A DNA stretch of 63,299 nt from Chitinophaga pinensis (GTDB lineage Bacteria > Bacteroidota > Bacteroidia > UBA7662). Below the pieces are notes generated by a model. The model saw only the letters and a list, made by a program, of their open reading frames with translations. It was not told the origin of the DNA and did not search any database. The translations under genes and the position numbers were made by a program. Shown here piece by piece: positions 1-63,299 of the stretch. Numbering within the stretch: the stretch's first letter is position 1; every line of letters begins with the position of its first letter. Where the stretch lies: the NCBI GenBank assembly GCA_945874665.1, contig CAMCHJ010000010.1:1-63299 (forward strand). Direction: 5' to 3'.

Positions 1-76
1 GCTGCTTTCCTTGTTTATAAATGGTATCCAGTATGTCAATGAACTTATCTCTCTTCAAGATCTCTTCAATCTCCAA
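1..76 (-). CDS. N-terminal fragment of an unidentified gene cut by the window edge
   Basis: A minus-strand reading frame runs off the left edge. From a TTG at 76 it reads MEIEEILKRDKFIDILDTIY and continues open to base 1. The frame also stays open upstream, so the start is uncertain, and it contains no ATG. A promoter-like TAnnTTTG box lies at 128-135 on the same strand, and a GGAGAGGGGG tract precedes the TTG, which suits a gene starting here. Too little is visible to name a family, and the reading could be chance. Confidence 0.3.
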   Translation of the reverse strand, partial: MEIEEILKRDKFIDILDTIYKQGKQ

Positions 77-127
77 AATCCCCCTCTCCAATCCCAACTC
101 CCGACCATCTGTCGTTCGAAGCGGCTG

Positions 128-160
128 CAAAGGTACAATTTTTAATTTCTAATAAGCAAA
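128..160 (-). promoter_or_regulatory. Bacteroidota-type promoter, proximal copy
   Basis: On the minus strand the -7 box TACCTTTG (135-128) matches TAnnTTTG exactly. A TTTG at 160-157 stands about 21 bases upstream as the -33 element. It points toward the partial gene at the left edge. This is a sequence match only; no transcription start is known. Confidence 0.55.
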
Positions 161-221
161 CTATTTATTTAAAAACTTTTTGCTGTTTGATGTGTGAGAA
201 CGCCCTTTCGTTAAGGGACTA

Positions 222-251
222 CAAAGGTAAGGCAACTTCTTTCAAAAACAA
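222..251 (-). promoter_or_regulatory. Bacteroidota-type promoter, distal copy
   Basis: On the minus strand, TTG (251-249), a spacer of exactly 19 bases and TACCTTTG (229-222) fit the phylum consensus. It is the second promoter in tandem upstream of the left-edge gene. The short inverted repeat CCCTT/AAGGG at 203-217 lies about where the transcript would begin. Confidence 0.55.
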
Positions 252-328
252 GCCTAGCACCGAAGAAAAAGGCATAATAAACGCAACTGCTGCGGATACT
301 GCTGAAAACCAAATAGGTTATGACAGCA

Positions 329-688
329 CTAAAACTGTCCTATTGAGAGCATTACTAAGGTACAGGCAGGAAAAGCCTCCACTCCAACCGCCTCAAGCGC
401 TTGCATAAAGGGCAAATTTTCGGTGCCAGGATTAAAAATTACCCGCTTGGGTCTCAATAAAAAGATCAAATCCTTGTAATTTTCCTGGTGCGACGGGTTA
501 ACATACAAGGTTATGGTATGAACTTCGGCATGATTTGCTGGCAGCTCCCTGTAGATAGGCTGCCCATTCACCGCTCCTTCTTGCTTGCCCAACATCAAAA
601 TTGGATAGCCCGCTTCCATTAACCGCAAGGCCGCCATATTACTATAACGCTGTGGTTGCTCTGATGCTCCTATAATAAGTGTGGTCAT
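329..688 (-). CDS. CoA-binding domain protein (YccU/CoA_binding_2-like)
   Basis: A 119-residue protein with a single Rossmann-like CoA-binding domain. It opens with a beta strand and nucleotide loop (TTLIIGASEQPQRYSN), followed by the Pro-rich GQPIYREL stretch and the VIFNPGTEN segment typical of the small YccU-type family. The length suits the family. In the family this domain binds coenzyme A or a related nucleotide, but the physiological role is unknown. Its ATG overlaps the stop of the upstream FAD oxidoreductase by four bases (ATGA), so the two are probably translationally coupled. Confidence 0.8.
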   Translation of the reverse strand: MTTLIIGASEQPQRYSNMAALRLMEAGYPILMLGKQEGAVNGQPIYRELPANHAEVHTITLYVNPSHQENYKDLIFLLRPKRVIFNPGTENLPFMQALEAVGVEAFPACTLVMLSIGQF

Positions 689-2220
689 GCGTTCATATAC
701 TTAACAGCGGCCAAAGCCGAAAGTTCTCCATCAATGGCTGCGCTTACAATACCACCAGCATAGCCAGCGCCTTCGCCCACGGGAAAAAGATTTTGAATTT
801 GTGGATGAGCGCGCGTTGTCGGGTCGCGGGGAATACGGACGGGAGAGGAAGTCCTGCTTTCTGGCCCTACCAAAATCGCTTCATTGGTAAAATAGCTCGG
901 CATGCGTTTGCTTATTTCTCGCAAAGCTTCGGCCACGCGTCGTTCAATAAAACGCGGAAAGACCTGATTGAGTTCAACCGACTTCACCCCCGGCCGATAA
1001 GAGCAATCTGGCAAATCGGTCGACAAGCGGCCATTCACGAAGTCGAGCATGCGTTGACCCGGTGCAATCTGTGCCCCGCCGCCTAACTCCCAAGCCCTGC
1101 GTTCAATGCTTTGTTGCAGCCGCAGCATGCCCAAGGCATTGCTACCCCCTGCCAGCGCATCTCCTAATTGGAGCTCCACTACAAAGCCGGAGTTGGCAAA
1201 CGGATTGTTTCGTTTGCTGGGCGACCAGCCATTGGTTACGATTTCTTCATTATCGGTTGCGCAGGGAGCGATGATGCCTCCTGGACACATGCAAAAGCTG
1301 TAAACGCCCCTGCCCTGCGCCTGTTGCACGATGCTGTAGCTCGCCGGTGGCAGATAATCGCCACGCGAATCGCAATGGTACTGCAGCTTGTCGATGAGCT
1401 GCTGCGGATGCTCCACCCGCACGCCAATGGCTAGTGGTTTTGCCTCTATATATATATGTGCCTTTTCAAGCATCTCAAAAACATCGCGGGCAGAGTGGCC
1501 GGTGGCCAGCAATACCGATTTTACCGGCATGCGCGTGCCACCTTGCAGCTGCAGTGCGCTGATGCGGTCACTACTACATTCAAAAGCCGTTACTCGAGTG
1601 CCAAAATGAATCTCTCCCCCGCAACTCAAAATAAACTCCCTTATTCTCTCAATAATACTTGGCAGTTTATTGGTGCCAACATGCGGGTGTGCATCCAGCA
1701 AGATGGCATCAGGTGCGCCAAACCAAACCAATTGCTGCAATACCTTCCGCACATCACCGCGTTTTGAAGCTCGGGTATATAATTTACCATCCGAATAAGT
1801 ACCCGCACCCCCTTCTCCAAAGCAATAATTTGAATCGGGGTCCACCAAGCCATCGCGGGTGATGCGTACGAGATCGCGGCGGCGGTCGCGTACCGACTTA
1901 CCCCTTTCGAGCATTACCGGCTTTTTACCTTCAGCAATGCAGGCCAGTGCGGCCCAGAGCCCACCTGGTCCCGCCCCTATTATATGCACCTCTTCGGCAG
2001 CGCCTACCTGCTGTGCTGGCTGCTCATAAGGAAGGTCTGCACCATCCGCTGGCACTACCAGCACCCGCACCTTCACTGTTCGACCGCGGGCATCAATGCT
2101 ACGCCGATAAAGACGAAAGCTCCTGTTAGGTCCAAAAGGCGGGTTTTGGACCAGATATTCAGCTAACGCAACTTCATCAAAAGCCACTTCGGGCGAAAGT
2201 ACGAGTTCTTTTTGCTCCAT
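685..2220 (-). CDS. NAD(P)/FAD-dependent oxidoreductase (COG2509-like)
   Basis: A 511-residue flavoprotein. A dinucleotide-binding motif of the GAGPGGLWAAL type lies near residue 82, followed by the ERG that binds the FAD ribose. Later signatures are the FGEGGAGTYSDGKL segment, the second nucleotide loop VLLATGHSARD and the C-terminal FPVGEGAGYAGGI motif that closes the FAD site. This arrangement matches the widespread family annotated as FAD-dependent protein or uncharacterised dehydrogenase; substrates are not known. The first about 80 residues form a separate small domain, as is usual in this family. It heads a two-gene operon with the CoA-binding protein and is divergent from dnaB. Confidence 0.85.
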   Translation of the reverse strand: MEQKELVLSPEVAFDEVALAEYLVQNPPFGPNRSFRLYRRSIDARGRTVKVRVLVVPADGADLPYEQPAQQVGAAEEVHIIGAGPGGLWAALACIAEGKKPVMLERGKSVRDRRRDLVRITRDGLVDPDSNYCFGEGGAGTYSDGKLYTRASKRGDVRKVLQQLVWFGAPDAILLDAHPHVGTNKLPSIIERIREFILSCGGEIHFGTRVTAFECSSDRISALQLQGGTRMPVKSVLLATGHSARDVFEMLEKAHIYIEAKPLAIGVRVEHPQQLIDKLQYHCDSRGDYLPPASYSIVQQAQGRGVYSFCMCPGGIIAPCATDNEEIVTNGWSPSKRNNPFANSGFVVELQLGDALAGGSNALGMLRLQQSIERRAWELGGGAQIAPGQRMLDFVNGRLSTDLPDCSYRPGVKSVELNQVFPRFIERRVAEALREISKRMPSYFTNEAILVGPESRTSSPVRIPRDPTTRAHPQIQNLFPVGEGAGYAGGIVSAAIDGELSALAAVKYMNA

Positions 2221-2234
2221 GATGTTGATAAGGA

Positions 2235-2259
2235 GGTGGTTATAAACAGCTTATCCACC
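2235..2259. promoter_or_regulatory. Inverted repeat containing a DnaA-box-like nonamer
   Basis: GGTGG (2235-2239) and CCACC (2255-2259) flank ATAA and TTAT, giving a short imperfect hairpin between the FAD oxidoreductase gene and dnaB. The right arm reads TTATCCACC, one base from the DnaA box TTATCCACA. The site would fall in the 5' leader of the oxidoreductase mRNA. Whether it binds DnaA or is a chance match cannot be decided from the sequence. Confidence 0.25.
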
Positions 2260-2389
2260 AAAAAGGAGAGGCTGTAGATAAGTCCACCAAAAGCGAAGAT
2301 ACAGGCTTGCTTGCTGAATGAAAACGGTGGGAAGATATTTACTGGCTTTTTGTTGGTAGGTGGGGCAAAAGGGCGGTAATATTGCAGTT

Positions 2390-3922
2390 ATGGAAGAGCG
2401 CAATATGCCGATGGCCGTCACCTCATCGGTTGGAAATAGAAAAACACGGATTCCCGACAGTCATTCAGTGAGTGCAGGCAAGCTGCCACCCCAAGCTATT
2501 GACTTGGAGGAAGCGGTTTTAGGGGCTTTGATGCTTGAAAAAGAGGCTTTGTCGCAGGTTATCGACATCCTCCAGCCGACTGTTTTTTACGTAGAGAAGA
2601 ACCAGCACGTTTTTCGCGCGATCCAAAAGTTGTTTGAACAATCAAAGCCTGTTGACCTATTAACGGTTACCCAAGAGTTGCGCCAACTTGGCTTGTTGGA
2701 GAAAGTAGGCGGGGCTTTTTACATTGCTGAGCTCACCAACCGGGTGGCTTCAGCGGCAAATATTGAATTTCATGCCCGTATTTTATTAGAGAAATACATT
2801 TTGCGCGAATTGGTGCGCATTTCAAGTGACATCACCAAGCAGGCATTTGAAGAAACCACCGACGTATTTGAGCTGCTCGACAAAGCCGAAACAGACTTGT
2901 TTGCGGTGGCTGAGCAAAACATCCGCCGAAACAGCGAAGGCATGAGTACCCTTGTAGCCAAGGCTATCAAGGAGATTGAGGCCATTGGCCAGCAGGAAGA
3001 AGGACTTTCGGGCGTGCCATCGGGCTTTACCGATATGGACCGCATAACCAACGGCTGGCAGCGCGGCACCTTAAACATCATAGCTGCCCGTCCTGCCATG
3101 GGTAAAACCGCCTTTGTATTGAGCTTGGCCCGCAATGCTGCGGTTGATTTCAAAAAAGGCGTTGCTTTTTTCTCCCTTGAAATGGGCGCCATCGAATTGG
3201 TAAATCGTTTGATTTCGGGAGAAGCCGAGATCGAAGCTGAAAAAATCAAGAAGGGCAAACTTGAGGCACACGAATGGACCCAGCTCAACACGCGGGTGGC
3301 GCGCTTATCACAAGCCCCTTTCTTTATAGATGATACCCCACAGCTTACGTTGTTTGAATTGCGAGCCAAGTGCCGCCGTTTGAAAGCGCAGCACGATATC
3401 CAAATAATCATTATCGACTACCTGCAGTTGATGAGCGGCGGTCCAGAGAACGCCGGCGGCAACCGCGAACAAGTAATTGCCAGTATTTCGCGCGGCCTCA
3501 AGGCCCTTTCTAAAGAGCTTAGCGTTCCTGTGATTGCGCTCTCGCAGCTCAGTCGCGCTGTTGAAACCCGTGGTGGCGATAAAAAGCCACAGCTTTCCGA
3601 CTTACGCGAATCGGGTTCTATCGAACAAGACGCCGATATGGTGATGTTTATATACAGGGCCGACTACTATGGTCTCGAGCCTGATGTGCCTGGCTCATCT
3701 CAAATCATCATTGCCAAGCATAGAAATGGCCAAACGGGCGAAGTAAATCTGAGGTTCGTAGATAAGTATGCCAAATTTGTAAATCTCGAAACGGACTTCA
3801 GTGCTTTTGGCACGCCGTCACCTATTCCTTATGGTGGATTTGGCGGCAGCGACCAGCAAGCCAATGTACGGGTGATGCCTTCGAAAATGAATAACTTCGG
3901 CAACGAAGAGGCACCGTTTTAA
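2390..3922 (+). CDS. dnaB: Replicative DNA helicase DnaB
   Basis: The hexameric 5'-3' helicase of the replication fork. The N-terminal domain starts at GKLPPQAIDLEEAVLGALML, followed by a linker and the RecA-like ATPase domain with Walker A RPAMGKT (about residues 234-240), Walker B IIIIDYLQLM and the DLRESGSIEQDADMV motif. At 510 residues the length is normal. I chose the ATG at 2390 because it gives an N-terminal extension like other Bacteroidota DnaB proteins. A GTG at 2360 and an ATG at 2405 are alternatives. A promoter-like TAATATTG at 2378-2385 would exclude the GTG and leave an extremely short leader. No intein is present. Confidence 0.96.
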   Translation: MEERNMPMAVTSSVGNRKTRIPDSHSVSAGKLPPQAIDLEEAVLGALMLEKEALSQVIDILQPTVFYVEKNQHVFRAIQKLFEQSKPVDLLTVTQELRQLGLLEKVGGAFYIAELTNRVASAANIEFHARILLEKYILRELVRISSDITKQAFEETTDVFELLDKAETDLFAVAEQNIRRNSEGMSTLVAKAIKEIEAIGQQEEGLSGVPSGFTDMDRITNGWQRGTLNIIAARPAMGKTAFVLSLARNAAVDFKKGVAFFSLEMGAIELVNRLISGEAEIEAEKIKKGKLEAHEWTQLNTRVARLSQAPFFIDDTPQLTLFELRAKCRRLKAQHDIQIIIIDYLQLMSGGPENAGGNREQVIASISRGLKALSKELSVPVIALSQLSRAVETRGGDKKPQLSDLRESGSIEQDADMVMFIYRADYYGLEPDVPGSSQIIIAKHRNGQTGEVNLRFVDKYAKFVNLETDFSAFGTPSPIPYGGFGGSDQQANVRVMPSKMNNFGNEEAPF

Positions 3923-3931
3923 GTTATTGCC

Positions 3932-4606
3932 GTGCTGCCTTTAAGCCATCAGCTGCCGGTAGACTGGCAAGTAGCTATGGCGCCCGCCTTCAAATATTCC
4001 TCTTTTGTGCAGCTTGAGCAGCGTTTGGCGGCAGCGCAAGCCGCAGGTGAAATCATTTACCCTGCAGCAAAGGATATTTTTAAGGCCTTTGCATGCTGCG
4101 CTTTAAAGGATGTAAAAGTTGTGATCTTAGGCCAAGACCCATATCACGGACCAGGCCAAGCCCATGGGTTGAGCTTTTCGGTGCCCGATGGCGTGGCTTT
4201 TCCACCATCATTAAGTAATATTTTTAAAGAACTAGAAAGCGATTTGAGCATTGCCTCACCGGCTTCAGGCAACCTTGAACGTTGGGCTTCACAGGGCGTT
4301 TTGCTGCTTAACAGCATCCTTACGGTAAAAGCGCATGCAGCAGGATCACACCGCCAATGGGGTTGGGAAGATTTTACCGATGGGGTGCTAAAAACGATTA
4401 GCGCGCAGCAAGGTCCTGTGGTATTTATGCTTTGGGGCAACTATGCCATACAGAAGGCCCCCTTCATAGACCAAAGCAAACACCTTATTTTAACCGCTCC
4501 TCACCCCTCTCCACTTTCCGCTTACAAGGGATGGTGGGGCAGCAAGCACTTCTCTCAAACAAACAAATGGCTGATCAACCAAGGTCAAACAGCCATTGTA
4601 TGGTGA
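3932..4606 (+). CDS. ung: Uracil-DNA glycosylase, family 1
   Basis: Removes uracil from DNA as the first step of base excision repair. The catalytic water-activating motif GQDPYHGPGQAHGLSFSV (Asp69), the LLLNSILTV strand and the C-terminal HPSPLSAYKGWWG motif with catalytic His191 are all present. The length of 224 residues is typical. The start is a GTG just 9 bases after the dnaB stop; the next ATG, at 3977, would remove part of the conserved N-terminus. It is probably cotranscribed with dnaB, pairing repair with replication. Confidence 0.95.
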   Translation: MLPLSHQLPVDWQVAMAPAFKYSSFVQLEQRLAAAQAAGEIIYPAAKDIFKAFACCALKDVKVVILGQDPYHGPGQAHGLSFSVPDGVAFPPSLSNIFKELESDLSIASPASGNLERWASQGVLLLNSILTVKAHAAGSHRQWGWEDFTDGVLKTISAQQGPVVFMLWGNYAIQKAPFIDQSKHLILTAPHPSPLSAYKGWWGSKHFSQTNKWLINQGQTAIVW

Positions 4607-4632
4607 GCGATCTGGACTTATAAATTCACTGT

Positions 4633-6039
4633 TTAATCCGCTTTCTCCTTTGGCTTGCGCATTCCAAACACCAGATTGGCACCCAGGCGAATATTAAAGG
4701 AAGATACATTTCCCTGGTTATTCAAAGCCAGGAGGTTATCAGCAACCGTGTAAATTTGTAGTGGACCTAGATTAACAGCTAAGGCACCGCCCAAATTGTC
4801 GAAAGTGCCTTGGGACAACGTGTAATTACCACGCAAGAATAGAACATTCCAGATTTTGAACTGTGCAAAGGCTGTAAATGCATCGAAAGTTTGGTTGAAA
4901 GAGAGGTTTCTAGAATAAATACCCCCAACAAAAGTATTCGGCAATAATTCGTAAGAAGCACTTAGGATGTAACGCGAATTCATCCGTGTGGTAAACGTCT
5001 TACCAGCCTCTTCTTGGATATTCAAGCCGCTCAATAAAGAATCGGTGATGCCATCAAAAGGACCAGCGCCGCCATCTTCACCTACCGTGATTTGACCGCC
5101 TCGGTAAGTGAATTCGTTTTCATCGCTTACATAGCTTGTCAGGTCTTCAGACCAATTAATGCTACCTAAATCCGTGGCGCTAAATGAAAGCACTAGTTTC
5201 TTGATGGGCTTGTAGGTAAACCCTAAATCAAAAGCAAGACCCATATTACCAGTCATAGGCACCCAGTCGTTTACGTTTATGCCCGGCGCCAACGCTCTTA
5301 AGCTATCACCACCAAAAATACCCAGTGATTGATCTAAGCGTGCCAAGCCAGACGTATTATAGCGCAAACCGCTGGTAAGACGCACACTGTCTGAATCCCA
5401 GTATATTTTGCCACGGGCATATTCTGTGCTTGTGGCAACAAGGCCATTGATCAATTTCACACGACCACCAACAGACCACTTGTCATTGATTTCACGGCCA
5501 AAACCCACATGATAGGCTACATAGCTTTGTATGTTTAGGCTTATATCATCCAACACAATAGGATTGCTTTGAAAATAATCCGTGGTGCCTTCCTGCGCCA
5601 AGCGCAACAAATCAACAGGGAGCCGTACGCCTGTTTGCAAGCCTTGGTAAACACCTAAGCTGATAAAATTCTTTTTCTTAATTCGAAAACCGATTTGGAA
5701 AAGCTCTGATTGTTGTTCAATGTTGAAGCCGAAGGTGCCTCCTGGTCTTTCATTATAAAGTTTGCTAAAATCAAGCATTGACTTGTCCTTATTCGACACA
5801 GTATCACGAACCACCTTGATAACATCATCCAATACAAAAGTAGGGTTCCAATAATTCACATATACGCTGGGCAGGGCGATAAAGAACCGCGACTGAGGCA
5901 ATATGCCAGGATTCGTATAATTTGACTGAGGCACACCTGTAAATTGGTGCATCCCTAAGTTGAACTGAGCACTGCTCGCAAACGACATGGCCATCAGTAG
6001 GGTGCCAAGAATATATTTTCTCATAGTTTGTGTGGTCAT
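4633..6039 (-). CDS. Predicted outer-membrane beta-barrel protein, DUF5723-like
   Basis: A secreted protein with a signal peptide (MRKYILGTLLMAMSFASSAQ, cleavage after AQ) and a body rich in alternating aromatic and polar strands. The segment NYTNPGILPQSRFFIALPS and later strand-turn repeats resemble Bacteroidota proteins of the DUF5723 group, which are predicted barrels. The ATG used follows the stop of the upstream lipoprotein by one base; an ATG five codons later is possible. The tight pairing suggests the two products work together in the envelope. The function is unknown. It faces ung in a convergent arrangement. Confidence 0.7.
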   Translation of the reverse strand: MTTQTMRKYILGTLLMAMSFASSAQFNLGMHQFTGVPQSNYTNPGILPQSRFFIALPSVYVNYWNPTFVLDDVIKVVRDTVSNKDKSMLDFSKLYNERPGGTFGFNIEQQSELFQIGFRIKKKNFISLGVYQGLQTGVRLPVDLLRLAQEGTTDYFQSNPIVLDDISLNIQSYVAYHVGFGREINDKWSVGGRVKLINGLVATSTEYARGKIYWDSDSVRLTSGLRYNTSGLARLDQSLGIFGGDSLRALAPGINVNDWVPMTGNMGLAFDLGFTYKPIKKLVLSFSATDLGSINWSEDLTSYVSDENEFTYRGGQITVGEDGGAGPFDGITDSLLSGLNIQEEAGKTFTTRMNSRYILSASYELLPNTFVGGIYSRNLSFNQTFDAFTAFAQFKIWNVLFLRGNYTLSQGTFDNLGGALAVNLGPLQIYTVADNLLALNNQGNVSSFNIRLGANLVFGMRKPKEKAD

Positions 6040-6040
6040 G

Positions 6041-8134
6041 TTAATTGCCAATTAAGTCGCTAGCCTTTACCGTTGCCTCTAAACCAAGCTTCATAATGAG
6101 GTCGTAATCGGTATAAATTTTCACCACTTGGCGCTGCCCGCCTGGAAGCGCAGCTGTGCTCATGCCCAATCTCAAAGCTATTTTTTTTGCCCTTCGTATC
6201 TCAGGCATTGCTGCTCGCGTGAGCACTACTTCTGAAGTGCTGTTGTTGGCAGCAGTTACGCGGCCATTGGCATCCACTTGTGCTGCAAACACCAGTGGCG
6301 CATCTAATGTAAGCATCGGTGCATCCGTTGAGTCAAGAAAAACAAGCCCCACATCCAAGTCAAATGGAAACCTATTCACACTTTTAAAACGCAACTTTGC
6401 TTCTAAAATATTGCTCAAAATGCTAGCATCAAAATCAATGGTATCCCCAAATCCAATGCCATTGGCACTTAATTCAAAAGGCAAATCCGCCTCCAGCCCG
6501 ATTTTTATGCCACTCGCGCTGGTAATAAAATTAGCTCCTTGGTTGCCATTAGGATTAAGAACGATCAAACCACCTGTGGTCAAGGTATCTGGAGGTAAAC
6601 TCAGCAGCTGTGCGAGCTGTGAGTTCAGGTTGTTGTAAGTCAAGGAGCCAGAAGCCGTATTACCTGGCACTGTTGGATAAGGCATGATTTGGGCTGGTGC
6701 ATTTAAACTAACCGCTTGGCCCGCAATTGTCCGTCCTTCCATATCGAGGGTGAGCTGAATGGGCGCGCCAATAGAATTGGAAATGTTTAAATCGATATTT
6801 GGGTTTGCCAAGAAAATGCTGCCTCCCAATTCTTTTAAGAAGGAGAGATTTAAGTCCAGACTACTCTCATCGATTTGAATGGTTTTTTGCCCGAAATATC
6901 CTCTCACTACATTAAAAGCAATGTTATTAATGCCGTAAGAAACCGTTAATTGGTTGGAAGAATCAATGGGCTGCAATGTTCCAGAACTAACCAAAGCCGC
7001 TTTTACAATCACTGGCAAAATATTAAAGGCTTGTTGCGGGTCGGTGGTTAAATCAAGTATGGCACCAGCGAGACTAATTGATTCGTTTGTAGTGGCATTT
7101 GGCAAGATATTAATGATGCGCTGTATAGGCACATTATTAACACTGATGGCTGGTAAGCTGAGATCAATACGAATGGGCTCTGAAATGGTAGACACAAAAG
7201 CAAAGTCGATTGAACCTGATGTCAAGTCAATCTGATAAAGCTCTTCGTTATCACCTGGTGCAAAATCAACGCGATTGGTGTCTGCACTAAAATCTTGTGA
7301 AGGGATAATTACTACGCCATTGACTACTTCTAAAGTATCTCCAGCCATGCCAATGGTTAAAGCCTGCGTGGTATTCATCAATACCGTATTTGGAGCAGTG
7401 CCGGCAGAAGATATTTTAGTGATGCCAAAATCAATGGTATTTGACATGGTTTTGCCTGCCAAAACAATAGACCGTACCTGCGAAGTGTTTGGCAAAATGT
7501 TACCGAATCGGGCCACTCCCAATGGCGTAGTTGCCCCAGTAGTTCTCAATTCCAAGACAACCGAATCTAAGGTTGTTGGATAACCGTTATTTAAAGTGAT
7601 GTTTAGAGCGCCTCTTGAAAAAGTAACTTGTGCAAAATCGTTGATTACAGGCAAGGTATATATCCCTCCACTTTGTACTGGAATGGGCGGAAACGGGGTA
7701 GGAATGCCTAGAGCTATGGCCTGGTTAATCGCACTTGCGGTAACCGGACTTAAATTTCCAACGAGCTGTCCTAATGAAACCGTTTGTGAACTACCAAAAT
7801 TACCAATGGCCAATGCCCCTAACTTCAACTGCTGGCTAGAAGGGGCTTGAGCTGGTATTTGTAAGATATCACCCACACTTTGCTCAGCAATACTGTCGTT
7901 TCGAAAAACAATTTTGATAGAACTATCTGGATTAATAGTTAGCGTGCTGTCGGCTTTCAACAAATTACCCAGCGTAATATTGACTGTTGCGATGGGGACA
8001 CCAAAACCCGGTTCCCAATCAGGTTTCATAAAGTTATTTGGATTGTATTTGTCTTTTAGACAGCCGCTTAATGTCAATACCCCTGCTAACAAGAGCATAC
8101 TTGACTTCAAGAATGAAGTATATTTTGGTTTCAT
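6041..8134 (-). CDS. Large lipoprotein of unknown function, about 697 residues
   Basis: The signal peptide and lipobox are clear (KSSMLLLAGVLTLSGC, lipidated Cys near residue 25), so the start is the ATG at 8134. The mature protein is Ser/Thr/Asn-rich, made of many short beta strands, and recurrently uses phrases such as LDLNLSF, NIDLNISN and FPFDLDVGL. This suggests several stacked beta-sandwich modules, some reminiscent of LEA/WHy-type or immunoglobulin-like folds (inference). Cys is almost absent after the lipobox. It is immediately followed by the barrel-like gene and has its own good promoter upstream. It is probably anchored in the outer membrane. No enzymatic motif is visible. Confidence 0.65.
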   Translation of the reverse strand: MKPKYTSFLKSSMLLLAGVLTLSGCLKDKYNPNNFMKPDWEPGFGVPIATVNITLGNLLKADSTLTINPDSSIKIVFRNDSIAEQSVGDILQIPAQAPSSQQLKLGALAIGNFGSSQTVSLGQLVGNLSPVTASAINQAIALGIPTPFPPIPVQSGGIYTLPVINDFAQVTFSRGALNITLNNGYPTTLDSVVLELRTTGATTPLGVARFGNILPNTSQVRSIVLAGKTMSNTIDFGITKISSAGTAPNTVLMNTTQALTIGMAGDTLEVVNGVVIIPSQDFSADTNRVDFAPGDNEELYQIDLTSGSIDFAFVSTISEPIRIDLSLPAISVNNVPIQRIINILPNATTNESISLAGAILDLTTDPQQAFNILPVIVKAALVSSGTLQPIDSSNQLTVSYGINNIAFNVVRGYFGQKTIQIDESSLDLNLSFLKELGGSIFLANPNIDLNISNSIGAPIQLTLDMEGRTIAGQAVSLNAPAQIMPYPTVPGNTASGSLTYNNLNSQLAQLLSLPPDTLTTGGLIVLNPNGNQGANFITSASGIKIGLEADLPFELSANGIGFGDTIDFDASILSNILEAKLRFKSVNRFPFDLDVGLVFLDSTDAPMLTLDAPLVFAAQVDANGRVTAANNSTSEVVLTRAAMPEIRRAKKIALRLGMSTAALPGGQRQVVKIYTDYDLIMKLGLEATVKASDLIGN

Positions 8135-8161
8135 AAGCTTAGTTTCGCTTAAATTTGTATT

Positions 8162-8193
8162 CAAACATACGATTTGAGGCGCGAGCCGCCAAA
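8162..8193 (-). promoter_or_regulatory. Promoter of the lipoprotein/barrel operon
   Basis: The minus strand carries TTTG (8193-8190), a 20-base spacer and TATGTTTG (8169-8162), an exact TAnnTTTG. The lipoprotein ATG lies 27 bases further on, leaving a short leader. Confidence 0.6.
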
Positions 8194-8252
8194 AATCAGA
8201 TAACAAAAAACCGAATAATACTGCAATGTGGGTATATATCCCCGATTAAGTT

Positions 8253-8609
8253 ATGATGAAGTTCTTAAACGCCATGCTTTTGGCTCTTGGCATCGGTTTG
8301 GGTGCGTTTGGTGCCCATGGCCTGCGACCACTCTTGGCAGCAAGATCTATGGAAGTATATGAAACAGCTGTTTTTTACCTCATTACCATGGCACTTGGCT
8401 TGTTCTGGATGAAAGACCAAAAAGGTCCTGCCCGTTTACTTCTCACAGGCATCCTGCTGTTTTCTGGCTCTTTGTTCTTGTTAAGCACCGCAAGCTTGCA
8501 TGGCCTCCCTGTACGGTGGCTTGGACCCGTTACGCCTATCGGCGGACTTTGTCTCATGGCAGGCTGGGTTTGGTTCGGATTGGGCCAACTCCCTACTAAA
8601 AAAAGCTAA
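8253..8609 (+). CDS. DUF423 family membrane protein
   Basis: A 118-residue inner-membrane protein with four hydrophobic segments. The start MMKFLNAMLLALGIGLGAFG followed by AHGLR, the VYETAVFYLITMALGL segment and the closing GPVTPIGGLCLMAGWV are hallmarks of the DUF423 (YgdD) family. No function is established for the family. It precedes the aminotransferase gene on the same strand with a 57-base gap. A GGGTATATATCCC palindrome sits about 20 bases before the start. Confidence 0.88.
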   Translation: MMKFLNAMLLALGIGLGAFGAHGLRPLLAARSMEVYETAVFYLITMALGLFWMKDQKGPARLLLTGILLFSGSLFLLSTASLHGLPVRWLGPVTPIGGLCLMAGWVWFGLGQLPTKKS

Positions 8610-8666
8610 AAGCACCTTTGAAACAGGATTATTACCTAAATTCGACCTTTTACCGAACGCTATTGC

Positions 8667-9860
8667 ATGGATCTTCTGTCGAAAAGAATCACGGAACTCA
8701 CTGAGTCACAAACCCTCGCCATGGCAGCTCGCAGTCGCGAACTAGCCGCCAAAGGCATCGATGTTATCAATTTAAGTCTAGGCGAGCCCGATTTCCTCAC
8801 GCCCGAGCATGTACGAGAGGCGGGCAAGCAGGCTATTGACCAAGGTTACTCCTTTTACACACCGGTGGCAGGTTATCTGGAAACGCGGGAGGCCATTGTA
8901 ACCAAGTTGCAGCGCGACAACGGCTTGCACTACACGGCCGATCAAATTGTAACCAGCACGGGGGCTAAGCAATCCATCATCAACCTACTTTTGTGTTTGC
9001 TGGACCCTGGTGATGAAATCATCATTCCCACCCCCTATTGGGTAAGTTACCTCAGCATGGTACAATTAGCTGAAGGCAAAGCGGTATTGGTACCTGCCGG
9101 CGTAGATCAAGATTTCAAAATCACCCCTGCCCAACTTGAAGCCGCCATCACCCCCAAAACAAAAGCTTTTTTATTTTCCTCGCCTTGTAATCCTACTGGT
9201 TCGGTATATACAAGGAGTGAATTAGAAGGACTCACTGCTGTTTTTGAACGCCATCCCCAAATCACGGTCATTTCCGACGAGATTTACGAATACATCAATT
9301 TTGAAGGCAAGCACGAAAGCATCGCTGCCATCGGACAGATGATCAATCGCACCGTAGTGGTGAACGGGTTATCAAAGGGCTTTGCTATGACCGGCTGGCG
9401 TTTTGGCTACATTGCCGCACCTCTTGAAATTGCGAAAGCATGTACAAAACTGCAAGGGCAATTCACCAGTGCAACCTCTAGCATTACCCAAAGAGCTGCC
9501 ATTGCGGCGCTCACTGGTGATCTGGCGCCTACTTACGAAATGCGCGAAGCCTTTCGCAGGCGCCGAGCGCTGGTGTTAGATGGCTTAAGCAAAATTAAAG
9601 GACTGCGGTGCAATAAGCCCACTGGTGCTTTTTACGTTTTTCCAGATGTAAGCGGCTTTTTTGGCAAAAAATACGGCGACTACCTGATCAACAATGCCGA
9701 CGATTTGGCTACCTATCTATTGGTAGAAGGCCACGTAGCTGTGGTAACTGGCGAAGCATTTGGGGCGCCTGATTGCATTCGCTTATCCTACGCCACCAGC
9801 GACCAAAAGCTCAAAACCGCCATGGAGCGCATGCAAAAAACACTCGGGAACCTTCAATAA
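8667..9860 (+). CDS. PLP-dependent aminotransferase, class I (AspC-like)
   Basis: A fold-type I transaminase of 397 residues. Visible signatures are INLSLGEPDFLTPEH near the start, SSPCNPTGSVYTR, VISDEIYEY with the PLP-contacting Asp204, and VNGLSKGFAMTGWRFGY with the Schiff-base Lys237. This is the aspartate/aromatic aminotransferase Ib subgroup; aspartate with 2-oxoglutarate is the likeliest reaction, but specificity cannot be read from sequence. It is followed directly by the heptose kinase gene, with a stop and ATG separated by one base. Confidence 0.9.
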   Translation: MDLLSKRITELTESQTLAMAARSRELAAKGIDVINLSLGEPDFLTPEHVREAGKQAIDQGYSFYTPVAGYLETREAIVTKLQRDNGLHYTADQIVTSTGAKQSIINLLLCLLDPGDEIIIPTPYWVSYLSMVQLAEGKAVLVPAGVDQDFKITPAQLEAAITPKTKAFLFSSPCNPTGSVYTRSELEGLTAVFERHPQITVISDEIYEYINFEGKHESIAAIGQMINRTVVVNGLSKGFAMTGWRFGYIAAPLEIAKACTKLQGQFTSATSSITQRAAIAALTGDLAPTYEMREAFRRRRALVLDGLSKIKGLRCNKPTGAFYVFPDVSGFFGKKYGDYLINNADDLATYLLVEGHVAVVTGEAFGAPDCIRLSYATSDQKLKTAMERMQKTLGNLQ

Positions 9861-9861
9861 A

Positions 9862-10854
9862 ATGACAAAATCGGCTATAGAGGTCTTTTTTAAACAATTA
9901 CCACAACTCAAAGTGGTAGTGGTTGGGGATGTAATCGTAGATGCCTATGCTTGGGGATTTTCCGAACGGATGTCTCCCGAAGCTCCCGTGCCAGTTTTGC
10001 AAATCCGCGAAACCGAATACCGTTTAGGTGGTGCCGCCAACGTAGCCCTCAACTTGCAAGCGCTTGGTGTACAAACCGAGTTAATTAGCGTTTGTGGGGA
10101 TGATGCCACGGCGGCCCATTTATTCACCGGCTTAAAGCAAGCGAACCTGTCGTCAGACGGAATTGTACGCAGCCAAGATCGCCCTACCACACTCAAGACC
10201 CGCATCATGAGCGGCCCACAACAGCTGCTGCGTATTGATGAGGAAAGTTCGTTAGATGTGGATGCTGCTACTTCTGCTCAGTTGCTGCTTGCCGTTGAAA
10301 AGGGCTTGAAAGGTGCACAAGCATTAATTTTGCAAGATTACGACAAAGGAGTGCTCAGCAGCAGCAACATCGCTGCCATATTGGCTTTGGCTGATAAAGC
10401 TGGGGTTCCAGTGGCTGTAGACCCTAAAAAACAACACTTTTTTGACTATACAGGGGTGGCGTTGTTCAAGCCAAACCTCAAAGAATTGGCCGAAGGTTTG
10501 GGGTGCGAGCTTTCTAAAGACCACCTCCCTGCCGTAGAGCAGGCTGCAGCTGCGCTGCAACAACGCCTTGGCACCAAGGCCGTGCTGCTCACCTTGTCAG
10601 AAGCCGGCGTGATGTACAGCAGTGTGCATGAAAACGGCCGCCTTCCTGCACATCAGCGCAGCATTGTGGATGTATCCGGCGCAGGCGACACGGTTATTGC
10701 CGTAGCAGGTTGCTGCCTAGCCGCCAACTTGCCGCTGCCGATGTTAGCGGCTTTGTCGAACTTGGCTGGTGGACTTGTTTGCGAGTCATTAGGCGTAGTT
10801 CCAATAAAAAAAGATAAATTGCTGCACGAAGCGCTTTTAACAATCATAGCTTAA
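9862..10854 (+). CDS. rfaE1: D-glycero-beta-D-manno-heptose-7-phosphate kinase (RfaE1, PfkB family)
   Basis: Phosphorylates heptose 7-phosphate at C1 in the ADP-heptose pathway for lipopolysaccharide inner core. Features are the N-terminal VVVVGDVIVDAYAWG strand, sugar-binding APVPVLQIRETEYRLGGAANVA, and the PfkB signature VDVSGAGDTVIA with catalytic Asp276. At 330 residues it is only the kinase half: the nucleotidyltransferase domain fused to it in enterobacterial HldE is missing and should be encoded elsewhere. The frame is open further upstream inside the aminotransferase gene, but the ATG used gives the family's normal N-terminus. Confidence 0.9.
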   Translation: MTKSAIEVFFKQLPQLKVVVVGDVIVDAYAWGFSERMSPEAPVPVLQIRETEYRLGGAANVALNLQALGVQTELISVCGDDATAAHLFTGLKQANLSSDGIVRSQDRPTTLKTRIMSGPQQLLRIDEESSLDVDAATSAQLLLAVEKGLKGAQALILQDYDKGVLSSSNIAAILALADKAGVPVAVDPKKQHFFDYTGVALFKPNLKELAEGLGCELSKDHLPAVEQAAAALQQRLGTKAVLLTLSEAGVMYSSVHENGRLPAHQRSIVDVSGAGDTVIAVAGCCLAANLPLPMLAALSNLAGGLVCESLGVVPIKKDKLLHEALLTIIA

Positions 10855-12669
10855 GTGGGACTACTTGCTACTCAGGAAAAATTACTGCTCTTTGTTTACC
10901 AAAACAAAGAAGCTGTACTCCGTGGCCTTAGCTGGTTGCGGACAATCGCTAGTTTATTGGCCTTGGCGGTCTTTCTATATTATTACGGCTTCCCACATCC
11001 ACCAGAGCGCTTAGTACTCCTCGTGGGTGTTACCAAGTCTATTTTCGGGTTTTTCGTCCTCAGCTACATCATACGCGTAATTTTTGCTATTCACTCTTGG
11101 CAATACATCCGTAATTCCTTGTTCGAAGCCGCTTTGATTGTGCTGCTGCTGATAGACATTGTGAGTGTTTTTTTATTCGGCTTTAACGCCCTCGAAAATC
11201 TATTCCTAAACTTAAACATAGAAAACTTCACCCCTTTCTATATCCTATTCATCCAATCGTACTTATTACTCTTAGTTGGTTTAGAAGTTACAAAAGTAAG
11301 CACCAGCATCACCAGCATAAAACTCAAACCCGCCACCACTTTTATCTACTCCTTTTTGTTGCTATTGCTTGTGGGTACGGGCTTACTCATGTTGCCAGAA
11401 ATGACCACCAAAGGTAGTATACCGTTTATAGATGCCCTTTTTACCGCTGTTAGTGCTGCTTGCGTTACGGGCTTGGCAGTGGTGGATACCCAAACCTACT
11501 TCACGTTTAAGGGTCATTTAGTGATTATGCTACTCATTCAACTGGGCGGCATAGGCATCCTTACCTTTGCTACTTTTTTTGCTCTTTTCCTAAAAAAAGG
11601 CGTAGGCATTAGTCACCAAGCCATGATCCGCGATTTTATGTCAGAGGATAGCCTATTCAATGCAAAGGGCATGTTGCAGCAGATTGTTATTTTCACTTTG
11701 CTCATCGAATGCATCGGCGCCTTTCTCATCTATTTATCTTGGGATGTCAATACGCCGTTTTATGACGATGCCGGAGAAATGATTTTTCAATCGGTCTTTC
11801 ATTCCATTAGCGCCTTTTGTAATGCCGGCTTTTCATTGATGAGCGGGGGTTTAAACGAAGACTATCTACAAAATGCGTATATCCTCCACATAGTTGTTGG
11901 GATGCTGATCATTTTTGGAAGTTTGGGCTTTCCTGCGCTGCGCGATATTTTTGGCATCAACAACATCCGTGCGCGCCTGGCTACACCGTGGAAAAAGTGG
12001 AAACTATCGACCCGGATTGCCGTTTGGGCTACTTTTGCCTTGGTGCTTTTTGGGATGGGTGCTTTTTATTTGCTGGAAAGCAATACTGAGATACTTGCGG
12101 GGAAAACTGGATTTCAACAGCTTGTGATTTCATTTTTCCAATCAGTAACTACGCGTACCGCTGGCTTTAATACAGTAGATATTGGGGCATTAACTACACC
12201 CACCGCCATTCTCTTTATCTTTTTGATGTTTATTGGCGCCTCCAGCGGCTCCACAGGTGGTGGTATCAAAACCAGTACTTTTGTGCTCATACTATTATCG
12301 GTAATCACCACCATACGCGGTAAAAAAAGTTTGGAATTGGGCGGCCGTTCTATTTCATTCGACTTGTTGAACAAGGCTTATACGATCTTCATCTTCTCGG
12401 CAACGTACATCTTGGTAGGCACCTTCTTCTTGGCCTACTTTGAACCCAAAATGTCAGTACTCGATCTTGTTTTTGAACAAGTTTCGGCTTTTTGTACGGT
12501 AGGCCTCACGCGCGGCATCACCCCTGATTTGAGCACGCCTAGTAAACTGATCCTCATTTCTTCGATGTATATAGGGCGGGTAGGAACGCTCACTTTAGCC
12601 TTTGCACTGGCCTCACGTGTTGATTCAACGAATTACCGATACCCGAAAGCACATATTTTGGTAGGTTAA
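10855..12669 (+). CDS. Trk/Ktr-type potassium uptake channel subunit
   Basis: An integral membrane K+ transporter of the TrkH/KtrB superfamily, with four repeated M1-pore-M2 units. Pore-filter segments can be picked out as SAACVTGLAVVD, SAFCNAGFSLM, TRTAGFNTVDIG and SAFCTVGLTRG; the first and last lie near residues 201 and 551. An extra N-terminal stretch of about 150 residues carries additional membrane segments. The GTG start follows the heptose kinase stop with no gap. The cytoplasmic regulatory subunit (TrkA/KtrA) is not adjacent. The stop overlaps that of the convergent ABC permease gene. Confidence 0.92.
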   Translation: MGLLATQEKLLLFVYQNKEAVLRGLSWLRTIASLLALAVFLYYYGFPHPPERLVLLVGVTKSIFGFFVLSYIIRVIFAIHSWQYIRNSLFEAALIVLLLIDIVSVFLFGFNALENLFLNLNIENFTPFYILFIQSYLLLLVGLEVTKVSTSITSIKLKPATTFIYSFLLLLLVGTGLLMLPEMTTKGSIPFIDALFTAVSAACVTGLAVVDTQTYFTFKGHLVIMLLIQLGGIGILTFATFFALFLKKGVGISHQAMIRDFMSEDSLFNAKGMLQQIVIFTLLIECIGAFLIYLSWDVNTPFYDDAGEMIFQSVFHSISAFCNAGFSLMSGGLNEDYLQNAYILHIVVGMLIIFGSLGFPALRDIFGINNIRARLATPWKKWKLSTRIAVWATFALVLFGMGAFYLLESNTEILAGKTGFQQLVISFFQSVTTRTAGFNTVDIGALTTPTAILFIFLMFIGASSGSTGGGIKTSTFVLILLSVITTIRGKKSLELGGRSISFDLLNKAYTIFIFSATYILVGTFFLAYFEPKMSVLDLVFEQVSAFCTVGLTRGITPDLSTPSKLILISSMYIGRVGTLTLAFALASRVDSTNYRYPKAHILVG

Positions 12670-13910
12670 TTGAAGCGAATAGCTTCAACAGGATCCATCC
12701 GGGAAGCCCTTAACGCCGGCAGCAAACCAGCTATCACCCCAATTACCACTGAAACAGTCACTGCTAGCAGTATGTTTCCCAATGTTAAGGTCAGCTCTGT
12801 ATCAAAGCCGTAGGTGGCGATAAGGGTCATGATCCACACCACCAGCAAGCCCAACACACCTCCCATCAAACTCAAAACCACAGATTCAATCAAAAACTGC
12901 AGCAGAATAAAGTAGTTTTTGGCACCCAATGCTTTTTGAATACCTATTTGACTGGTCCTTTCGTATACCGACACAAACATGATGTTAGCGATACCGAAAC
13001 CACCCACTAAAATCGAAAACCCACCAACCAACCAACCGATCAACGTTAACGCACTAAAAAGTTGCCCCAACTGGTTAGCTAAAAACGATATCTGATTTAA
13101 AGCAAAGTTATCTTCCTCTGTGGGCCGAATGCGGCGAATGGCGCGCATGTGCCCGGTAAGTTCGGCCTTGAGCTCTGCGACCGGAATATTTGGCTTGGGC
13201 TGGATCATGATGGTAGGGTATAGTTCCCCAAAATCTCCGCCACGTACCTTACGCACCATGTTGATAGGCACAATAAACTCATTGTCCATACTCATATTGA
13301 TGGCATTGTTACCTTCTTTCGACAGCACCCCAATTACCGTGAGCTTTTGGCCCATCACCGTTACCTGCTTATTAGTTGGATTGATGTTGGGGAACAGCAC
13401 CTCCGCCACGCCGGCGCCAAGTACAACCACACGACTGCCGAGTTGCGACTCATTAGGACTAAAAAACCGGCCCGTTGCCATTTCAAATTCCCGCAAGCGC
13501 TGGTATTCGTGCGAAACTGCCTTCACCGTTGAATTGTTCAACGACAAATTGCCCGCTTTGGCCACACCTCCGTTTACATTGGTGGTAATGGTCATGACCC
13601 GTGCCGTTTGGGTGCGGTCTTGCAGCATTTCAAACTCCTTATAACTGGCTACTGGCCGATTCATATACTTCCACCAGGGGTAGCCAGAGCCAAATTCCCA
13701 TGGCCATTTTTCGAGATACACCACGTCATCACCCAAAGAAGAAAGACTGCTGCGGATGCGCATTTCCCATGAATCGACAAAGGTAAAGACCGAAATGACG
13801 GCAAAAATACCTATTGTGATGCCCAAAAGCGATAAAACTGTACGCAAGCGGTTGCCCCAAAGCGCAGCCAACGCAAACAAAAAACCTTCCCGAACGAGTT
13901 TAAGTACCAT
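12666..13910 (-). CDS. ABC transporter permease, MacB/FtsX type
   Basis: A 414-residue permease with the MacB layout. One N-terminal membrane helix (LRTVLSLLGITIGIFAVISVF) is followed by a large periplasmic MacB_PCD domain and three C-terminal helices forming the FtsX domain. The helix containing GGFGIANIMFVSVYERTSQIG, with its cytoplasmic QIGIQKALGA coupling motif, is diagnostic. Such permeases work with an ATPase in mechanotransmission or export of lipoproteins, peptides or drugs. No ATPase is adjacent; the nearest candidate is the LolD/MacB-like gene about 3 kb away on the same strand. Confidence 0.9.
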   Translation of the reverse strand: MVLKLVREGFLFALAALWGNRLRTVLSLLGITIGIFAVISVFTFVDSWEMRIRSSLSSLGDDVVYLEKWPWEFGSGYPWWKYMNRPVASYKEFEMLQDRTQTARVMTITTNVNGGVAKAGNLSLNNSTVKAVSHEYQRLREFEMATGRFFSPNESQLGSRVVVLGAGVAEVLFPNINPTNKQVTVMGQKLTVIGVLSKEGNNAINMSMDNEFIVPINMVRKVRGGDFGELYPTIMIQPKPNIPVAELKAELTGHMRAIRRIRPTEEDNFALNQISFLANQLGQLFSALTLIGWLVGGFSILVGGFGIANIMFVSVYERTSQIGIQKALGAKNYFILLQFLIESVVLSLMGGVLGLLVVWIMTLIATYGFDTELTLTLGNILLAVTVSVVIGVIAGLLPALRASRMDPVEAIRFN

Positions 13911-13965
13911 ATAACGCCAGCAATTTACGCCCCTTTCGGCGATATCGCAAAGAGCAATAAAAGCA

Positions 13966-13997
13966 TTCGTGTTAATTTTTATAAAAGCGTATCTTTG
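13966..13997 (+). promoter_or_regulatory. queA promoter
   Basis: TATCTTTG at 13990-13997 is an exact -7 box. The -33 element is poor: only TTCG at 13966-13969. The queA ATG lies 26 bases downstream. Confidence 0.5.
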
Positions 13998-14023
13998 CCA
14001 GCTTGTAAGGAATAATATACCGC

Positions 14024-15073
14024 ATGAAATTATCCGAATTTAAATTCGACCTGCCTAGCAGTCTAATAGCCGCCAATCCAACTCCCAACCGCGACGATTC
14101 GCGCTTAATGGTGCTTAATCGCAAAGATGGCAGTATCGAGCACAAGCAATTTCGCGATATCCTAGGATATTTTACGGATGGCGATGTGATGGTTTTTAAT
14201 AATACACGCGTTTTCCCTGCCCGTATGTATGGCAATAAAGAGAAAACGGGCGCTAAAATCGAAGTGTTTTTACTGCGCGAGCTCAACAAACAAATGCGTT
14301 TGTGGGATGTATTGGTTGACCCCGCTCGTAAAATCCGGGTCGGCAACAAATTGTACTTCGGCGAAAATGATGCTTTGGTTGCCGAGGTTATCGACAACAC
14401 CACGTCTCGTGGCCGCACCATCCGCTTTTTATTCGATGGTAGCGATGAAGAGCTCACAGCCGTGCTCGATTCATTAGGTGAAACACCAATCCCAAAATTA
14501 TTGGGCCGTGACGTGATTGCCGACGACCGTGAGCGTTTTCAAACCATTTATGCGAAGCATGTGGGTGCAGTAGCAGCGCCTTCCGCAGGCCTACATTTTA
14601 GCCGTGAGCTCATGAAGCGCCTTGAAATCAACGGCGTCAACTTTGCAGAAGTTACCCTCCACATCGGTTTGGGTGCTTTTCGATCTGTAGAAGTGGAAGA
14701 TCTCACCAAGCACAAGTCGGAAAGTGAAAATTTTGAAGTGAACCAATTGGCCTGTGACACGGTTAACGCAGCCATTGAAGGTCGTCGACGTATATGCGCC
14801 GTGGGCACTACCAGCATGCGTGCGGTAGAAAGCGCCGTTTCGGCAAATAGACATATGAAGCCAGTAAGCGGTTGGACAGACAAGTTCATTTTCCCTCCAT
14901 ACGAATTCAGCATAGCCAACAGCATGATTACCAATTTCCACATGCCCGAATCTACTTTATTGATGATGGCAAGTGCTTTTGCCGGCTACGATAACCTCAT
15001 GAACGCCTACAAAGTAGCTATGAAAGAGAAATATCGGTTCTTCACTTATGGAGACGCGATGTTGATCATTTAA
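14024..15073 (+). CDS. queA: S-adenosylmethionine:tRNA ribosyltransferase-isomerase
   Basis: Transfers and isomerises the ribose of AdoMet onto preQ1 at tRNA position 34 to make epoxyqueuosine. The N-terminal [16 protein letters not shown], the [17 protein letters not shown] strand, [18 protein letters not shown] and the C-terminal [18 protein letters not shown] are family signatures. At 349 residues it is full length. It stands alone with its own promoter upstream and a strong terminator just after the stop. Confidence 0.97.
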
Positions 15074-15093
15074 GAAGCAATACACCACGCACG

Positions 15094-15120
15094 AATCCCG
15101 CTTCGGCGGGATTTTTTTTT
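15094..15120 (+). terminator. Intrinsic terminator of queA
   Basis: A GC-rich hairpin AATCCCGC-TTCG-GCGGGATT followed by a run of nine T. The same stem-loop recurs after the lipoprotein gene near 21.07 kb, and a variant stem follows terC. Confidence 0.9.
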
Positions 15121-15249
15121 CATGCCGAAGCACCTCTTCAAGCAGCGTGCTGAAGCTGCCATGAACCCATCGCTCATCCGCAATAGTTTTTAGCATTGGA
15201 GGGAGACATCTAGAAAAGCATTAATATTGTGCCTTAATAAAGCGTTACC

Positions 15250-15975
15250 ATGAGTCCTGAAATCATCATTGCCTTTTTAACCCTAACCTTTTTAGAGGTT
15301 ATTTTAGGTATAGACAACATCATTTTCATCTCTATCGTCACCAATAAACTACCTGCGGCCGACCAACCCCGTGCCCGACTCATTGGACTGAGCTTGGCCA
15401 TGGTGTTTCGCATCATGCTGTTGCTAGGCATAAGCTGGCTCATTGGCTTTAATCAGCCCTTGTTTACCGTATTAGAAATGTCATTTAGCGGGCGTGATCT
15501 TATATTATTGGGGGGCGGCTTGTTCCTTTTGGGTAAAAGCACGATGGAAATTCACCACAAAGTAGAAGGCATTGAAGGCACTACCAGCAACCAAAGCGGC
15601 AAAAAAGCCTCCTTGGGTAACATACTCTTTCAAATTGTGCTCCTTGACTTGGTGTTTTCTTTCGACTCTATCCTTACAGCTATCGGTTTAACCGACAACA
15701 TCCCTGTTATGATTGCCGCGGTCATTGTGTCGATCATCATCATGATGGTGTTTGCCGGCCGCATCAGCACCTTCATCAACCAGCACCCAAGCTTACAGAT
15801 TTTGGCTTTGTCGTTTTTGATGTTGATTGGCTTCATGCTTGCCATCGAGGCCTTCGAGCAACATGTACCTAAAGGCTACATCTATTTCGCTGTATTTTTC
15901 TCGATGGTGGTAGAAGTATTGAACATGCGGGTACGTAAAAAAAGTATCGTCAACACAAACAATACGGAAGCATAA
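15250..15975 (+). CDS. TerC family integral membrane protein
   Basis: A 241-residue inner-membrane protein with seven or so helices. The TerC signatures LEVILGIDNIIFISIVTNKLP near the start and LDLVFSFDSILTAIGL in the middle both carry the paired membrane acidic residues thought to bind metal ions. In other bacteria members of this family export manganese or associate with translocating proteins; which applies here is unknown. It is a single gene between two hairpin terminators. No metal riboswitch is recognisable in its short leader. Confidence 0.92.
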   Translation: MSPEIIIAFLTLTFLEVILGIDNIIFISIVTNKLPAADQPRARLIGLSLAMVFRIMLLLGISWLIGFNQPLFTVLEMSFSGRDLILLGGGLFLLGKSTMEIHHKVEGIEGTTSNQSGKKASLGNILFQIVLLDLVFSFDSILTAIGLTDNIPVMIAAVIVSIIIMMVFAGRISTFINQHPSLQILALSFLMLIGFMLAIEAFEQHVPKGYIYFAVFFSMVVEVLNMRVRKKSIVNTNNTEA

Positions 15976-16033
15976 GGAAGATGCCGCGGTCTATGAAAGA
16001 GCAGGCCTGCAATTACTGATACCTAAGCAAAAA

Positions 16034-16057
16034 AAAATCCCGCCAGCGCGGGATTTT
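16034..16057. terminator. Bidirectional terminator between terC and the DUF2795 gene
   Basis: A perfect 10-bp stem AAAATCCCGC/GCGGGATTTT with a CAGC loop sits between the convergent genes. A-rich and T-rich flanks allow termination in either direction, although the plus-side T run is short. Confidence 0.8.
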
Positions 16058-16060
16058 CAT

Positions 16061-16282
16061 TTAATATTCATCTTCGTTGAAGAAAAAATCGTCTTTCGTC
16101 GGGTAATCCGGCCAAATCTCTTCGATGGTTTCGTAGGGCTCACCATCATCTTCGAGTTCTTGCAGGTTTTCGATCACCTCCAAAGGTGCACCAGAACGAA
16201 TGCCGAAATCAATGAGCTCTTCCTTGGTTGCGGGCCACGGGGCATCTTCCAAATGTGAAGCCAATTCTAATGTCCAGTACAT
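16061..16282 (-). CDS. DUF2795 domain small acidic protein
   Basis: A 73-residue, strongly acidic protein starting MYWTLELASHLEDAPWPATK and ending in a Glu/Asp/Phe tail (FFFNEDEY). The start and the GAPLEVIENLQELEDDGE stretch agree with the very conserved DUF2795 proteins found across Bacteroidota. No function is established. The high conservation of such a short protein suggests a structural or regulatory partner role (inference). It is separated by about 100 bases from the upstream PduO gene, so it may have its own promoter. Confidence 0.88.
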   Translation of the reverse strand: MYWTLELASHLEDAPWPATKEELIDFGIRSGAPLEVIENLQELEDDGEPYETIEEIWPDYPTKDDFFFNEDEY

Positions 16283-16383
16283 AGCTTATTCTTTTAATAA
16301 TTCGCAAATATAGATTTATCGTTGAAAGTTCTGCCTAAGAACTTCATTACGATTCATTTATTTTTTCAACGCAGGTGAATAAC

Positions 16384-16938
16384 TTATTTTTTTCGAGCCG
16401 GTTGCCAGAGAATTTCTTCGTTTCCAGCCGATACGCAGAGGTTTCGGGCGAGGGTGAACAGGTAGTCGGATAATCGATTTAAATACTCCAACAAATGTTG
16501 ATTTACGGCCTCATGCTCCGAAAGCGCCACTACCAAACGTTCGGCCCGCCGGCAAACGCAGCGCGCCAGGTGTGCAGCCGAGGCCGCTTGGTTGCCGCCA
16601 GGTAGCACGAAATTTTTAAGTTCAGGTAAATTCGCTTGCAAGCCATCAATACCATCTTCCAACGCCAACGTAAAAGCAGGATCAAATTCGGGTAACTGCA
16701 TGCGTGACTTCTCAAGATCGGCCGCCAGATGCGACCCAATCACAAAAAGTTGATTTTGGATATCATTAAGCAAGGTATCGGTGCCTTCCTCCAGTCCATA
16801 CGCCCGCAACATGCCCACCCAACTGTTGAGCTCATCTACAGTGCCGTAACTTTCGATGCGGATATGGGCTTTCGAAACCCGTACGCCGCCAATGAGCGAT
16901 GTTTGACCCTGGTCGCCCGTCTTGGTATAAATCTTCAT
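16384..16938 (-). CDS. Cob(I)alamin adenosyltransferase, PduO type
   Basis: Transfers the adenosyl group of ATP to reduced corrinoid to form coenzyme B12. The N-terminal ATP-binding motif [20 protein letters not shown], the [13 protein letters not shown] segment, [25 protein letters not shown] and the C-terminal [14 protein letters not shown] are all present, giving an intact PduO protein of 184 residues. No corrinoid synthesis genes are nearby, so it may serve scavenged B12 for enzymes encoded elsewhere. Its ATG overlaps the stop of the ABC ATPase gene by four bases. Confidence 0.95.
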
Positions 16939-17648
16939 GCTTTAGCTTTCAAACGGATAATATCGTTGTTCAATCCATCGCTTTCCACCAGTCCATCCCG
17001 CAACCGAACGATGCGATGAGCGTGGCGAGCAATGTCTTCCTCATGCGTAACAAGGATGATGGTATTTCCGTTTTCATGAATTTCTTCAAAAAGCGCCATG
17101 ATTTCGTAAGAAGTTTTGGTATCGAGGTTGCCGGTAGGTTCGTCTGCCAAAATAATGCTGGGATTGTTTACCAAGGCTCTGGCTACTGCTACCCGCTGGC
17201 GCTGGCCTCCCGACAACTCATTGGGCTTGTGGTTTACCCTGTCTTGCAGGCCCACCAAACGCAACATTTCATTGGCCCTATCGAGCCGGTCGCTCTTGCC
17301 CACCCCTGCATATACGAGCGGTAAGGCCACGTTTTCAAGGGCAGTAGACCTGGGCAAAAGATTGAAAGTTTGAAAAACGAAGCCAATTTCTTTGTTGCGA
17401 ATTTCAGCCAGTTGCTCGTCGTTCATACGGCTTACATCGGTGCTATTGAGAATATACTGGCCCTTGCTAGGTGTATCTAAACATCCGATGATGTTCATCA
17501 GGGTAGATTTGCCAGAACCAGAAGGGCCCATGAGCGCCACATACTCATTGCGATTGATGTTCACGCTGATCGATTTGATGGCGTGGATTTCTTCCATACC
17601 CATCACATAACGTCGACCGATGTCGGTAAGCCGGATTATTTCTTGCAT
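16935..17648 (-). CDS. ABC transporter ATPase, LolD/MacB-like
   Basis: A 237-residue ATPase with Walker A GPSGSGKS (residues 41-48), Q-loop [18 protein letters not shown], signature [15 protein letters not shown], Walker [13 protein letters not shown] and switch His in [10 protein letters not shown]. The [16 protein letters not shown] segment places it in the LolD/MacB/FtsE group that pairs with MacB-type permeases. It lies in an operon with gatC and the adenosyltransferase rather than with a permease. The permease gene about 3 kb downstream on the same strand is a possible partner (inference). Confidence 0.93.
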
Positions 17649-17650
17649 AG

Positions 17651-17941
17651 TTATTTTTCTATCACCTTTGGAACGCGGAAAAAGTCGCTATCGCGCTTCG
17701 GTGCGTTTTTTAAGGCTTCTTCGTGCCCAATAACCTGCTGCACTTCGTCTTTGCGCAGCACATTGTGGTCGCTGTTCATATAAACCAACGGCTCCACTTC
17801 AGCAATATCAAGCTCATTTAGCTTCTCCGCAAATGCTAAAAAGCGGTTCATATCCTCGAGCATTTTGCCTTTGGTGGCCTCGTCAAACTCCAAACGAGCG
17901 AGGTGTGCCAAGCGATCAACAGTGTTCAAATCAATTTTCAT
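17651..17941 (-). CDS. gatC: Asp/Glu-tRNA amidotransferase subunit C
   Basis: The small stabilising subunit of the GatCAB complex, which amidates misacylated Glu-tRNA(Gln) and/or Asp-tRNA(Asn). The 96-residue protein begins [20 protein letters not shown] and has the helical [19 protein letters not shown] region and a C-terminal RVPKVIEK typical of GatC. gatA and gatB are not in the window. The start overlaps the end of the acyltransferase gene by 11 bases, so it is translated from the same mRNA. Confidence 0.93.
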
Positions 17942-18671
17942 GATAAGATTTTAAAGTTTGTTCGATGATTTCGTGCGTGCGCTTTCGCAGCAGGTGCTCA
18001 TCGTAGTTTACATCAGCAGGATACAAAGGAGCATGCACCACCACCCGCGATTTCCGAGGGGAAAGCGCTGGCCAGGGAGCATCTTCCAATATCCGCCAGT
18101 TATCGATCAAAGATACCGGAACAATGGGAATGTTGTTAGCAATGGCCAGTCGAAATGCTCCTGATTTAAAAGGTTTTAACAAAGGCGCACCAGGCAGAAT
18201 ACCGCCTTCAGGAAAAATCATGATGTTGCCACCTTTTTTTACCCGTTCCATGGCTTGTTCAAAGGCCCGGTGCGAGCCTCGGTGGTGCCCCCGCGGCACA
18301 GCTATGTCGATGGTACGAAAAAACAGTCCGAACAACGGTATTTTAGCAAGCTCGTGCTTGGCCATGAAATGAGAAGTGCCCGGTACTGCCGCCGCCAGTA
18401 CGGGAATATCCAGGTAACTGGTATGATTGGCACAGTAAATATAGGGTGTGCGGCGTTTCAACTTAACCTCCTGCTTCACGTGCAAACGCATGCCGATGCC
18501 TGCAAATAAAAACCAAGCCCAACCTACCCGTAACCGATGGGCCAAAGGATGCGCCTGTTTAATGCGCAGCAGCAACACATAAAGCGGGTATTGCAGCAAA
18601 AAGCTCATCACAAACAACAGCAATAACCAGAAGGCAGCAAGCTGCCCGAGCCGTTTTTTCAGGGTTTTCAT
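17931..18671 (-). CDS. 1-acyl-sn-glycerol-3-phosphate acyltransferase (PlsC family)
   Basis: A membrane-associated acyltransferase of 246 residues that would make phosphatidate or a related acylated lipid. An N-terminal hydrophobic helix (AAFWLLLLFVMSFLLQYPLY) precedes the catalytic block I IYCANHTSYLD, block II around FFRTIDIAVPRGH, block III MIFPEGG and block IV IVPVSLI. It is the first gene of the minus-strand operon. A TAGCTTTG promoter box ends only seven bases before the ATG, so the mRNA may be leaderless. Confidence 0.92.
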   Translation of the reverse strand: MKTLKKRLGQLAAFWLLLLFVMSFLLQYPLYVLLLRIKQAHPLAHRLRVGWAWFLFAGIGMRLHVKQEVKLKRRTPYIYCANHTSYLDIPVLAAAVPGTSHFMAKHELAKIPLFGLFFRTIDIAVPRGHHRGSHRAFEQAMERVKKGGNIMIFPEGGILPGAPLLKPFKSGAFRLAIANNIPIVPVSLIDNWRILEDAPWPALSPRKSRVVVHAPLYPADVNYDEHLLRKRTHEIIEQTLKSYHEN

Positions 18672-18678
18672 GCAGCTG

Positions 18679-18686
18679 CAAAGCTA
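18679..18686 (-). promoter_or_regulatory. -7 box immediately upstream of the acyltransferase start
   Basis: On the minus strand TAGCTTTG matches TAnnTTTG exactly and ends seven bases before the ATG at 18671. No good -33 element is seen at the expected distance. Confidence 0.45.
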
Positions 18687-18846
18687 ACAAATCGATGTTA
18701 ATTCCATGTAAGTGCTTTTTAAGCCGTGGTTGCAAAGCCCTTACAGCGGTCCTGCTTCCCTGAGCGAGAAGTCCTCAACTCCATAAATAAAATTCGCTCT
18801 ATTTTTAACCCCACGAGCTGATTGCTTTTTCGTATTTTGCGCAGCT

Positions 18847-19833
18847 ATGGAAATCGTCGTTTCGGGAATCCGATCAACAGGTCAATTACATCTGGGCAAC
18901 TACTTTGGTGCGGTAAAAAACTTTGTACGCATGCAGCAGGAGCACCAGTGCTACTTTTTTATTGCCAATTACCATGCCCTTACCACGCACCCCAATCCCC
19001 AAGATTTAAGGGCAAGCGTGCGCCAAGTGCTGGTCGAATACCTGGCTTGTGGCATCAACCCCGAGCAGGCTATGGTGTATTTGCAGAGTGATATCCGCGA
19101 AATTCCCGAGTTATACATGTTGTTGAACATGCATGCCTATTTGGGGGAATTGGAAAAGGTAGCGTCGTTTAAAGACAAAGTGCGCAAGCAACCCAACAAT
19201 GTGAATGCAGGCTTGCTTACTTATCCCGTGCTCATGACCGCCGATGTGCTCATTCACAAGGCCACTAAAGTACCGGTGGGCAAAGACCAGGAGCAGCACC
19301 TCGAAATGGCTCGCAATTTTGTAAATCGATTCAATCATTTTTACGGTGTGGATGTTTTTCCCGAGCCCTATCCCTTTAATTTTGGAGAAGCTTTGGTGAA
19401 AGTGCCTGGTTTAGATGGCAGTGGTAAAATGGGTAAATCTGAAGGTGGCGGCAATGCCATTTATTTGAGCGAAGACCCCGCCAGCATCCATAAAAAAATA
19501 ATGCGTGCGGTTACTGATACCGGGCCTACCGAACCAAACAGTCCAGTTTCCGAGCCAATCGCCAATCTATTTAGTTTGCTAAAACTGGTATCGCCCCCCG
19601 ATACCCTTGTGCATTATGAGGCGGCTTATGCAGACTGTAGCATCCGCTATGGGGATTTAAAAAAGCAATTATCAGCCGATGTGCTCTCCTTTTTAGCGCC
19701 CCTTCAAGAGCGCATCAAAGAAATCGACAGCAACGAAGCCTACATACAAAAGGTTATGCGCGAAGGTGCCGAAAAAGCGAGCATCAGCGCTGCTGCCACA
19801 CTCAAAGAAGTTCGTCAAATCATGGGATTTTAA
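18847..19833 (+). CDS. trpS: Tryptophan--tRNA ligase
   Basis: Charges tRNA(Trp). A class I synthetase of 328 residues: the HIGH-type motif appears as HLGN (15-18) within SGIRSTGQLHLGNYFGAVKN and the KMSKS motif as KMGKS (194-198). The VPVGKDQEQHLEMARNFVNR segment is the conserved tryptophan/adenylate pocket. The length and both motifs indicate a functional enzyme. A promoter-like GTATTTTG lies a few bases before the ATG. It is probably cotranscribed with the following kinase, 9 bases away. Confidence 0.97.
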   Translation: MEIVVSGIRSTGQLHLGNYFGAVKNFVRMQQEHQCYFFIANYHALTTHPNPQDLRASVRQVLVEYLACGINPEQAMVYLQSDIREIPELYMLLNMHAYLGELEKVASFKDKVRKQPNNVNAGLLTYPVLMTADVLIHKATKVPVGKDQEQHLEMARNFVNRFNHFYGVDVFPEPYPFNFGEALVKVPGLDGSGKMGKSEGGGNAIYLSEDPASIHKKIMRAVTDTGPTEPNSPVSEPIANLFSLLKLVSPPDTLVHYEAAYADCSIRYGDLKKQLSADVLSFLAPLQERIKEIDSNEAYIQKVMREGAEKASISAAATLKEVRQIMGF

Positions 19834-19842
19834 GTAGTACAA

Positions 19843-20463
19843 ATGGGACAACACATCGCCATCGCCGGCAACATTGGCTCCGGTAAAACCACCCTCACCA
19901 ACCTGCTCGCCAAACATTACAATTGGGAGCCACATTATGAGGATGTAGATAACAACCCTTATTTGAACGATTTTTATGAAGACATGCAACGCTGGTCGTT
20001 TAACCTGCAAGTCTACTTTTTAAATTCGCGCTTTAGGCAGTTACAAGAAATCAGGCAGTTACCCAAGGCTGTGGTACAAGACCGCACCATTTACGAGGAT
20101 GCGCATATTTTTGCGCCGAACTTACACAGCATGGGACTCATGACGGGCCGTGATTATGAAAATTACCGTTCTCTTTTTGATGCCGTAAGCAGCATGGTGC
20201 AGCCGCCCGATCTATTGATCTACCTGCGTGCCTCTGTGCCAACGCTGGTGAAGCAAATCCAACGCCGTGGCCGGGAGTATGAAGACAGTATCCGTCTCGA
20301 CTACCTGCGTCGCTTAAACGAGCGCTATGAAGCTTGGGTTGATACTTACACCATCGGCAAATTACTTATTATTGACGTCGACAATCTGAATTTTGCGGAT
20401 AAACCTGAAGATTTGGGGAGCATCATCAATAAAATCGAAGCAGAGCTGCACGGGTTATTTTAA
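19843..20463 (+). CDS. Deoxynucleoside kinase (dNK family)
   Basis: Phosphorylates a deoxynucleoside to its 5'-monophosphate in the salvage pathway. The 206-residue protein has a P-loop AGNIGSGKTTLTNLL at residues 8-22, the substrate-binding YEDVDNNPYLNDFY stretch, the DRTIYEDAHIFA motif (the DRS/ERS equivalent) and the lid-type arginines in VKQIQRRGREYE. Base specificity (dA, dG, dC or dT) cannot be read safely. It is placed directly after trpS on the same strand. Confidence 0.92.
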   Translation: MGQHIAIAGNIGSGKTTLTNLLAKHYNWEPHYEDVDNNPYLNDFYEDMQRWSFNLQVYFLNSRFRQLQEIRQLPKAVVQDRTIYEDAHIFAPNLHSMGLMTGRDYENYRSLFDAVSSMVQPPDLLIYLRASVPTLVKQIQRRGREYEDSIRLDYLRRLNERYEAWVDTYTIGKLLIIDVDNLNFADKPEDLGSIINKIEAELHGLF

Positions 20464-20551
20464 AAAACCCCTGCCCTTCATTCAAAAATCACTTACTTAA
20501 ACTGGACACAAGAAACTCACGTTATAATTCACAATACAAATCAACAATCAA

Positions 20552-21049
20552 ATGAAAATCAACAAAAACTTAACCCTGGTATTGGTTGCTGGCATGTTGG
20601 CCATTACAGCTTGTAAAAAAGACAATCCGACACTCCCCTCCACCCCTCCACCACCAACGCGTACCGACCAATTAACTGCGAAGTCGTGGAAGGTAAAGCA
20701 GCACCGTATGATTGAAAATGGCCAGAACGATACTGCCAATATCAACATTGTTGGATCTGTAAATTGGAGGCTAACCTTTGCAGCCAACCGCACAGGAACA
20801 GCTACTGGCACTTTCATGGCTACACAGGCCAATCCAAACCCTGCCTTTAGTTGGTCGTTTAACAGTGATAGCACCAGTGTTAATATTGCTCCAACTGCCG
20901 GTGGCAATGGACTAGATTTACAACTGACCGATTCTACTTCCTTGCATCGCGTGGTTCAAAACATCACCTTGGCCATTGTAAATTCGCAAGGCCAGCAAAC
21001 AGGTCAAATATCTGGCACCTTGATCGAAAGCTTCGAGCGGATTCCTTAA
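20552..21049 (+). CDS. Small secreted lipoprotein
   Basis: 165 residues with a clear lipoprotein signal peptide (LVLVAGMLAITAC, lipidated Cys about residue 21), a Pro/Thr-rich linker, then a domain with the pattern LTAKSWKVKQHRMIENGQN and WRLTFAANRTGTATGTF. This resembles the lipocalin-like or META-like lipoproteins common in Bacteroidota. It is probably a surface or periplasmic outer-membrane lipoprotein. No catalytic residues can be recognised. It has an efficient terminator directly downstream. Confidence 0.75.
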   Translation: MKINKNLTLVLVAGMLAITACKKDNPTLPSTPPPPTRTDQLTAKSWKVKQHRMIENGQNDTANINIVGSVNWRLTFAANRTGTATGTFMATQANPNPAFSWSFNSDSTSVNIAPTAGGNGLDLQLTDSTSLHRVVQNITLAIVNSQGQQTGQISGTLIESFERIP

Positions 21050-21062
21050 TAAAACCGCTTTC

Positions 21063-21087
21063 AAAATCCCGCTTCGGCGGGATTTTT
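21063..21087 (+). terminator. Intrinsic terminator of the small lipoprotein gene
   Basis: The same CCCGC-TTCG-GCGGG hairpin as behind queA, flanked by an A run and six T. Confidence 0.9.
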
Positions 21088-21136
21088 TGTTTCTGAACGA
21101 TTCGTCAATGGCTATCGTTGATATCAATAAAGACAT

Positions 21137-21610
21137 ATGAAACAAGTTAACCGCATTGGGCTCGACCCGAACAAATCTGCCGAACTCGCCACCAAACTCA
21201 ATACCCTTTTAGCCAATTATCAAGTTTTTTACATGAACACCCGAGGTTTTCATTGGAACATCAAGGGCGAAAAATTCTTTGAATTGCATGTGAAGTTTGA
21301 GGAGCTGTACAACGACCTCATCCTCAAAATTGATGAAATAGCGGAGCGCGTGCTCACCTTGGGTCATACACCCATTCATACCTATAGCGATTACCTCGGC
21401 TTGTCGAACGTAAAAGAAGCCAAGGATGTAACTGCGGGTCGCGAGGCCATCGGCGGCATCTTAGACGGCTTCCAAAAGATATTGGTATTGGAGCGCGAGC
21501 TGCTAGAGATGTCGGCAGAGGCTGGCGATGAAGGCACCAACGCCCTCATGAGCGACTACATACGCGAGCAGGAGAAGCTGGTGTGGATGTATGGGGCTTG
21601 GATGAATTGA
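21137..21610 (+). CDS. Dps-like ferritin (DNA starvation/stationary-phase protection)
   Basis: A mini-ferritin of 157 residues that stores iron and protects DNA from peroxide. The ferroxidase motif NTRGFHWNIKGEKFFELH followed by FEELYNDLILKIDEIAER supplies the His, Asp and Glu ligands shared across the dimer interface. The four-helix length is normal and there is no long DNA-binding tail. It is a single gene; the short leader shows a TATCGTTG element resembling a -7 box. No OxyR or Fur box is recognisable. Confidence 0.93.
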   Translation: MKQVNRIGLDPNKSAELATKLNTLLANYQVFYMNTRGFHWNIKGEKFFELHVKFEELYNDLILKIDEIAERVLTLGHTPIHTYSDYLGLSNVKEAKDVTAGREAIGGILDGFQKILVLERELLEMSAEAGDEGTNALMSDYIREQEKLVWMYGAWMN

Positions 21611-21758
21611 TTTTGGGTAACGCCCAAAACTGGCTCAAGGTTTAAAGTTGAACATTCAAAGAAGTAAGATCTGGCCTGACACAGGAGCTCAATAAATACA
21701 ATGACCTCCTGACTCACAGTGCTTGCAGCTGTTGCTGCCACAGCTATTTAAATAAAAA

Positions 21759-21782
21759 ACCCTGATTCAAATGAACCAGGGT
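21759..21782 (-). terminator. Intrinsic terminator of the pyrophosphatase gene
   Basis: Stem ACCCTG.TTCA/TGAA.CAGGGT with a two-base loop, followed on the minus strand by TTTTTT. It lies 25 bases after the hppA stop. Confidence 0.85.
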
Positions 21783-21807
21783 CGTTATATAAAAAAGCTT
21801 TTTCTAC

Positions 21808-24165
21808 TTATTCTTGCTCGCTGCTTGCAGCGTCGGTATTACCCTCAGCAGTTTCAGCTTCCATGGCTTCCATTTCGGCGGCTACGTTGGCATCTCCTTC
21901 TGCTGGAGCTACTTCAGTGGCATTATCCATGAGCATTTCAACTGCAGGCGTTGAGGCTGGCAAAGTATTTTTACCATCAATATCCATGATCATTGGTGCA
22001 ATTACCAAGGCTACCACGGAGATCAACTTCAACAAAATGTTAAGTGACGGGCCAGAGGTGTCTTTAAATGGATCACCCACGGTATCGCCTACAACAGCGG
22101 CCTTGTGCGGCTCCGACTTCTTATAAAACTTCTCACCATTGATGGTTACGCCTTCTTCAAACATCTTCTTGGCATTGTCCCAGGCACCACCAGCATTCGA
22201 CTGGAAAATGGCCATCAACACACCCGAAACCGTTACACCGGCTAACAAACCACCCAAAGCTTCTGCACCAAAAACAAAGCCAATAATCACGGGAGAAACA
22301 ACGGCCAACACACCTGGCATCACCATCTCACGCAAGGCAGCGGCAGTAGAAATTTCTACGCACTTGCCATATTCGGCAACACCGTCAGCCTCTTGGAAAA
22401 TTCTTTGGTCTTCCGCGCTCCAGTCCTTCATCTCCGTATCGCCATTCTTGCGCATCACAGCCAAAGCAGCTTTCAACGGTGGGATATCGGCAAATTGGCG
22501 ACGTACTTCTGTGATCATGGCCATTGCCGCGCGACCTACAGCACCCATGGCCATGGCCGAGAATACAAATGGTAACATCGCACCTACAAACAAACAAGCC
22601 ATTACAGTTGCTTTCGACAAATCGATGGTAGAAATCTGCGCTGAAGTCATAAAGGCACCAAATAACGCTAGTGCTGTTAAAGCCGCCGATGCAATGGCAA
22701 AGCCTTTACCAATAGCAGCTGTAGTATTTCCTACTGCGTCTAATTTATCGGTACGTTGACGTACTTCTTTTGGTAACTCACTCATTTCAGCGATACCACC
22801 GGCGTTGTCAGAAATTGGACCGTAAGCATCTACCGCCAACTGAATGCCGGTATTGGCAAGCATGCCTACCGCTGCAATGGCAATACCATATAAACCACCA
22901 AAATGGAAGGCACCAATGATGCTGGCTGCAATGATCAAAATGGGAATCGCGGTACTCATCATACCTACACCCAAACCAGCGATGATGTTGGTGGCAGCGC
23001 CTGTTGAAGATTGGGTTACAATCGACATCACCGGCTTTTTACCTGTACCTGTATAATATTCAGTTACCAAACCCACGAGCAAGCCCGCTACCAAACCAAT
23101 AATGGTTGCGATAAAAATACCCGTTGAAGTCATTTCACGTTGTACGCCATACAACATATCGTTAAACACCCAAGTTTCAGGCAACATCCACTTGATGATG
23201 AAGTAAGAGGCTACGATCATTAGACCGGCAGACAAAAACTCACCTGTGTTAAGGGCTCTTTGTGGATCGCCACCTTCTTTTACTCTCACGAAGAAAGTAC
23301 CGAAAATCGACATGATGATACCTGCTGCAGCTAATACCAACGGCAACAATACGCCAGAGAGGCCATTAAACTGATCTACAAAACCTGGAGCCATAAAAGC
23401 AGCACCCAAAACCATAGTACCAATAATAGAGCCTACGTACGACTCAAATAAGTCGGCACCCATACCCGCCACGTCACCTACGTTATCACCTACGTTGTCA
23501 GCGATGGTAGCCGGATTCAAAGGATGGTCTTCTGGAATACCAGCTTCCACCTTACCTACAAGGTCCGCGCCTACGTCAGCAGCCTTGGTGTAGATGCCAC
23601 CACCTACGCGAGCGAAAAGGGCAATTGAAGATGCACCGAACGAAAAACCAGTGATGATGGTAATTACACGGTTAAGATTGGCAGCTGTATCGGTGCCAAA
23701 CATATTGCTGTAGATGATAAATAGCGTGCTCAATCCGAGTACACCCAAACCAACCACACCCAAACCCATTACAGAGCCACCGGTGAAGGCAATTTCGAGG
23801 GCTTTACCCATGCTGGTGCGCGCGGCGTTAGCAGTACGAACGTTGGCTTTGGTAGCCACTTTCATGCCGATGTAACCCGCCAAACCTGAACAGAGAGCGC
23901 CTATGATGAACGACAAACCAACCAGGGGTGAAGAGTTTTCATTGTTGTTAGCGAAAGCCAGCAAAATGGCCACGGCAACCACAAAAACAGCCAGTACGCG
24001 GTACTCTGCTTTTAAAAACGCCATGGCGCCTTCAGCAATGTGACCAGCGATTTTTTTCATCTTGTCGGTGCCAGCATCTTGCTTCGACACCCAGCTAGAC
24101 CGGATAAAGGTGAACACGAGGCCCACGATACCGATTACAGGAATGATGTAAAGAATTGAACTCAT
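21808..24165 (-). CDS. hppA: Membrane-bound cation-pumping pyrophosphatase
   Basis: Couples hydrolysis of PPi to export of H+ or Na+. A 785-residue protein with about 16 helices. Signatures are [39 protein letters not shown] and [20 protein letters not shown], which supply the Mg-PPi ligands. [10 protein letters not shown] carries Ala where K+-independent enzymes have Lys, so it belongs to the K+-dependent class; whether it pumps Na+, H+ or both is not decided. It has an unusual Glu/Ala-rich C-terminal tail of about 45 residues after the last helix. It has its own promoter and terminator. Confidence 0.96.
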
Positions 24166-24192
24166 TATTCTTATCGTTATTTTTTAGATTGG

Positions 24193-24222
24193 CAAAGATA
24201 GAATTTAAGATCGTTACACAAA
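24193..24222 (-). promoter_or_regulatory. hppA promoter
   Basis: On the minus strand TTTG (24222-24219), an 18-base spacer and TATCTTTG (24200-24193) give a near-ideal Bacteroidota promoter, 27 bases before the hppA start. Confidence 0.65.
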
Positions 24223-24707
24223 GTATTCGCTAGCAGAATGCCCAAGCAATTTTATAAAAAATGCCCATTTTTTACCCAAAAAGCCGTTTCAGATGCTCTG
24301 CAAGCAAAAATACCCTGTGTTGGAAACCGACGTTTTTCAAATTTTTCAGACATTTTTATTAAAAAAGATGCTAGCTAAGGCAAGGCAACTGTGGTTCCCT
24401 GCTAAAATATTTTGTCACCTCAAACCACAGTACGACAGGCAATAAAATGGTAATCTGAGCATCTCAGCATTATTATCACTGCTATACATTGCTTTTTGCA
24501 GTTTTTTATGTTTGTTACCGCAATGCTTTTTCTCCTCAATTGGTGCATTGAACGCTATTAGCCGTTCAACCCATGTATAGTGCTTACCCCTTGGGGGATT
24601 GATATCGGGCACTGCCTGCTGTAAGGTTGGTGCTGACATTGAACCATGGCCGCAAACGCTCACAGCTTTCTAAGAAAACAGCAACCGAAATTGAGTCCTC
24701 GACTGCT
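24223..24707. other. Gene-free stretch with several inverted repeats
   Basis: No gene is recognisable. ACTGTGGTT (24388-24396) and AACCACAGT (24423-24431) form a 9-bp inverted repeat around an AAAATATTTT palindrome. TTGAACG/CGTTCAA (24548-24569) forms a second hairpin, and CCCCTTGGGG a third. Short reading frames here look random. The repeats could belong to an RNA or to a decayed mobile element, but nothing links them to a known family. Confidence 0.4.
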
Positions 24708-25388
24708 TTAAGGCTTAAAACCCCCAAAATTCTGTGTGGCCAAGGCCATCGGAAGCGTTCTAAACTTGTACGGATCCTCTTCGATGGATACGCCACATCC
24801 CAAATGAGTAAAATTATTACTCAGTATATTTGCTTTGTGGTCTGGAGATTTCATCCACAACTTCACCGCTGCTCTGGCAAAATCACCATAGGTCAGCGGC
24901 TTGAGCGGCTTGCCATTCATGCCTAAAAAAGCAAAAGTGCCATCTGCATTCTTGGTTACGTCGTATTCGCCATTAGTCCCTGTTTTATAGGGAGGCATCT
25001 CCAAAATATTTTCGCCAGTAACGTTGAACTCGCCGCCTTTGTTGGCTATGCGTTGGTCTGGGGTGCGGTTTAGTTTATCGCTTTTGTTTACATGGTTAAA
25101 AAATCGCTTCTCACGCATTTCATCGCTGTGAAACTCAGCTGCCTTCTCCAAAACAGCATCATACCGCAAAGGCTCCAGTTTCTTTTTAATACGCGCCTCG
25201 TTGGTGGCAAAGAAAACAGCTGCATTGAGCAAGGCGATGTTCGGTTTTTCTACATCCAAGTTTGCCTTCACTGCATCGGTATTAAAAAAACTATCAACGC
25301 TGAGCTCGGTATACCAACTTTCGTTAAACGATTGGGCTTGTGCCGCCACAGTCAGGAGCGTACTAACAGCTAAAAGAAAGTATTTCAT
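24708..25388 (-). CDS. Secreted CAP (SCP/PR1) domain protein
   Basis: A 226-residue exported protein. The signal peptide MKYFLLAVSTLLTVAAQAQ fixes the ATG at 25388, although the frame is open further upstream. The CAP fold is seen in NEARIKKKLEPLRYDAVLEKAAEFHSD (first helix and His), HVNKSDKLNRTPDQRI, GENILEMPP and WMKSPDHKANILSNNFTHLGCGV, where the second His and Cys lie. Bacterial CAP proteins are extracellular with largely unknown ligands. There is no T9SS tail, so it is probably periplasmic. Confidence 0.9.
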   Translation of the reverse strand: MKYFLLAVSTLLTVAAQAQSFNESWYTELSVDSFFNTDAVKANLDVEKPNIALLNAAVFFATNEARIKKKLEPLRYDAVLEKAAEFHSDEMREKRFFNHVNKSDKLNRTPDQRIANKGGEFNVTGENILEMPPYKTGTNGEYDVTKNADGTFAFLGMNGKPLKPLTYGDFARAAVKLWMKSPDHKANILSNNFTHLGCGVSIEEDPYKFRTLPMALATQNFGGFKP

Positions 25389-25490
25389 GGATAAGGAGAT
25401 GAATGAAAAGGAATAAAGTTGCCGGCTAAACTGCTGCCTCCGATGGCAACAGCTAAGGTGATGCAAAATACTGTTTTTTAGGTAATGAAA

Positions 25491-25522
25491 AATGCCCGAT
25501 TTGCATTTGCAAACCGGGCATT
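25491..25522 (-). terminator. Intrinsic terminator of the cytochrome c gene
   Basis: A long stem AATGCCCG.TTTGCA/TGCAAA.CGGGCATT followed on the minus strand by TTTTTC, about 20 bases after the cytochrome stop. Confidence 0.8.
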
Positions 25523-25542
25523 TATATCAGGTGTTGGATAGA

Positions 25543-26007
25543 TTACCCTTGCGCAGCTAATGTGCGAACGTAGTTAATCAAATGCCAGCCATCTTCGTCG
25601 CTAATGCCGTAAGTTGAAATTTTCAACATGGCACCTCTGCCGTTGAGCAGCTTCCAATGAAGTTCACCATCGGTTTGCGCTGGCGTTTTGTCTACTAAGT
25701 TGGCTGCTTTTACCGCCATGCCCGCAGGCACCTCGGCTTTGCCGTTTTCACCGTGACAACTTATGCAGTATTGCGTAAAAATGCCTTTTCCTTTTTCAAT
25801 TGAAGCGGCATCCGCAGTAAAAGGATTGGCAACTGCCTTTGCTTCTGCTGGGGCTACCCATGCTTCGGCCATTGGCTCTTCCGCAACTGGAGCAGCTTCG
25901 GCAGTTTGACTGGTTGTTTCTTCAGCCGTTTCGCTGCCGCCACAAGCTACCATTACACTTACACCAGCTAACATGGCCAGGCTCAGTATCCATTTGTTTG
26001 TGTTCAT
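25543..26007 (-). CDS. Monohaem cytochrome c lipoprotein
   Basis: An exported lipoprotein (MNTNKWILSLAMLAGVSVMV then ACGG) with a Glu/Ala/Pro-rich linker of about 50 residues. A class I cytochrome domain follows with one haem-binding CISCH, and a later GAMLKIS that can supply the axial Met. At 154 residues it is a typical Bacteroidota electron-carrier lipoprotein, held in the membrane by its lipid and reaching out on the linker. It is divergent from the cco remnant, so it may once have served that oxidase (inference). Confidence 0.9.
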   Translation of the reverse strand: MNTNKWILSLAMLAGVSVMVACGGSETAEETTSQTAEAAPVAEEPMAEAWVAPAEAKAVANPFTADAASIEKGKGIFTQYCISCHGENGKAEVPAGMAVKAANLVDKTPAQTDGELHWKLLNGRGAMLKISTYGISDEDGWHLINYVRTLAAQG

Positions 26008-26037
26008 CTTTAGAATCGTTTTGTTATTTGTATATGA

Positions 26038-26045
26038 CAAAGTTA
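26038..26045 (-). promoter_or_regulatory. -7 box of the cytochrome c gene
   Basis: TAACTTTG on the minus strand matches TAnnTTTG exactly, 30 bases before the ATG. No convincing -33 element is seen. Confidence 0.45.
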
Positions 26046-26173
26046 TGACATAAAAGTTTGCGTCCTACTGTTTGACAACCAAAAAATGACATATCTCTGT
26101 AAGTTACAGAAAATATTTAGATATATTTATCTTTATATTTAAATATCTTTTCTTTCTTTGCATAACCATTTAA

Positions 26174-26548
26174 ATGCCGTTCAGCACTACATATACCTCT
26201 GAGCAAGCACATACTTGCAACCATTGCGGCGATGCTTGCGACGGATCAATCCTGAATACACAATAGCAAGCATTTTGCCGCCGTTTTACTCGTGGGCGAC
26301 CCCACCAGCTGGCCATATTTATGGCGGCTTTTGGTTTGGGTACCATTCCTGCTTTATTAGCGGTAGCCCTGCTCGACCGCAAAGTACTGCCCAGCCTCAC
26401 CCCCTATTTCAAAAAATTCAGCACGGCTTTGGTTGTGATTTTAGCAATGATCTTCATCCTGCGCGGCTTGGGCTTAGGCATTCCGTATTTGAGTCCAAAT
26501 ACCGCCACTTTTTACCAAGAGGAAGCTGCGGCACCTGCTTGTCACTGA
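26174..26548 (+). pseudogene. Fused remnant: start of CcoI/FixI copper ATPase joined to end of SafE/TauE-like protein
   Basis: From the ATG the frame reads MPFSTTYTSEQAHTCNHCGD and then ACDGSILNTQ, stop (TAG 26264-26266), QAFCRR. The HCGDAC..QAFC pattern is the N-terminal zinc/copper motif of CcoI/FixI ATPases. Without changing frame it continues TRGRPHQLAIFMAAFGLGTI, then a second membrane helix VVILAMIFILRGLGLGIP, and ends in CH. This is the C-terminal part of the SafE/TauE-like protein that usually closes Bacteroidota cco clusters. The genes normally between them (ccoS, N/O, P, G, H) are absent. The junction lies around 26270-26290. It is probably a deletion scar; a 75-residue two-helix piece starting at 26321 could still be translated. 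Confidence 0.75.
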
Positions 26549-26554
26549 GCCAGC

Positions 26555-26620
26555 AGTCAGGTAAACACGAAACGCTGTTCGCCCGGAAATTGAACCGGGA
26601 GCGTTTGAATACTACTGACT
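26555..26620. repeat. Nested inverted repeat at the end of pyrB
   Basis: Three nested arm pairs: AGTCAG (26555-26560)/CTGACT (26615-26620), AACGCT (26571-26576)/AGCGTT (26600-26605) and CCCGG (26582-26586)/CCGGG (26595-26599). The outer arm includes the last base of the pyrB stop. There is no T run, so it is not a standard terminator. It may protect the mRNA end or be a leftover of the deletion next to it. Confidence 0.45.
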
Positions 26621-27537
26621 TAATTAGCTAATAAATAAAGCGCAGCCATGCGTACGGCCACCCCGTTTTCTACTTGGTTGAGGATGATGGATTGGCTGGA
26701 ATCGGCCACGTCGGAGTTTAACTCTACCCCGCGGTTGATAGGACCTGGGTGCATGATGGTAATGTCGCGGCCTACAGCTTCGAGTAATTTGCGATTGATA
26801 CCAAAGTGCAGGGTGTATTCGCGCAGGGATGGGAAATATCGGGTGGCTTGGCGTTCGAGCTGAATGCGCAGCACATTCGCCACATCGCACCATTCTAGAG
26901 CTTCGCGTACGTTGTGGGATACTTGTACACCGAGTTCTGCGATGTATTTTGGCATGAGCGTGGTTGGGCCACACACCATCACCTCCGCGCCCAACTTTTG
27001 AAGGCAAAAAATATTGGAGAGAGCTACACGCGAATGCAGGATATCGCCGATGATAGCAACCTTGAGGCCTGCAACCTTGCCGTATTTTTCGCGGATCGAG
27101 AAGGCGTCGAGCAGGGCTTGGGTGGGATGTTCGTGGGCGCCATCCCCAGCGTTGATGACTTTGGCGTCGATGTTGCGCGCTAAAAACTCGCAGGCGCCAG
27201 CATTGGCATGGCGCATCACCACCATGTCGACTTTCATAGCCAAGATGTTTTTAACCGTGTCGATGAGCGTTTCACCTTTCGAAACCGAACTGCCCGAGGC
27301 CGAAAAATTGATTACATCGGCAGAGAGGCGCTTTTCGGCGAGCTCAAACGACAATCGGGTACGGGTTGAATTCTCAAAAAAGACATTGGCAATCGTAATA
27401 TCACGCAACGAAGGCACCTTTTTAATGGGTCGGTTGATGACTTCCTTAAAATTATCGGCGGTATTAAAAATGGTTTCGATGTCAGCAGTGCTGAGCTCTT
27501 TGATGCTGATCAGGTGTTTGGTACTTAGTGCTGACAT
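26620..27537 (-). CDS. pyrB: Aspartate carbamoyltransferase catalytic subunit
   Basis: Makes carbamoyl aspartate, the committed step of pyrimidine synthesis. The carbamoyl-phosphate motif FENSTRTRLSFE, the SSVSKGETLIDT loop, MRHANAGACEFLA, GDGAHEHPTQALLD and HPGPINRGVEL are all present in a 305-residue protein of normal length. No regulatory PyrI subunit is adjacent. It follows pyrR with only one base between the genes, so the two are cotranscribed and pyrimidine-regulated expression is likely. Confidence 0.97.
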   Translation of the reverse strand: MSALSTKHLISIKELSTADIETIFNTADNFKEVINRPIKKVPSLRDITIANVFFENSTRTRLSFELAEKRLSADVINFSASGSSVSKGETLIDTVKNILAMKVDMVVMRHANAGACEFLARNIDAKVINAGDGAHEHPTQALLDAFSIREKYGKVAGLKVAIIGDILHSRVALSNIFCLQKLGAEVMVCGPTTLMPKYIAELGVQVSHNVREALEWCDVANVLRIQLERQATRYFPSLREYTLHFGINRKLLEAVGRDITIMHPGPINRGVELNSDVADSSQSIILNQVENGVAVRMAALYLLAN

Positions 27538-27538
27538 A

Positions 27539-28081
27539 TCAATTTGAGAAAATCCAGATGTTGTCTTCTTCCGCCGTTTCTTTCCAAGAAACCACTACTT
27601 TTTCGCCGGCCAGGGTGTTTACACGGCGACCGCAATAGTCGGGTTGGATGGGGAACTCTTGGGTGTACAGTCGCTCCACCAAAACCACCAATTCAACCCG
27701 TTCAGGTCTGCCAAAATCGAGTAAGGCATCTAAGCCTGCCCGTATGGTGCGACCTGTAAAGAGCACATCATCTACCAAAACCACACGCTTACCCTCCATG
27801 CTAAAGTCGATGTGCGTGGCACTTGGAATTAAAGGTTCATCGCGGCGGCGAAAGTCGTCGCGGTAAAAAGTCACGTCGAGCACCCCAAACCTAATCGGTG
27901 CTTGAATACGTTTTTCGAGTATTTGGTGCAGTCGGGATGCTAAAAGCGTGCCTCGGGGTTGTAAACCGATGAGCACCGTATTTTCGAATTGACCGTGCTG
28001 CTCAACCAATTCCTCACACAAGCGTTCCAAAATAATTTGGAGCTGGGCGGCTGGTACGATGAGGCGACGTTCTGTATTCAT
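27539..28081 (-). CDS. pyrR: PyrR bifunctional pyr regulator/uracil phosphoribosyltransferase
   Basis: A 180-residue phosphoribosyltransferase-fold protein with the PRPP loop VVLVDDVLFTGRTIRAGLDAL and the upstream VLIGLQPRGTLLASRL. In Gram-positive bacteria PyrR binds pyr mRNA in response to UMP and causes attenuation; it also makes UMP from uracil. Here it sits directly before pyrB, which supports a pyrimidine role. I see no classical anti-terminator structure in front of pyrB, so RNA-based control is unproven. Its start overlaps the stop of the EVE gene by four bases. Confidence 0.94.
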   Translation of the reverse strand: MNTERRLIVPAAQLQIILERLCEELVEQHGQFENTVLIGLQPRGTLLASRLHQILEKRIQAPIRFGVLDVTFYRDDFRRRDEPLIPSATHIDFSMEGKRVVLVDDVLFTGRTIRAGLDALLDFGRPERVELVVLVERLYTQEFPIQPDYCGRRVNTLAGEKVVVSWKETAEEDNIWIFSN

Positions 28082-28491
28082 GCTTCCGAGAGCGCTAAGA
28101 TAGCATCAAAATGTGTTTTTGTAACCGGCATCACCGACAATCTGCTGTGTTTTACCAAGATAAGGTCCTCGAAAAAAGGATCTGACTTCAATATTTTGAG
28201 CGGAATCGTGGTTTTAAACTTTTTTACGGGCTTTACGCCAACGGCAAACCAGCGGTCATCTTCGGTGGTAGGGTCGTTAAAGGCTGCTGTGCTGATTTCG
28301 ATCATGCCAACTACTTCCATACCTATGTTTGAGTGGTAAAAGAGGGCTAAATCGCCAGGCAGCATGGCCCGTAAGTTGTTGCGCGCCTGATAATTACGCA
28401 CACCATCCCACACACCTTCCCCTTCACGAATCAAATCGTCGATGCTGAAAACGTCGGGTTCAGACTTCAATAGCCAATAATTCATGCCCAA
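28078..28491 (-). CDS. EVE domain protein
   Basis: A 137-residue single-domain protein of the PUA-like EVE family. The start MNYWLLKSEPDVFSIDDLI, then VWDGVRNYQARNNLRAMLPGDLALFYHS and VGMIEIS form the barrel and the cage that in known members binds modified bases in DNA or RNA. The family is widespread and often linked to modification-dependent restriction or RNA metabolism; here it leads the pyrR-pyrB operon. ATGs at 28491 and 28485 are both usable. Confidence 0.92.
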   Translation of the reverse strand: MGMNYWLLKSEPDVFSIDDLIREGEGVWDGVRNYQARNNLRAMLPGDLALFYHSNIGMEVVGMIEISTAAFNDPTTEDDRWFAVGVKPVKKFKTTIPLKILKSDPFFEDLILVKHSRLSVMPVTKTHFDAILALSEA

Positions 28492-28584
28492 AAATAAGGA
28501 ATATCCCCTGCCAGCAAGCGGTAAAAAAGAAATCTAATCCATAAAATGAACGCTAACAAAATCCGAATGTGTTATTCTTGTGAG

Positions 28585-28986
28585 ATGCTTGCCAATTTAC
28601 CTTATTCGATGCCATTGAAAATCGAATCCACTGACCTTGACGCCTTGGGGCACGTAAACAATGTGGTGTATTTGCGTTGGGTGCAAGAAGTGGCTGCTTC
28701 ACATTGGGAGTTACTCAGTAAAACACTACCGCCATCGGATGCCGTATGGGTGGTTTTACGTCATGAAATCGACTACCTCAAAGCCGCCCAGCCCAGCGAC
28801 AACTTAGTGGCAAAAACTTGGGTGGGCGCCACAGATGGACTGCGATCTGTACGCCATGTGCACATTGAAACTGCTTCAGGAGCCTTACTGGCCAAAACCC
28901 AAACCACTTGGTGCTTGGTGGATGGCAGCACGGGTCAAGTCAGGCGAATGAGCAAAGCGGTGCTCGATTTACTAAAAGGTCTATAA
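28585..28986 (+). CDS. Acyl-CoA thioesterase (hotdog fold, 4HBT)
   Basis: A small hotdog-fold thioesterase, about 133 residues from the ATG chosen. The signature ESTDLDALGHVNNVVYLRW contains the catalytic Asp/His/Asn cluster of the YbgC/FatM-like 4HBT family, followed by EVAASHW and the RHEIDYLKAAQPSDNLVAKTW strands. It hydrolyses acyl-CoA or acyl-ACP, chain length unknown. The frame is open to an ATG at 28546, but that adds 13 residues without family support. A single gene with a hairpin after the stop. Confidence 0.88.
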   Translation: MLANLPYSMPLKIESTDLDALGHVNNVVYLRWVQEVAASHWELLSKTLPPSDAVWVVLRHEIDYLKAAQPSDNLVAKTWVGATDGLRSVRHVHIETASGALLAKTQTTWCLVDGSTGQVRRMSKAVLDLLKGL

Positions 28987-28993
28987 AAAAATT

Positions 28994-29017
28994 GACCGCT
29001 ACCTCCCGGTAGCGGTC
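28994..29017 (+). terminator. Hairpin after the thioesterase gene
   Basis: A 9-bp perfect stem GACCGCTAC/GTAGCGGTC with a CTCCCG loop just after the stop. The T run is better on the minus side, so plus-strand termination is only moderately supported. Confidence 0.6.
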
Positions 29018-29518
29018 TCCTAAAACCTGTTGTATGAACTACAGCTCTTGATTACAAGATACTGAAAGATCCGTTTTCAATTTTGAGTCAAAAACTTTCG
29101 TTTTTTACCTCTGAATTATACTGCAAAACTATGCATAATTTCTCTGAATGAAAAGTCATGTTTAAGAAAATGGCTTGATTTAACAAAAGCATTACATTGG
29201 TATGACATGAAAAATGCCTTTTCCTGATCTATAACTGAGCTCATGGCTTTTGAAGCCGCATTAGAGCGGGTATAATTTTAAAAACACAGCAAGCGACTGC
29301 CCTCAAAAAGGCCATTTATGCTGAATTTTAGAGGGGTATTGCGTTTCATGGGCAAGCTAACCAGCCGATGTCCAAGCGTTCATGTGTTATCTCCTCAACT
29401 CAACCGCTATACTTTGAGCAAACATTAACTACTGTGTAGAAATACCCAGCAGCAATGCCCATAAAACTTATTACCCACGCTTTACTTTGAAAAACAATAA
29501 CATTAAATAAATAAAAAC
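29018..29518. other. Gene-free stretch between the thioesterase gene and porX
   Basis: AT-rich, with no reading frame that looks coding and no tRNA, tmRNA, RNase P or SRP RNA that I can recognise. It is the 3' side of both flanking genes. No terminator hairpin is seen next to the porX stop. Confidence 0.5.
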
Positions 29519-31084
29519 CTAGCCCTTTGGCCGCAGCGCCACAAACGGTATAATTATTTCCTCGAGCGAAATACCACCGTGCTGAAATGTATTTCGATAC
29601 AAATTCACAAAGTGGTTGTAGTTGTTAGGGTAGCAAAAGTACTGGTCACTGTTAGCGAACACATAAGTAGAGCTCAAGTGCGGCTTGATGAGGTGCGCTT
29701 GCTCTGGCTTGTCGACCACAAACAAATCGCCTTTATCGTAACTGAGGTTTTTACCCTCTTTAAAACGCAAGTTTGTGGTTGTGGTGCGGTCGCCAACGAT
29801 CCGAATCGGATCACCGACTTTAACGGTACCATGGTCGGTTGTAATGACCACTGGCACACCTTTTTCAGCTATTTTCTTCAGCAACTCGAACAATGGCGAG
29901 TGCTCAAACCAAGAGCGGGTGATGGAGCGATATGCGGCTTCATCATCAGCCAGCTCCTTGATCACATTCATTTCGGAACGGGCGTGACTCAACATGTCCA
30001 CAAAATTGTAAACCACCACATTGAGGTCGTTATTAAACAAATTAGAGGCGTTTTCTACCAAATTTTTGCCCTGCTGCAACGTTGTTATTTTATTGTAACT
30101 GGTTTTGAGCTCGAATCCATTTCGCTTCAGTTGCTCGCTTAAAAAAAAGGCTTCGTGCATGTTACGACTGCCTTCATCATCGCCATCTACCCATTTATCG
30201 GGATAACGCTTTTTAATTTCCATAGGCAGCATGCCGGCAAAAAGGGAATTGCGGGCAAACTCAGTACTGGTGGGTAAAATGCTGAAATAGGGTTCCATTT
30301 TATCGATGTGGAAATACTCGCTTAAAAAGGGCTCAATCACCCGCAGTTGGTCGAGGCGCAGGTTGTCGATCACCACCAAAAAATGCGGCTTGCCTGGCTT
30401 GAGCATGGGGAAAAACTTCTTTTTAAGGAGGGTGTGCGACAAAACGGGAGTGTCTTGATCAGGATGGTTGAGCCAATCGAGGTAATTATCGCTGATGAAA
30501 CGTGCGAACTGCCGGTTAGCCTCTGACTTTTGCATCATAAACACCTCATTCATGCCCCCGTCCTTACTTTTTTCAAGCTCAATTTCCCAGTGCACGAGCT
30601 TTTGGTAAGTTTCGGTCCATTCTTTCGCCGTCAAATCGTCGTTAAAAGCCATCCCCAAATTGCGGAAGTCTTGCTGGTAGCCCGAAGTCGTTTTTTCGCT
30701 CACCAATCGCTTGTGATCAATTATTTTTTTGATAGACAGCAAGATTTGATTGGGATTTACTGGCTTGATGAGGTAGTCGGCAATTTGCGAGCCGATAGCC
30801 TCTTCCATGATCAACTCCTCCTCACTTTTAGTAATCATCACTACTGGCAAGGCGGGACGCAGGGCCTTGATCCGCGCCAAAGCTTCTAAACCGGGGAGGC
30901 CTGGCATGTTTTCATCTAAAAAAACGAGGTCAAAAGACTCTTTTTCCACCAATTCTACAGCATCTTCACCATTGGTAACGGGCGTAATTTCGTAGCCTTT
31001 CGACTTTAAAAAGAGGATATGGGGCTTCAGGAGATCGATTTCATCATCGGCCCAAAGGATGTGGATTTTTTGCGTATTACTCAT
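29519..31084 (-). CDS. porX: PorX, T9SS response regulator with PglZ domain
   Basis: A regulator of T9SS gene expression. Residues 1-125 form a receiver domain (ILWADDEIDLLKPHI, phospho-acceptor Asp57 in VFLDENMPG, LIKPVNPNQI). A helical linker follows, then a large alkaline-phosphatase-like PglZ domain with VVIDNLRLDQL, NSLFAGMLP and VVITTDHGTVKVGD metal-site motifs. In studied members this domain hydrolyses cyclic oligonucleotides and phosphorylation promotes dimerisation; it works with the kinase PorY and a sigma factor. porY is not adjacent. The ATG at 31084 places the receiver domain at the usual distance from the N-terminus. Confidence 0.95.
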   Translation of the reverse strand: MSNTQKIHILWADDEIDLLKPHILFLKSKGYEITPVTNGEDAVELVEKESFDLVFLDENMPGLPGLEALARIKALRPALPVVMITKSEEELIMEEAIGSQIADYLIKPVNPNQILLSIKKIIDHKRLVSEKTTSGYQQDFRNLGMAFNDDLTAKEWTETYQKLVHWEIELEKSKDGGMNEVFMMQKSEANRQFARFISDNYLDWLNHPDQDTPVLSHTLLKKKFFPMLKPGKPHFLVVIDNLRLDQLRVIEPFLSEYFHIDKMEPYFSILPTSTEFARNSLFAGMLPMEIKKRYPDKWVDGDDEGSRNMHEAFFLSEQLKRNGFELKTSYNKITTLQQGKNLVENASNLFNNDLNVVVYNFVDMLSHARSEMNVIKELADDEAAYRSITRSWFEHSPLFELLKKIAEKGVPVVITTDHGTVKVGDPIRIVGDRTTTTNLRFKEGKNLSYDKGDLFVVDKPEQAHLIKPHLSSTYVFANSDQYFCYPNNYNHFVNLYRNTFQHGGISLEEIIIPFVALRPKG

Positions 31085-31148
31085 TATTTTTAGATTCATT
31101 TAATTAGAACGAAATTTGTTGCTTCAGCGTGCCAAAGCCCTCAAGAAG

Positions 31149-32378
31149 GTGAATAAAAAGAAAATCATCAACGATCCGGTGTACGGATTTTTACAAATTC
31201 CGCACGAGCTCCTATACGACCTCCTTCAACATCCTTATTTTCAGCGATTAAGACGCATAAAGCAAGTGGGCATGACTTACCTCGTGTATCCCGGCGCCAT
31301 GCACAGTCGCTACAACCATGCCCTTGGTGCCATGTTCCTAATGCAAAAAGCAATCCAAATATTGCGGAGCAAAGGACAAGAAATCACCGATGATGAAGCT
31401 TTAGGGGCCTATGCAGCCATTTTGTTGCACGATGTGGGTCATGGCCCCTTTTCTCATGCCCTAGAATACCTTTTTATTGATGGCGTGCGGCACGAAGAAA
31501 TTTCATTGCGCATGATGGAGGAGATCAATGTGGCCTTTAACGGACAACTTGACACCGCCATTGCCATTTTCAAAGGCAGCCATCCCAAAGGTTTTTTGCA
31601 CCAGTTGGTGAGTTCGCAGCTCGACATGGACCGACTCGACTACCTTACCCGTGATAGTTTTTTTACGGGAGTTTCGGAAGGTGTAGTGAGCTGGGACCGC
31701 ATCATCAACATGCTTGACGTACGCAACGACCAATTGGTGGTGGAAGAAAAAGGCATCTACAGCATCGAGAAGTTCATTGTAGCACGTCGCCTGATGTATT
31801 GGCAGGTGTATTTACACAAAACGGTTTTGGCAGCCGAATTTATGATCAGCAAAATCATGCAGCGGGCACAGGAGTTGGCGCGTGCCGGTGAACCGTTGTT
31901 TGGCACCCCTGCCTTGTTGTACTTCTTCCAAAACAAAATCACCAGGGCGCAATTCAATAGCGACCCCGCGGTGATTACGCGCTTTGCGGAGCTTGACGAC
32001 AATGATCTCTTTAGCGCGCTTAAGGTTTGGGCCGGGCATTCTGACCCGATTTTGAGCGCACTTTGCGACGGACTGATGCACCGGCGACTAAACCGCGTGT
32101 ATCTATTCTCAACAGCCCCAGCCCCTGAGCTAGTAGAAAAAACGGCTGCGCAAGTTTGCCAACAAAAAAACATACTGCCCAAAGACCTACACTATTGGAT
32201 GCAAACTGGCGCCATAACCAACGACGCGTATCTACCCGCTACCGACAAAATCCTCATTCTTCGAAAAAATGGCGAGATAAAAGATGTTACAGACCTATCC
32301 GACAACCTCAATCTAAAAACCTTATCAAAAACAGTGGTAAAGCACTACCTGAGTTTGCCTAAAGAAATTAGCATTTAA
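31149..32378 (+). CDS. HD domain phosphohydrolase (SAMHD1/dGTPase-like)
   Basis: About 409 residues from the GTG used. The start MNKKKIINDPVYGFLQIPHE matches related Bacteroidota proteins; a TTG at 31116 would add 11 residues. Metal-binding motifs are HSRYNHALGAM (first His), LLHDVGHGPFSHALE (the HD) and SSQLDMDRLDYLTRDS (last Asp). This is the family of dNTP triphosphohydrolases and SAMHD1-like proteins, so control of dNTP pools or phage defence is possible, but the substrate is unproven. It is divergent from porX. Confidence 0.9.
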   Translation: MNKKKIINDPVYGFLQIPHELLYDLLQHPYFQRLRRIKQVGMTYLVYPGAMHSRYNHALGAMFLMQKAIQILRSKGQEITDDEALGAYAAILLHDVGHGPFSHALEYLFIDGVRHEEISLRMMEEINVAFNGQLDTAIAIFKGSHPKGFLHQLVSSQLDMDRLDYLTRDSFFTGVSEGVVSWDRIINMLDVRNDQLVVEEKGIYSIEKFIVARRLMYWQVYLHKTVLAAEFMISKIMQRAQELARAGEPLFGTPALLYFFQNKITRAQFNSDPAVITRFAELDDNDLFSALKVWAGHSDPILSALCDGLMHRRLNRVYLFSTAPAPELVEKTAAQVCQQKNILPKDLHYWMQTGAITNDAYLPATDKILILRKNGEIKDVTDLSDNLNLKTLSKTVVKHYLSLPKEISI

Positions 32379-32496
32379 AACTTCACTTAATTCAGGTGGA
32401 TTTAACACCCATCGGGCAAGTGTCGAATTCTAATCCCAGCATTTTTTTAATATCTTGATGTAATTTCGGATATTTGTCGTGTAACCTACCTTATTA

Positions 32497-33537
32497 ATGC
32501 AATTCACCTCCCGGCAAATTGCTGAACTCGTGAGTGGTCAGCTACAGGGTGCCGCCGACATTGTTGGCAGTAAACTCTCAAAAATTGAAGAAGCTGCCAG
32601 CGGCTCGATCAGTTTTATTGCCAATCCCAAGTATTTGCATCACCTCAGCACAACACAAGCATCGATTCTCATTGTTTCAAAGGATGTTGAGCTGAATGGG
32701 TACGCTATTCCTGCGGTGATCAGAGTGGAGGACCCCTATTCTGCCTTTACCGTATTGCTCAATATGTTTAGCAAAAGTGCGTTTTCGGCTTCTGGTATTG
32801 AGCAGCCCAGTTTTATTGCTGCGGATGCACAAATGGGAAATGACTGTTTCGTGGGCGCCTTCAGCTACCTCAGCGAAGGCGTTGTGCTAGGCACGGGTGT
32901 TAAAATCATGCAACAAGTTTTCATTGGAAAAGGCGTTAAAATAGGTGATTACACCATGCTTCATCCAGGGGTTCGCATATTAGCGGGCTGCGAAGTAGGT
33001 GCACATTGTACGTTGCATGCCAATGTAGTGGTAGGTTCGGATGGCTTTGGTTTTGCGCCACAGAAGGATGGCCGCTATGAAAAAATCGCCCAAAACGGGC
33101 AGGTAATCATTGAAGACCAGGTCGAAATTGGTGCTAATTGCGCCATTGATCGCGCTACCATGGGCGCCACCATCATCCGCAAGGGTGTAAAACTCGATAA
33201 TTTAGTGCACATTGCACACAACGTAGAAATAGGCGAAAACACCGTTATTGCTGCTCAAACTGGGGTTTCAGGCAGTACACGGATCGATAAAAATTGCGTG
33301 ATCGCAGGCCAGGTTGGTTTTGCTGGTCATGTTTACGTAGCACCTGGTTCGCAAATTGGTGGCCAAACGGGTGTAACGCGCTCCATAGAAGAACCCAACA
33401 AAAAATGGAATGGAACACCGGTAATGAAATACATGGACAGTCAGCGAACCAGCAACCTTATTCGTCGCTTACCTGATTTCGAAAAACGCATTCTTCAACT
33501 TGAGAAGCAATTAGAAGACTTCTCAGTTAAACCTTAA
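32497..33537 (+). CDS. lpxD: UDP-3-O-acylglucosamine N-acyltransferase
   Basis: Adds the second hydroxyacyl chain during lipid A synthesis. The N-terminal uridine-binding domain starts with MQFTSRQIAELVSGQLQGAA, followed by a left-handed beta helix of hexapeptide repeats (such as VVLGTGVKIMQQVFIGKGVK), the catalytic-His region LDNLVHIAHNVEIGENTVI and a C-terminal helical extension. At 346 residues it is complete. It is the first gene of the lipid A operon, two bases before lpxC/fabZ. Confidence 0.97.
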   Translation: MQFTSRQIAELVSGQLQGAADIVGSKLSKIEEAASGSISFIANPKYLHHLSTTQASILIVSKDVELNGYAIPAVIRVEDPYSAFTVLLNMFSKSAFSASGIEQPSFIAADAQMGNDCFVGAFSYLSEGVVLGTGVKIMQQVFIGKGVKIGDYTMLHPGVRILAGCEVGAHCTLHANVVVGSDGFGFAPQKDGRYEKIAQNGQVIIEDQVEIGANCAIDRATMGATIIRKGVKLDNLVHIAHNVEIGENTVIAAQTGVSGSTRIDKNCVIAGQVGFAGHVYVAPGSQIGGQTGVTRSIEEPNKKWNGTPVMKYMDSQRTSNLIRRLPDFEKRILQLEKQLEDFSVKP

Positions 33538-33539
33538 GC

Positions 33540-34931
33540 ATGAATAATAAACAAAGTACCATTGCGAAAGCCGTATCCATAGCTGGAGTAGGTATCCATA
33601 CAGGCGCAACGGTGAACATGACCTTCCATCCTGCTGCTGTTAATCACGGCTATATTTTTCAGCGCATCGACTTACCTGAGGCGCCCCTCGTGCCGGCTTT
33701 GGTTGAAAACGTGGTAGAAACCTCGCGTGGCACCACGCTGGCAGTAAATGATGCGAAAGTTTACACGGTGGAGCATGTTTTAGCAGCGCTCACAGGCTTG
33801 CAAATCGATAATGTACTCATTACCCTCGATGGCCCTGAGACCCCTATTGCCGATGGTAGCTCCATAGCCTTCATCCAAGCCTTAGAATCGGCCGGATTGG
33901 TGGAACAAGATGCAGACCGCAATTTCATTGAAATCAAAGAGAATTATCATTTTTACGATGCCGAGAAGGACGTAGAAATCACTTTGATGCCTTACAATGG
34001 CTTTAAAGTTTCAGTCCTCATCGACTACAACTCTCCCGTTTTAGGAACTCAACATGCTGTTTTAAAACACATTAGCGATTTCAAAACAGAAATTGCCTCG
34101 TGCCGCACATTTTGCTTTTTGCATGAGCTAGAGGTATTGCTTCAAAACAACCTCATTAAGGGTGGCGACCTGAACAATGCCATTGTGGTGGTTGACCAAG
34201 CCGTAGAAGCCAAAGAACTAGATCGTTTAGCCGGCATCTTCAACAAGCCCCAAATGGGAGTAAGCAAAGATGGCATTCTAAACAACGTGGAGTTGCGCTT
34301 TGTCAATGAGCCTGCTCGTCACAAGTTGCTCGACGTTATCGGTGATTTGGCGTTGTTAGGTCGGCCACTTAAAGCCCACGTTATCGCCAGTAAACCTGGA
34401 CACAGCAGCAATGTAGCTTTTGGCAAAGAATTCCGTGCCTTCCTCAAAAAGCAACAGAAGCAGCTCGACATACCAACTTACAATCCGAGCCAACCGCCTT
34501 TATACGATATAAACGGCATCATGAACTTCTTGCCGCACCGTTATCCGTTTTTGTTGGTAGATAAAATTACCGAGCTCACGAGGGAACATGTGATTGGCGT
34601 GAAGAATGTAACCATGAACGAGCCCTTTTTCCAGGGGCACTTTCCTGGTAACCCTGTGATGCCTGGTGTATTAACCATAGAAGCCATGGCCCAAACTGGA
34701 GGCATTTTATGCTTGAGCTTGATGGATGACCCGGGTGGTTATTGGACCTATTTCCTGAGAATTGACAATGTTCGTTTTAAGGACAAGGTTTTACCGGGAG
34801 ATACACTTATATTCAAGCTCGTTTTGAAGGAGCCTATTCGCCGTGGCATTTGCCAAATGGTGGGACAGGCATTTGTAGGGAATAAACTTGTAGTAGAAGC
34901 CGAGTTGATGGCACAATTAGTTAAGAAATAA
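33540..34931 (+). CDS. lpxC/fabZ: Bifunctional UDP-3-O-acyl-GlcNAc deacetylase/3-hydroxyacyl-ACP dehydratase
   Basis: A fusion characteristic of Bacteroidota. Residues 1-310 are LpxC, a Zn deacetylase with TVEHVLAALTGLQIDN (His79) and ARHKLLDVIGDLALLG (His261, Asp265) as metal ligands and the GHSS motif (His288) as catalytic base. Residues 324-463 are FabZ, with MNFLPHRYPFLLVDKI, catalytic His367 in GHFPGNPVMPG and Glu381. The first half commits to lipid A; the second dehydrates beta-hydroxyacyl-ACP and competes for the same acyl donor. Fusion keeps the two in fixed ratio. Confidence 0.97.
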   Translation: MNNKQSTIAKAVSIAGVGIHTGATVNMTFHPAAVNHGYIFQRIDLPEAPLVPALVENVVETSRGTTLAVNDAKVYTVEHVLAALTGLQIDNVLITLDGPETPIADGSSIAFIQALESAGLVEQDADRNFIEIKENYHFYDAEKDVEITLMPYNGFKVSVLIDYNSPVLGTQHAVLKHISDFKTEIASCRTFCFLHELEVLLQNNLIKGGDLNNAIVVVDQAVEAKELDRLAGIFNKPQMGVSKDGILNNVELRFVNEPARHKLLDVIGDLALLGRPLKAHVIASKPGHSSNVAFGKEFRAFLKKQQKQLDIPTYNPSQPPLYDINGIMNFLPHRYPFLLVDKITELTREHVIGVKNVTMNEPFFQGHFPGNPVMPGVLTIEAMAQTGGILCLSLMDDPGGYWTYFLRIDNVRFKDKVLPGDTLIFKLVLKEPIRRGICQMVGQAFVGNKLVVEAELMAQLVKK

Positions 34932-34934
34932 AGC

Positions 34935-35714
34935 ATGACGCACCCCTTGGCAAGCATTCATCCAGATGCTAAAATCGCTGAAAACGTACATATCTCTCCC
35001 TTCGTTACCATTGAAGGTGACGTAGAAATTGCAGAAGGCTGCTGGATTGGCCCCAATGTAACCATCATGGATGGTGCACGGATTGGCAAAAATGTAAAAA
35101 TATACCCTGGCGCGGTGATCAGTGCCCCGCCGCAGGACCTCAAATATAAAGGTGAAAAAACCCTGGCCATCATTGGCGAAGGCACCACCATTCGAGAGTG
35201 CGCAACGGTAAACCGCGGCACCAACGATCGCTTCAAAACTGAAGTTGGAAAACATTGTTTGCTGATGGCCTACAGCCACGTAGCACACGATTGTATTGTA
35301 GGAAACAATGTGATTTTGGCAAATTTAGCCACTTTGGCAGGACATATTACAGTTCACGATTGGGCGATTTTAGAGGGCATGGTAGCTGTGCAGCAGTTTA
35401 TTACCATTGCTGAGCATGCCTTTATCGGCGGTGGTTCCTTGGTACGTAAAGACGTACCGCCATTTGTAAAATGCGCCAAAGAACCTCTGTCATTTGCCGG
35501 TGTAAACGTCATTGGCTTGCGCCGTAGGGGTTTTTCAGAGCATGCCATTCGTCAAATTGAAGACATTTACCGCATTATTTACGTGCGCGGCTACAACATG
35601 TCGAAGGCTGTTGAGCTGGTAGAGGCAGAGGTTGAGCCTTCTCCAGAACGCGATCGCATTTTGGATTTCATCAAGACTTCCACCTTTGGCGTGATCAAAG
35701 GCATGATCGAATGA
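34935..35714 (+). CDS. lpxA: Acyl-ACP--UDP-N-acetylglucosamine O-acyltransferase
   Basis: The first enzyme of lipid A synthesis. Begins MTHPLASIHPDAKIAENVHI and continues as hexapeptide repeats. AYSHVAHDCIVGNNVILAN carries the catalytic His, and GLRRRGFSEHAIRQIEDIYR starts the C-terminal helical domain. At 259 residues the length is standard. It is three bases after lpxC/fabZ and overlaps the next gene by four bases. Confidence 0.97.
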   Translation: MTHPLASIHPDAKIAENVHISPFVTIEGDVEIAEGCWIGPNVTIMDGARIGKNVKIYPGAVISAPPQDLKYKGEKTLAIIGEGTTIRECATVNRGTNDRFKTEVGKHCLLMAYSHVAHDCIVGNNVILANLATLAGHITVHDWAILEGMVAVQQFITIAEHAFIGGGSLVRKDVPPFVKCAKEPLSFAGVNVIGLRRRGFSEHAIRQIEDIYRIIYVRGYNMSKAVELVEAEVEPSPERDRILDFIKTSTFGVIKGMIE

Positions 35715-36346
35715 GCAGTCAGCTCCACATCCATTTAGCGGATGCGGGGAAACGTTACAACCGCGACTGGATTTTTCGAAATCTAAGTTTTGATTTAGCG
35801 GCTGGCGGGAAATTATCACTCACGGGTGCCAACGGTTCGGGCAAAAGCACCTTGTTGCAAGTATTATCAGGTTATCAATCGCTTTCGGCAGGAAGTAGAA
35901 GCTATGAATTAAATGGAAAGCCAATCAGCGAAGACCAATTGTACAAGCACATCAGCATTGCTGCACCCTATTTGGATGTACCTGAAGCTTACAGCTTGCA
36001 GGAATTACTCGCTTTTCATTTCAGTTTAAAAGACAAAAAAGCAAGCTTCCATTTAACCAGTTGGCTTGAAAGCGCTGGTTTGCAGTCCCATCTCCATAAA
36101 AAAATACAACACTTTAGCTCTGGCATGAAGCAGCGAGTAAAATTATTACTCGCTATTGGTGCAGAAGTGCCTTTGTTGTTGCTAGACGAACCCACCACCA
36201 ATTTAGACGAGCAAGGTGTGCAATGGTACCAAGCTTTGATTGCCACAGCAGCTGATGCCCAAAGCATCATTGTAGCCAGCAACCAGCCGCATGAATATGC
36301 TTTTTGCACTCAAAACATTGAGGTATCGGCCCACAAAAAGGCCTAA
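35711..36346 (+). CDS. Stand-alone ABC transporter ATPase
   Basis: A 211-residue ATPase with Walker A TGANGSGKSTLLQVL, a shortened signature loop FSSGMKQRVKLLLAI and Walker B LLLLDEPTTNLD; the switch-His position appears as Asn-Gln (ASNQPHEYAF). The small size resembles CcmA-type or other minimal ATPases. Its start overlaps the lpxA stop (ATGA), so it belongs to the lipid A operon, but no permease is adjacent. The missing switch His might lower ATP turnover. A role in lipid or envelope export is possible but not shown. Confidence 0.85.
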   Translation: MSSQLHIHLADAGKRYNRDWIFRNLSFDLAAGGKLSLTGANGSGKSTLLQVLSGYQSLSAGSRSYELNGKPISEDQLYKHISIAAPYLDVPEAYSLQELLAFHFSLKDKKASFHLTSWLESAGLQSHLHKKIQHFSSGMKQRVKLLLAIGAEVPLLLLDEPTTNLDEQGVQWYQALIATAADAQSIIVASNQPHEYAFCTQNIEVSAHKKA

Positions 36347-36529
36347 AAAACGTACACTATTCCAGAATTATGGACAGTGCCTCCTGCAAGCTGTACAGTA
36401 AACAGGTCAAATGCCCTGTGTTTTACTCCTTTTATTTTTGATTCGACTTTGGAATGCTATTTGATAAAAGAGGAATGTTGCTTTTGTCCATCAGGCAAAA
36501 AAGCATCAGATAGTATTTTTTAACATCAA

Positions 36530-36555
36530 GGGAACCGCGAGGTTCCCTTTTTTTA
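36530..36555 (+). terminator. Terminator of the lipid A operon
   Basis: GGGAACC-GCGA-GGTTCCC followed by a T run; strong and in the right place for the plus strand, about 180 bases after the last gene. Confidence 0.88.
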
Positions 36556-36601
36556 TGCTCAAAATTTAGCTTCAGCATTAATTTCGGGCTCAGCGCTCTT
36601 G

Positions 36602-37705
36602 CTAAAGCGCTTGGTATTGTTTACCAGGCAAAGCCCGAATCATATTTTTAAACTCTAATCCGAGCAGCACATTGCTCAGCTTAGATGTGGATAGCAAGGT
36701 TTGCATGCTCAAATGATCGATGCCCATTTGTTGCTGCGTTTTGAGCAGATCGTACACCAATTGCTCGTCGATTTCAAGCTCTGGAAAAAGCAAACCCTGG
36801 CGCGAACTGCTCATTGGAATTGGCACGCCCCAGCCCATGGCTTCACAAAAATCCTCCGCAGACGTAATGAGTGCCGCCCGGTTGCTGCGTACGAGTTTGT
36901 GGCAACCTTCGCTGTATTTATCATGCACCTTACCAGGATACGCAAAAACATCGCGGTTGTAATCATTGGCCAAGGAAGCTGTGATCAAAGCTCCTCCATT
37001 GGTTGCAGCTTCAATCACCACCACGGCATCGGTCATGCCCGCAACAATGCGGTTGCGTTTTGGAAAGTTTTCCTTGTCGGGAGCAATGTCATACAAGAAC
37101 TCTGTGAGCAACCCACCTTTTTCGATCATTTTTTCAGCAATTTGGCGGTGGCTAGCCGGATAAATGCGGCCCAGTCCATGTCCGAGCACTCCTACCGTCG
37201 GCAAATCCATTTGCAGCGCCATGCGGTGCGCGTGTACATCGATGCCATACGCAAGTCCACTAAGCACCATTACATTTAAAGCGGTGAGACCGCGCACCAA
37301 CTCCTCGGTCAATCGCCGCCCATAATCGGTAGCCGAGCGCGTACCCACAATGGCCACGATGCGGTTCGCATTTACCGGCAACTCACCCTTCCCAAATAAG
37401 ATAAGTGGGTGATCGGCACACTGCCGCAAGCGCATCGGAAAGTCCTCCTCCTGATAATGCAGCAGTTCTAAACCATGCTTATCAACCAGTTTCAGCTCCT
37501 TTTCAGCCGTAGGAAACGGATTGCTTTTTAGGATGGTATTGGCCAAGAGCGTACCGATGCCTGGCGTGGTTGCGAGCTTAGGCTTACCTGCTTTAAACAC
37601 AGCTTCGGCCCCTCCAAAACGCTCCATTAGCTTGCGTGCAAGTAGACTCCCAATGCCTGGAATTTGCAACAGACTGAGGGTATAAAAAATTTCTGTTTGG
37701 TTCAT
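36602..37705 (-). CDS. dprA: DNA-processing protein DprA
   Basis: Binds incoming single-stranded DNA and loads RecA during transformation. The N-terminal helix-hairpin-helix part (LQIPGIGSLLARKLMERFGG) is followed by the Rossmann domain with VGTRSATDYGRRLTEELVRGL, GLAYGIDVHAH and FPKRNRIVAGMTDAVVVIEA. The C-terminal winged-helix-like end is present. About 367 residues from the ATG at 37705; an ATG three codons earlier is also possible. It suggests DNA uptake or recombination ability. It is divergent from the first TonB receptor. Confidence 0.96.
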   Translation of the reverse strand: MNQTEIFYTLSLLQIPGIGSLLARKLMERFGGAEAVFKAGKPKLATTPGIGTLLANTILKSNPFPTAEKELKLVDKHGLELLHYQEEDFPMRLRQCADHPLILFGKGELPVNANRIVAIVGTRSATDYGRRLTEELVRGLTALNVMVLSGLAYGIDVHAHRMALQMDLPTVGVLGHGLGRIYPASHRQIAEKMIEKGGLLTEFLYDIAPDKENFPKRNRIVAGMTDAVVVIEAATNGGALITASLANDYNRDVFAYPGKVHDKYSEGCHKLVRSNRAALITSAEDFCEAMGWGVPIPMSSSRQGLLFPELEIDEQLVYDLLKTQQQMGIDHLSMQTLLSTSKLSNVLLGLEFKNMIRALPGKQYQAL

Positions 37706-37746
37706 CGGACTCATCCCCCTAATTTAGGATTTTGGGAAGTCCTTCT

Positions 37747-40041
37747 ATGCCTCATTTCTTACGTTTTTTTCTGTGTTTAGTGCTTTTTTCAACCGTTTCA
37801 CGAGCTCAAACGGTTTTAACGGGAAAAATCACTGATTTAAGCACTGGACAATTGCTCTCAGGCGTAAATATCTTATTGCCCGACGGCAGTGGCACGGTCA
37901 GCGATATGCATGGCCAATATCGCTTGACATTTGAACAACCCGGCACCTACGAATTACGTGTGAGTTACATCGGCTTCGAAATGCGCCGACAAAAAATAGT
38001 AATTACCGGTGAGGGGAGCCAGCGGCTCGACCTTGCGCTCCGTCAAAACAGTCAAATTTTGCAACAGGTAGTGGTAACTGCTAGCCGTTTTGAACAAAAA
38101 CGCGAACAACTCACCATCTCCACGACCGTTATTAAGCCAAGCGATGTAACCGCCAACAACTCCGTTACTGCCGATGACATTCTTAACCGCACCCCTGGCA
38201 TTCACGTTTTGCGCGGTCAAATCAGTATACGCGGCAGCAGCGGCTACACCCTCGGTGTTGGCTCACGAGTAATGATGCTACTCGATGGCCTGCCCCTGCT
38301 CACCGCCGAATCGGGTGAAGTACGGTGGAATTTTATTCCCATTGAAAATGTAGAGCAGATAGAAGTCATCAAAGGCTCAGGATCGGCTTTATACGGCTCT
38401 TCGGCTTTGGGCGGGGTAGTACATTTTCGCTCGGCCATGCCCGACAGCATCCCACAAACCAAATTTACTTGGTTCAATACCTTTTATGATCGGCCACCAA
38501 GCTTTCATACCGACCCTTGGGCGGGCGGCCAACCGCCGGTGGCCGTTGGCATGAGCTTATCGCACCGACAGCGCTTCGGCAAGCTCGACTTTGTAGGCTC
38601 CCTCAACGTAGTAGGAGACCAAGGCTACAGAGTAGGAGAACCCAGCAAGCGCGTGCGAGGCAATGTACACTTCCGATACCAGCTGGCCAAAGGCTTGCAC
38701 GTAGGCTTAAGCGCCAGTCACCTCATCGACTCTACCCGCCTTTACACCTTTTGGGAAAGCGACACCAATGCCTTTGTACCAGCAGCAGGCAGCACCAATC
38801 CACAGCTCAATAGCCGCAGCATGGTAGATCCTTACATCACATGGGAAGGCAAACGCAGCAAACACAGTCTGCGCAACCGCTTCTACCGCAGCTACACCAA
38901 TTACAACAACGAAGATTTTGGTTTGGGCGAGATGTATTACAGTGAATATCAATTCCAGCACCGCTTTAGCATCCCTTGGGCCAGCAGCAGCGTGCTCACC
39001 GCTGGCTTGGTAAACCAGCGCAATCTCATTCGCAGCGACCGGCTGTTTGGCACACAAAACACCGACAACCGCTCGGCTTACGCCCAGTTTGATCAAGAAA
39101 TTGGACGATTTACGTATGGAATAGGCCTTCGTCACGAGCAATTCATCGTGAATGGGCGCTTGAAGGAGCAAAACCCGATAGCCCGTGCTGGCTTTAATGT
39201 ACGTTTGTGGAAGGGATTTAGTTTGAGGAGTTCTTACGGCCAGGGTTTTCGTTCGCCTTCGGTGGCAGAGATGTTCTCAAACACCTTTATTGGCAGCGTG
39301 CGATTGGCCAGCGATCCTACGCTTTTACCAGAATCAAGTCGTGCTTTTGAAGTTGGCTTTCTCCAAAACTTCAAATTAGGTGGATTTGAAGGCCAGCTAG
39401 ACGTGGCTTGGTTTCGCACCGATTACAGCCATATGATTGAGTACAATTTTGGCGTGTTTTTGCCTGGTGTATATGATGCGCAAGACTCTATTTGGATTGC
39501 AGCTGGCAACATCAATGCCTTGGCTGGCAAATATGCCCGTTTTCAGCCCGGTAATATTGTCGATTCGTACATCAGTGGCATTGAAGCTATTTTAAGCGGC
39601 AAAGGACAATGGAACAACTGGGGCGTGCAGTTTCAATTGGGCTACACCTACACCAATCCCATCAATAAAAACCCACCTTTGAGCACCTTCCAATTACCTG
39701 TTGACCTGATGAGGTTTCTCAAATACCGCTATTTGCACTTGGTGCGCACCGATGTGCAACTCCAGTACAAGCGCCTTATGTTAGGGGCCAATGTGCGTTA
39801 CAACAGTGTTATTTTAAACATTGATGAAGACTTTTACCGCTTCATGCCGGGCCTCAGTGCGTACCGTTTGCGCAGCATAAAAGGAGATTTACTCGCCGAT
39901 TTACGGGTTGGAATGGCTGTGAATACGTTTTTTAACCTCAACTTTATTGTACGCAACGCTGGCAACCGCAGTTGGATGCCAATTCCCGGCAACATTGGCG
40001 AACAGCGTAACTTTGTAATTCAAATGCAATGCAGCTTCTAA
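37747..40041 (+). CDS. TonB-dependent receptor (first of a tandem pair)
   Basis: An outer-membrane active-transport channel, 764 residues. The signal peptide MPHFLRFFLCLVLFSTVSRA then Q fixes the ATG at 37747. Domains are a carboxypeptidase-regulatory-like module (VLTGKITDLSTGQLLSGVNI, about residues 25-100), the plug (QQVVVTASRFEQKREQL, EVIKGSGSALYGSSALGG) and a 22-strand barrel ending in CSF. The substrate is unknown; the overall type resembles receptors for metal chelates, haem or vitamin B12. It is followed 10 bases later by a clearly related receptor, so this pair looks like a tandem duplication. Confidence 0.92.
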   Translation: MPHFLRFFLCLVLFSTVSRAQTVLTGKITDLSTGQLLSGVNILLPDGSGTVSDMHGQYRLTFEQPGTYELRVSYIGFEMRRQKIVITGEGSQRLDLALRQNSQILQQVVVTASRFEQKREQLTISTTVIKPSDVTANNSVTADDILNRTPGIHVLRGQISIRGSSGYTLGVGSRVMMLLDGLPLLTAESGEVRWNFIPIENVEQIEVIKGSGSALYGSSALGGVVHFRSAMPDSIPQTKFTWFNTFYDRPPSFHTDPWAGGQPPVAVGMSLSHRQRFGKLDFVGSLNVVGDQGYRVGEPSKRVRGNVHFRYQLAKGLHVGLSASHLIDSTRLYTFWESDTNAFVPAAGSTNPQLNSRSMVDPYITWEGKRSKHSLRNRFYRSYTNYNNEDFGLGEMYYSEYQFQHRFSIPWASSSVLTAGLVNQRNLIRSDRLFGTQNTDNRSAYAQFDQEIGRFTYGIGLRHEQFIVNGRLKEQNPIARAGFNVRLWKGFSLRSSYGQGFRSPSVAEMFSNTFIGSVRLASDPTLLPESSRAFEVGFLQNFKLGGFEGQLDVAWFRTDYSHMIEYNFGVFLPGVYDAQDSIWIAAGNINALAGKYARFQPGNIVDSYISGIEAILSGKGQWNNWGVQFQLGYTYTNPINKNPPLSTFQLPVDLMRFLKYRYLHLVRTDVQLQYKRLMLGANVRYNSVILNIDEDFYRFMPGLSAYRLRSIKGDLLADLRVGMAVNTFFNLNFIVRNAGNRSWMPIPGNIGEQRNFVIQMQCSF

Positions 40042-40051
40042 AAAAATACAA

Positions 40052-42283
40052 ATGAAGACCATAGCCTCCTTGCTGCTGTTACTTGCGAGTACATTTACCA
40101 TTCAGGCGCAGCAGCAGTACCTTTTATCTGGCAGCGTAACCGAAAAAGGCAGTCAGGCCCCGCTCCCAGGCGTAAATATACTGGTAGAAGGCCAAGGCAG
40201 CGGTACCGTAACTGACCTCGATGGCCGCTACCGTTTGCTATTGACTTCGGGCAGCTACCAAGTGCGCTTTAGTTATGTAGGATATACCTCTGAAGTGCGT
40301 CAGCTGAATTTGCAGTCGCCCCAAACACTCAACATGCAGCTGGCCGTGGCGGCCGGGCAACTCGACCAAGTAGTGGTTACCGCGGGGCGTTTCGAGCAGC
40401 GACTCAGCGAAGTAACCGTATCGATGGAAGTGATTAAGCCCGAGCTACTGCAGCAAAACAACATCACCCGCTTTGATGATGCCCTGGAGCGCGTACCCGG
40501 CGTAAGCGTGGTCAACGGGCAGCTCAACATACGTGGCACAAGCGGCTTCAGCTATGGTGCAGGCAGTAGGGTGCAGGTATTGGTAGATGACATGCCGTTG
40601 CTTAGCGCCGATGCGGGGGATGTAAAGTGGGCCTATTTACCGATTGAAAATGTGTCGCAGATAGAAGTAATCAAGGGCGCCAGTTCGGCTTTGTTTGGCA
40701 GCAGTGCTTTGGGAGGAATTGTGAATTTACGCACCGCCTATCCCACTGCCACGCCACGTACGCAGGTGCAAACCTTTAGTTATGTGTACGACCAACCCAA
40801 CGACTTTTTTACAGCGCCTTATCGGTTACAAGATGGCAGGCACCAGAGCGGTATAAGCGCCTTGCACAGCCGACAGATAGGCAAACACGACCTTACAGCA
40901 GGGGTTTTTGCGGTTTGGGACCAAGGCTATCGGCTGGGGGAATACAGCAAGCGGGTGCGCGGCAATGTAAACTGGCGCTATCGGGTGAATGAGCGGCTAA
41001 GTTTAAGCATCCATACCAACGCCATGGTGGATTCGGCTGGCAATTTTTTCTTTTGGCAGAGCGACACCTCGGCTTATTTTCCTTCTCCCGGCACCAACGA
41101 TGTGCAATTGAGTACCCGGTTTAACATCGACCCCGTTCTTACCTACTATGGCCGTAACGACCGCAAGCACGTTTTTAGAAACCGGCTGTTCTATACCGAA
41201 AACCAAGGCGACAGCACTCGCAACACCCAAGGCCAAATGTATTTTAACGAATATCAGTTCCAGCAGCCGTTGCAGCTGACCTTCGCCAAAAAAACCATGG
41301 TCACGGCGGGCTTGGCACATACGTATAATTATGTGAACAGCGGAACGTTATACGGACTCAAAGACAGCCGTAACCTTGCTGCCTACGCCCAAATAGACCA
41401 AAGCATTGGCAAGCTGAACTACTCGCTCGGCTTACGATTTGAGCAATTTGTAATCGATAACGAGGCGCCGATTCGTTATCCAGTGGCGCGCCTCGGACTC
41501 AATTACGAGCTGTTTAAAGCCACTTGGTTGCGGGCATCGGCAGGACAAGGTTTCCGAACCCCTTCGGTAGCGGAGCGCTATGTGAATGCTGCTTCGGGTG
41601 CCATCGTAATCCTCCCCAACCCCACCTTAAGCTCTGAAAGTGGTTGGAGTGCCGAACTAGGTATTAAACAAGGCTGGCAACTTGGTAAAATGAAAGGCTT
41701 TGTAGATGTAGCAGGTTTTTACACCAATTACGACAATATGATTGAATTCACCTTCAATCTGTATCCCGAAGGACCTGGCTTTAAGGCGCTCAACCTCGCC
41801 GACCAAACCAGCGTAATCCGAGGCATAGAGTTCAGCAGCGCTGGCGGCGGCCAAATCGGCCGTTTTCAACTCGTCACCCAGCTCGGTTACACCTTTATTG
41901 ATCCTATCGAAATACGCAGGCCGCTCCCCGACCGGCCCGACATAACCACCACCGACGCTTTAAAGTACCGCACCCGGCACCTGTGGCGCTTTGATGCCGA
42001 ATTGCGGCGCGCGCGCTGGGGTTTTGGCACCAATTTACGCTACAACAGCTTCATGCTGCGCATCGATCAGGCCTTCGAAAACTTCATTCCAGGCGTGGTG
42101 GCCTTTCGTGAAAAGCGGCCTGCAGGCGACTTTATAGCCGACTTTAGGATGAGTTACGAGCTGCGGTCTGATTTGCGTCTTGCCCTGTTACTCCGCAATG
42201 CCTTTAACCGCGATTTTATGGTTGTGCCTGGCAACATTGGTGCGCCAAGGACCTTTGGGGTGCAGCTCGTTTATACGCCGTAA
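40052..42283 (+). CDS. TonB-dependent receptor (second of a tandem pair)
   Basis: 743 residues with a signal peptide (MKTIASLLLLLASTFTIQAQ), a regulatory module (LLSGSVTEKGSQAPLPGVNI), plug (QVVVTAGRFEQRLSEV, EVIKGASSALFGSSALGG) and barrel. It parallels the preceding receptor closely (YRLGEYSKRVRGNVNWRY against YRVGEPSKRVRGNVHFRY), so the two are paralogues. Their substrates probably differ, because the barrel loops diverge. No SusD-like lipoprotein is adjacent, which argues against polysaccharide import. Confidence 0.92.
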   Translation: MKTIASLLLLLASTFTIQAQQQYLLSGSVTEKGSQAPLPGVNILVEGQGSGTVTDLDGRYRLLLTSGSYQVRFSYVGYTSEVRQLNLQSPQTLNMQLAVAAGQLDQVVVTAGRFEQRLSEVTVSMEVIKPELLQQNNITRFDDALERVPGVSVVNGQLNIRGTSGFSYGAGSRVQVLVDDMPLLSADAGDVKWAYLPIENVSQIEVIKGASSALFGSSALGGIVNLRTAYPTATPRTQVQTFSYVYDQPNDFFTAPYRLQDGRHQSGISALHSRQIGKHDLTAGVFAVWDQGYRLGEYSKRVRGNVNWRYRVNERLSLSIHTNAMVDSAGNFFFWQSDTSAYFPSPGTNDVQLSTRFNIDPVLTYYGRNDRKHVFRNRLFYTENQGDSTRNTQGQMYFNEYQFQQPLQLTFAKKTMVTAGLAHTYNYVNSGTLYGLKDSRNLAAYAQIDQSIGKLNYSLGLRFEQFVIDNEAPIRYPVARLGLNYELFKATWLRASAGQGFRTPSVAERYVNAASGAIVILPNPTLSSESGWSAELGIKQGWQLGKMKGFVDVAGFYTNYDNMIEFTFNLYPEGPGFKALNLADQTSVIRGIEFSSAGGGQIGRFQLVTQLGYTFIDPIEIRRPLPDRPDITTTDALKYRTRHLWRFDAELRRARWGFGTNLRYNSFMLRIDQAFENFIPGVVAFREKRPAGDFIADFRMSYELRSDLRLALLLRNAFNRDFMVVPGNIGAPRTFGVQLVYTP

Positions 42284-42400
42284 ATGATTTTTTGCTATTT
42301 GCTCTAGCCAATCGCAATGCTACTTCAGCTTTTAGTTGTCCGAGCTGTATGGTGCAATTGCCAGCTCCTCAATCACCGGCTGCATCACCTTTAAAACACA

Positions 42401-42433
42401 AAACCCCCGTCGAACAGCGTTTGACGGGGGTTT
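42401..42433 (-). terminator. Terminator of the ybaB-lepB operon
   Basis: An 11-bp stem AAACCCCCGTC/GACGGGGGTTT. On the minus strand it is followed by TTTTGTGTTTT and lies 17 bases after the lepB stop. It may also stop the TonB receptor mRNA coming from the other side. Confidence 0.88.
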
Positions 42434-42449
42434 GCAGACGTGAAATGCC

Positions 42450-43544
42450 TTAATTAATGGCGCGGAACACGCGGCTCCAGCGGATTTTATTGAGCAAATT
42501 GGCATTATAATCTAAGCTCAGCCATACAAAAACGGCCTTACCCACGATGTGGTCTTCGGGCACAAAGCCCCAATAGCGCGAATCCAGGGAATTGTGGCGG
42601 TTGTCGCCCATCATCCAATAATAATCCATTTTAAAGGTATAGCTGTTCACCGCACTGCCATTGATTAAGATTTTACCTGCCCTTTCTTCCAAAGTATTGC
42701 CTTCATACACGCTAATGGCACGGCGGTAAATATTGATATTATTCGAATCAAGCGGCATAGTCATGCCTTTTTTGGGCAAGATAATAGGGCCGTAGTTATC
42801 GAGGTTCCAAGGATAAAACGCGGTGTACGGAAACACATCTTCGGTATAATAGCCGGGAGGCGCATTGTAGGGCTCAATACCGCGCACATTGCTGAATTGC
42901 TTCATTTTATCGGCATTTTCAACGGTGAGGTTGTACAAAAAGTCGCCTTCTACCGAAATAGGGCCACCCTCGGTAATGTCCATTTTAAGCAAGGTCATCG
43001 GATTAAAAGCTGATCCATCGGTTTTTACGTGGTATTTGTACTGCGCACGTGGCGGTTGCTCGATGGCTTTACCGTTGATGTGCACCACGCGATCAATGAT
43101 TTGCAGCGTATCCCCGCCAATACCTACACAACGTTTGATGTAATTGTCTTGCTTGTCCACCGGCCGATAATCCTCCATCGGATAGTTAAAAACCACCACA
43201 TCGTTGTTTTTGATTTTACCGAAACCCGGCAGGCGGCTGTAGCCCCACTGTACCCATTCCAAATAGCTTTTGGTGCCCAGCACCGGCATGGTGTTGTGGG
43301 CGAAGGGAAAGCTGAGGGGGGTCATGGGCAGGCGCGGACCGTAGCTCAGCTTGCTTACAAACAAAAAGTCGCCAACCATGAGGCTCTTTTCCATCGAAGG
43401 CGTGGGAATGGTATAGGCCTCGATGGCGAAGGTGCGGATGAGGGTAGCTGCGATGACCGCAAAAACGATGGCTTCGGTCCATTCGCGGGTCTTCGACTTC
43501 GGCTTTTTACTAGCCTTTTTCTTTTGCCAGAATTTCCAGTTCAT
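42450..43544 (-). CDS. lepB: Signal peptidase I
   Basis: Cleaves Sec signal peptides at the inner membrane. After a short basic N-terminus and one membrane helix (EAIVFAVIAATLIRTFAIEA) comes the nucleophile Ser50 in TIPTPSMEKSLMVGDFLFV. The general-base Lys137 lies in DNYIKRCVGIGGDTLQI, and GDNRHNSLDSRYWGFVPED lies near the C-terminus. At 364 residues it is longer than the Gram-positive enzymes owing to a large insertion between the catalytic boxes, which is usual in Bacteroidota. Last gene of a three-gene operon. Confidence 0.96.
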   Translation of the reverse strand: MNWKFWQKKKASKKPKSKTREWTEAIVFAVIAATLIRTFAIEAYTIPTPSMEKSLMVGDFLFVSKLSYGPRLPMTPLSFPFAHNTMPVLGTKSYLEWVQWGYSRLPGFGKIKNNDVVVFNYPMEDYRPVDKQDNYIKRCVGIGGDTLQIIDRVVHINGKAIEQPPRAQYKYHVKTDGSAFNPMTLLKMDITEGGPISVEGDFLYNLTVENADKMKQFSNVRGIEPYNAPPGYYTEDVFPYTAFYPWNLDNYGPIILPKKGMTMPLDSNNINIYRRAISVYEGNTLEERAGKILINGSAVNSYTFKMDYYWMMGDNRHNSLDSRYWGFVPEDHIVGKAVFVWLSLDYNANLLNKIRWSRVFRAIN

Positions 43545-43552
43545 ATCACAAA

Positions 43553-44026
43553 TTAAGGCGCCGTGGGCGCAGTTGGGTTATTTTGGGGAAGGTCGATCGT
43601 AACACCTTTTACACCGGCGCCATATTCGTATACCAATTCACCGCCGAGCCAGCCACTGTACACCAGCAAGACTGTGGCTACCAGCAAAGCACCTAAAAAA
43701 ATGCGGTTTTCGGCGGCCGGCATGGTTTGGCGACGCAGGATTTTCCACACCAGCAAGCAGGCATACAACCAAACGAGGATGTAACCAATTGTCTCATGCT
43801 GTTCTACAGCTTCGTGCAGGGTGTTGCTCATCGTAAGGCTGTCTTCGGCCCAGCCGCCCGTAAGTGCGGCAGCTCCTGTGCCCAAGGTGCCGCCAAGCAG
43901 CAACCAAAAGGCCATATCGCGCCAAAAATCAGCCTTACGCCACAGCCAAACCAACTCGGCAAGCAAAGCGCACAGCAGCAGGGCTACTGGAAAATGTACG
44001 ACAGCTGGATGAAGCGTATGCAGCAT
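43553..44026 (-). CDS. DUF2231 family membrane protein
   Basis: A 157-residue protein with four hydrophobic helices. The opening LHPAVVHFPVALLLCALLAE and the central GWAEDSLTMSN and HEAVEQHETIGYILVW, in which several His residues face the membrane, match DUF2231. The conserved His suggests haem or metal binding, but no function is established. It is directly joined to ybaB upstream and lepB downstream. Confidence 0.85.
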   Translation of the reverse strand: MLHTLHPAVVHFPVALLLCALLAELVWLWRKADFWRDMAFWLLLGGTLGTGAAALTGGWAEDSLTMSNTLHEAVEQHETIGYILVWLYACLLVWKILRRQTMPAAENRIFLGALLVATVLLVYSGWLGGELVYEYGAGVKGVTIDLPQNNPTAPTAP

Positions 44027-44362
44027 TTAACCAATGAATTTCGACAGGTCAACGCCCGGTATATTCGGAATTAGGCCGTCGGTGCCTTTTTTGAATTCTT
44101 CTTTGTAGGTACGGTGTGCTTCGCGCAAGGCGTTATTTACTGTATTGAGGATGGCCTCTTCGAGTAAGGCCTTGTTTTCGGGCTTTAACAAATCTTCGTT
44201 GATGGTAATGCTTTGTAGCTTTTTACTGACGCTGGTCACCACTTGTACACCGTCTTCCTGACCTGAAGCGCTCACGGTCATGCGATCGGTTTTATTTTTA
44301 ACATCTTCGACGGCATCCTTGAGTTTGCCGATTTTGTCCATCATACCAAATAAGTCGAACAT
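44027..44362 (-). CDS. Nucleoid-associated protein, YbaB/EbfC family
   Basis: A 111-residue DNA-binding protein. The start MFDLFGMMDKIGKLKDAVED, the strand VQVVTSVSKKLQSITINEDLL and the helix LLEEAILNTVNNALREAH fit the tweezer-like YbaB/EbfC dimer. Such proteins compact DNA and affect expression of many genes. It is the first gene of the operon with DUF2231 and lepB; recR or dnaX, the usual partners in Proteobacteria, are not here. Confidence 0.9.
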   Translation of the reverse strand: MFDLFGMMDKIGKLKDAVEDVKNKTDRMTVSASGQEDGVQVVTSVSKKLQSITINEDLLKPENKALLEEAILNTVNNALREAHRTYKEEFKKGTDGLIPNIPGVDLSKFIG

Positions 44363-44488
44363 AATTTTCTTTTGCTTTATGAATGGTCGAAAATACCGAA
44401 ATATTGTCGTGTTTGATGCATTTTTGCTTTTTTTGGCTACTATTCCTCCTCCCCAAAAGCCTGTGCACGGGCGGCAAGCCCTTGTGAA

Positions 44489-45577
44489 TTAAAGCGTGAT
44501 TTTAAATTTTCGGGCCAGCTCTTCCATGTCGGCCACCACTTTGGGGTTGATCGGAATGCCATTTGCTTTACGCAAGCGGTGTTCTCGTTGTTCTGGTTCA
44601 CCATGGATGAGCACGGGTTGGGCAGGATCGATAGGCACAGTTTGTTTGAAGCGCCTGATCCAGGTATCGATCCCCTGGTAATATTCGTCAAGGTCGCGAA
44701 AGGCATCAATGCGCATAGCGGTAAGGAAATGGCCTATGCCCTTGCCCACCGGGTCGGCGGGTGGTTGGAGAAAGGCCACGAAGGGCGGTACCCAAGGACC
44801 GAAGTTGCCGCCAGAAAGCACACCTGACAAGATATCGGCCACCGCGGCCATACCGTAGCCTTTGTGTGAGCCCATTTCATAGGTACTGCCGAGGGGCAAA
44901 AGACTGCCGCCTTTTTTGAGGATACTCGGGTCGTTGCTTGGCTCGCCCATGGCGTCGAGTGCCCAGCCGTTGGGCAGGTCGGTGCCTTTGCGTTCTGCGA
45001 TTTCAAGTTTGCCATTGGCGGCCGCGGCAGAGGCCATGTCGATCACCACCGGGTCGAATTCGCGTGCAGGAAACACCCAACAATGCGGATTGGTGCCCAG
45101 CATGCGCTCTTTGCCGAGTGTGGGCGTTACCAAAGGACTGGCATTGGTCATGCTCATGCCAATCATGTGGTGTGGAATGGCTTTCATGGCGTGGTACGAG
45201 GCCACACCAAAGTGGTTCGAGTTGCAAACACTCACCATGCCAACACCGGTAGCCGTGGCTTTTTTGATGGCGATGTTCATGGCGTGCGCGGCAACTACCA
45301 AGCCCAAGCCCCCATCTCCATCTACTGTAGCAGCGGCGGCGGTTTCACGCACAATTTTGATTTGCGGCTTCATATTGATGCGGCCAGCTTCCCACAAACG
45401 TACATAACCAGACAGGCGGGCAATGCCGTGGGAGTCGATGCCCCTTAAATCCGCTTCCAAAAGTACATCGGTGGCTAGGTAGGCATCCTCTTGACTTGCG
45501 CCCATGCCGATGAACACCTCGCTCATGAAGCTCCAAAGTTGATTTTCAGTAAATATGCGATTCTTCAATGTAGCCAT
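44489..45577 (-). CDS. Ldh-family NAD(P)-dependent 2-hydroxyacid dehydrogenase
   Basis: A malate/L-lactate/ureidoglycolate dehydrogenase superfamily 2 enzyme of about 362 residues. Family motifs are DLRGIDSHGIARLSGYV, DGDGGLGLVVAAHAMNIAI, VCNSNHFGVASYHAM (catalytic His) and YEMGSHKGYGMA. This family oxidises or reduces various 2-hydroxy acids with NAD(P), so the exact substrate (malate, sulpholactate or other) is undefined. The ATG used is 12 bases past the stop of the Fe-S protein gene; a start further upstream would overlap it. It ends a three-gene operon. Confidence 0.9.
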   Translation of the reverse strand: MATLKNRIFTENQLWSFMSEVFIGMGASQEDAYLATDVLLEADLRGIDSHGIARLSGYVRLWEAGRINMKPQIKIVRETAAAATVDGDGGLGLVVAAHAMNIAIKKATATGVGMVSVCNSNHFGVASYHAMKAIPHHMIGMSMTNASPLVTPTLGKERMLGTNPHCWVFPAREFDPVVIDMASAAAANGKLEIAERKGTDLPNGWALDAMGEPSNDPSILKKGGSLLPLGSTYEMGSHKGYGMAAVADILSGVLSGGNFGPWVPPFVAFLQPPADPVGKGIGHFLTAMRIDAFRDLDEYYQGIDTWIRRFKQTVPIDPAQPVLIHGEPEQREHRLRKANGIPINPKVVADMEELARKFKITL

Positions 45578-45591
45578 GTGCGTTTCAAAAC

Positions 45592-46311
45592 TTACCATCC
45601 GGCTGCCAATAAATCGGCAAGGTGGATGGTTTTGATCTCTATTTTTTGCTTATCTGCATAGGTTTGCATATGCATCAAACAGCTTAAATCGGCTGAAACC
45701 AGGAATTCTGCTCCCGTTTTTAACACATTTTGTAGCTTTTGATCAGCCATGCCTGTGCTAATGCCTTCGTATTTTACGGCGAAGGTCCCGCCAAAGCCGC
45801 AGCACGTTTCGTTTTCAGGCAACGGCATAAAAGTCATGCCCTGTACTTGTCGCAACAAGGCCCTTGGTTCCTCCCTAATACCACATTCCCGCAAGGCGCT
45901 GCAGGCATCGTGGTAGGTGATGCTGTGCTCAAAATGAGGCTGCAACTTGTTATAAGGCAGGTGCTTAAATACAAACTCCGCAAATTCAAAGGTATTTTTC
46001 TGCAGCTGCTTGTATTCGTTATGTAACGCAGTGTTGTGGAATAATTTGCCGTAATAATTGCGCATCATGCCAGCGCAAGAGCTCGATAGCACCACCACGG
46101 GCCGGTTGTTGGAGAGTTCGCGGATGCACTTCTCCCCCACTTCTTTGGCTTCATCCCAATAACCCGCGTTAAAAGCAGGTTGACCGCAGCAAGTTTGTTC
46201 GGGATTGTAATGCACTTCGCAGCCCAAAAACTCGAGCACTTTGATGGCGTTGAAGGCGGTTTCAGGATATAATTGATCCACAAAACAAGGCACAAATAAA
46301 TCTATCTGCAT
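45592..46311 (-). CDS. (Fe-S)-binding protein, LutA/YkgE-like
   Basis: A 239-residue protein with two Cys-rich CCG domains: FVPCFVDQLYPETAF with EQTCCGQPAFNAG, then ITYHDACSALRECGI with NETCCGFGGTFAVKY. This matches LutA of lactate-utilisation complexes and related heterodisulphide-reductase-like subunits. LutB and LutC are not adjacent, so the partner is unknown. Lying between an MFS transporter and an Ldh-type dehydrogenase, it may serve oxidation of an imported hydroxy acid (inference). Confidence 0.9.
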   Translation of the reverse strand: MQIDLFVPCFVDQLYPETAFNAIKVLEFLGCEVHYNPEQTCCGQPAFNAGYWDEAKEVGEKCIRELSNNRPVVVLSSSCAGMMRNYYGKLFHNTALHNEYKQLQKNTFEFAEFVFKHLPYNKLQPHFEHSITYHDACSALRECGIREEPRALLRQVQGMTFMPLPENETCCGFGGTFAVKYEGISTGMADQKLQNVLKTGAEFLVSADLSCLMHMQTYADKQKIEIKTIHLADLLAAGW

Positions 46312-46317
46312 TGGAGC

Positions 46318-47712
46318 TTACCCCACGTGTATTTTAAAGTTTCTGATGCTTCGTAACACCAGCAAGCCTACGATGAAAAACACACCCAAGGCCAAGGCCG
46401 AGTTGCGCATGCTGCCAGTGAGTACGATGATGTATCCGAATGCAAAAGTACCAAATACGATGGCAAGTTTTTCAGTTACGTCGTAAAAAGAGAAGTAAGA
46501 AGCGTGATTGAGGGTATTATCGGGAATCAGTTTGGCGTAGGTGCTGCGCATGAGGGCCTGCATGCCGCCCATCACAGTACCTACCACGCCAGCAAGGACG
46601 AAAAACTGATTTTCGGTGGTGACGGTATAGGCGGCCACACAAATGCCCACCCAAATTAGCGTGCCGCCCATGAGGGTATAAATATTGCCAAAACGTGCTG
46701 AGAGTTTAGAAAAGGCAAACGCACCAGCGATGGCAATGAGCTGGATGAGGAGGATGGTGATGATGAGTTTGTCGGTGCTGAGCCGGAGCTCGTCGGCACC
46801 AAAAATGGTGGCCAAATACATGGTGGTTTGCAAGCCCGCACTGATAAAGAAGAAGGCAATGAGGTAGCGGCGAACGGTGGTCAGGTGCTTGATTTCGTGG
46901 TACACCTTGACAAGCTCTCGGTAACCTTTGCGAAATAAATCGCCATTGACCTTGCCCAGCGGCTTTTCTTTGGGCAATCGGCGCAAGGTGAGCTGCGAAA
47001 AGCCAAACCACCAAACGCCAACTGTTACAAACGATAGCCGGGTACTCAAGCCTTTGTAATGCGAAGTGGCTTGTTCCATGGCGGCCGTGGCTTCAGTGCC
47101 GCTGGCTACCAGTTGCGCTGCCATGCCTTGTACGTCCCACAGCAAGCCTGGAAACATAATCATCACAAGGTTTAAAACTAATAACGACACACTTCCAGCG
47201 TATCCGTAAGCAAAACCCCGTGCGCTGATTTCATCGAAGCGGTCTTCGGTGGCAATTTCAGGCAAAAACGAATTGTAAAAAATCACACTGCCGGCCCAAC
47301 CAATGGCCGCAAGCATAAATAAACCTAAACCGTATTCGATGTTACTGGAAGTCGAAAAAAACAACAAACCGCAGCTCACCGAACCCAAAATGGCAAAAAA
47401 GGCCAGCATGCGCTTCTTTAATCCCCCAAAATCGGCCATGCCGCTTAAAATGGGCGATACAAACACTACCAATAAATAGGCGAGCGATAAGGAATACGAA
47501 TAGGCAGCGCTGCTCGACACTTCCCAGCCAAAAATCGACACTTGGAAGTTATCGCTAGCAGGATCTGCACCACGAGCTAGGGCTGCACTTTTGCTGATGG
47601 CATTGTAATAAATTGGGAAAATGGCCGACGTAATGCATAAGTTGTATGCTGAGTTGGCCCAATCGTACATACACCACGCACGAATGGTTTTGGGGTTGTT
47701 GAGTTCAGACAT
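46318..47712 (-). CDS. MFS transporter, UMF1/Atg22-like
   Basis: A 12-helix transporter of about 464 residues. The start IRAWCMYDWANSAYNLCITS is diagnostic of the UMF1 (vacuole effluxer Atg22-like) family, and LPEIATEDRFDEISARGFAYGYAG forms the typical central loop. The bacterial substrates of this family are poorly known. It is the first gene of an operon with the LutA-like protein and the dehydrogenase, so the cargo could be a 2-hydroxy acid. The second ATG, at 47712, gives the expected N-terminus. Confidence 0.9.
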   Translation of the reverse strand: MSELNNPKTIRAWCMYDWANSAYNLCITSAIFPIYYNAISKSAALARGADPASDNFQVSIFGWEVSSSAAYSYSLSLAYLLVVFVSPILSGMADFGGLKKRMLAFFAILGSVSCGLLFFSTSSNIEYGLGLFMLAAIGWAGSVIFYNSFLPEIATEDRFDEISARGFAYGYAGSVSLLVLNLVMIMFPGLLWDVQGMAAQLVASGTEATAAMEQATSHYKGLSTRLSFVTVGVWWFGFSQLTLRRLPKEKPLGKVNGDLFRKGYRELVKVYHEIKHLTTVRRYLIAFFFISAGLQTTMYLATIFGADELRLSTDKLIITILLIQLIAIAGAFAFSKLSARFGNIYTLMGGTLIWVGICVAAYTVTTENQFFVLAGVVGTVMGGMQALMRSTYAKLIPDNTLNHASYFSFYDVTEKLAIVFGTFAFGYIIVLTGSMRNSALALGVFFIVGLLVLRSIRNFKIHVG

Positions 47713-48049
47713 CTGGTTCAAATCTAATCCTTAGCAGCGAACCTTGCAACTACATTGAAGGATTGGTTGGCATTACTCGCCGGATAGAGGCAAAAAACTC
47801 ATTAGGCATGCAATTGTCACTTGAAAAGTCCAAATTTCACTCGTTTATCCCATTGATTACAGAGAAAGTAAACGTTAAAACCGGGAATTTGCAACATGCC
47901 CAAGCCAAAGCAGCTTTTGAAATTATGTCACAAACCAAACTCGTGAAGTGAAAACAATCATCACACCTACTGATTAACTAAAGCGCCGATATTCTTCATA
48001 GTAGAATAACCACTGAATCCCTGAATTTACCTCTGTCTTAAAAACCAAA
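47713..48049. other. Gene-free stretch between the MFS gene and atpC
   Basis: It contains a 62-codon reading frame (47763-47951, plus strand) of Lys- and Gln-rich character without recognisable family, ribosome site or neighbour support, so I do not call it a gene. The 3' half is AT-rich. No RNA gene is seen. Confidence 0.45.
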
Positions 48050-48077
48050 AAAGCCACCCGCTTTCGCGAATGGCTTT
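48050..48077 (-). terminator. Terminator of atpDC
   Basis: AAAGCCA/TGGCTTT stem closed by an inner TTTCGCGAA region, followed on the minus strand by TTTTGGTTTTT. It lies 21 bases after the atpC stop. Confidence 0.8.
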
Positions 48078-48098
48078 CTTAAAATACTTACAGGATAA

Positions 48099-48341
48099 TT
48101 ATGCTTCTGTGAGGATGATCACTTTGTCTTTCAACACTTCAATCACCCCGCCTTTGATGTCAAAATACACCGTTTTATTTTCGGTGGTGATGACCCGCAC
48201 CTGGCCCATGGCTTCCAAAGAAGAAATGAGGGGCGCATGGTTCTTCAACACTTCAAACTGGCCTTTGCTGCCTGGTACTTTTACCGAGGTCACATCGCCT
48301 GTGAACAGCTTGCGGTCGGGTGTTAAAATTTCGAGGTACAT
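48099..48341 (-). CDS. atpC: ATP synthase epsilon subunit (short form)
   Basis: The central-stalk subunit that couples rotation and inhibits hydrolysis. Only 80 residues: the N-terminal beta-sandwich is present (YLEILTPDRKLFTGDVTSV, HAPLISSLEAMGQVRV), while the C-terminal helical hairpin that carries the inhibitory function in E. coli is missing. Short epsilon subunits are common in Bacteroidota. It follows atpD by 14 bases. Confidence 0.93.
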   Translation of the reverse strand: MYLEILTPDRKLFTGDVTSVKVPGSKGQFEVLKNHAPLISSLEAMGQVRVITTENKTVYFDIKGGVIEVLKDKVIILTEA

Positions 48342-48355
48342 CTATCGTCCTCCAA

Positions 48356-49873
<1,518 letters not shown>

Positions 49874-49897
49874 TTAATGCGTCTTTCAACGAGAGTG

Positions 49898-49928
49898 CAA
49901 AGCTAATTCTAAAGATTGAATTTTCAAA
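49898..49928 (-). promoter_or_regulatory. atpD promoter
   Basis: TTTG (49928-49925), a spacer of exactly 19 bases and TAGCTTTG (49905-49898) on the minus strand: the best promoter match in the window. Confidence 0.7.
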
Positions 49929-49980
49929 TCGAAAAGCAAATTGATTTGTGATTTCTGATTTGCGATTTCGAATTGCGATT
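49929..49980. repeat. Degenerate GATTTGTGATTTC-type short repeats
   Basis: Iterated units such as GATTTGTGATTTC, GATTTGCGATTTC and GAATTGCGATTG. They resemble the intergenic tract before the glcD-like gene's end in being tandem AATC-rich copies. They look like low-complexity drift rather than a coding or regulatory element. Confidence 0.4.
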
Positions 49981-50063
49981 GTTTTTCCTTTGCAATGGTC
50001 CTTGAGCGCTGGGAAAGCAGCAGTCGTAGGCAGTCTTTGAGTGACCCGGGAACGGAGCGTGGT

Positions 50064-50954
50064 TTAGCGCAGCTGAACACAAACGCCCAGCCTCAGCAGG
50101 TGGGTGGTGAGGTCTTGGAAGGCGTGTTGGTAGCCGAGCAGGCCATGCCAGTTGCCGCGTTGGTAACGAAGGTCGGCGCGGGCGGCGTAGGGTCGGTCGC
50201 CGTTGTTGATGTAGCCTACATAACCGGTGGCGCCCAAACCGAGTCGCCAAGGACCGTGGTCGAGTTCACTGCGGAGTCCATATATAAAGGCGTCGTTTTG
50301 TCGGGCGAGACTTTCTTGCCACACCAAAAGACCGGCATTGCCAAACAACGACCAGCGGTTGAGCCAGCGGCCTTGGCGTTCCCAGTTACGGCCGGCATGC
50401 CAATCGAATATATAACCCGGCGTATTGGTGTGCCGCGCATTGTCAAGATTTTTGCCGGCGGTGGTTTTTACAGTCACCTGGAGGGTGAGGTTAAGCTTGG
50501 CGGCATTGTTTTCTTGCTTAGCAAGTTGGGCTATAGTGGAAATCCATATATCGCCCGGACTGCTTCCTTCCCCGCTTTGACCCCTGGCACGGCGGAAATC
50601 GCGCACCTGTTCGCTGGTTTGAAACCACTCGCGCGGCCGCCAAGTAATGTCGAACGCCACCCGACCCGGCGCCAACGGCATACGGATATAAACAAAAGCA
50701 TTTTGCGTTTGATCGCCTGGTGCGCTGTGAAACTCGCCCAGCATCTCAAAATGCCAATTGCTATCGAGCCGTGGCTCGCGCTGAATAGGCAGCGGCAGTG
50801 CATTGGGGCCCATTCGCTGCGGAGAGCGAATGATGTACTCTTGCCAAGGCGTTACCCCATCCCAATCCACATTCTTGGCCCAAAAGTTATAGTTCGGTTG
50901 GGCTTGTGCTGCACTGCCCAAAAGCAGCAACCACATCCACAAGAGCTTTTTCAT
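50064..50954 (-). CDS. Secreted protein of unknown function with a predicted C-terminal barrel region
   Basis: A 296-residue exported protein. The signal peptide MKKLLWMWLLLLGSAAQAQ fixes the ATG at 50954. The mature N-terminal half is rich in Trp and Arg (NYNFWAKNVDWDGVTPWQEY, FDITWRPREWFQ). The C-terminal half has alternating strands (LGLGATGYVGYINNGDRPYA, WHGLLGYQHAFQD) like an outer-membrane barrel. I do not recognise a family. A single gene, without operon neighbours. The base composition is GC-rich, and a long reading frame exists on the opposite strand. Confidence 0.65.
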   Translation of the reverse strand: MKKLLWMWLLLLGSAAQAQPNYNFWAKNVDWDGVTPWQEYIIRSPQRMGPNALPLPIQREPRLDSNWHFEMLGEFHSAPGDQTQNAFVYIRMPLAPGRVAFDITWRPREWFQTSEQVRDFRRARGQSGEGSSPGDIWISTIAQLAKQENNAAKLNLTLQVTVKTTAGKNLDNARHTNTPGYIFDWHAGRNWERQGRWLNRWSLFGNAGLLVWQESLARQNDAFIYGLRSELDHGPWRLGLGATGYVGYINNGDRPYAARADLRYQRGNWHGLLGYQHAFQDLTTHLLRLGVCVQLR

Positions 50955-51016
50955 GTTTAGAAAAGAAGGGTGCATAAATTTTCGCTGCACGAATATAGCT
51001 TGTTCCCGCGAAAAGC

Positions 51017-51024
51017 TAACTTTG
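51017..51024 (+). promoter_or_regulatory. -7 box four bases before the META lipoprotein start
   Basis: TAACTTTG is an exact TAnnTTTG and ends only four bases before the ATG at 51029. The signal peptide begins at that ATG, so no downstream start is available and the transcript would be leaderless or nearly so. No -33 element is seen at the ideal spacing (TTG at 51000-51002 is too close). Confidence 0.45.
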
Positions 51025-51028
51025 TAAG

Positions 51029-51454
51029 ATGCGAAACCTACTCCTGTTCCTCTCTCTGCTTGTGTTCAGCTGCCAAAGTCAGCGCCTGCCCGAAGTAGCC
51101 GAAATACTGCATCACCAGTGGGAAGCCACTAAAATTAGCGGTACCACCAAAATGCCGAGCTTCAGCATCCCACCAAATATGCGGGTGCAGGGTAGTGATG
51201 GTTGCAACCGTTTTATGGCACAAGCTAAGGTAGATAGCCGCGTGGCATTTGAGCAAGTAGCCGGCACCAAAATGGCGTGTGCGCATGGGGTGGATAAGGT
51301 TTTTTGGACAGCCATTGACCAGCACGACCGCTGGCGCATCAAAAAAGGCAATTTGCAATTACTCAAAGGCCGCAAGGTACTGATGACTTTTGCATCGAAG
51401 CCGAAGCCTGAAGCCGAAGCTGACATGGTAGGCGAATTAGAAGAATCTGAGTAA
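51029..51454 (+). CDS. META domain lipoprotein (HslJ-like)
   Basis: 141 residues: lipoprotein signal MRNLLLFLSLLVFSC, then a META domain (HHQWEATKISG, the GSDGCNRFMAQ turn and GTKMACAHGV). META/HslJ proteins are envelope proteins linked to heat or antibiotic stress in other bacteria; their biochemical role is unclear. The C-terminus carries an acidic tail. A single gene followed by the repeat-rich spacer. Confidence 0.85.
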   Translation: MRNLLLFLSLLVFSCQSQRLPEVAEILHHQWEATKISGTTKMPSFSIPPNMRVQGSDGCNRFMAQAKVDSRVAFEQVAGTKMACAHGVDKVFWTAIDQHDRWRIKKGNLQLLKGRKVLMTFASKPKPEAEADMVGELEESE

Positions 51455-51520
51455 AATCATGCGGTTGGGCCTTACCTCGCCACCTTATTCTCTGCATTTT
51501 TAGCATTCTTAATTCGCAAA

Positions 51521-51617
51521 GCCCGCCCTTCGACTGGGCTCAGGGACCACCTTCGAGTACCTCAGGGACCACCTTCGATAAACCCCGGTTGCTGAGCTTG
51601 TCGAAGCACAGGGACCT
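51521..51617. repeat. REP-like palindromic repeat cluster
   Basis: Two direct copies of CTCAGGGACCACCTTCGA (51539-51556 and 51561-51578), and an inverted arm GGTTGCTGAGCTTGTCGAAG (51587-51606) complementary to CTTCGACTGGGCTCAG near 51529. The core GAGCTTGTCGAAG/CTTCGACAAGCTC resembles dispersed palindromic elements in many bacterial genomes. It could form a cruciform or hairpin between the META gene and the convergent glcD-like gene. No transposase is near. Confidence 0.6.
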
Positions 51618-51657
51618 GGCAACGGAATTATTCGAGCACCTGAGAGACCGGTGTAAA

Positions 51658-51698
51658 AAATCATAAATCCTACGTCCTAAATCAGAAATCATAAATCC
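51658..51698. repeat. Short direct repeat AAATCATAAATCC
   Basis: Two 13-base copies (51658-51670 and 51686-51698), 15 bases apart. The second overlaps the last codons of the glcD-like gene. Function unknown; probably slippage-derived. Confidence 0.5.
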
Positions 51699-53080
51699 AT
51701 GATTTTTCCTGGATTCAAAATTCCCTTGGGATCAAACACCTTTTTGATGCCGCGCATGAGCTCAAAATGAACGGGCTGCATCACTATGTCCATGTAAGGC
51801 TGCTGCACCAAGCCAATGCCATGCTCGCCGCTGATGGTGCCGCCGAGCCGCTGTACTTCTTCGAATATTTCGCGGATTCCGAGCTTTACCGTTTGCTCCC
51901 AGTCCTGCTCCGAAAGCGCCCCGCGAATGATGTTTACGTGCACATTGCCGTCGCCGGCATGGCCGTAACACACCGACTGAAAGCCATATTTGGCCCCCAC
52001 CTCCTTCACTTTACCGATGATTTGCGGCAGGTAGGCGCGTGGCACCACGGTGTCTTCTTCTTTATAAACCGAATTGGCCTTCACTGCATAGGCCACATTG
52101 CGTCGCAGTTTCCAAAGTTGTTCCTTTTGCTCCGCGGTATCGGCCAACAAAATCTCCCCACAATCGAAAGTCGACAGCACTTCGTACAGCTTTTCGGCCT
52201 CGGCATACAGCGGTTCGAGTTGCTGTCCATCGAGCTCAATAAGCAAATGGGCCTGCACCTCAGCGGGTAGGTCAAGGGAGATTTTCAAATATTCGGCCGC
52301 CCAAACAATGGCCTCGCGCTCCATAAATTCCATGGCCGAAGGGGTAATGCCAGCCCTAAAAACCGCCGATACAGCCGCACAGGCGCCTTCCAGCGAGTAA
52401 AAAGGCACCAGCATAAGCACATTTTGTTGGGGATAAGGCAGCAGACGGAAAACCACCTTGGTAATCACCCCCAGCGTGCCTTCGCTTCCCACCAGCAATT
52501 GGGTGAGGTTGTAACCGGTGGCGTTTTTTAAGACGTTGGCGCCGGTCCACAGCAACTCGCCGCTCGGCAAAGCCACTTGCAGGTTGAGCACATAGTCTTT
52601 GGTAGTGCCATACTTCACAGCTCGTGGTCCCCCTGCCGATTCGGCCAAATTGCCGCCGATGAAGCAGCTTCCGCGACTCGAGGGATCGGGTGGGTAAAAG
52701 AGTCCGTGCGCCTGCACCGCCTCCTGAAACACCTGCGTAACTACCCCCGGCTCGATGGTGGCCTGCAGGTTTTGTGTATCGATATCCAAAATGCGATTGA
52801 GTCTACCCGTGGCCAACACCACTCCGCCTTGTACCGGCAGCGCCCCGCCGCTCAGTCCTGTGCCTGCACCGCGTGTGGTAACGGGTACCTCAAACTGGTT
52901 ACAAAGCGCGAGTACCGCCGCCACCTCCTCGGCCGTGCCGGGTTGCACCACCAGCTGGGGCAGGTAGAGGAGGTCTTCGGTTTCGTCGCGACCAAAAGCC
53001 TCGAGATTTTGGGTGAGCACATGGGTTTCACCGAGCAAATTTTGCAAGGCAGTGACCAAATTAGTGGCAAGGGCATTCAT
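51689..53080 (-). CDS. FAD-linked oxidase, GlcD/D-lactate dehydrogenase-like
   Basis: A flavoprotein that oxidises a 2-hydroxy acid such as glycolate or D-lactate. About 463 residues: FAD-binding PCMH domain (VVQPGTAEEVAAVLALCNQF, TTRGAGTGLSGGALPVQGG, DPSSRGSCFIGGNLAESAGG, LVGSEGTLGVIT), then the oxidase C-terminal domain with CYGHAGDGNVHVNI and SGEHGIGLVQ. The ATG at 53080 was chosen; ATGs at 53104 and 53152 are possible. No GlcE/GlcF subunits are adjacent. The LutA-like protein about 6 kb away could be functionally linked (inference). Confidence 0.9.
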   Translation of the reverse strand: MNALATNLVTALQNLLGETHVLTQNLEAFGRDETEDLLYLPQLVVQPGTAEEVAAVLALCNQFEVPVTTRGAGTGLSGGALPVQGGVVLATGRLNRILDIDTQNLQATIEPGVVTQVFQEAVQAHGLFYPPDPSSRGSCFIGGNLAESAGGPRAVKYGTTKDYVLNLQVALPSGELLWTGANVLKNATGYNLTQLLVGSEGTLGVITKVVFRLLPYPQQNVLMLVPFYSLEGACAAVSAVFRAGITPSAMEFMEREAIVWAAEYLKISLDLPAEVQAHLLIELDGQQLEPLYAEAEKLYEVLSTFDCGEILLADTAEQKEQLWKLRRNVAYAVKANSVYKEEDTVVPRAYLPQIIGKVKEVGAKYGFQSVCYGHAGDGNVHVNIIRGALSEQDWEQTVKLGIREIFEEVQRLGGTISGEHGIGLVQQPYMDIVMQPVHFELMRGIKKVFDPKGILNPGKIMDL

Positions 53081-53283
53081 GCTACGAATATCGGATTTTT
53101 GCATGGCTGCAAAGCCCTTGCTACAAAAATCTCTCTCAAGAAGTCGCTTCAACCCCTGTTTTGGGCCGTTTTTTACGAATAATTCAATAATCAGTATCTA
53201 TTTTTGCGACAAAATCAATGGATTATACCGCTTTTTAGGCTAATTTAGCAACCGTTTTTGAATACGAAATAAGCACGAAATTT

Positions 53284-54534
53284 ATGGCAGAAGTAATCAG
53301 AATGCCCAAGATGAGCGACACCATGACTGAAGGGGTGATTGCAGAGTGGCACAAAAAAGAAGGCGACAAAGTTAAACCAGGGGATATTTTGGCCGACGTG
53401 GAGACCGACAAGGCCACCATGGAACTCGAAAACTTTGAAGCTGGCACCTTATTATACATAGGCGTAAAAAAAGGTGAAGCTGTTCCAGTGAACGCCATCA
53501 TTGCCATTGTAGGTAAAGAAGGGGAAGACATCAAAGCCTTAATTACCAGCGAAAGCGCCCCTGCTGAGGCCAAGTCGGAAGCAGCGCCTGCCAAAGAAGC
53601 AGCGCCCGCAGCCAAAGCAGAAACCGCCGTATCGGCGCCAGTAGCAGCACCGGCGCCAGTAGCAGCGAGCAGCGACGACGACCGCTTGAAGGCCAGTCCC
53701 CTCGCCCGCAAAATCGCCGAAGACAAAGGCATCGACCTGCGTGACCTCAGTGGTAGCGGTGATGGCGGCCGCATAGTAAAGCGCGATCTCGACAACTATA
53801 CCCCAGCGGCAGCAGCGGCCAGTGCGCCAAGCTTTGCGCCGGTAGTGGGTGAAGAAAAATACACTGAAGTGGTGGTATCGCAGATGCGCAAAACCATTGC
53901 CCGCCGTTTGGCTGAGAGCAAGTTCAGCGCACCGCATTTTTACCTTACCATCGACATCGACATGGACAAAGCCATGGCAGCCCGCACCCAAATCAACGAG
54001 GTGGCCAGTGCCAAGGTGTCGTTTAACGATATGGTGATCAAGGCGTCGGCCTTGGCCCTGCGCAAGCATCCAAAAATCAACAGCAGTTGGTTGGGCGACA
54101 AGATCCGTTTCAACCAGCACATCAACATTGGCGTGGCCATGGCGGTGGAGGAAGGCCTGTTGGTACCGGTGGTGCGTTATGCCGATAACAAGCCTTTGTC
54201 GCAGATCGCCTCCGAAGTGAAGGTGTTTGCGGGCAAAGCCAAAGACAAAAAATTACAGCCGAGCGACTGGGAGGGCAATACCTTTACCATCAGCAACCTG
54301 GGCATGTTTGGCATCGAGGAATTCACGGCCATCATTAATCCACCTGATGCCTGCATCATGGCGGTGGGAGCGATCCGTCAGGAGCCCGTGGTGAAAAACG
54401 GCCAAGTGGTACCTGGCAACCGTATGAAAGTAACTTTGAGCTGCGACCACCGGGTGGTGGACGGGGCATCGGGGGCGGAGTTCCTGCAGACCTTCAAGCA
54501 GTTGCTGGAAGAGCCAGTGCGGATGCTGGCGTAA
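53284..54534 (+). CDS. Dihydrolipoamide acyltransferase, E2 of a 2-oxoacid dehydrogenase complex (pyruvate type)
   Basis: A 416-residue E2. Lipoyl domain with modified Lys43 in VETDKATMELENFEAGTLLY, an Ala/Pro/Glu-rich linker, an E1/E3-binding domain (ASPLARKIAEDKGIDLRDLS) and a catalytic core with CDHRVVDGASGAEFLQTF carrying the active His. One lipoyl domain and the MAEVIRMPKMSDTMTEGVI start point to the pyruvate dehydrogenase E2 common in Bacteroidota. E1 and E3 genes are not adjacent. Well terminated downstream. Confidence 0.94.
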   Translation: MAEVIRMPKMSDTMTEGVIAEWHKKEGDKVKPGDILADVETDKATMELENFEAGTLLYIGVKKGEAVPVNAIIAIVGKEGEDIKALITSESAPAEAKSEAAPAKEAAPAAKAETAVSAPVAAPAPVAASSDDDRLKASPLARKIAEDKGIDLRDLSGSGDGGRIVKRDLDNYTPAAAAASAPSFAPVVGEEKYTEVVVSQMRKTIARRLAESKFSAPHFYLTIDIDMDKAMAARTQINEVASAKVSFNDMVIKASALALRKHPKINSSWLGDKIRFNQHINIGVAMAVEEGLLVPVVRYADNKPLSQIASEVKVFAGKAKDKKLQPSDWEGNTFTISNLGMFGIEEFTAIINPPDACIMAVGAIRQEPVVKNGQVVPGNRMKVTLSCDHRVVDGASGAEFLQTFKQLLEEPVRMLA

Positions 54535-54551
54535 TCCATTTAAAACCTCAT

Positions 54552-54587
54552 AAAGGCCGTCTTCCGTTGGAGGGCGGCCTTTTTTTT
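54552..54587 (+). terminator. Terminator of the E2 gene
   Basis: AAAGGCCG.C.TCC-GTTG-GA.G.CGGCCTTT followed by eight T; 18 bases after the stop. Confidence 0.88.
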
Positions 54588-54713
54588 AAAAAAAATTTGG
54601 TGCAAATCGATTCGTCATTTCTACTGTTTAATTAGTTGCGAATCAGCACTTTTCAAAAATCCTCCAACCACTAACGACTTCTCAATCTCTAAGCTCCTAA
54701 CACAATAGAATCT

Positions 54714-55970
54714 TTACGTCTTCTGCTTCTTCTTGCGCGCCGCCGGAAACAAAATATTGTTTAGAATGAGGCGGTAGCCAGGCGAATTGGGGTGCAAATT
54801 GAGATCGGTTGGCGGCTCCCCTACCATGTGCTGGTAGTCGGCCGGGTCGTGACCGCCGTAAAAAGTCCAGGTGCCTTTGCCGTAGCTACCATGTACATAG
54901 CGCGTTTCGTTTAAACTGCGCGTTTCACCCAAAATCAACACATCACTTTTGAGGTTTTCTTTGCGAAAGGCGGTGGTTTGTCCCATAAAACCCTTAATCA
55001 CCTGCTCATGGTTTTGATTGAGCATGGTAGGAATCACATCCCATTTGGCCGAAAAATCAAACAGCGTAAAAAAGTCGTTTTGCTCCCCAATAAAGCCACG
55101 GGTATTGGTAGCATCGATGTCCGAAAACTCATATTCGAGGGGATTGCGCTTGAGCACAAAGTTTTTGAAGGCGAAGGTCTTTTCGAAATCGAGCTTCTGC
55201 TGCGCGCTTGGATCGGCGGGATCGCCGTCGTACATGCTTTCGCAGATGTCAATGCCCTCGGCAGCCAAGGCAATGTCGTAGGTGTCGGTGGCTGAGCACA
55301 TGGCAAACAAAAAGCCGCCTCCACTCACAAAATCACGTATTTTTTGGGCCACAGCGAGTTTAAGCTGCGATACTTTATTAAAACCATGGCGGGCGGCGGT
55401 GGCATTGGCTTCGCGCACCTCGGCTTGGTACCAGGGCGCATCGCGGTAGGCGGCATAAAAGCGCCCAAACTGTCCTGTAAAATCTTCATGGTGCAAGTGC
55501 AGCCAATCGTACAACGGCAATTTGCCTTGCAACACCTCATCATCGTACACTTTTTCGTAGGGAATTTCGGCATACACCAGGGCCATTGTTACCGCATCGT
55601 CCCAAGGCTGCTTGGTCGGTGGGGTATAAACGGCAATTTTGGGGGCCACTTCGAGCTTCACTACGTCCATATTCACCTCAGGATCGGCTATCTCCAGTAA
55701 AATTTGCTCATAGCGCACATCAGGTAGCACCTCGTAACTAACGCCGCGAATACGACATTCGTTTTCGAGGGTAGGCAGCTGCGGCATGCTGAAGCTCCCG
55801 CCACGGTAGTTGAGCAACCAACTCACTTCTATGCCTTGTTGCAGCGAGAAATAGGCAATGCCGTAAGATTTGAGGTGGTCGCGCTGGGCTTTGTCCATCG
55901 GAATGAGGATTCGCGCCGCCTGTAGCTGCAGCGACCAAAAGCAAAAACCGAGTAGCAGAAGTCTTTTCAT
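54714..55970 (-). CDS. Secreted protein of the family often annotated asparagine synthetase B
   Basis: 418 residues with a signal peptide (MKRLLLLGFCFWSLQLQA). The body has the strongly conserved AARILIPMDKAQRDHLKSYG, WDDAVTMALVYAEIPYEKVYDDEV, YDWLHLHHEDFTGQFGRFY and FLFAMCSATDTYDIALAAEG. Homologues in Bacteroidota are often named asparagine synthetase B, but the N-terminal Cys glutaminase and the ATP-pyrophosphatase (SGGxDS) motif are absent, so that name is not supported. The His-His-Glu-Asp cluster and FAMCSATD (a nucleophile-elbow-like loop) suggest a hydrolase or amidotransferase-like fold (inference). Exported, role unknown. Confidence 0.8.
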   Translation of the reverse strand: MKRLLLLGFCFWSLQLQAARILIPMDKAQRDHLKSYGIAYFSLQQGIEVSWLLNYRGGSFSMPQLPTLENECRIRGVSYEVLPDVRYEQILLEIADPEVNMDVVKLEVAPKIAVYTPPTKQPWDDAVTMALVYAEIPYEKVYDDEVLQGKLPLYDWLHLHHEDFTGQFGRFYAAYRDAPWYQAEVREANATAARHGFNKVSQLKLAVAQKIRDFVSGGGFLFAMCSATDTYDIALAAEGIDICESMYDGDPADPSAQQKLDFEKTFAFKNFVLKRNPLEYEFSDIDATNTRGFIGEQNDFFTLFDFSAKWDVIPTMLNQNHEQVIKGFMGQTTAFRKENLKSDVLILGETRSLNETRYVHGSYGKGTWTFYGGHDPADYQHMVGEPPTDLNLHPNSPGYRLILNNILFPAARKKKQKT

Positions 55971-56045
55971 CTTTCCAAAGATAAGGGATGCGATCGCGTT
56001 TGCGAAGTCACGGTTTTAATAACAACATTTTTGTTACTTTGGTGC

Positions 56046-57170
56046 ATGAAAGCAACGGCCGTTCAAAACAAACTCAAGTACTTTAAGTACAATAAAGCCA
56101 AGCTAGGCGCCAAGCCTGGCAGCATTTTCATCCCCAAAGACGCCCTGCCTACCCAGGTGTACGAGCACCGTTTTAATGCCGATGTGTTGGAGGAATTACC
56201 GGAGGCAACCGTTGCCCAAGCCCGCCTGCGCCTGGCCCCAGAAGTTGGTTTTACGCGCTGGATCGACATCCGTGGCTTACAAAACCCCGAGCTATTCGAC
56301 TGGCTTGAGAGCGATTTCGGCATCCATCCTTTGGAACTAGAAGACATTGCCTCGCGGCAACAACCCAAGGTAGAAGAACAATTTGGGCATTTATTTATCG
56401 TAGCCAGGATGCTTTATTTAGATGACAAAGTGCAATTGGTAAACGACCAGCTGTCGTTATTTGTAGTCGGCAACACCCTCATCACCATCCAAGAAACCTA
56501 TGAGGATGTGCTTGAGCCTGTGCGTAACCGCCTGCGCAACGTGCTGATGCCGCTGCGTAAACGTAAATCTGAATACCTGGCCTATGCCCTACTCGATGCC
56601 GTGGTGGATCATTACTTCTTAGTGCTCAACGACCTGGGTGAGCGCATGGAACAGCTCGAAAATCTATTGCTCACCAAGCCACGGCGCGAGCAACGCGACC
56701 AAATTATGCACCTCAAGCACGAGCTGCTGGCCATTCGGCGTGTTGTGTGGCCCACCCGCGAGCTGGCTAATAATTTACTGCGCAACGACCATTTACACGG
56801 TCAGGACGACATCAAAATCTACCTCCGCGACCTCTACGACCACGTGGTGAGCCTCATGGACCATGCTGAAAACTACCGCGAAATAAGCGCCAACCTCCTT
56901 GATTTGTACAATACCGCGGTGAGCAATTATATGAACGAGATCATGAAGGTGCTCACCATGATTTCGGCCATTTTCATCCCCCTAAGCTTCCTAGCCGGTT
57001 TGTACGGGATGAATTTTGTGCGCGAAAGCGCCAACGGTGAACCCATGCCCCTCAACATGCCCGAGCTGTACTCACCCTTTGGCTACGTAACTGTAATTGT
57101 GGTGATGGTACTCATAGCCCTTGTGCAACTGCTTTTGTTTTGGAAGAAGGGTTGGTTTAGGCGGTGGTAG
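56046..57170 (+). CDS. corA: CorA-type magnesium/cobalt transporter
   Basis: A pentameric divalent-cation channel. About 374 residues with a large cytoplasmic N-terminal domain (WIDIRGLQNPELFDWLESDF, PLELEDIASRQQPKVEEQF), a long stalk helix and two C-terminal helices joined by the pore loop signature YGMNF. The ATG at 56046 is preceded five bases upstream by TTACTTTG (one mismatch to TAnnTTTG), again implying a very short leader. No neighbours are functionally related. Confidence 0.94.
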   Translation: MKATAVQNKLKYFKYNKAKLGAKPGSIFIPKDALPTQVYEHRFNADVLEELPEATVAQARLRLAPEVGFTRWIDIRGLQNPELFDWLESDFGIHPLELEDIASRQQPKVEEQFGHLFIVARMLYLDDKVQLVNDQLSLFVVGNTLITIQETYEDVLEPVRNRLRNVLMPLRKRKSEYLAYALLDAVVDHYFLVLNDLGERMEQLENLLLTKPRREQRDQIMHLKHELLAIRRVVWPTRELANNLLRNDHLHGQDDIKIYLRDLYDHVVSLMDHAENYREISANLLDLYNTAVSNYMNEIMKVLTMISAIFIPLSFLAGLYGMNFVRESANGEPMPLNMPELYSPFGYVTVIVVMVLIALVQLLLFWKKGWFRRW

Positions 57171-57297
57171 TTGCGCCTGGTACTATTTGTTTTTTTTGCC
57201 AGAAATGAAGCTGCCGGTTTTTAACAAATATTTAGCAAATAGGGAGATAAAGGGAGCTATTGAGCCAAAAAAGGGAACCAGCGCAGCAAAAAAAATG

Positions 57298-57305
57298 TAG
57301 TTTTG
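57298..57305 (+). promoter_or_regulatory. -7 box close to the third TonB receptor start
   Basis: TAGTTTTG matches TAnnTTTG exactly, five bases before the ATG at 57311 and 14 before the ATG at 57320. No -33 element is evident. Confidence 0.4.
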
Positions 57306-57310
57306 CAATT

Positions 57311-59662
57311 ATGTTGCAAATGCGGGTCCTGCTGATTTACTTTTTGCTCGTGCTTAGTCCTTTAGGGGCCTGGGCGCAGTTTAGCCTGCGCGGACAAGTA
57401 CTCGACGCCCAGCAACAGCCCGTGGTAGGCGCCAGTGTGTTGGTGCACGAAATTCAGCGCGGCAGGATTACCGATGCCCAAGGCAAGTTTAGTTTTGAGG
57501 ACCTCAAAAAGGGCGATTACCACCTCCATATCCAGTTTTTAGGCTACGAAGCACAGAGTGTAAACGTGCGCCTGCATCAAAACGAAGTGCTGCGGGTGGT
57601 TTTAAATGCTTCGAGCTTGGAGCTGCGGGAGGTTTTGATAGAAAACGACCTCACCAAAACCAATGAGCAACAGCAAACACAAAGTACGGTGGTGGTGAGC
57701 GAGGAGCAGCTGCGCAAATATGCGGGACAAACCCTGATGCAGAGTTTGGAGCGCTTGCCGGGCATCCAAACCATCAACACCGGCATTGGGGTGTCGAAAC
57801 CCGTGATTCGGGGACTCAGTTTTAACCGCGTGGCGGTCACCGAAAACGGCATCAAACAAGAAGGACAGCAGTGGGGTATTGACCACGGCCTCGAAATAGA
57901 CCAATTTAACGTGGGGCGGGTAGAGATTTTGAAGGGACCTGCCTCTCTCCTTTACGGCTCGGATGCCATGGCAGGAGTGCTTCAGATTAAACCCCGACTT
58001 TTTCCCGCTGAAGACAAAGTGGAAGGCACCGTAACTGTACTCGGGCGCAGCGTGAACCAGCATCTGGGCAGCTCGGCGGCAGTGCAAGGCCACAACCGCA
58101 GCGGCTTGGTGTACCGGCTGCGGGCCACGGCGCACAGCTATGGCGATTACACCCTGCCGGCCGATACTTTTACCTACAACCGCTTTAAGATTCCCATTCC
58201 CGACGGTCGCCTCGAAAACACCGCCGGCGAAGAGTTGCACCTCAGCGGCTCGGTGGGCCTGAACAAAAAATGGGGCTACAGTCATGTAAACTTCAGTCGT
58301 TTTGCTCAGCAAATCGGCTTTTTCCCTGGCGCCATGGGCCGGCCGCTGGGCTACCGGGTGGTAAACGACGGCAACCGGCGCAACATCGCCCTGCCCAGTC
58401 AGTCTATTCGCCACTACAAAGTATCAAGTAACAGCAGCGTGATTTTAGGCAGCAATTGGCTGGAGCTCGACCTCGGCTACCAGCTCAACGAGCGGCGGGA
58501 GTTGTCGCTGCCCCACGCCCACGGCAGGCCTTTTTTAGACAGCAGCAACAACGTGGCGCACGGCATGAACCTCGGCACTTGGAGTTACAATGCTCGCTAT
58601 CACATCAAAATAGATACCGCGCGCAACCTCATTTTGGGCGCCAGTGGCCAATACCAGCAGAACCGCATTTCGGGATTTGAGTTTTTGGTACCCAACTACA
58701 GCACCTTGCAATCGGGCGTTTTTGCCTTGTTGCAGTGGCAGCTGCGGCCGCGCTTGTTTGCCAGTGCCGGCGCGCGTTACGACATTGGGCGACTGCAAAG
58801 CGAGCGGTACTGGGAAAGCTTAATTGTTGCCGGCGAGTGGATTGACCGGCAACGAGCCCCACAAATCGATCGCTTCTTCCACAACGGCTCTGGCGCAGTG
58901 GGTTTGAGCTGGATGCCGAAGCCCGACTTCAACCTCAAGCTCAACCTGGGGAGCAGCTTCCGGTTGCCTACCGTGCCCGAGCTCACCAGCAATGGCGTGC
59001 ACCACGGCAGCTTTAGGCACGAGGTGGGCGACAGCACCCTCGACGCCGAGCGCGGCTGGCAGCTCGATTTGGCCCTCAACTACCGCAAATCGCGCTGGGA
59101 GTTTAAGCTGAGTCCGTATTTCAACTACTTCAGCAACTACATCTACCTCCGCCCCACCGGGCAGTTTACCTTTTTGCCTGAGGGCGGACAGATATTTTTG
59201 TACAGTCAGGGCCGCGTAGTGCACACCGGCACCGAGCTCCAACTCGAATACCACCTGCTGCACAACCTTCACTTGGCCTTGCTCGGCGAATATGTGTGGA
59301 TGAAAAACCTAGATACAGGCGTGCCTCTGCCTTGGACCTCCCCTGGTAGCATCACTTGGGAAGTTGAATACAGTCTGGAGCGGAGTCCTGATTGGGTGCA
59401 GCAGCCCTTTATCGGTCTCGACTGGCGCTGGGTAGCCGCCCAAACGCGCGTTGACCGCAACGAAGAGCCTACGCCCGCTTACCAACTGCTGAATGTGCAA
59501 CTAGGCGGCAACTTCAAAGCCGGCAAACAACAACTCGAAGTGCGGCTGATGGCCCAAAACCTGCTCAATGTGCGCTACTTTAACCATTTAAGCCGCTACC
59601 GCCTGCTCAACCTGCCCGAGCCGGGTCGAAACATCCAGGCCGTGGTAAGTTGGATGTTCTAA
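57311..59662 (+). CDS. TonB-dependent receptor, ZnuD-like
   Basis: 783 residues from the ATG at 57311 (57320 is also possible). Signal peptide MRVLLIYFLLVLSPLGAWAQ, regulatory module (LRGQVLDAQQQPVVGASVLV), plug (RLPGIQTINTGIGVSKPVIR, EILKGPASLLYGSDAMAG) and barrel ending in VVSWMF. The long His-containing segments such as EGQQWGIDHGLEIDQFN and LSLPHAHGRPF, and the plug wording, resemble receptors for zinc or haem (ZnuD-like), but the ligand is not proven. More GC-rich than the neighbouring genes. Not closely similar to the tandem pair near 40 kb. Confidence 0.9.
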   Translation: MLQMRVLLIYFLLVLSPLGAWAQFSLRGQVLDAQQQPVVGASVLVHEIQRGRITDAQGKFSFEDLKKGDYHLHIQFLGYEAQSVNVRLHQNEVLRVVLNASSLELREVLIENDLTKTNEQQQTQSTVVVSEEQLRKYAGQTLMQSLERLPGIQTINTGIGVSKPVIRGLSFNRVAVTENGIKQEGQQWGIDHGLEIDQFNVGRVEILKGPASLLYGSDAMAGVLQIKPRLFPAEDKVEGTVTVLGRSVNQHLGSSAAVQGHNRSGLVYRLRATAHSYGDYTLPADTFTYNRFKIPIPDGRLENTAGEELHLSGSVGLNKKWGYSHVNFSRFAQQIGFFPGAMGRPLGYRVVNDGNRRNIALPSQSIRHYKVSSNSSVILGSNWLELDLGYQLNERRELSLPHAHGRPFLDSSNNVAHGMNLGTWSYNARYHIKIDTARNLILGASGQYQQNRISGFEFLVPNYSTLQSGVFALLQWQLRPRLFASAGARYDIGRLQSERYWESLIVAGEWIDRQRAPQIDRFFHNGSGAVGLSWMPKPDFNLKLNLGSSFRLPTVPELTSNGVHHGSFRHEVGDSTLDAERGWQLDLALNYRKSRWEFKLSPYFNYFSNYIYLRPTGQFTFLPEGGQIFLYSQGRVVHTGTELQLEYHLLHNLHLALLGEYVWMKNLDTGVPLPWTSPGSITWEVEYSLERSPDWVQQPFIGLDWRWVAAQTRVDRNEEPTPAYQLLNVQLGGNFKAGKQQLEVRLMAQNLLNVRYFNHLSRYRLLNLPEPGRNIQAVVSWMF

Positions 59663-60030
59663 CGACCGGTTTACAAGTATTTCACCAAATAAAGCTGCTG
59701 CCAAGCATCCCTCAAGCTGAGCCTGACGATGCAAATTCTGCCGCTATTATTTGTAATTCAAAAGCATTTTGAAGGTTAGATGCCCTTGGTATTAAAACTG
59801 CGCCGCAACCATAAAACAATCAGCTTTTGTAGGACGATTCAGGGACATCACCGTATATTTTGCTTGAGGGATCATTGAGGAACGCTTATAGTGTAATTTA
59901 CTAGAAGTAATTTAGTAGCTTGCAAGGCCAAAGGAAGTGTACCAAGCCAAGTCAATTAAATAGCAGAACTGGTTCGAGTTACGTTCTAAAGTGCCTTATC
60001 TTATCAAACAACAACGTCAATTTTCGCCTT
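59663..60030. other. Gene-free stretch upstream of the T9SS cargo gene
   Basis: No gene recognised. It contains TATATTTTG near 59852, a partial promoter match, and a repeat GTAATTTACTAGAAGTAATTTAG near 59892 that may form a small hairpin. The reading frame of the next gene runs through part of it, but the signal peptide sets the start at 60031. Confidence 0.45.
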
Positions 60031-61782
60031 ATGAAATTTGTTTTATTCGTCATCAGCATCAGCCTGTTTTGTTTTCAGCTAAGTTTTGCGCAGTCCTTGC
60101 CTTTTAATTTTGAGAATACCGCAGCAAATCCCAGCTTTATTGACTTCGATGGCGGCGTAGCCACAATTGTTGCCAATCCTTCAGCGAGCGGCATAAACAC
60201 CTCTAGTACCGTGGCGCGCATCATTCGCAATGGCGGTGCGGTATGGGGAGGCAGTAAGGTGGTATTAGCGGCCAATTTAAGCTTCGCCATCAATACAAAA
60301 ATCAGCATGAAGGTTTATACGACAGCCCCAGTTGGAACAATCGTAAAAATGAAACTAGAAGGCACTGGCCCTGCTGTAGATGTAAACGCAACCACGACGA
60401 CCTCAGGAGCATGGGAAACATTAGAGTGGATTTTTGCAGGCACACCCAATAACCTCAATGAAATTGTATTTATGTTCGATTTTGGAAATGTTGGTAACGG
60501 CAGTGCAAACTCTACTTTTTACTTCGATGATGTGGCTCAGGTGCCTGGTCCAACAGCGCCTACCTTGGCTTCACTCCCCATTAATTTTGAGAGCGGTTAT
60601 GCTGCTTCTGATTTTTTGAATTTTTCGGGCGCGATTACAACCATCGTGGCTAATCCCGTTAAAACAGGCATCAATACCAGCGATACGGTGGCCCAATTGA
60701 TAAGATATGGAGGTGATATTTGGGCAGGGAGTAAAATCTTGCTTGCTAACGAGCTCAATTTTTCAACTATGTGGTACATCTCCATGAAGGTTTACACCAC
60801 TGCTCCTGTGGGTACCCGCATTAAATTGCAGTTGGAAGAACCAACGGGCATGGAAAGTTTGGACGTACTGACCACTGTTTCGGGTGCCTGGGAGACCTTA
60901 ACTTGGAGTTTTTATGGGCAGCCAACGCGGTTTAATCGCATTGCTTTTTTATTCGATTTCGGAAAGGTGGGCAATGGCAGCGCCACTTCTACCTTTTTAT
61001 TCGATGACATCCAACAAGTCGCAGGGCCAGCACCTACCCCACCAGTTCCCGCTGCTATGCCAGTTAACTTTGAGTCTAGTGTGCAGACCTCCGATTTTAC
61101 CAATCAATTTGGCGCCTACGCTACCATCGTCGCAAATCCCGCCCCATCGGGCATAAACACCTCTGCAACCGTGGCGCAATTTTTGAAAAGCGGCGGGCAA
61201 GTTTGGGCGCGTAGTTTATTACAATTAACAAATTACCTTAACTTTTCTAATCTGAGCGCCATTAGCATGAAGGTGTATACCGACGCACCTGTAGGGTCAA
61301 TTCTAAAACTGAAGGTAGAGAGCACCACTACGGGTGCAGCCAACGAGAAAGATGTACTTAGCACAGTTTCTGGTGCTTGGGCCACCTACACTTGGGATTT
61401 TGCTGGTGATCCGCCGGTTTACAATGTGCTTACTTTTATGTTTGGATACGGAGTGGTGGGTAATGCCTCGAGTAGCTCCACTTTTTACATCGATGACATT
61501 ATACAGACCAATGCCGATGGTACCGTGAGTATCCCCAACCTCGATGAGGATCATCAAGTGCGTATTTTCCCCAACCCTGCCAAAGCCCAGTTGAACGTAA
61601 GAAGTGGTGCTAAAATCATGCAATCGATTGCTCTTTACACCATAGATGGAAAACAGGTTTTGGTGGATTGGCCCCAAAGCAACGAGGCACAATTAAATAT
61701 TGCACATCTGCCAGCTGGCCTCTATGTAGCGAGTATCAGAACGGCCTCTGGGGAGCAACGAATTAAATTAGCCGTTGAATAA
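60031..61782 (+). CDS. T9SS cargo protein with three tandem beta-sandwich-like modules
   Basis: 583 residues. The signal peptide MKFVLFVISISLFCFQLSFA then Q fixes the ATG. Three repeats of about 160 residues follow (22-180, 181-341, 342-500), each starting with (S/A)(L/M)P(I/V/F)NFE and containing TIVANP, GINTS, ISMKVYT.APVG, SGAWET and VGN.S.STF..DD. The pattern suggests carbohydrate- or ligand-binding beta sandwiches (inference). Residues 505-583 form the T9SS type A sorting domain (VRIFPNPAKAQLNVRSG, LPAGLYVASIRTASGEQ). It is exported to the surface by T9SS and probably adhesive or polymer-binding; no catalytic motif is visible. Confidence 0.85.
   Translation: MKFVLFVISISLFCFQLSFAQSLPFNFENTAANPSFIDFDGGVATIVANPSASGINTSSTVARIIRNGGAVWGGSKVVLAANLSFAINTKISMKVYTTAPVGTIVKMKLEGTGPAVDVNATTTTSGAWETLEWIFAGTPNNLNEIVFMFDFGNVGNGSANSTFYFDDVAQVPGPTAPTLASLPINFESGYAASDFLNFSGAITTIVANPVKTGINTSDTVAQLIRYGGDIWAGSKILLANELNFSTMWYISMKVYTTAPVGTRIKLQLEEPTGMESLDVLTTVSGAWETLTWSFYGQPTRFNRIAFLFDFGKVGNGSATSTFLFDDIQQVAGPAPTPPVPAAMPVNFESSVQTSDFTNQFGAYATIVANPAPSGINTSATVAQFLKSGGQVWARSLLQLTNYLNFSNLSAISMKVYTDAPVGSILKLKVESTTTGAANEKDVLSTVSGAWATYTWDFAGDPPVYNVLTFMFGYGVVGNASSSSTFYIDDIIQTNADGTVSIPNLDEDHQVRIFPNPAKAQLNVRSGAKIMQSIALYTIDGKQVLVDWPQSNEAQLNIAHLPAGLYVASIRTASGEQRIKLAVE
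60094..61530 (+). repeat. Three in-frame tandem repeats of about 480 bases
   Basis: Units at 60094-60570, 60571-61053 and 61054-about 61530 encode the three modules of the T9SS cargo protein. They are diverged in DNA but keep the same length and motif order, so they arose by internal duplication rather than recently. Confidence 0.8.
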
Positions 61783-61942
61783 AACCAGCTATGCTCTTCG
61801 GCAAGAAAGCAAGTCGATAATTTAATAGACGAGAAGCGGCGTCGCTAAGGCTGGCATCTAAAGAAATAAGCCGTGTGTCTATTGGCGTTTTCTAACAAAT
61901 GCAGCAGCAAAGAAGCTTGCAAGCTAACCCCTCGTTCAACCA

Positions 61943-61975
61943 AAAAAAAACCGACAATAGCTTGTCGGTTTTTTT
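61943..61975. terminator. Bidirectional terminator
   Basis: AACCGACAA-TAGC-TTGTCGGTT with an A run before it and a T run after it, between the cargo gene and the convergent peptidase gene. Suits both strands. Confidence 0.88.
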
Positions 61976-61998
61976 ATGCTACTGCCCTTAAGGCCAAA

Positions 61999-63299
61999 TT
62001 AGTACTTAATGCTCAGCCCCATGTTGTGGAACATGAAGGCCCATTTATCGGCCTGCTCGGCGATGATCATTGAGGTAGGTTTGCCGGCGCCGTGACCTGC
62101 CTTGGTTTCGATGCGGATGATGACGGGTGCCGTACCTGTGTGCCCTGCCTGCAAAGCCGCCGCAAACTTAAAGCTGTGCGCAGGCACCACCCGGTCGTCG
62201 TGGTCGCCCGTGGTAACCATCGTAGCTGGATATGCCGTGCCCGCCTTCACATTGTGCACAGGTGAGTAGCCGTAAAGGTATTCGAACATCTCCTTGCTAT
62301 CGTCGGCGGTGCCATAATCGTAGGCCCAGCCCGCACCAGCGGTAAATTTGTGGTAGCGAAGCATGTCGAGCACACCCACTGCTGGGAAACACACTTTGAA
62401 CAACTCCGGGCGCTGGGTCATGCAGGCGCCCACGAGCAAACCGCCGTTCGAGCCCCCTGCGATGGCCAAATAATCGGTGCTGGTGTATTTTTCGGCAATC
62501 AAAAACTCGGCTGCGGCAATAAAATCGTCGAATACGTTCTGCTTTTTCATTTGCGTGCCAGCAACGTGCCAAGCATCTCCGTATTCACCACCGCCGCGGA
62601 GGTTAGCCACCGCGTAAATCCCGCCATTCTCCATCAACACAATGTTCGATGTGCTGAAGCTTGGGGTGAGGTTCACGTTAAAGCCACCATAGCCGTAAAG
62701 CATCGTAGGATTTTTACCATTGAGCTCGATGCCCTTTTTATATGTGATGATCATCGGCACACGAGTGCCATCTTTAGAGGTATAAAACACCTGCTTGCTT
62801 TCGTATTGGGTGGGGTCGAATTGCACACCGCTTTGTTTGTACACGCTGCTGCTGCCATCTACCATACTGTATTTAAAGATGGTGGGAGGATATACATACG
62901 ATGTAAAGGTATAATACAGCTCCGTTTCGTTGCGTTTGCCGCCAAAACCCGCTGCCGTGCCAATGCCGGGCAACTCAATTTCGCGGATGAGCTTTCCGGC
63001 GAGGTCATACTGCTGCACCATGCTCACCGCATCTTTGAGGTAGTTACAAAAGAGATTGCCGCCGGCGCTGCCTGCAGTTAGAGGATTTTCGGTTTCGGCA
63101 ATGAGGGTGGTCCAGTTGTCAGGCGTGGCCTTGGCTGCTGGTGCCACCACCACCCGGCGGTTGGGGGCACCTAAATTGGTTTGGATAAATAGTTGGCCGT
63201 TCTCGCTGTGGATCACATCGTGCTCGTTGTCGAAGCCGCTCACCAGGGTTTGGATTTTGCTGCCCGGCTTGCTCAAATCTTGCACATACAACTCATTGC
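61999..63299 (-). CDS. Prolyl oligopeptidase family serine peptidase (S9A), partial
   Basis: The C-terminal 433 residues of a prolyl oligopeptidase; the start lies beyond the window edge. The end of the beta-propeller is followed by the alpha/beta hydrolase domain with the nucleophile in AIAGGSNGGLLVGACM, the Asp in GDHDDRVVPAHSFKF and the His in KAGHGAGKPTSMI. NFGGF-like oxyanion wording appears as YGYGGFNVNLTPSFS. It cleaves short peptides after proline and is probably periplasmic or cytoplasmic; the signal sequence is not visible. The triad is intact. Confidence 0.93.
   Translation of the reverse strand, partial: NELYVQDLSKPGSKIQTLVSGFDNEHDVIHSENGQLFIQTNLGAPNRRVVVAPAAKATPDNWTTLIAETENPLTAGSAGGNLFCNYLKDAVSMVQQYDLAGKLIREIELPGIGTAAGFGGKRNETELYYTFTSYVYPPTIFKYSMVDGSSSVYKQSGVQFDPTQYESKQVFYTSKDGTRVPMIITYKKGIELNGKNPTMLYGYGGFNVNLTPSFSTSNIVLMENGGIYAVANLRGGGEYGDAWHVAGTQMKKQNVFDDFIAAAEFLIAEKYTSTDYLAIAGGSNGGLLVGACMTQRPELFKVCFPAVGVLDMLRYHKFTAGAGWAYDYGTADDSKEMFEYLYGYSPVHNVKAGTAYPATMVTTGDHDDRVVPAHSFKFAAALQAGHTGTAPVIIRIETKAGHGAGKPTSMIIAEQADKWAFMFHNMGLSIKY

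Follow-up and report, generated by a model that had tools for sequence, protein, structure and literature searches.

Genes and remnants at the locus

The window, a stretch of 63,299 nucleotides in which no RNA matches were found with Rfam, is contig C10 of a draft assembly (G000; 2.29 Mb, 35 contigs, 96% complete and 4% missing) that is probably metagenome-derived and is the single genome for its species. Two other genomes of the same genus were compared with it, G001 and G002, the latter further off within the genus. A short interval of the window, bordered by a cytochrome c gene and pyrB, holds the features listed in Table 1.

Table 1. Features from the divergent cytochrome c gene to pyrB (window coordinates)
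Feature	Position	Strand	Remarks
Cytochrome c gene, lipoprotein-like, divergent	25543..26005	-	Intact open reading frame; CXXCH motif CISCH; PF13442, E 1.8e-10; left border
Old intergenic/promoter stretch upstream of ccoI	26060..26173	+	Alignable with G001 and G002; within the 24715-26278 block
ccoI remnant	26174..26278	+	Codons 1-35 of about 805; TAG at 26264-26266
Deletion join	26275..26283	+	Position ambiguous within TTGCCGCC; flanks aligned with G001 and G002
safE (DsbD_2 family) remnant	26283..26548	+	About the last 87 of 233 codons; open frame from 26321 to TGA
Second, smaller loss	26549..26619	.	Missing here: a 149-150-codon frame that separates safE from pyrB in G001 and G002
pyrB (aspartate carbamoyltransferase)	26620..27537	-	Right border of the lost cluster

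The frame that opens with the ATG at 26174 translates as MPFSTTYTSEQAHTCNHCGDACDGSILNTQ, a TAG stop, QAFC, a short run, and then MAAFGLGTIPALLAVALLDRKVLPSLTPYFKKFSTALVVILAMIFILRGLGLGIPYLSPNTATFYQEEAAAPACH, which includes MAAFGLGTIP...PACH and the final stop. The sequence-only reading had taken the HCGDAC..QAFC part of this frame for the N-terminus of CcoI, interrupted by an in-frame TAG, and both points hold: the head aligns with residues 1-37 of G001 CcoI (68% identity, E 1.2e-11) with one TAG inside the match, in place of AAA in G001 and CAG in G002. The head alone (30 codons) had no Pfam or NCBIfam match. The tail, described in that reading as SafE/TauE-like, is 96% identical to the SafE protein of G001 over 75 amino acids, but the profile that it matches is PF13386 DsbD_2 (E 3.6e-6, above the cut-off), the family commonly annotated as 'sulfite exporter TauE/SafE'. 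The DNA matches of head and tail exceeded those of all 200 shuffles (83 versus at most 31, and 235 versus at most 29, respectively). Further disabling changes within the remnants are the TAG codon and a loss of 1 bp at about 26310, and the remaining fragments of ccoI and safE are presumably non-functional. The neighbouring cytochrome c gene is whole, as had been noted.

The intact cluster in genomes of the same genus

In G001, the corresponding interval from the divergent cytochrome c gene to pyrB is occupied by a complete ccoI-S-N/O-P-G-H-safE cluster, and G002 has the same gene arrangement with collinear flanks; the cytochrome c orthologue lies directly upstream of ccoI in both. This interval of G001 encodes CcoI (805 amino acids), CcoS (a small frame), CcoN/O (a single protein of 703 amino acids), CcoP (185), CcoG (470), CcoH (146) and SafE (233), plus a protein of 150 amino acids, and the Pfam matches of its genes are a P-type ATPase with a PF12156 head, COX1 with FixO, FixP, FixG, FixH and DsbD_2. 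The remnants in the window correspond to the two outer ends of this cluster (CcoI residues 1-35 and SafE residues about 147-233), which keep their order and orientation and meet at one join. Both relatives thereby confirm the gene order from which the sequence-only reading had argued, with the breaks falling at the two remnants.

In a BLASTN comparison with the corresponding locus of G001 (L022), window positions 24715-26278 align with 13814-12274 at 75% identity and 26292-26551 with 4432-4172; the two blocks are collinear, and pyrB, pyrR and the genes beyond follow collinearly downstream of the second. Window positions 26278 and 26292 thus abut bases 12274 and 4432 of L022, and 7,835 bp of G001 are absent from the window, which supports the proposal of a deletion of several kilobases between the ends. 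The locus resembles the Bacteroidota cbb3 cluster of L022 in gene order and flanks and keeps both of its ends; unlike L022, it is without everything between them and can have no oxidase function left. A DNA search of the rest of the 96% complete G000 assembly detected none of the 7.9 kb of cluster sequence.

The frame missing next to pyrB is fast-evolving (the G001 and G002 copies are 28% identical, E 1e-14), and its G001 copy has no Pfam match. The pyrB gene itself adjoins the cluster, or what is left of it, in G001 and G002, and also in G004, G007, G009 and G011, which sample the sister genus g3.

The deletion join and the reading frames

The window reads CAAGCATTTTGCCGCCGTTTTACTCGTGGGCGACCCC across the join. 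The ccoI side in the relatives is CAAGCTTTTTGCTGTCAG (G001) and CAAGTATTTTGCTGCCAA (G002), and the safE side is GCCATTGCGGCGGCATTGATGGTAGGCGACCCA (G001) and GCCATTGCCTCTGCCTTGTTGGTGGGCGATCCC (G002), so that the ccoI side runs TTGCTG(C/T)C and the safE side ATTGC(C/G)... at this point. The join, expected from the sequence alone at 26270-26290, falls within that interval (Table 1), and the junction stretch occurs once.

What does not stand is the description of the two genes as fused in frame. Because the crossover lies within TTGCCGCC, safE homology begins about 40 bp before the in-frame stretch recognized earlier, and in a different frame: the safE frame at the join is +1 relative to that of ccoI and encodes AAVLLVGDPTS, matching AALMVGDPTG of G001. 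One base pair is missing between 26310 and 26311 in comparison with both G001 and G002, which brings the tail into frame with ccoI, so the in-frame appearance is an accident of that later loss. A functional in-frame ccoI-safE fusion gene is rejected on account of the TAG before the join and the frame offset at the join.

G001 and G002, relatives at 70-78% DNA identity, suggest the word TTGCYGCC (about 8 bp) at both ends of the deleted segment, and the exact common word at the join spot in either of them is shorter than 8 bp. Plausibly, then, ccoI and safE shared about 8 bp at the crossover before the deletion. A single deletion would have taken ccoI from codon 36, ccoS, the fused ccoN/O gene, ccoP, ccoG, ccoH and the first 60% of safE/DsbD_2, and may have arisen by illegitimate recombination or replication slippage between such short direct repeats; the nonsense change and the 1-bp loss would have accumulated afterwards, or partly before.

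Deletions bounded by short repeats are known in reductive evolution (PMC3637634). The case of Streptococcus agalactiae ST260-261 (PMC3637634) is similar in that several genes were deleted after a function came free of constraint, with short repeats at the ends, as is suggested for G000. The genome of G000 is likewise smaller than those of its relatives (2.3 Mb versus 3.1 and 2.8 Mb). In contrast to that case, one complete respiratory module is affected here, lost repeatedly at one locus, and a host-adaptation setting is not known.

Age of the deletion and alternative explanations

Over 75 codons, the safE tail differs from that of G001 by pN 0.027 and pS 0.746, and one of its three amino acid differences falls on the window's branch when G002 serves as the outgroup. 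On the assumption that no selection has acted on the remnant since the deletion, its nonsynonymous change over that time amounts to about 0.006 per site (upper 95% limit by Poisson, 0.033). Neighbouring genes of G000 and G001 differ by dS 0.68-1.23, roughly half of which belongs to the G000 branch. Since the tail shows almost no amino acid change and yet saturated silent change, the deletion is probably recent and, for a selection-free remnant, would fall late on the G000 branch, roughly in its last tenth. The best explanation of positions 26174-26548 is that a single recent deletion of about 7.8 kb removed the cbb3 cluster and left them as its scar, a reading to which we assign a probability of roughly 94% and which concerns a deletion seen in one genome. 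The join would be a base-level record of a whole respiratory enzyme lost in a single step, with the loss indicated as recent.

The same pattern of substitution would be expected had selection continued to act on the remnant, in which case a short gene of 75 codons, running open from the ATG at 26321 to its stop and encoding the last helices and CH end of SafE, might be expressed and maintained. This is less likely than a recent deletion, and as an account of the locus very improbable: a recent deletion predicts the same pN and pS, both lineages having been under selection earlier, whereas the product would be a membrane protein without its first 146 or so residues. The AAVLLVGDPTS segment just before the ATG is, moreover, severed by the 1-bp loss, the homologous tail in G004 has decayed with stops, and G011 retains nothing of safE. 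About equally improbable is that the cluster is in fact intact and that its two ends were wrongly brought together in assembly, an error for which the draft state of the genome, with its 35 contigs, and the nearly unchanged protein sequence of the safE tail might speak. An in-silico join would not, however, produce the lesions present in both remnants; the break points share at most about 8 bp, far under the word length of an assembler; and the cluster is on no other contig. The contig is also collinear with G001 on both sides, the junction sequence was found once, and relatives have lost the same cluster with different break points. Removal of the cluster by several smaller deletions deserves more weight than either, although it too is unlikely. 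The adjoining second loss, of the 150-codon frame by pyrB, would suit it, as would a TAG that predated the deletion, but there is one visible join only, with recognizable coding sequence on either side of it, and, with the safE tail so little changed, there was hardly time for a long series of steps.

Terminal oxidases retained by the genome

The sequence-only reading had supposed that the cell would rely on another terminal oxidase, and the gene content of G000 agrees. There is no ccoN or ccoO elsewhere in the assembly, whose single heme-copper oxidase by the COX1 profile lies at C13:25117-26550. From its motifs (FLGHPEVY and HDTYFVVAHFH) we take this oxidase to be of the A type (aa3-type); its neighbours are a gene for a CoxB-cytochrome c fusion and a CtaA-like gene. 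Subunit I of cytochrome bd (PF01654) was not found in G000 in a search whose positive controls matched, CcoG had no match in the assembly, and a CcoI query recovered no full ccoI but only the 37-codon head and an unrelated copper ATPase at 29% identity.

The high oxygen affinity of cbb3-type oxidases serves respiration in microoxic niches (PMC8267372). Given that affinity, and judging from gene content, G000 would respire oxygen via the aa3-type oxidase only and would have lost high-affinity (microoxic) respiration. The ATPase recovered with CcoI is a second heavy-metal P-type ATPase (G000:C7:54400-56295, 29% identical to CcoI), which could serve either to export copper or to deliver it to the aa3-type oxidase.

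Parallel losses in the family

Within the sister genus, the cluster is present in G007 and G009, where the cytochrome c gene borders it on the side of ccoI and pyrB on the side of safE; both assemblies are broken within the cluster, so that each end is seen on a separate contig. In G011 (L127, about 9899-10405; G011:C22), 117 bp separate the cytochrome c gene from pyrB, with no cco gene between them. In G004 (L128, about 9844-10368; G004:C9), a cytochrome c gene without its front runs into a decayed safE tail, which matches that of G009 at 72% over 231 nt (E 9e-30) and contains several stops; the join lies within the short shared word CNATGCCCG, a case similar to that of G000, and in both of the joins that can be read the breaks thus seem to fall on short direct repeats. 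Both genomes have thus lost the cbb3 cluster from the same position as G000, between hppA/cytochrome c and pyrB, but the break points differ: in G004 the front of the cytochrome c gene is gone and the decayed safE tail remains, whereas G011 has its cytochrome c gene and no safE.

A concatenated protein tree groups G011 with the intact G009 (support 0.948) and places G004 outside G007, G009 and G011 (0.997), a topology on which a single loss in a common ancestor of G004 and G011 is rejected. Given these placements, the losses in G000, G004 and G011 are best read as three separate events. Across the family, with A and C types assigned by match score and frame length, cbb3 oxidases are patchy and an A-type oxidase is nearly universal; by the same assignment, the g2 genomes are mostly without cbb3.

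The mechanism is one of ordinary gene loss or reductive evolution, and the parallel losses are the more interesting aspect. Together with the intact genomes of the same genus, the two parallel losses make a small replicated natural experiment on giving up high-affinity oxygen respiration. A literature search, partial in its coverage, found no prior report of this loss. Tentatively, and with less confidence than an even chance would warrant, repeated deletion of the cbb3 module between cytochrome c and pyrB in this family of small-genome Bacteroidota, independently at least three times and in one case very recently, with the aa3-type oxidase retained each time, may mean that losing microoxic respiration is a selected, repeatable step into a permanently oxic niche, of which the join in the window would be a snapshot just after the event.

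Two minor observations concern the wider set of genomes. G003, of the same family (1.7 Mb, 98% complete), had no match to COX1 (PF00115) or to cytochrome bd (PF01654), in which its relatives differ; it is possibly without any known terminal oxidase, or its assembly has a gap. Bacteroidota-like pyrB genes, 76-77% identical to that of the window, occur in L036 (titled Polynucleobacter meluiroseus) and L059 (titled Candidatus Planktophila lacus), which look like mis-binned or mis-titled contigs.
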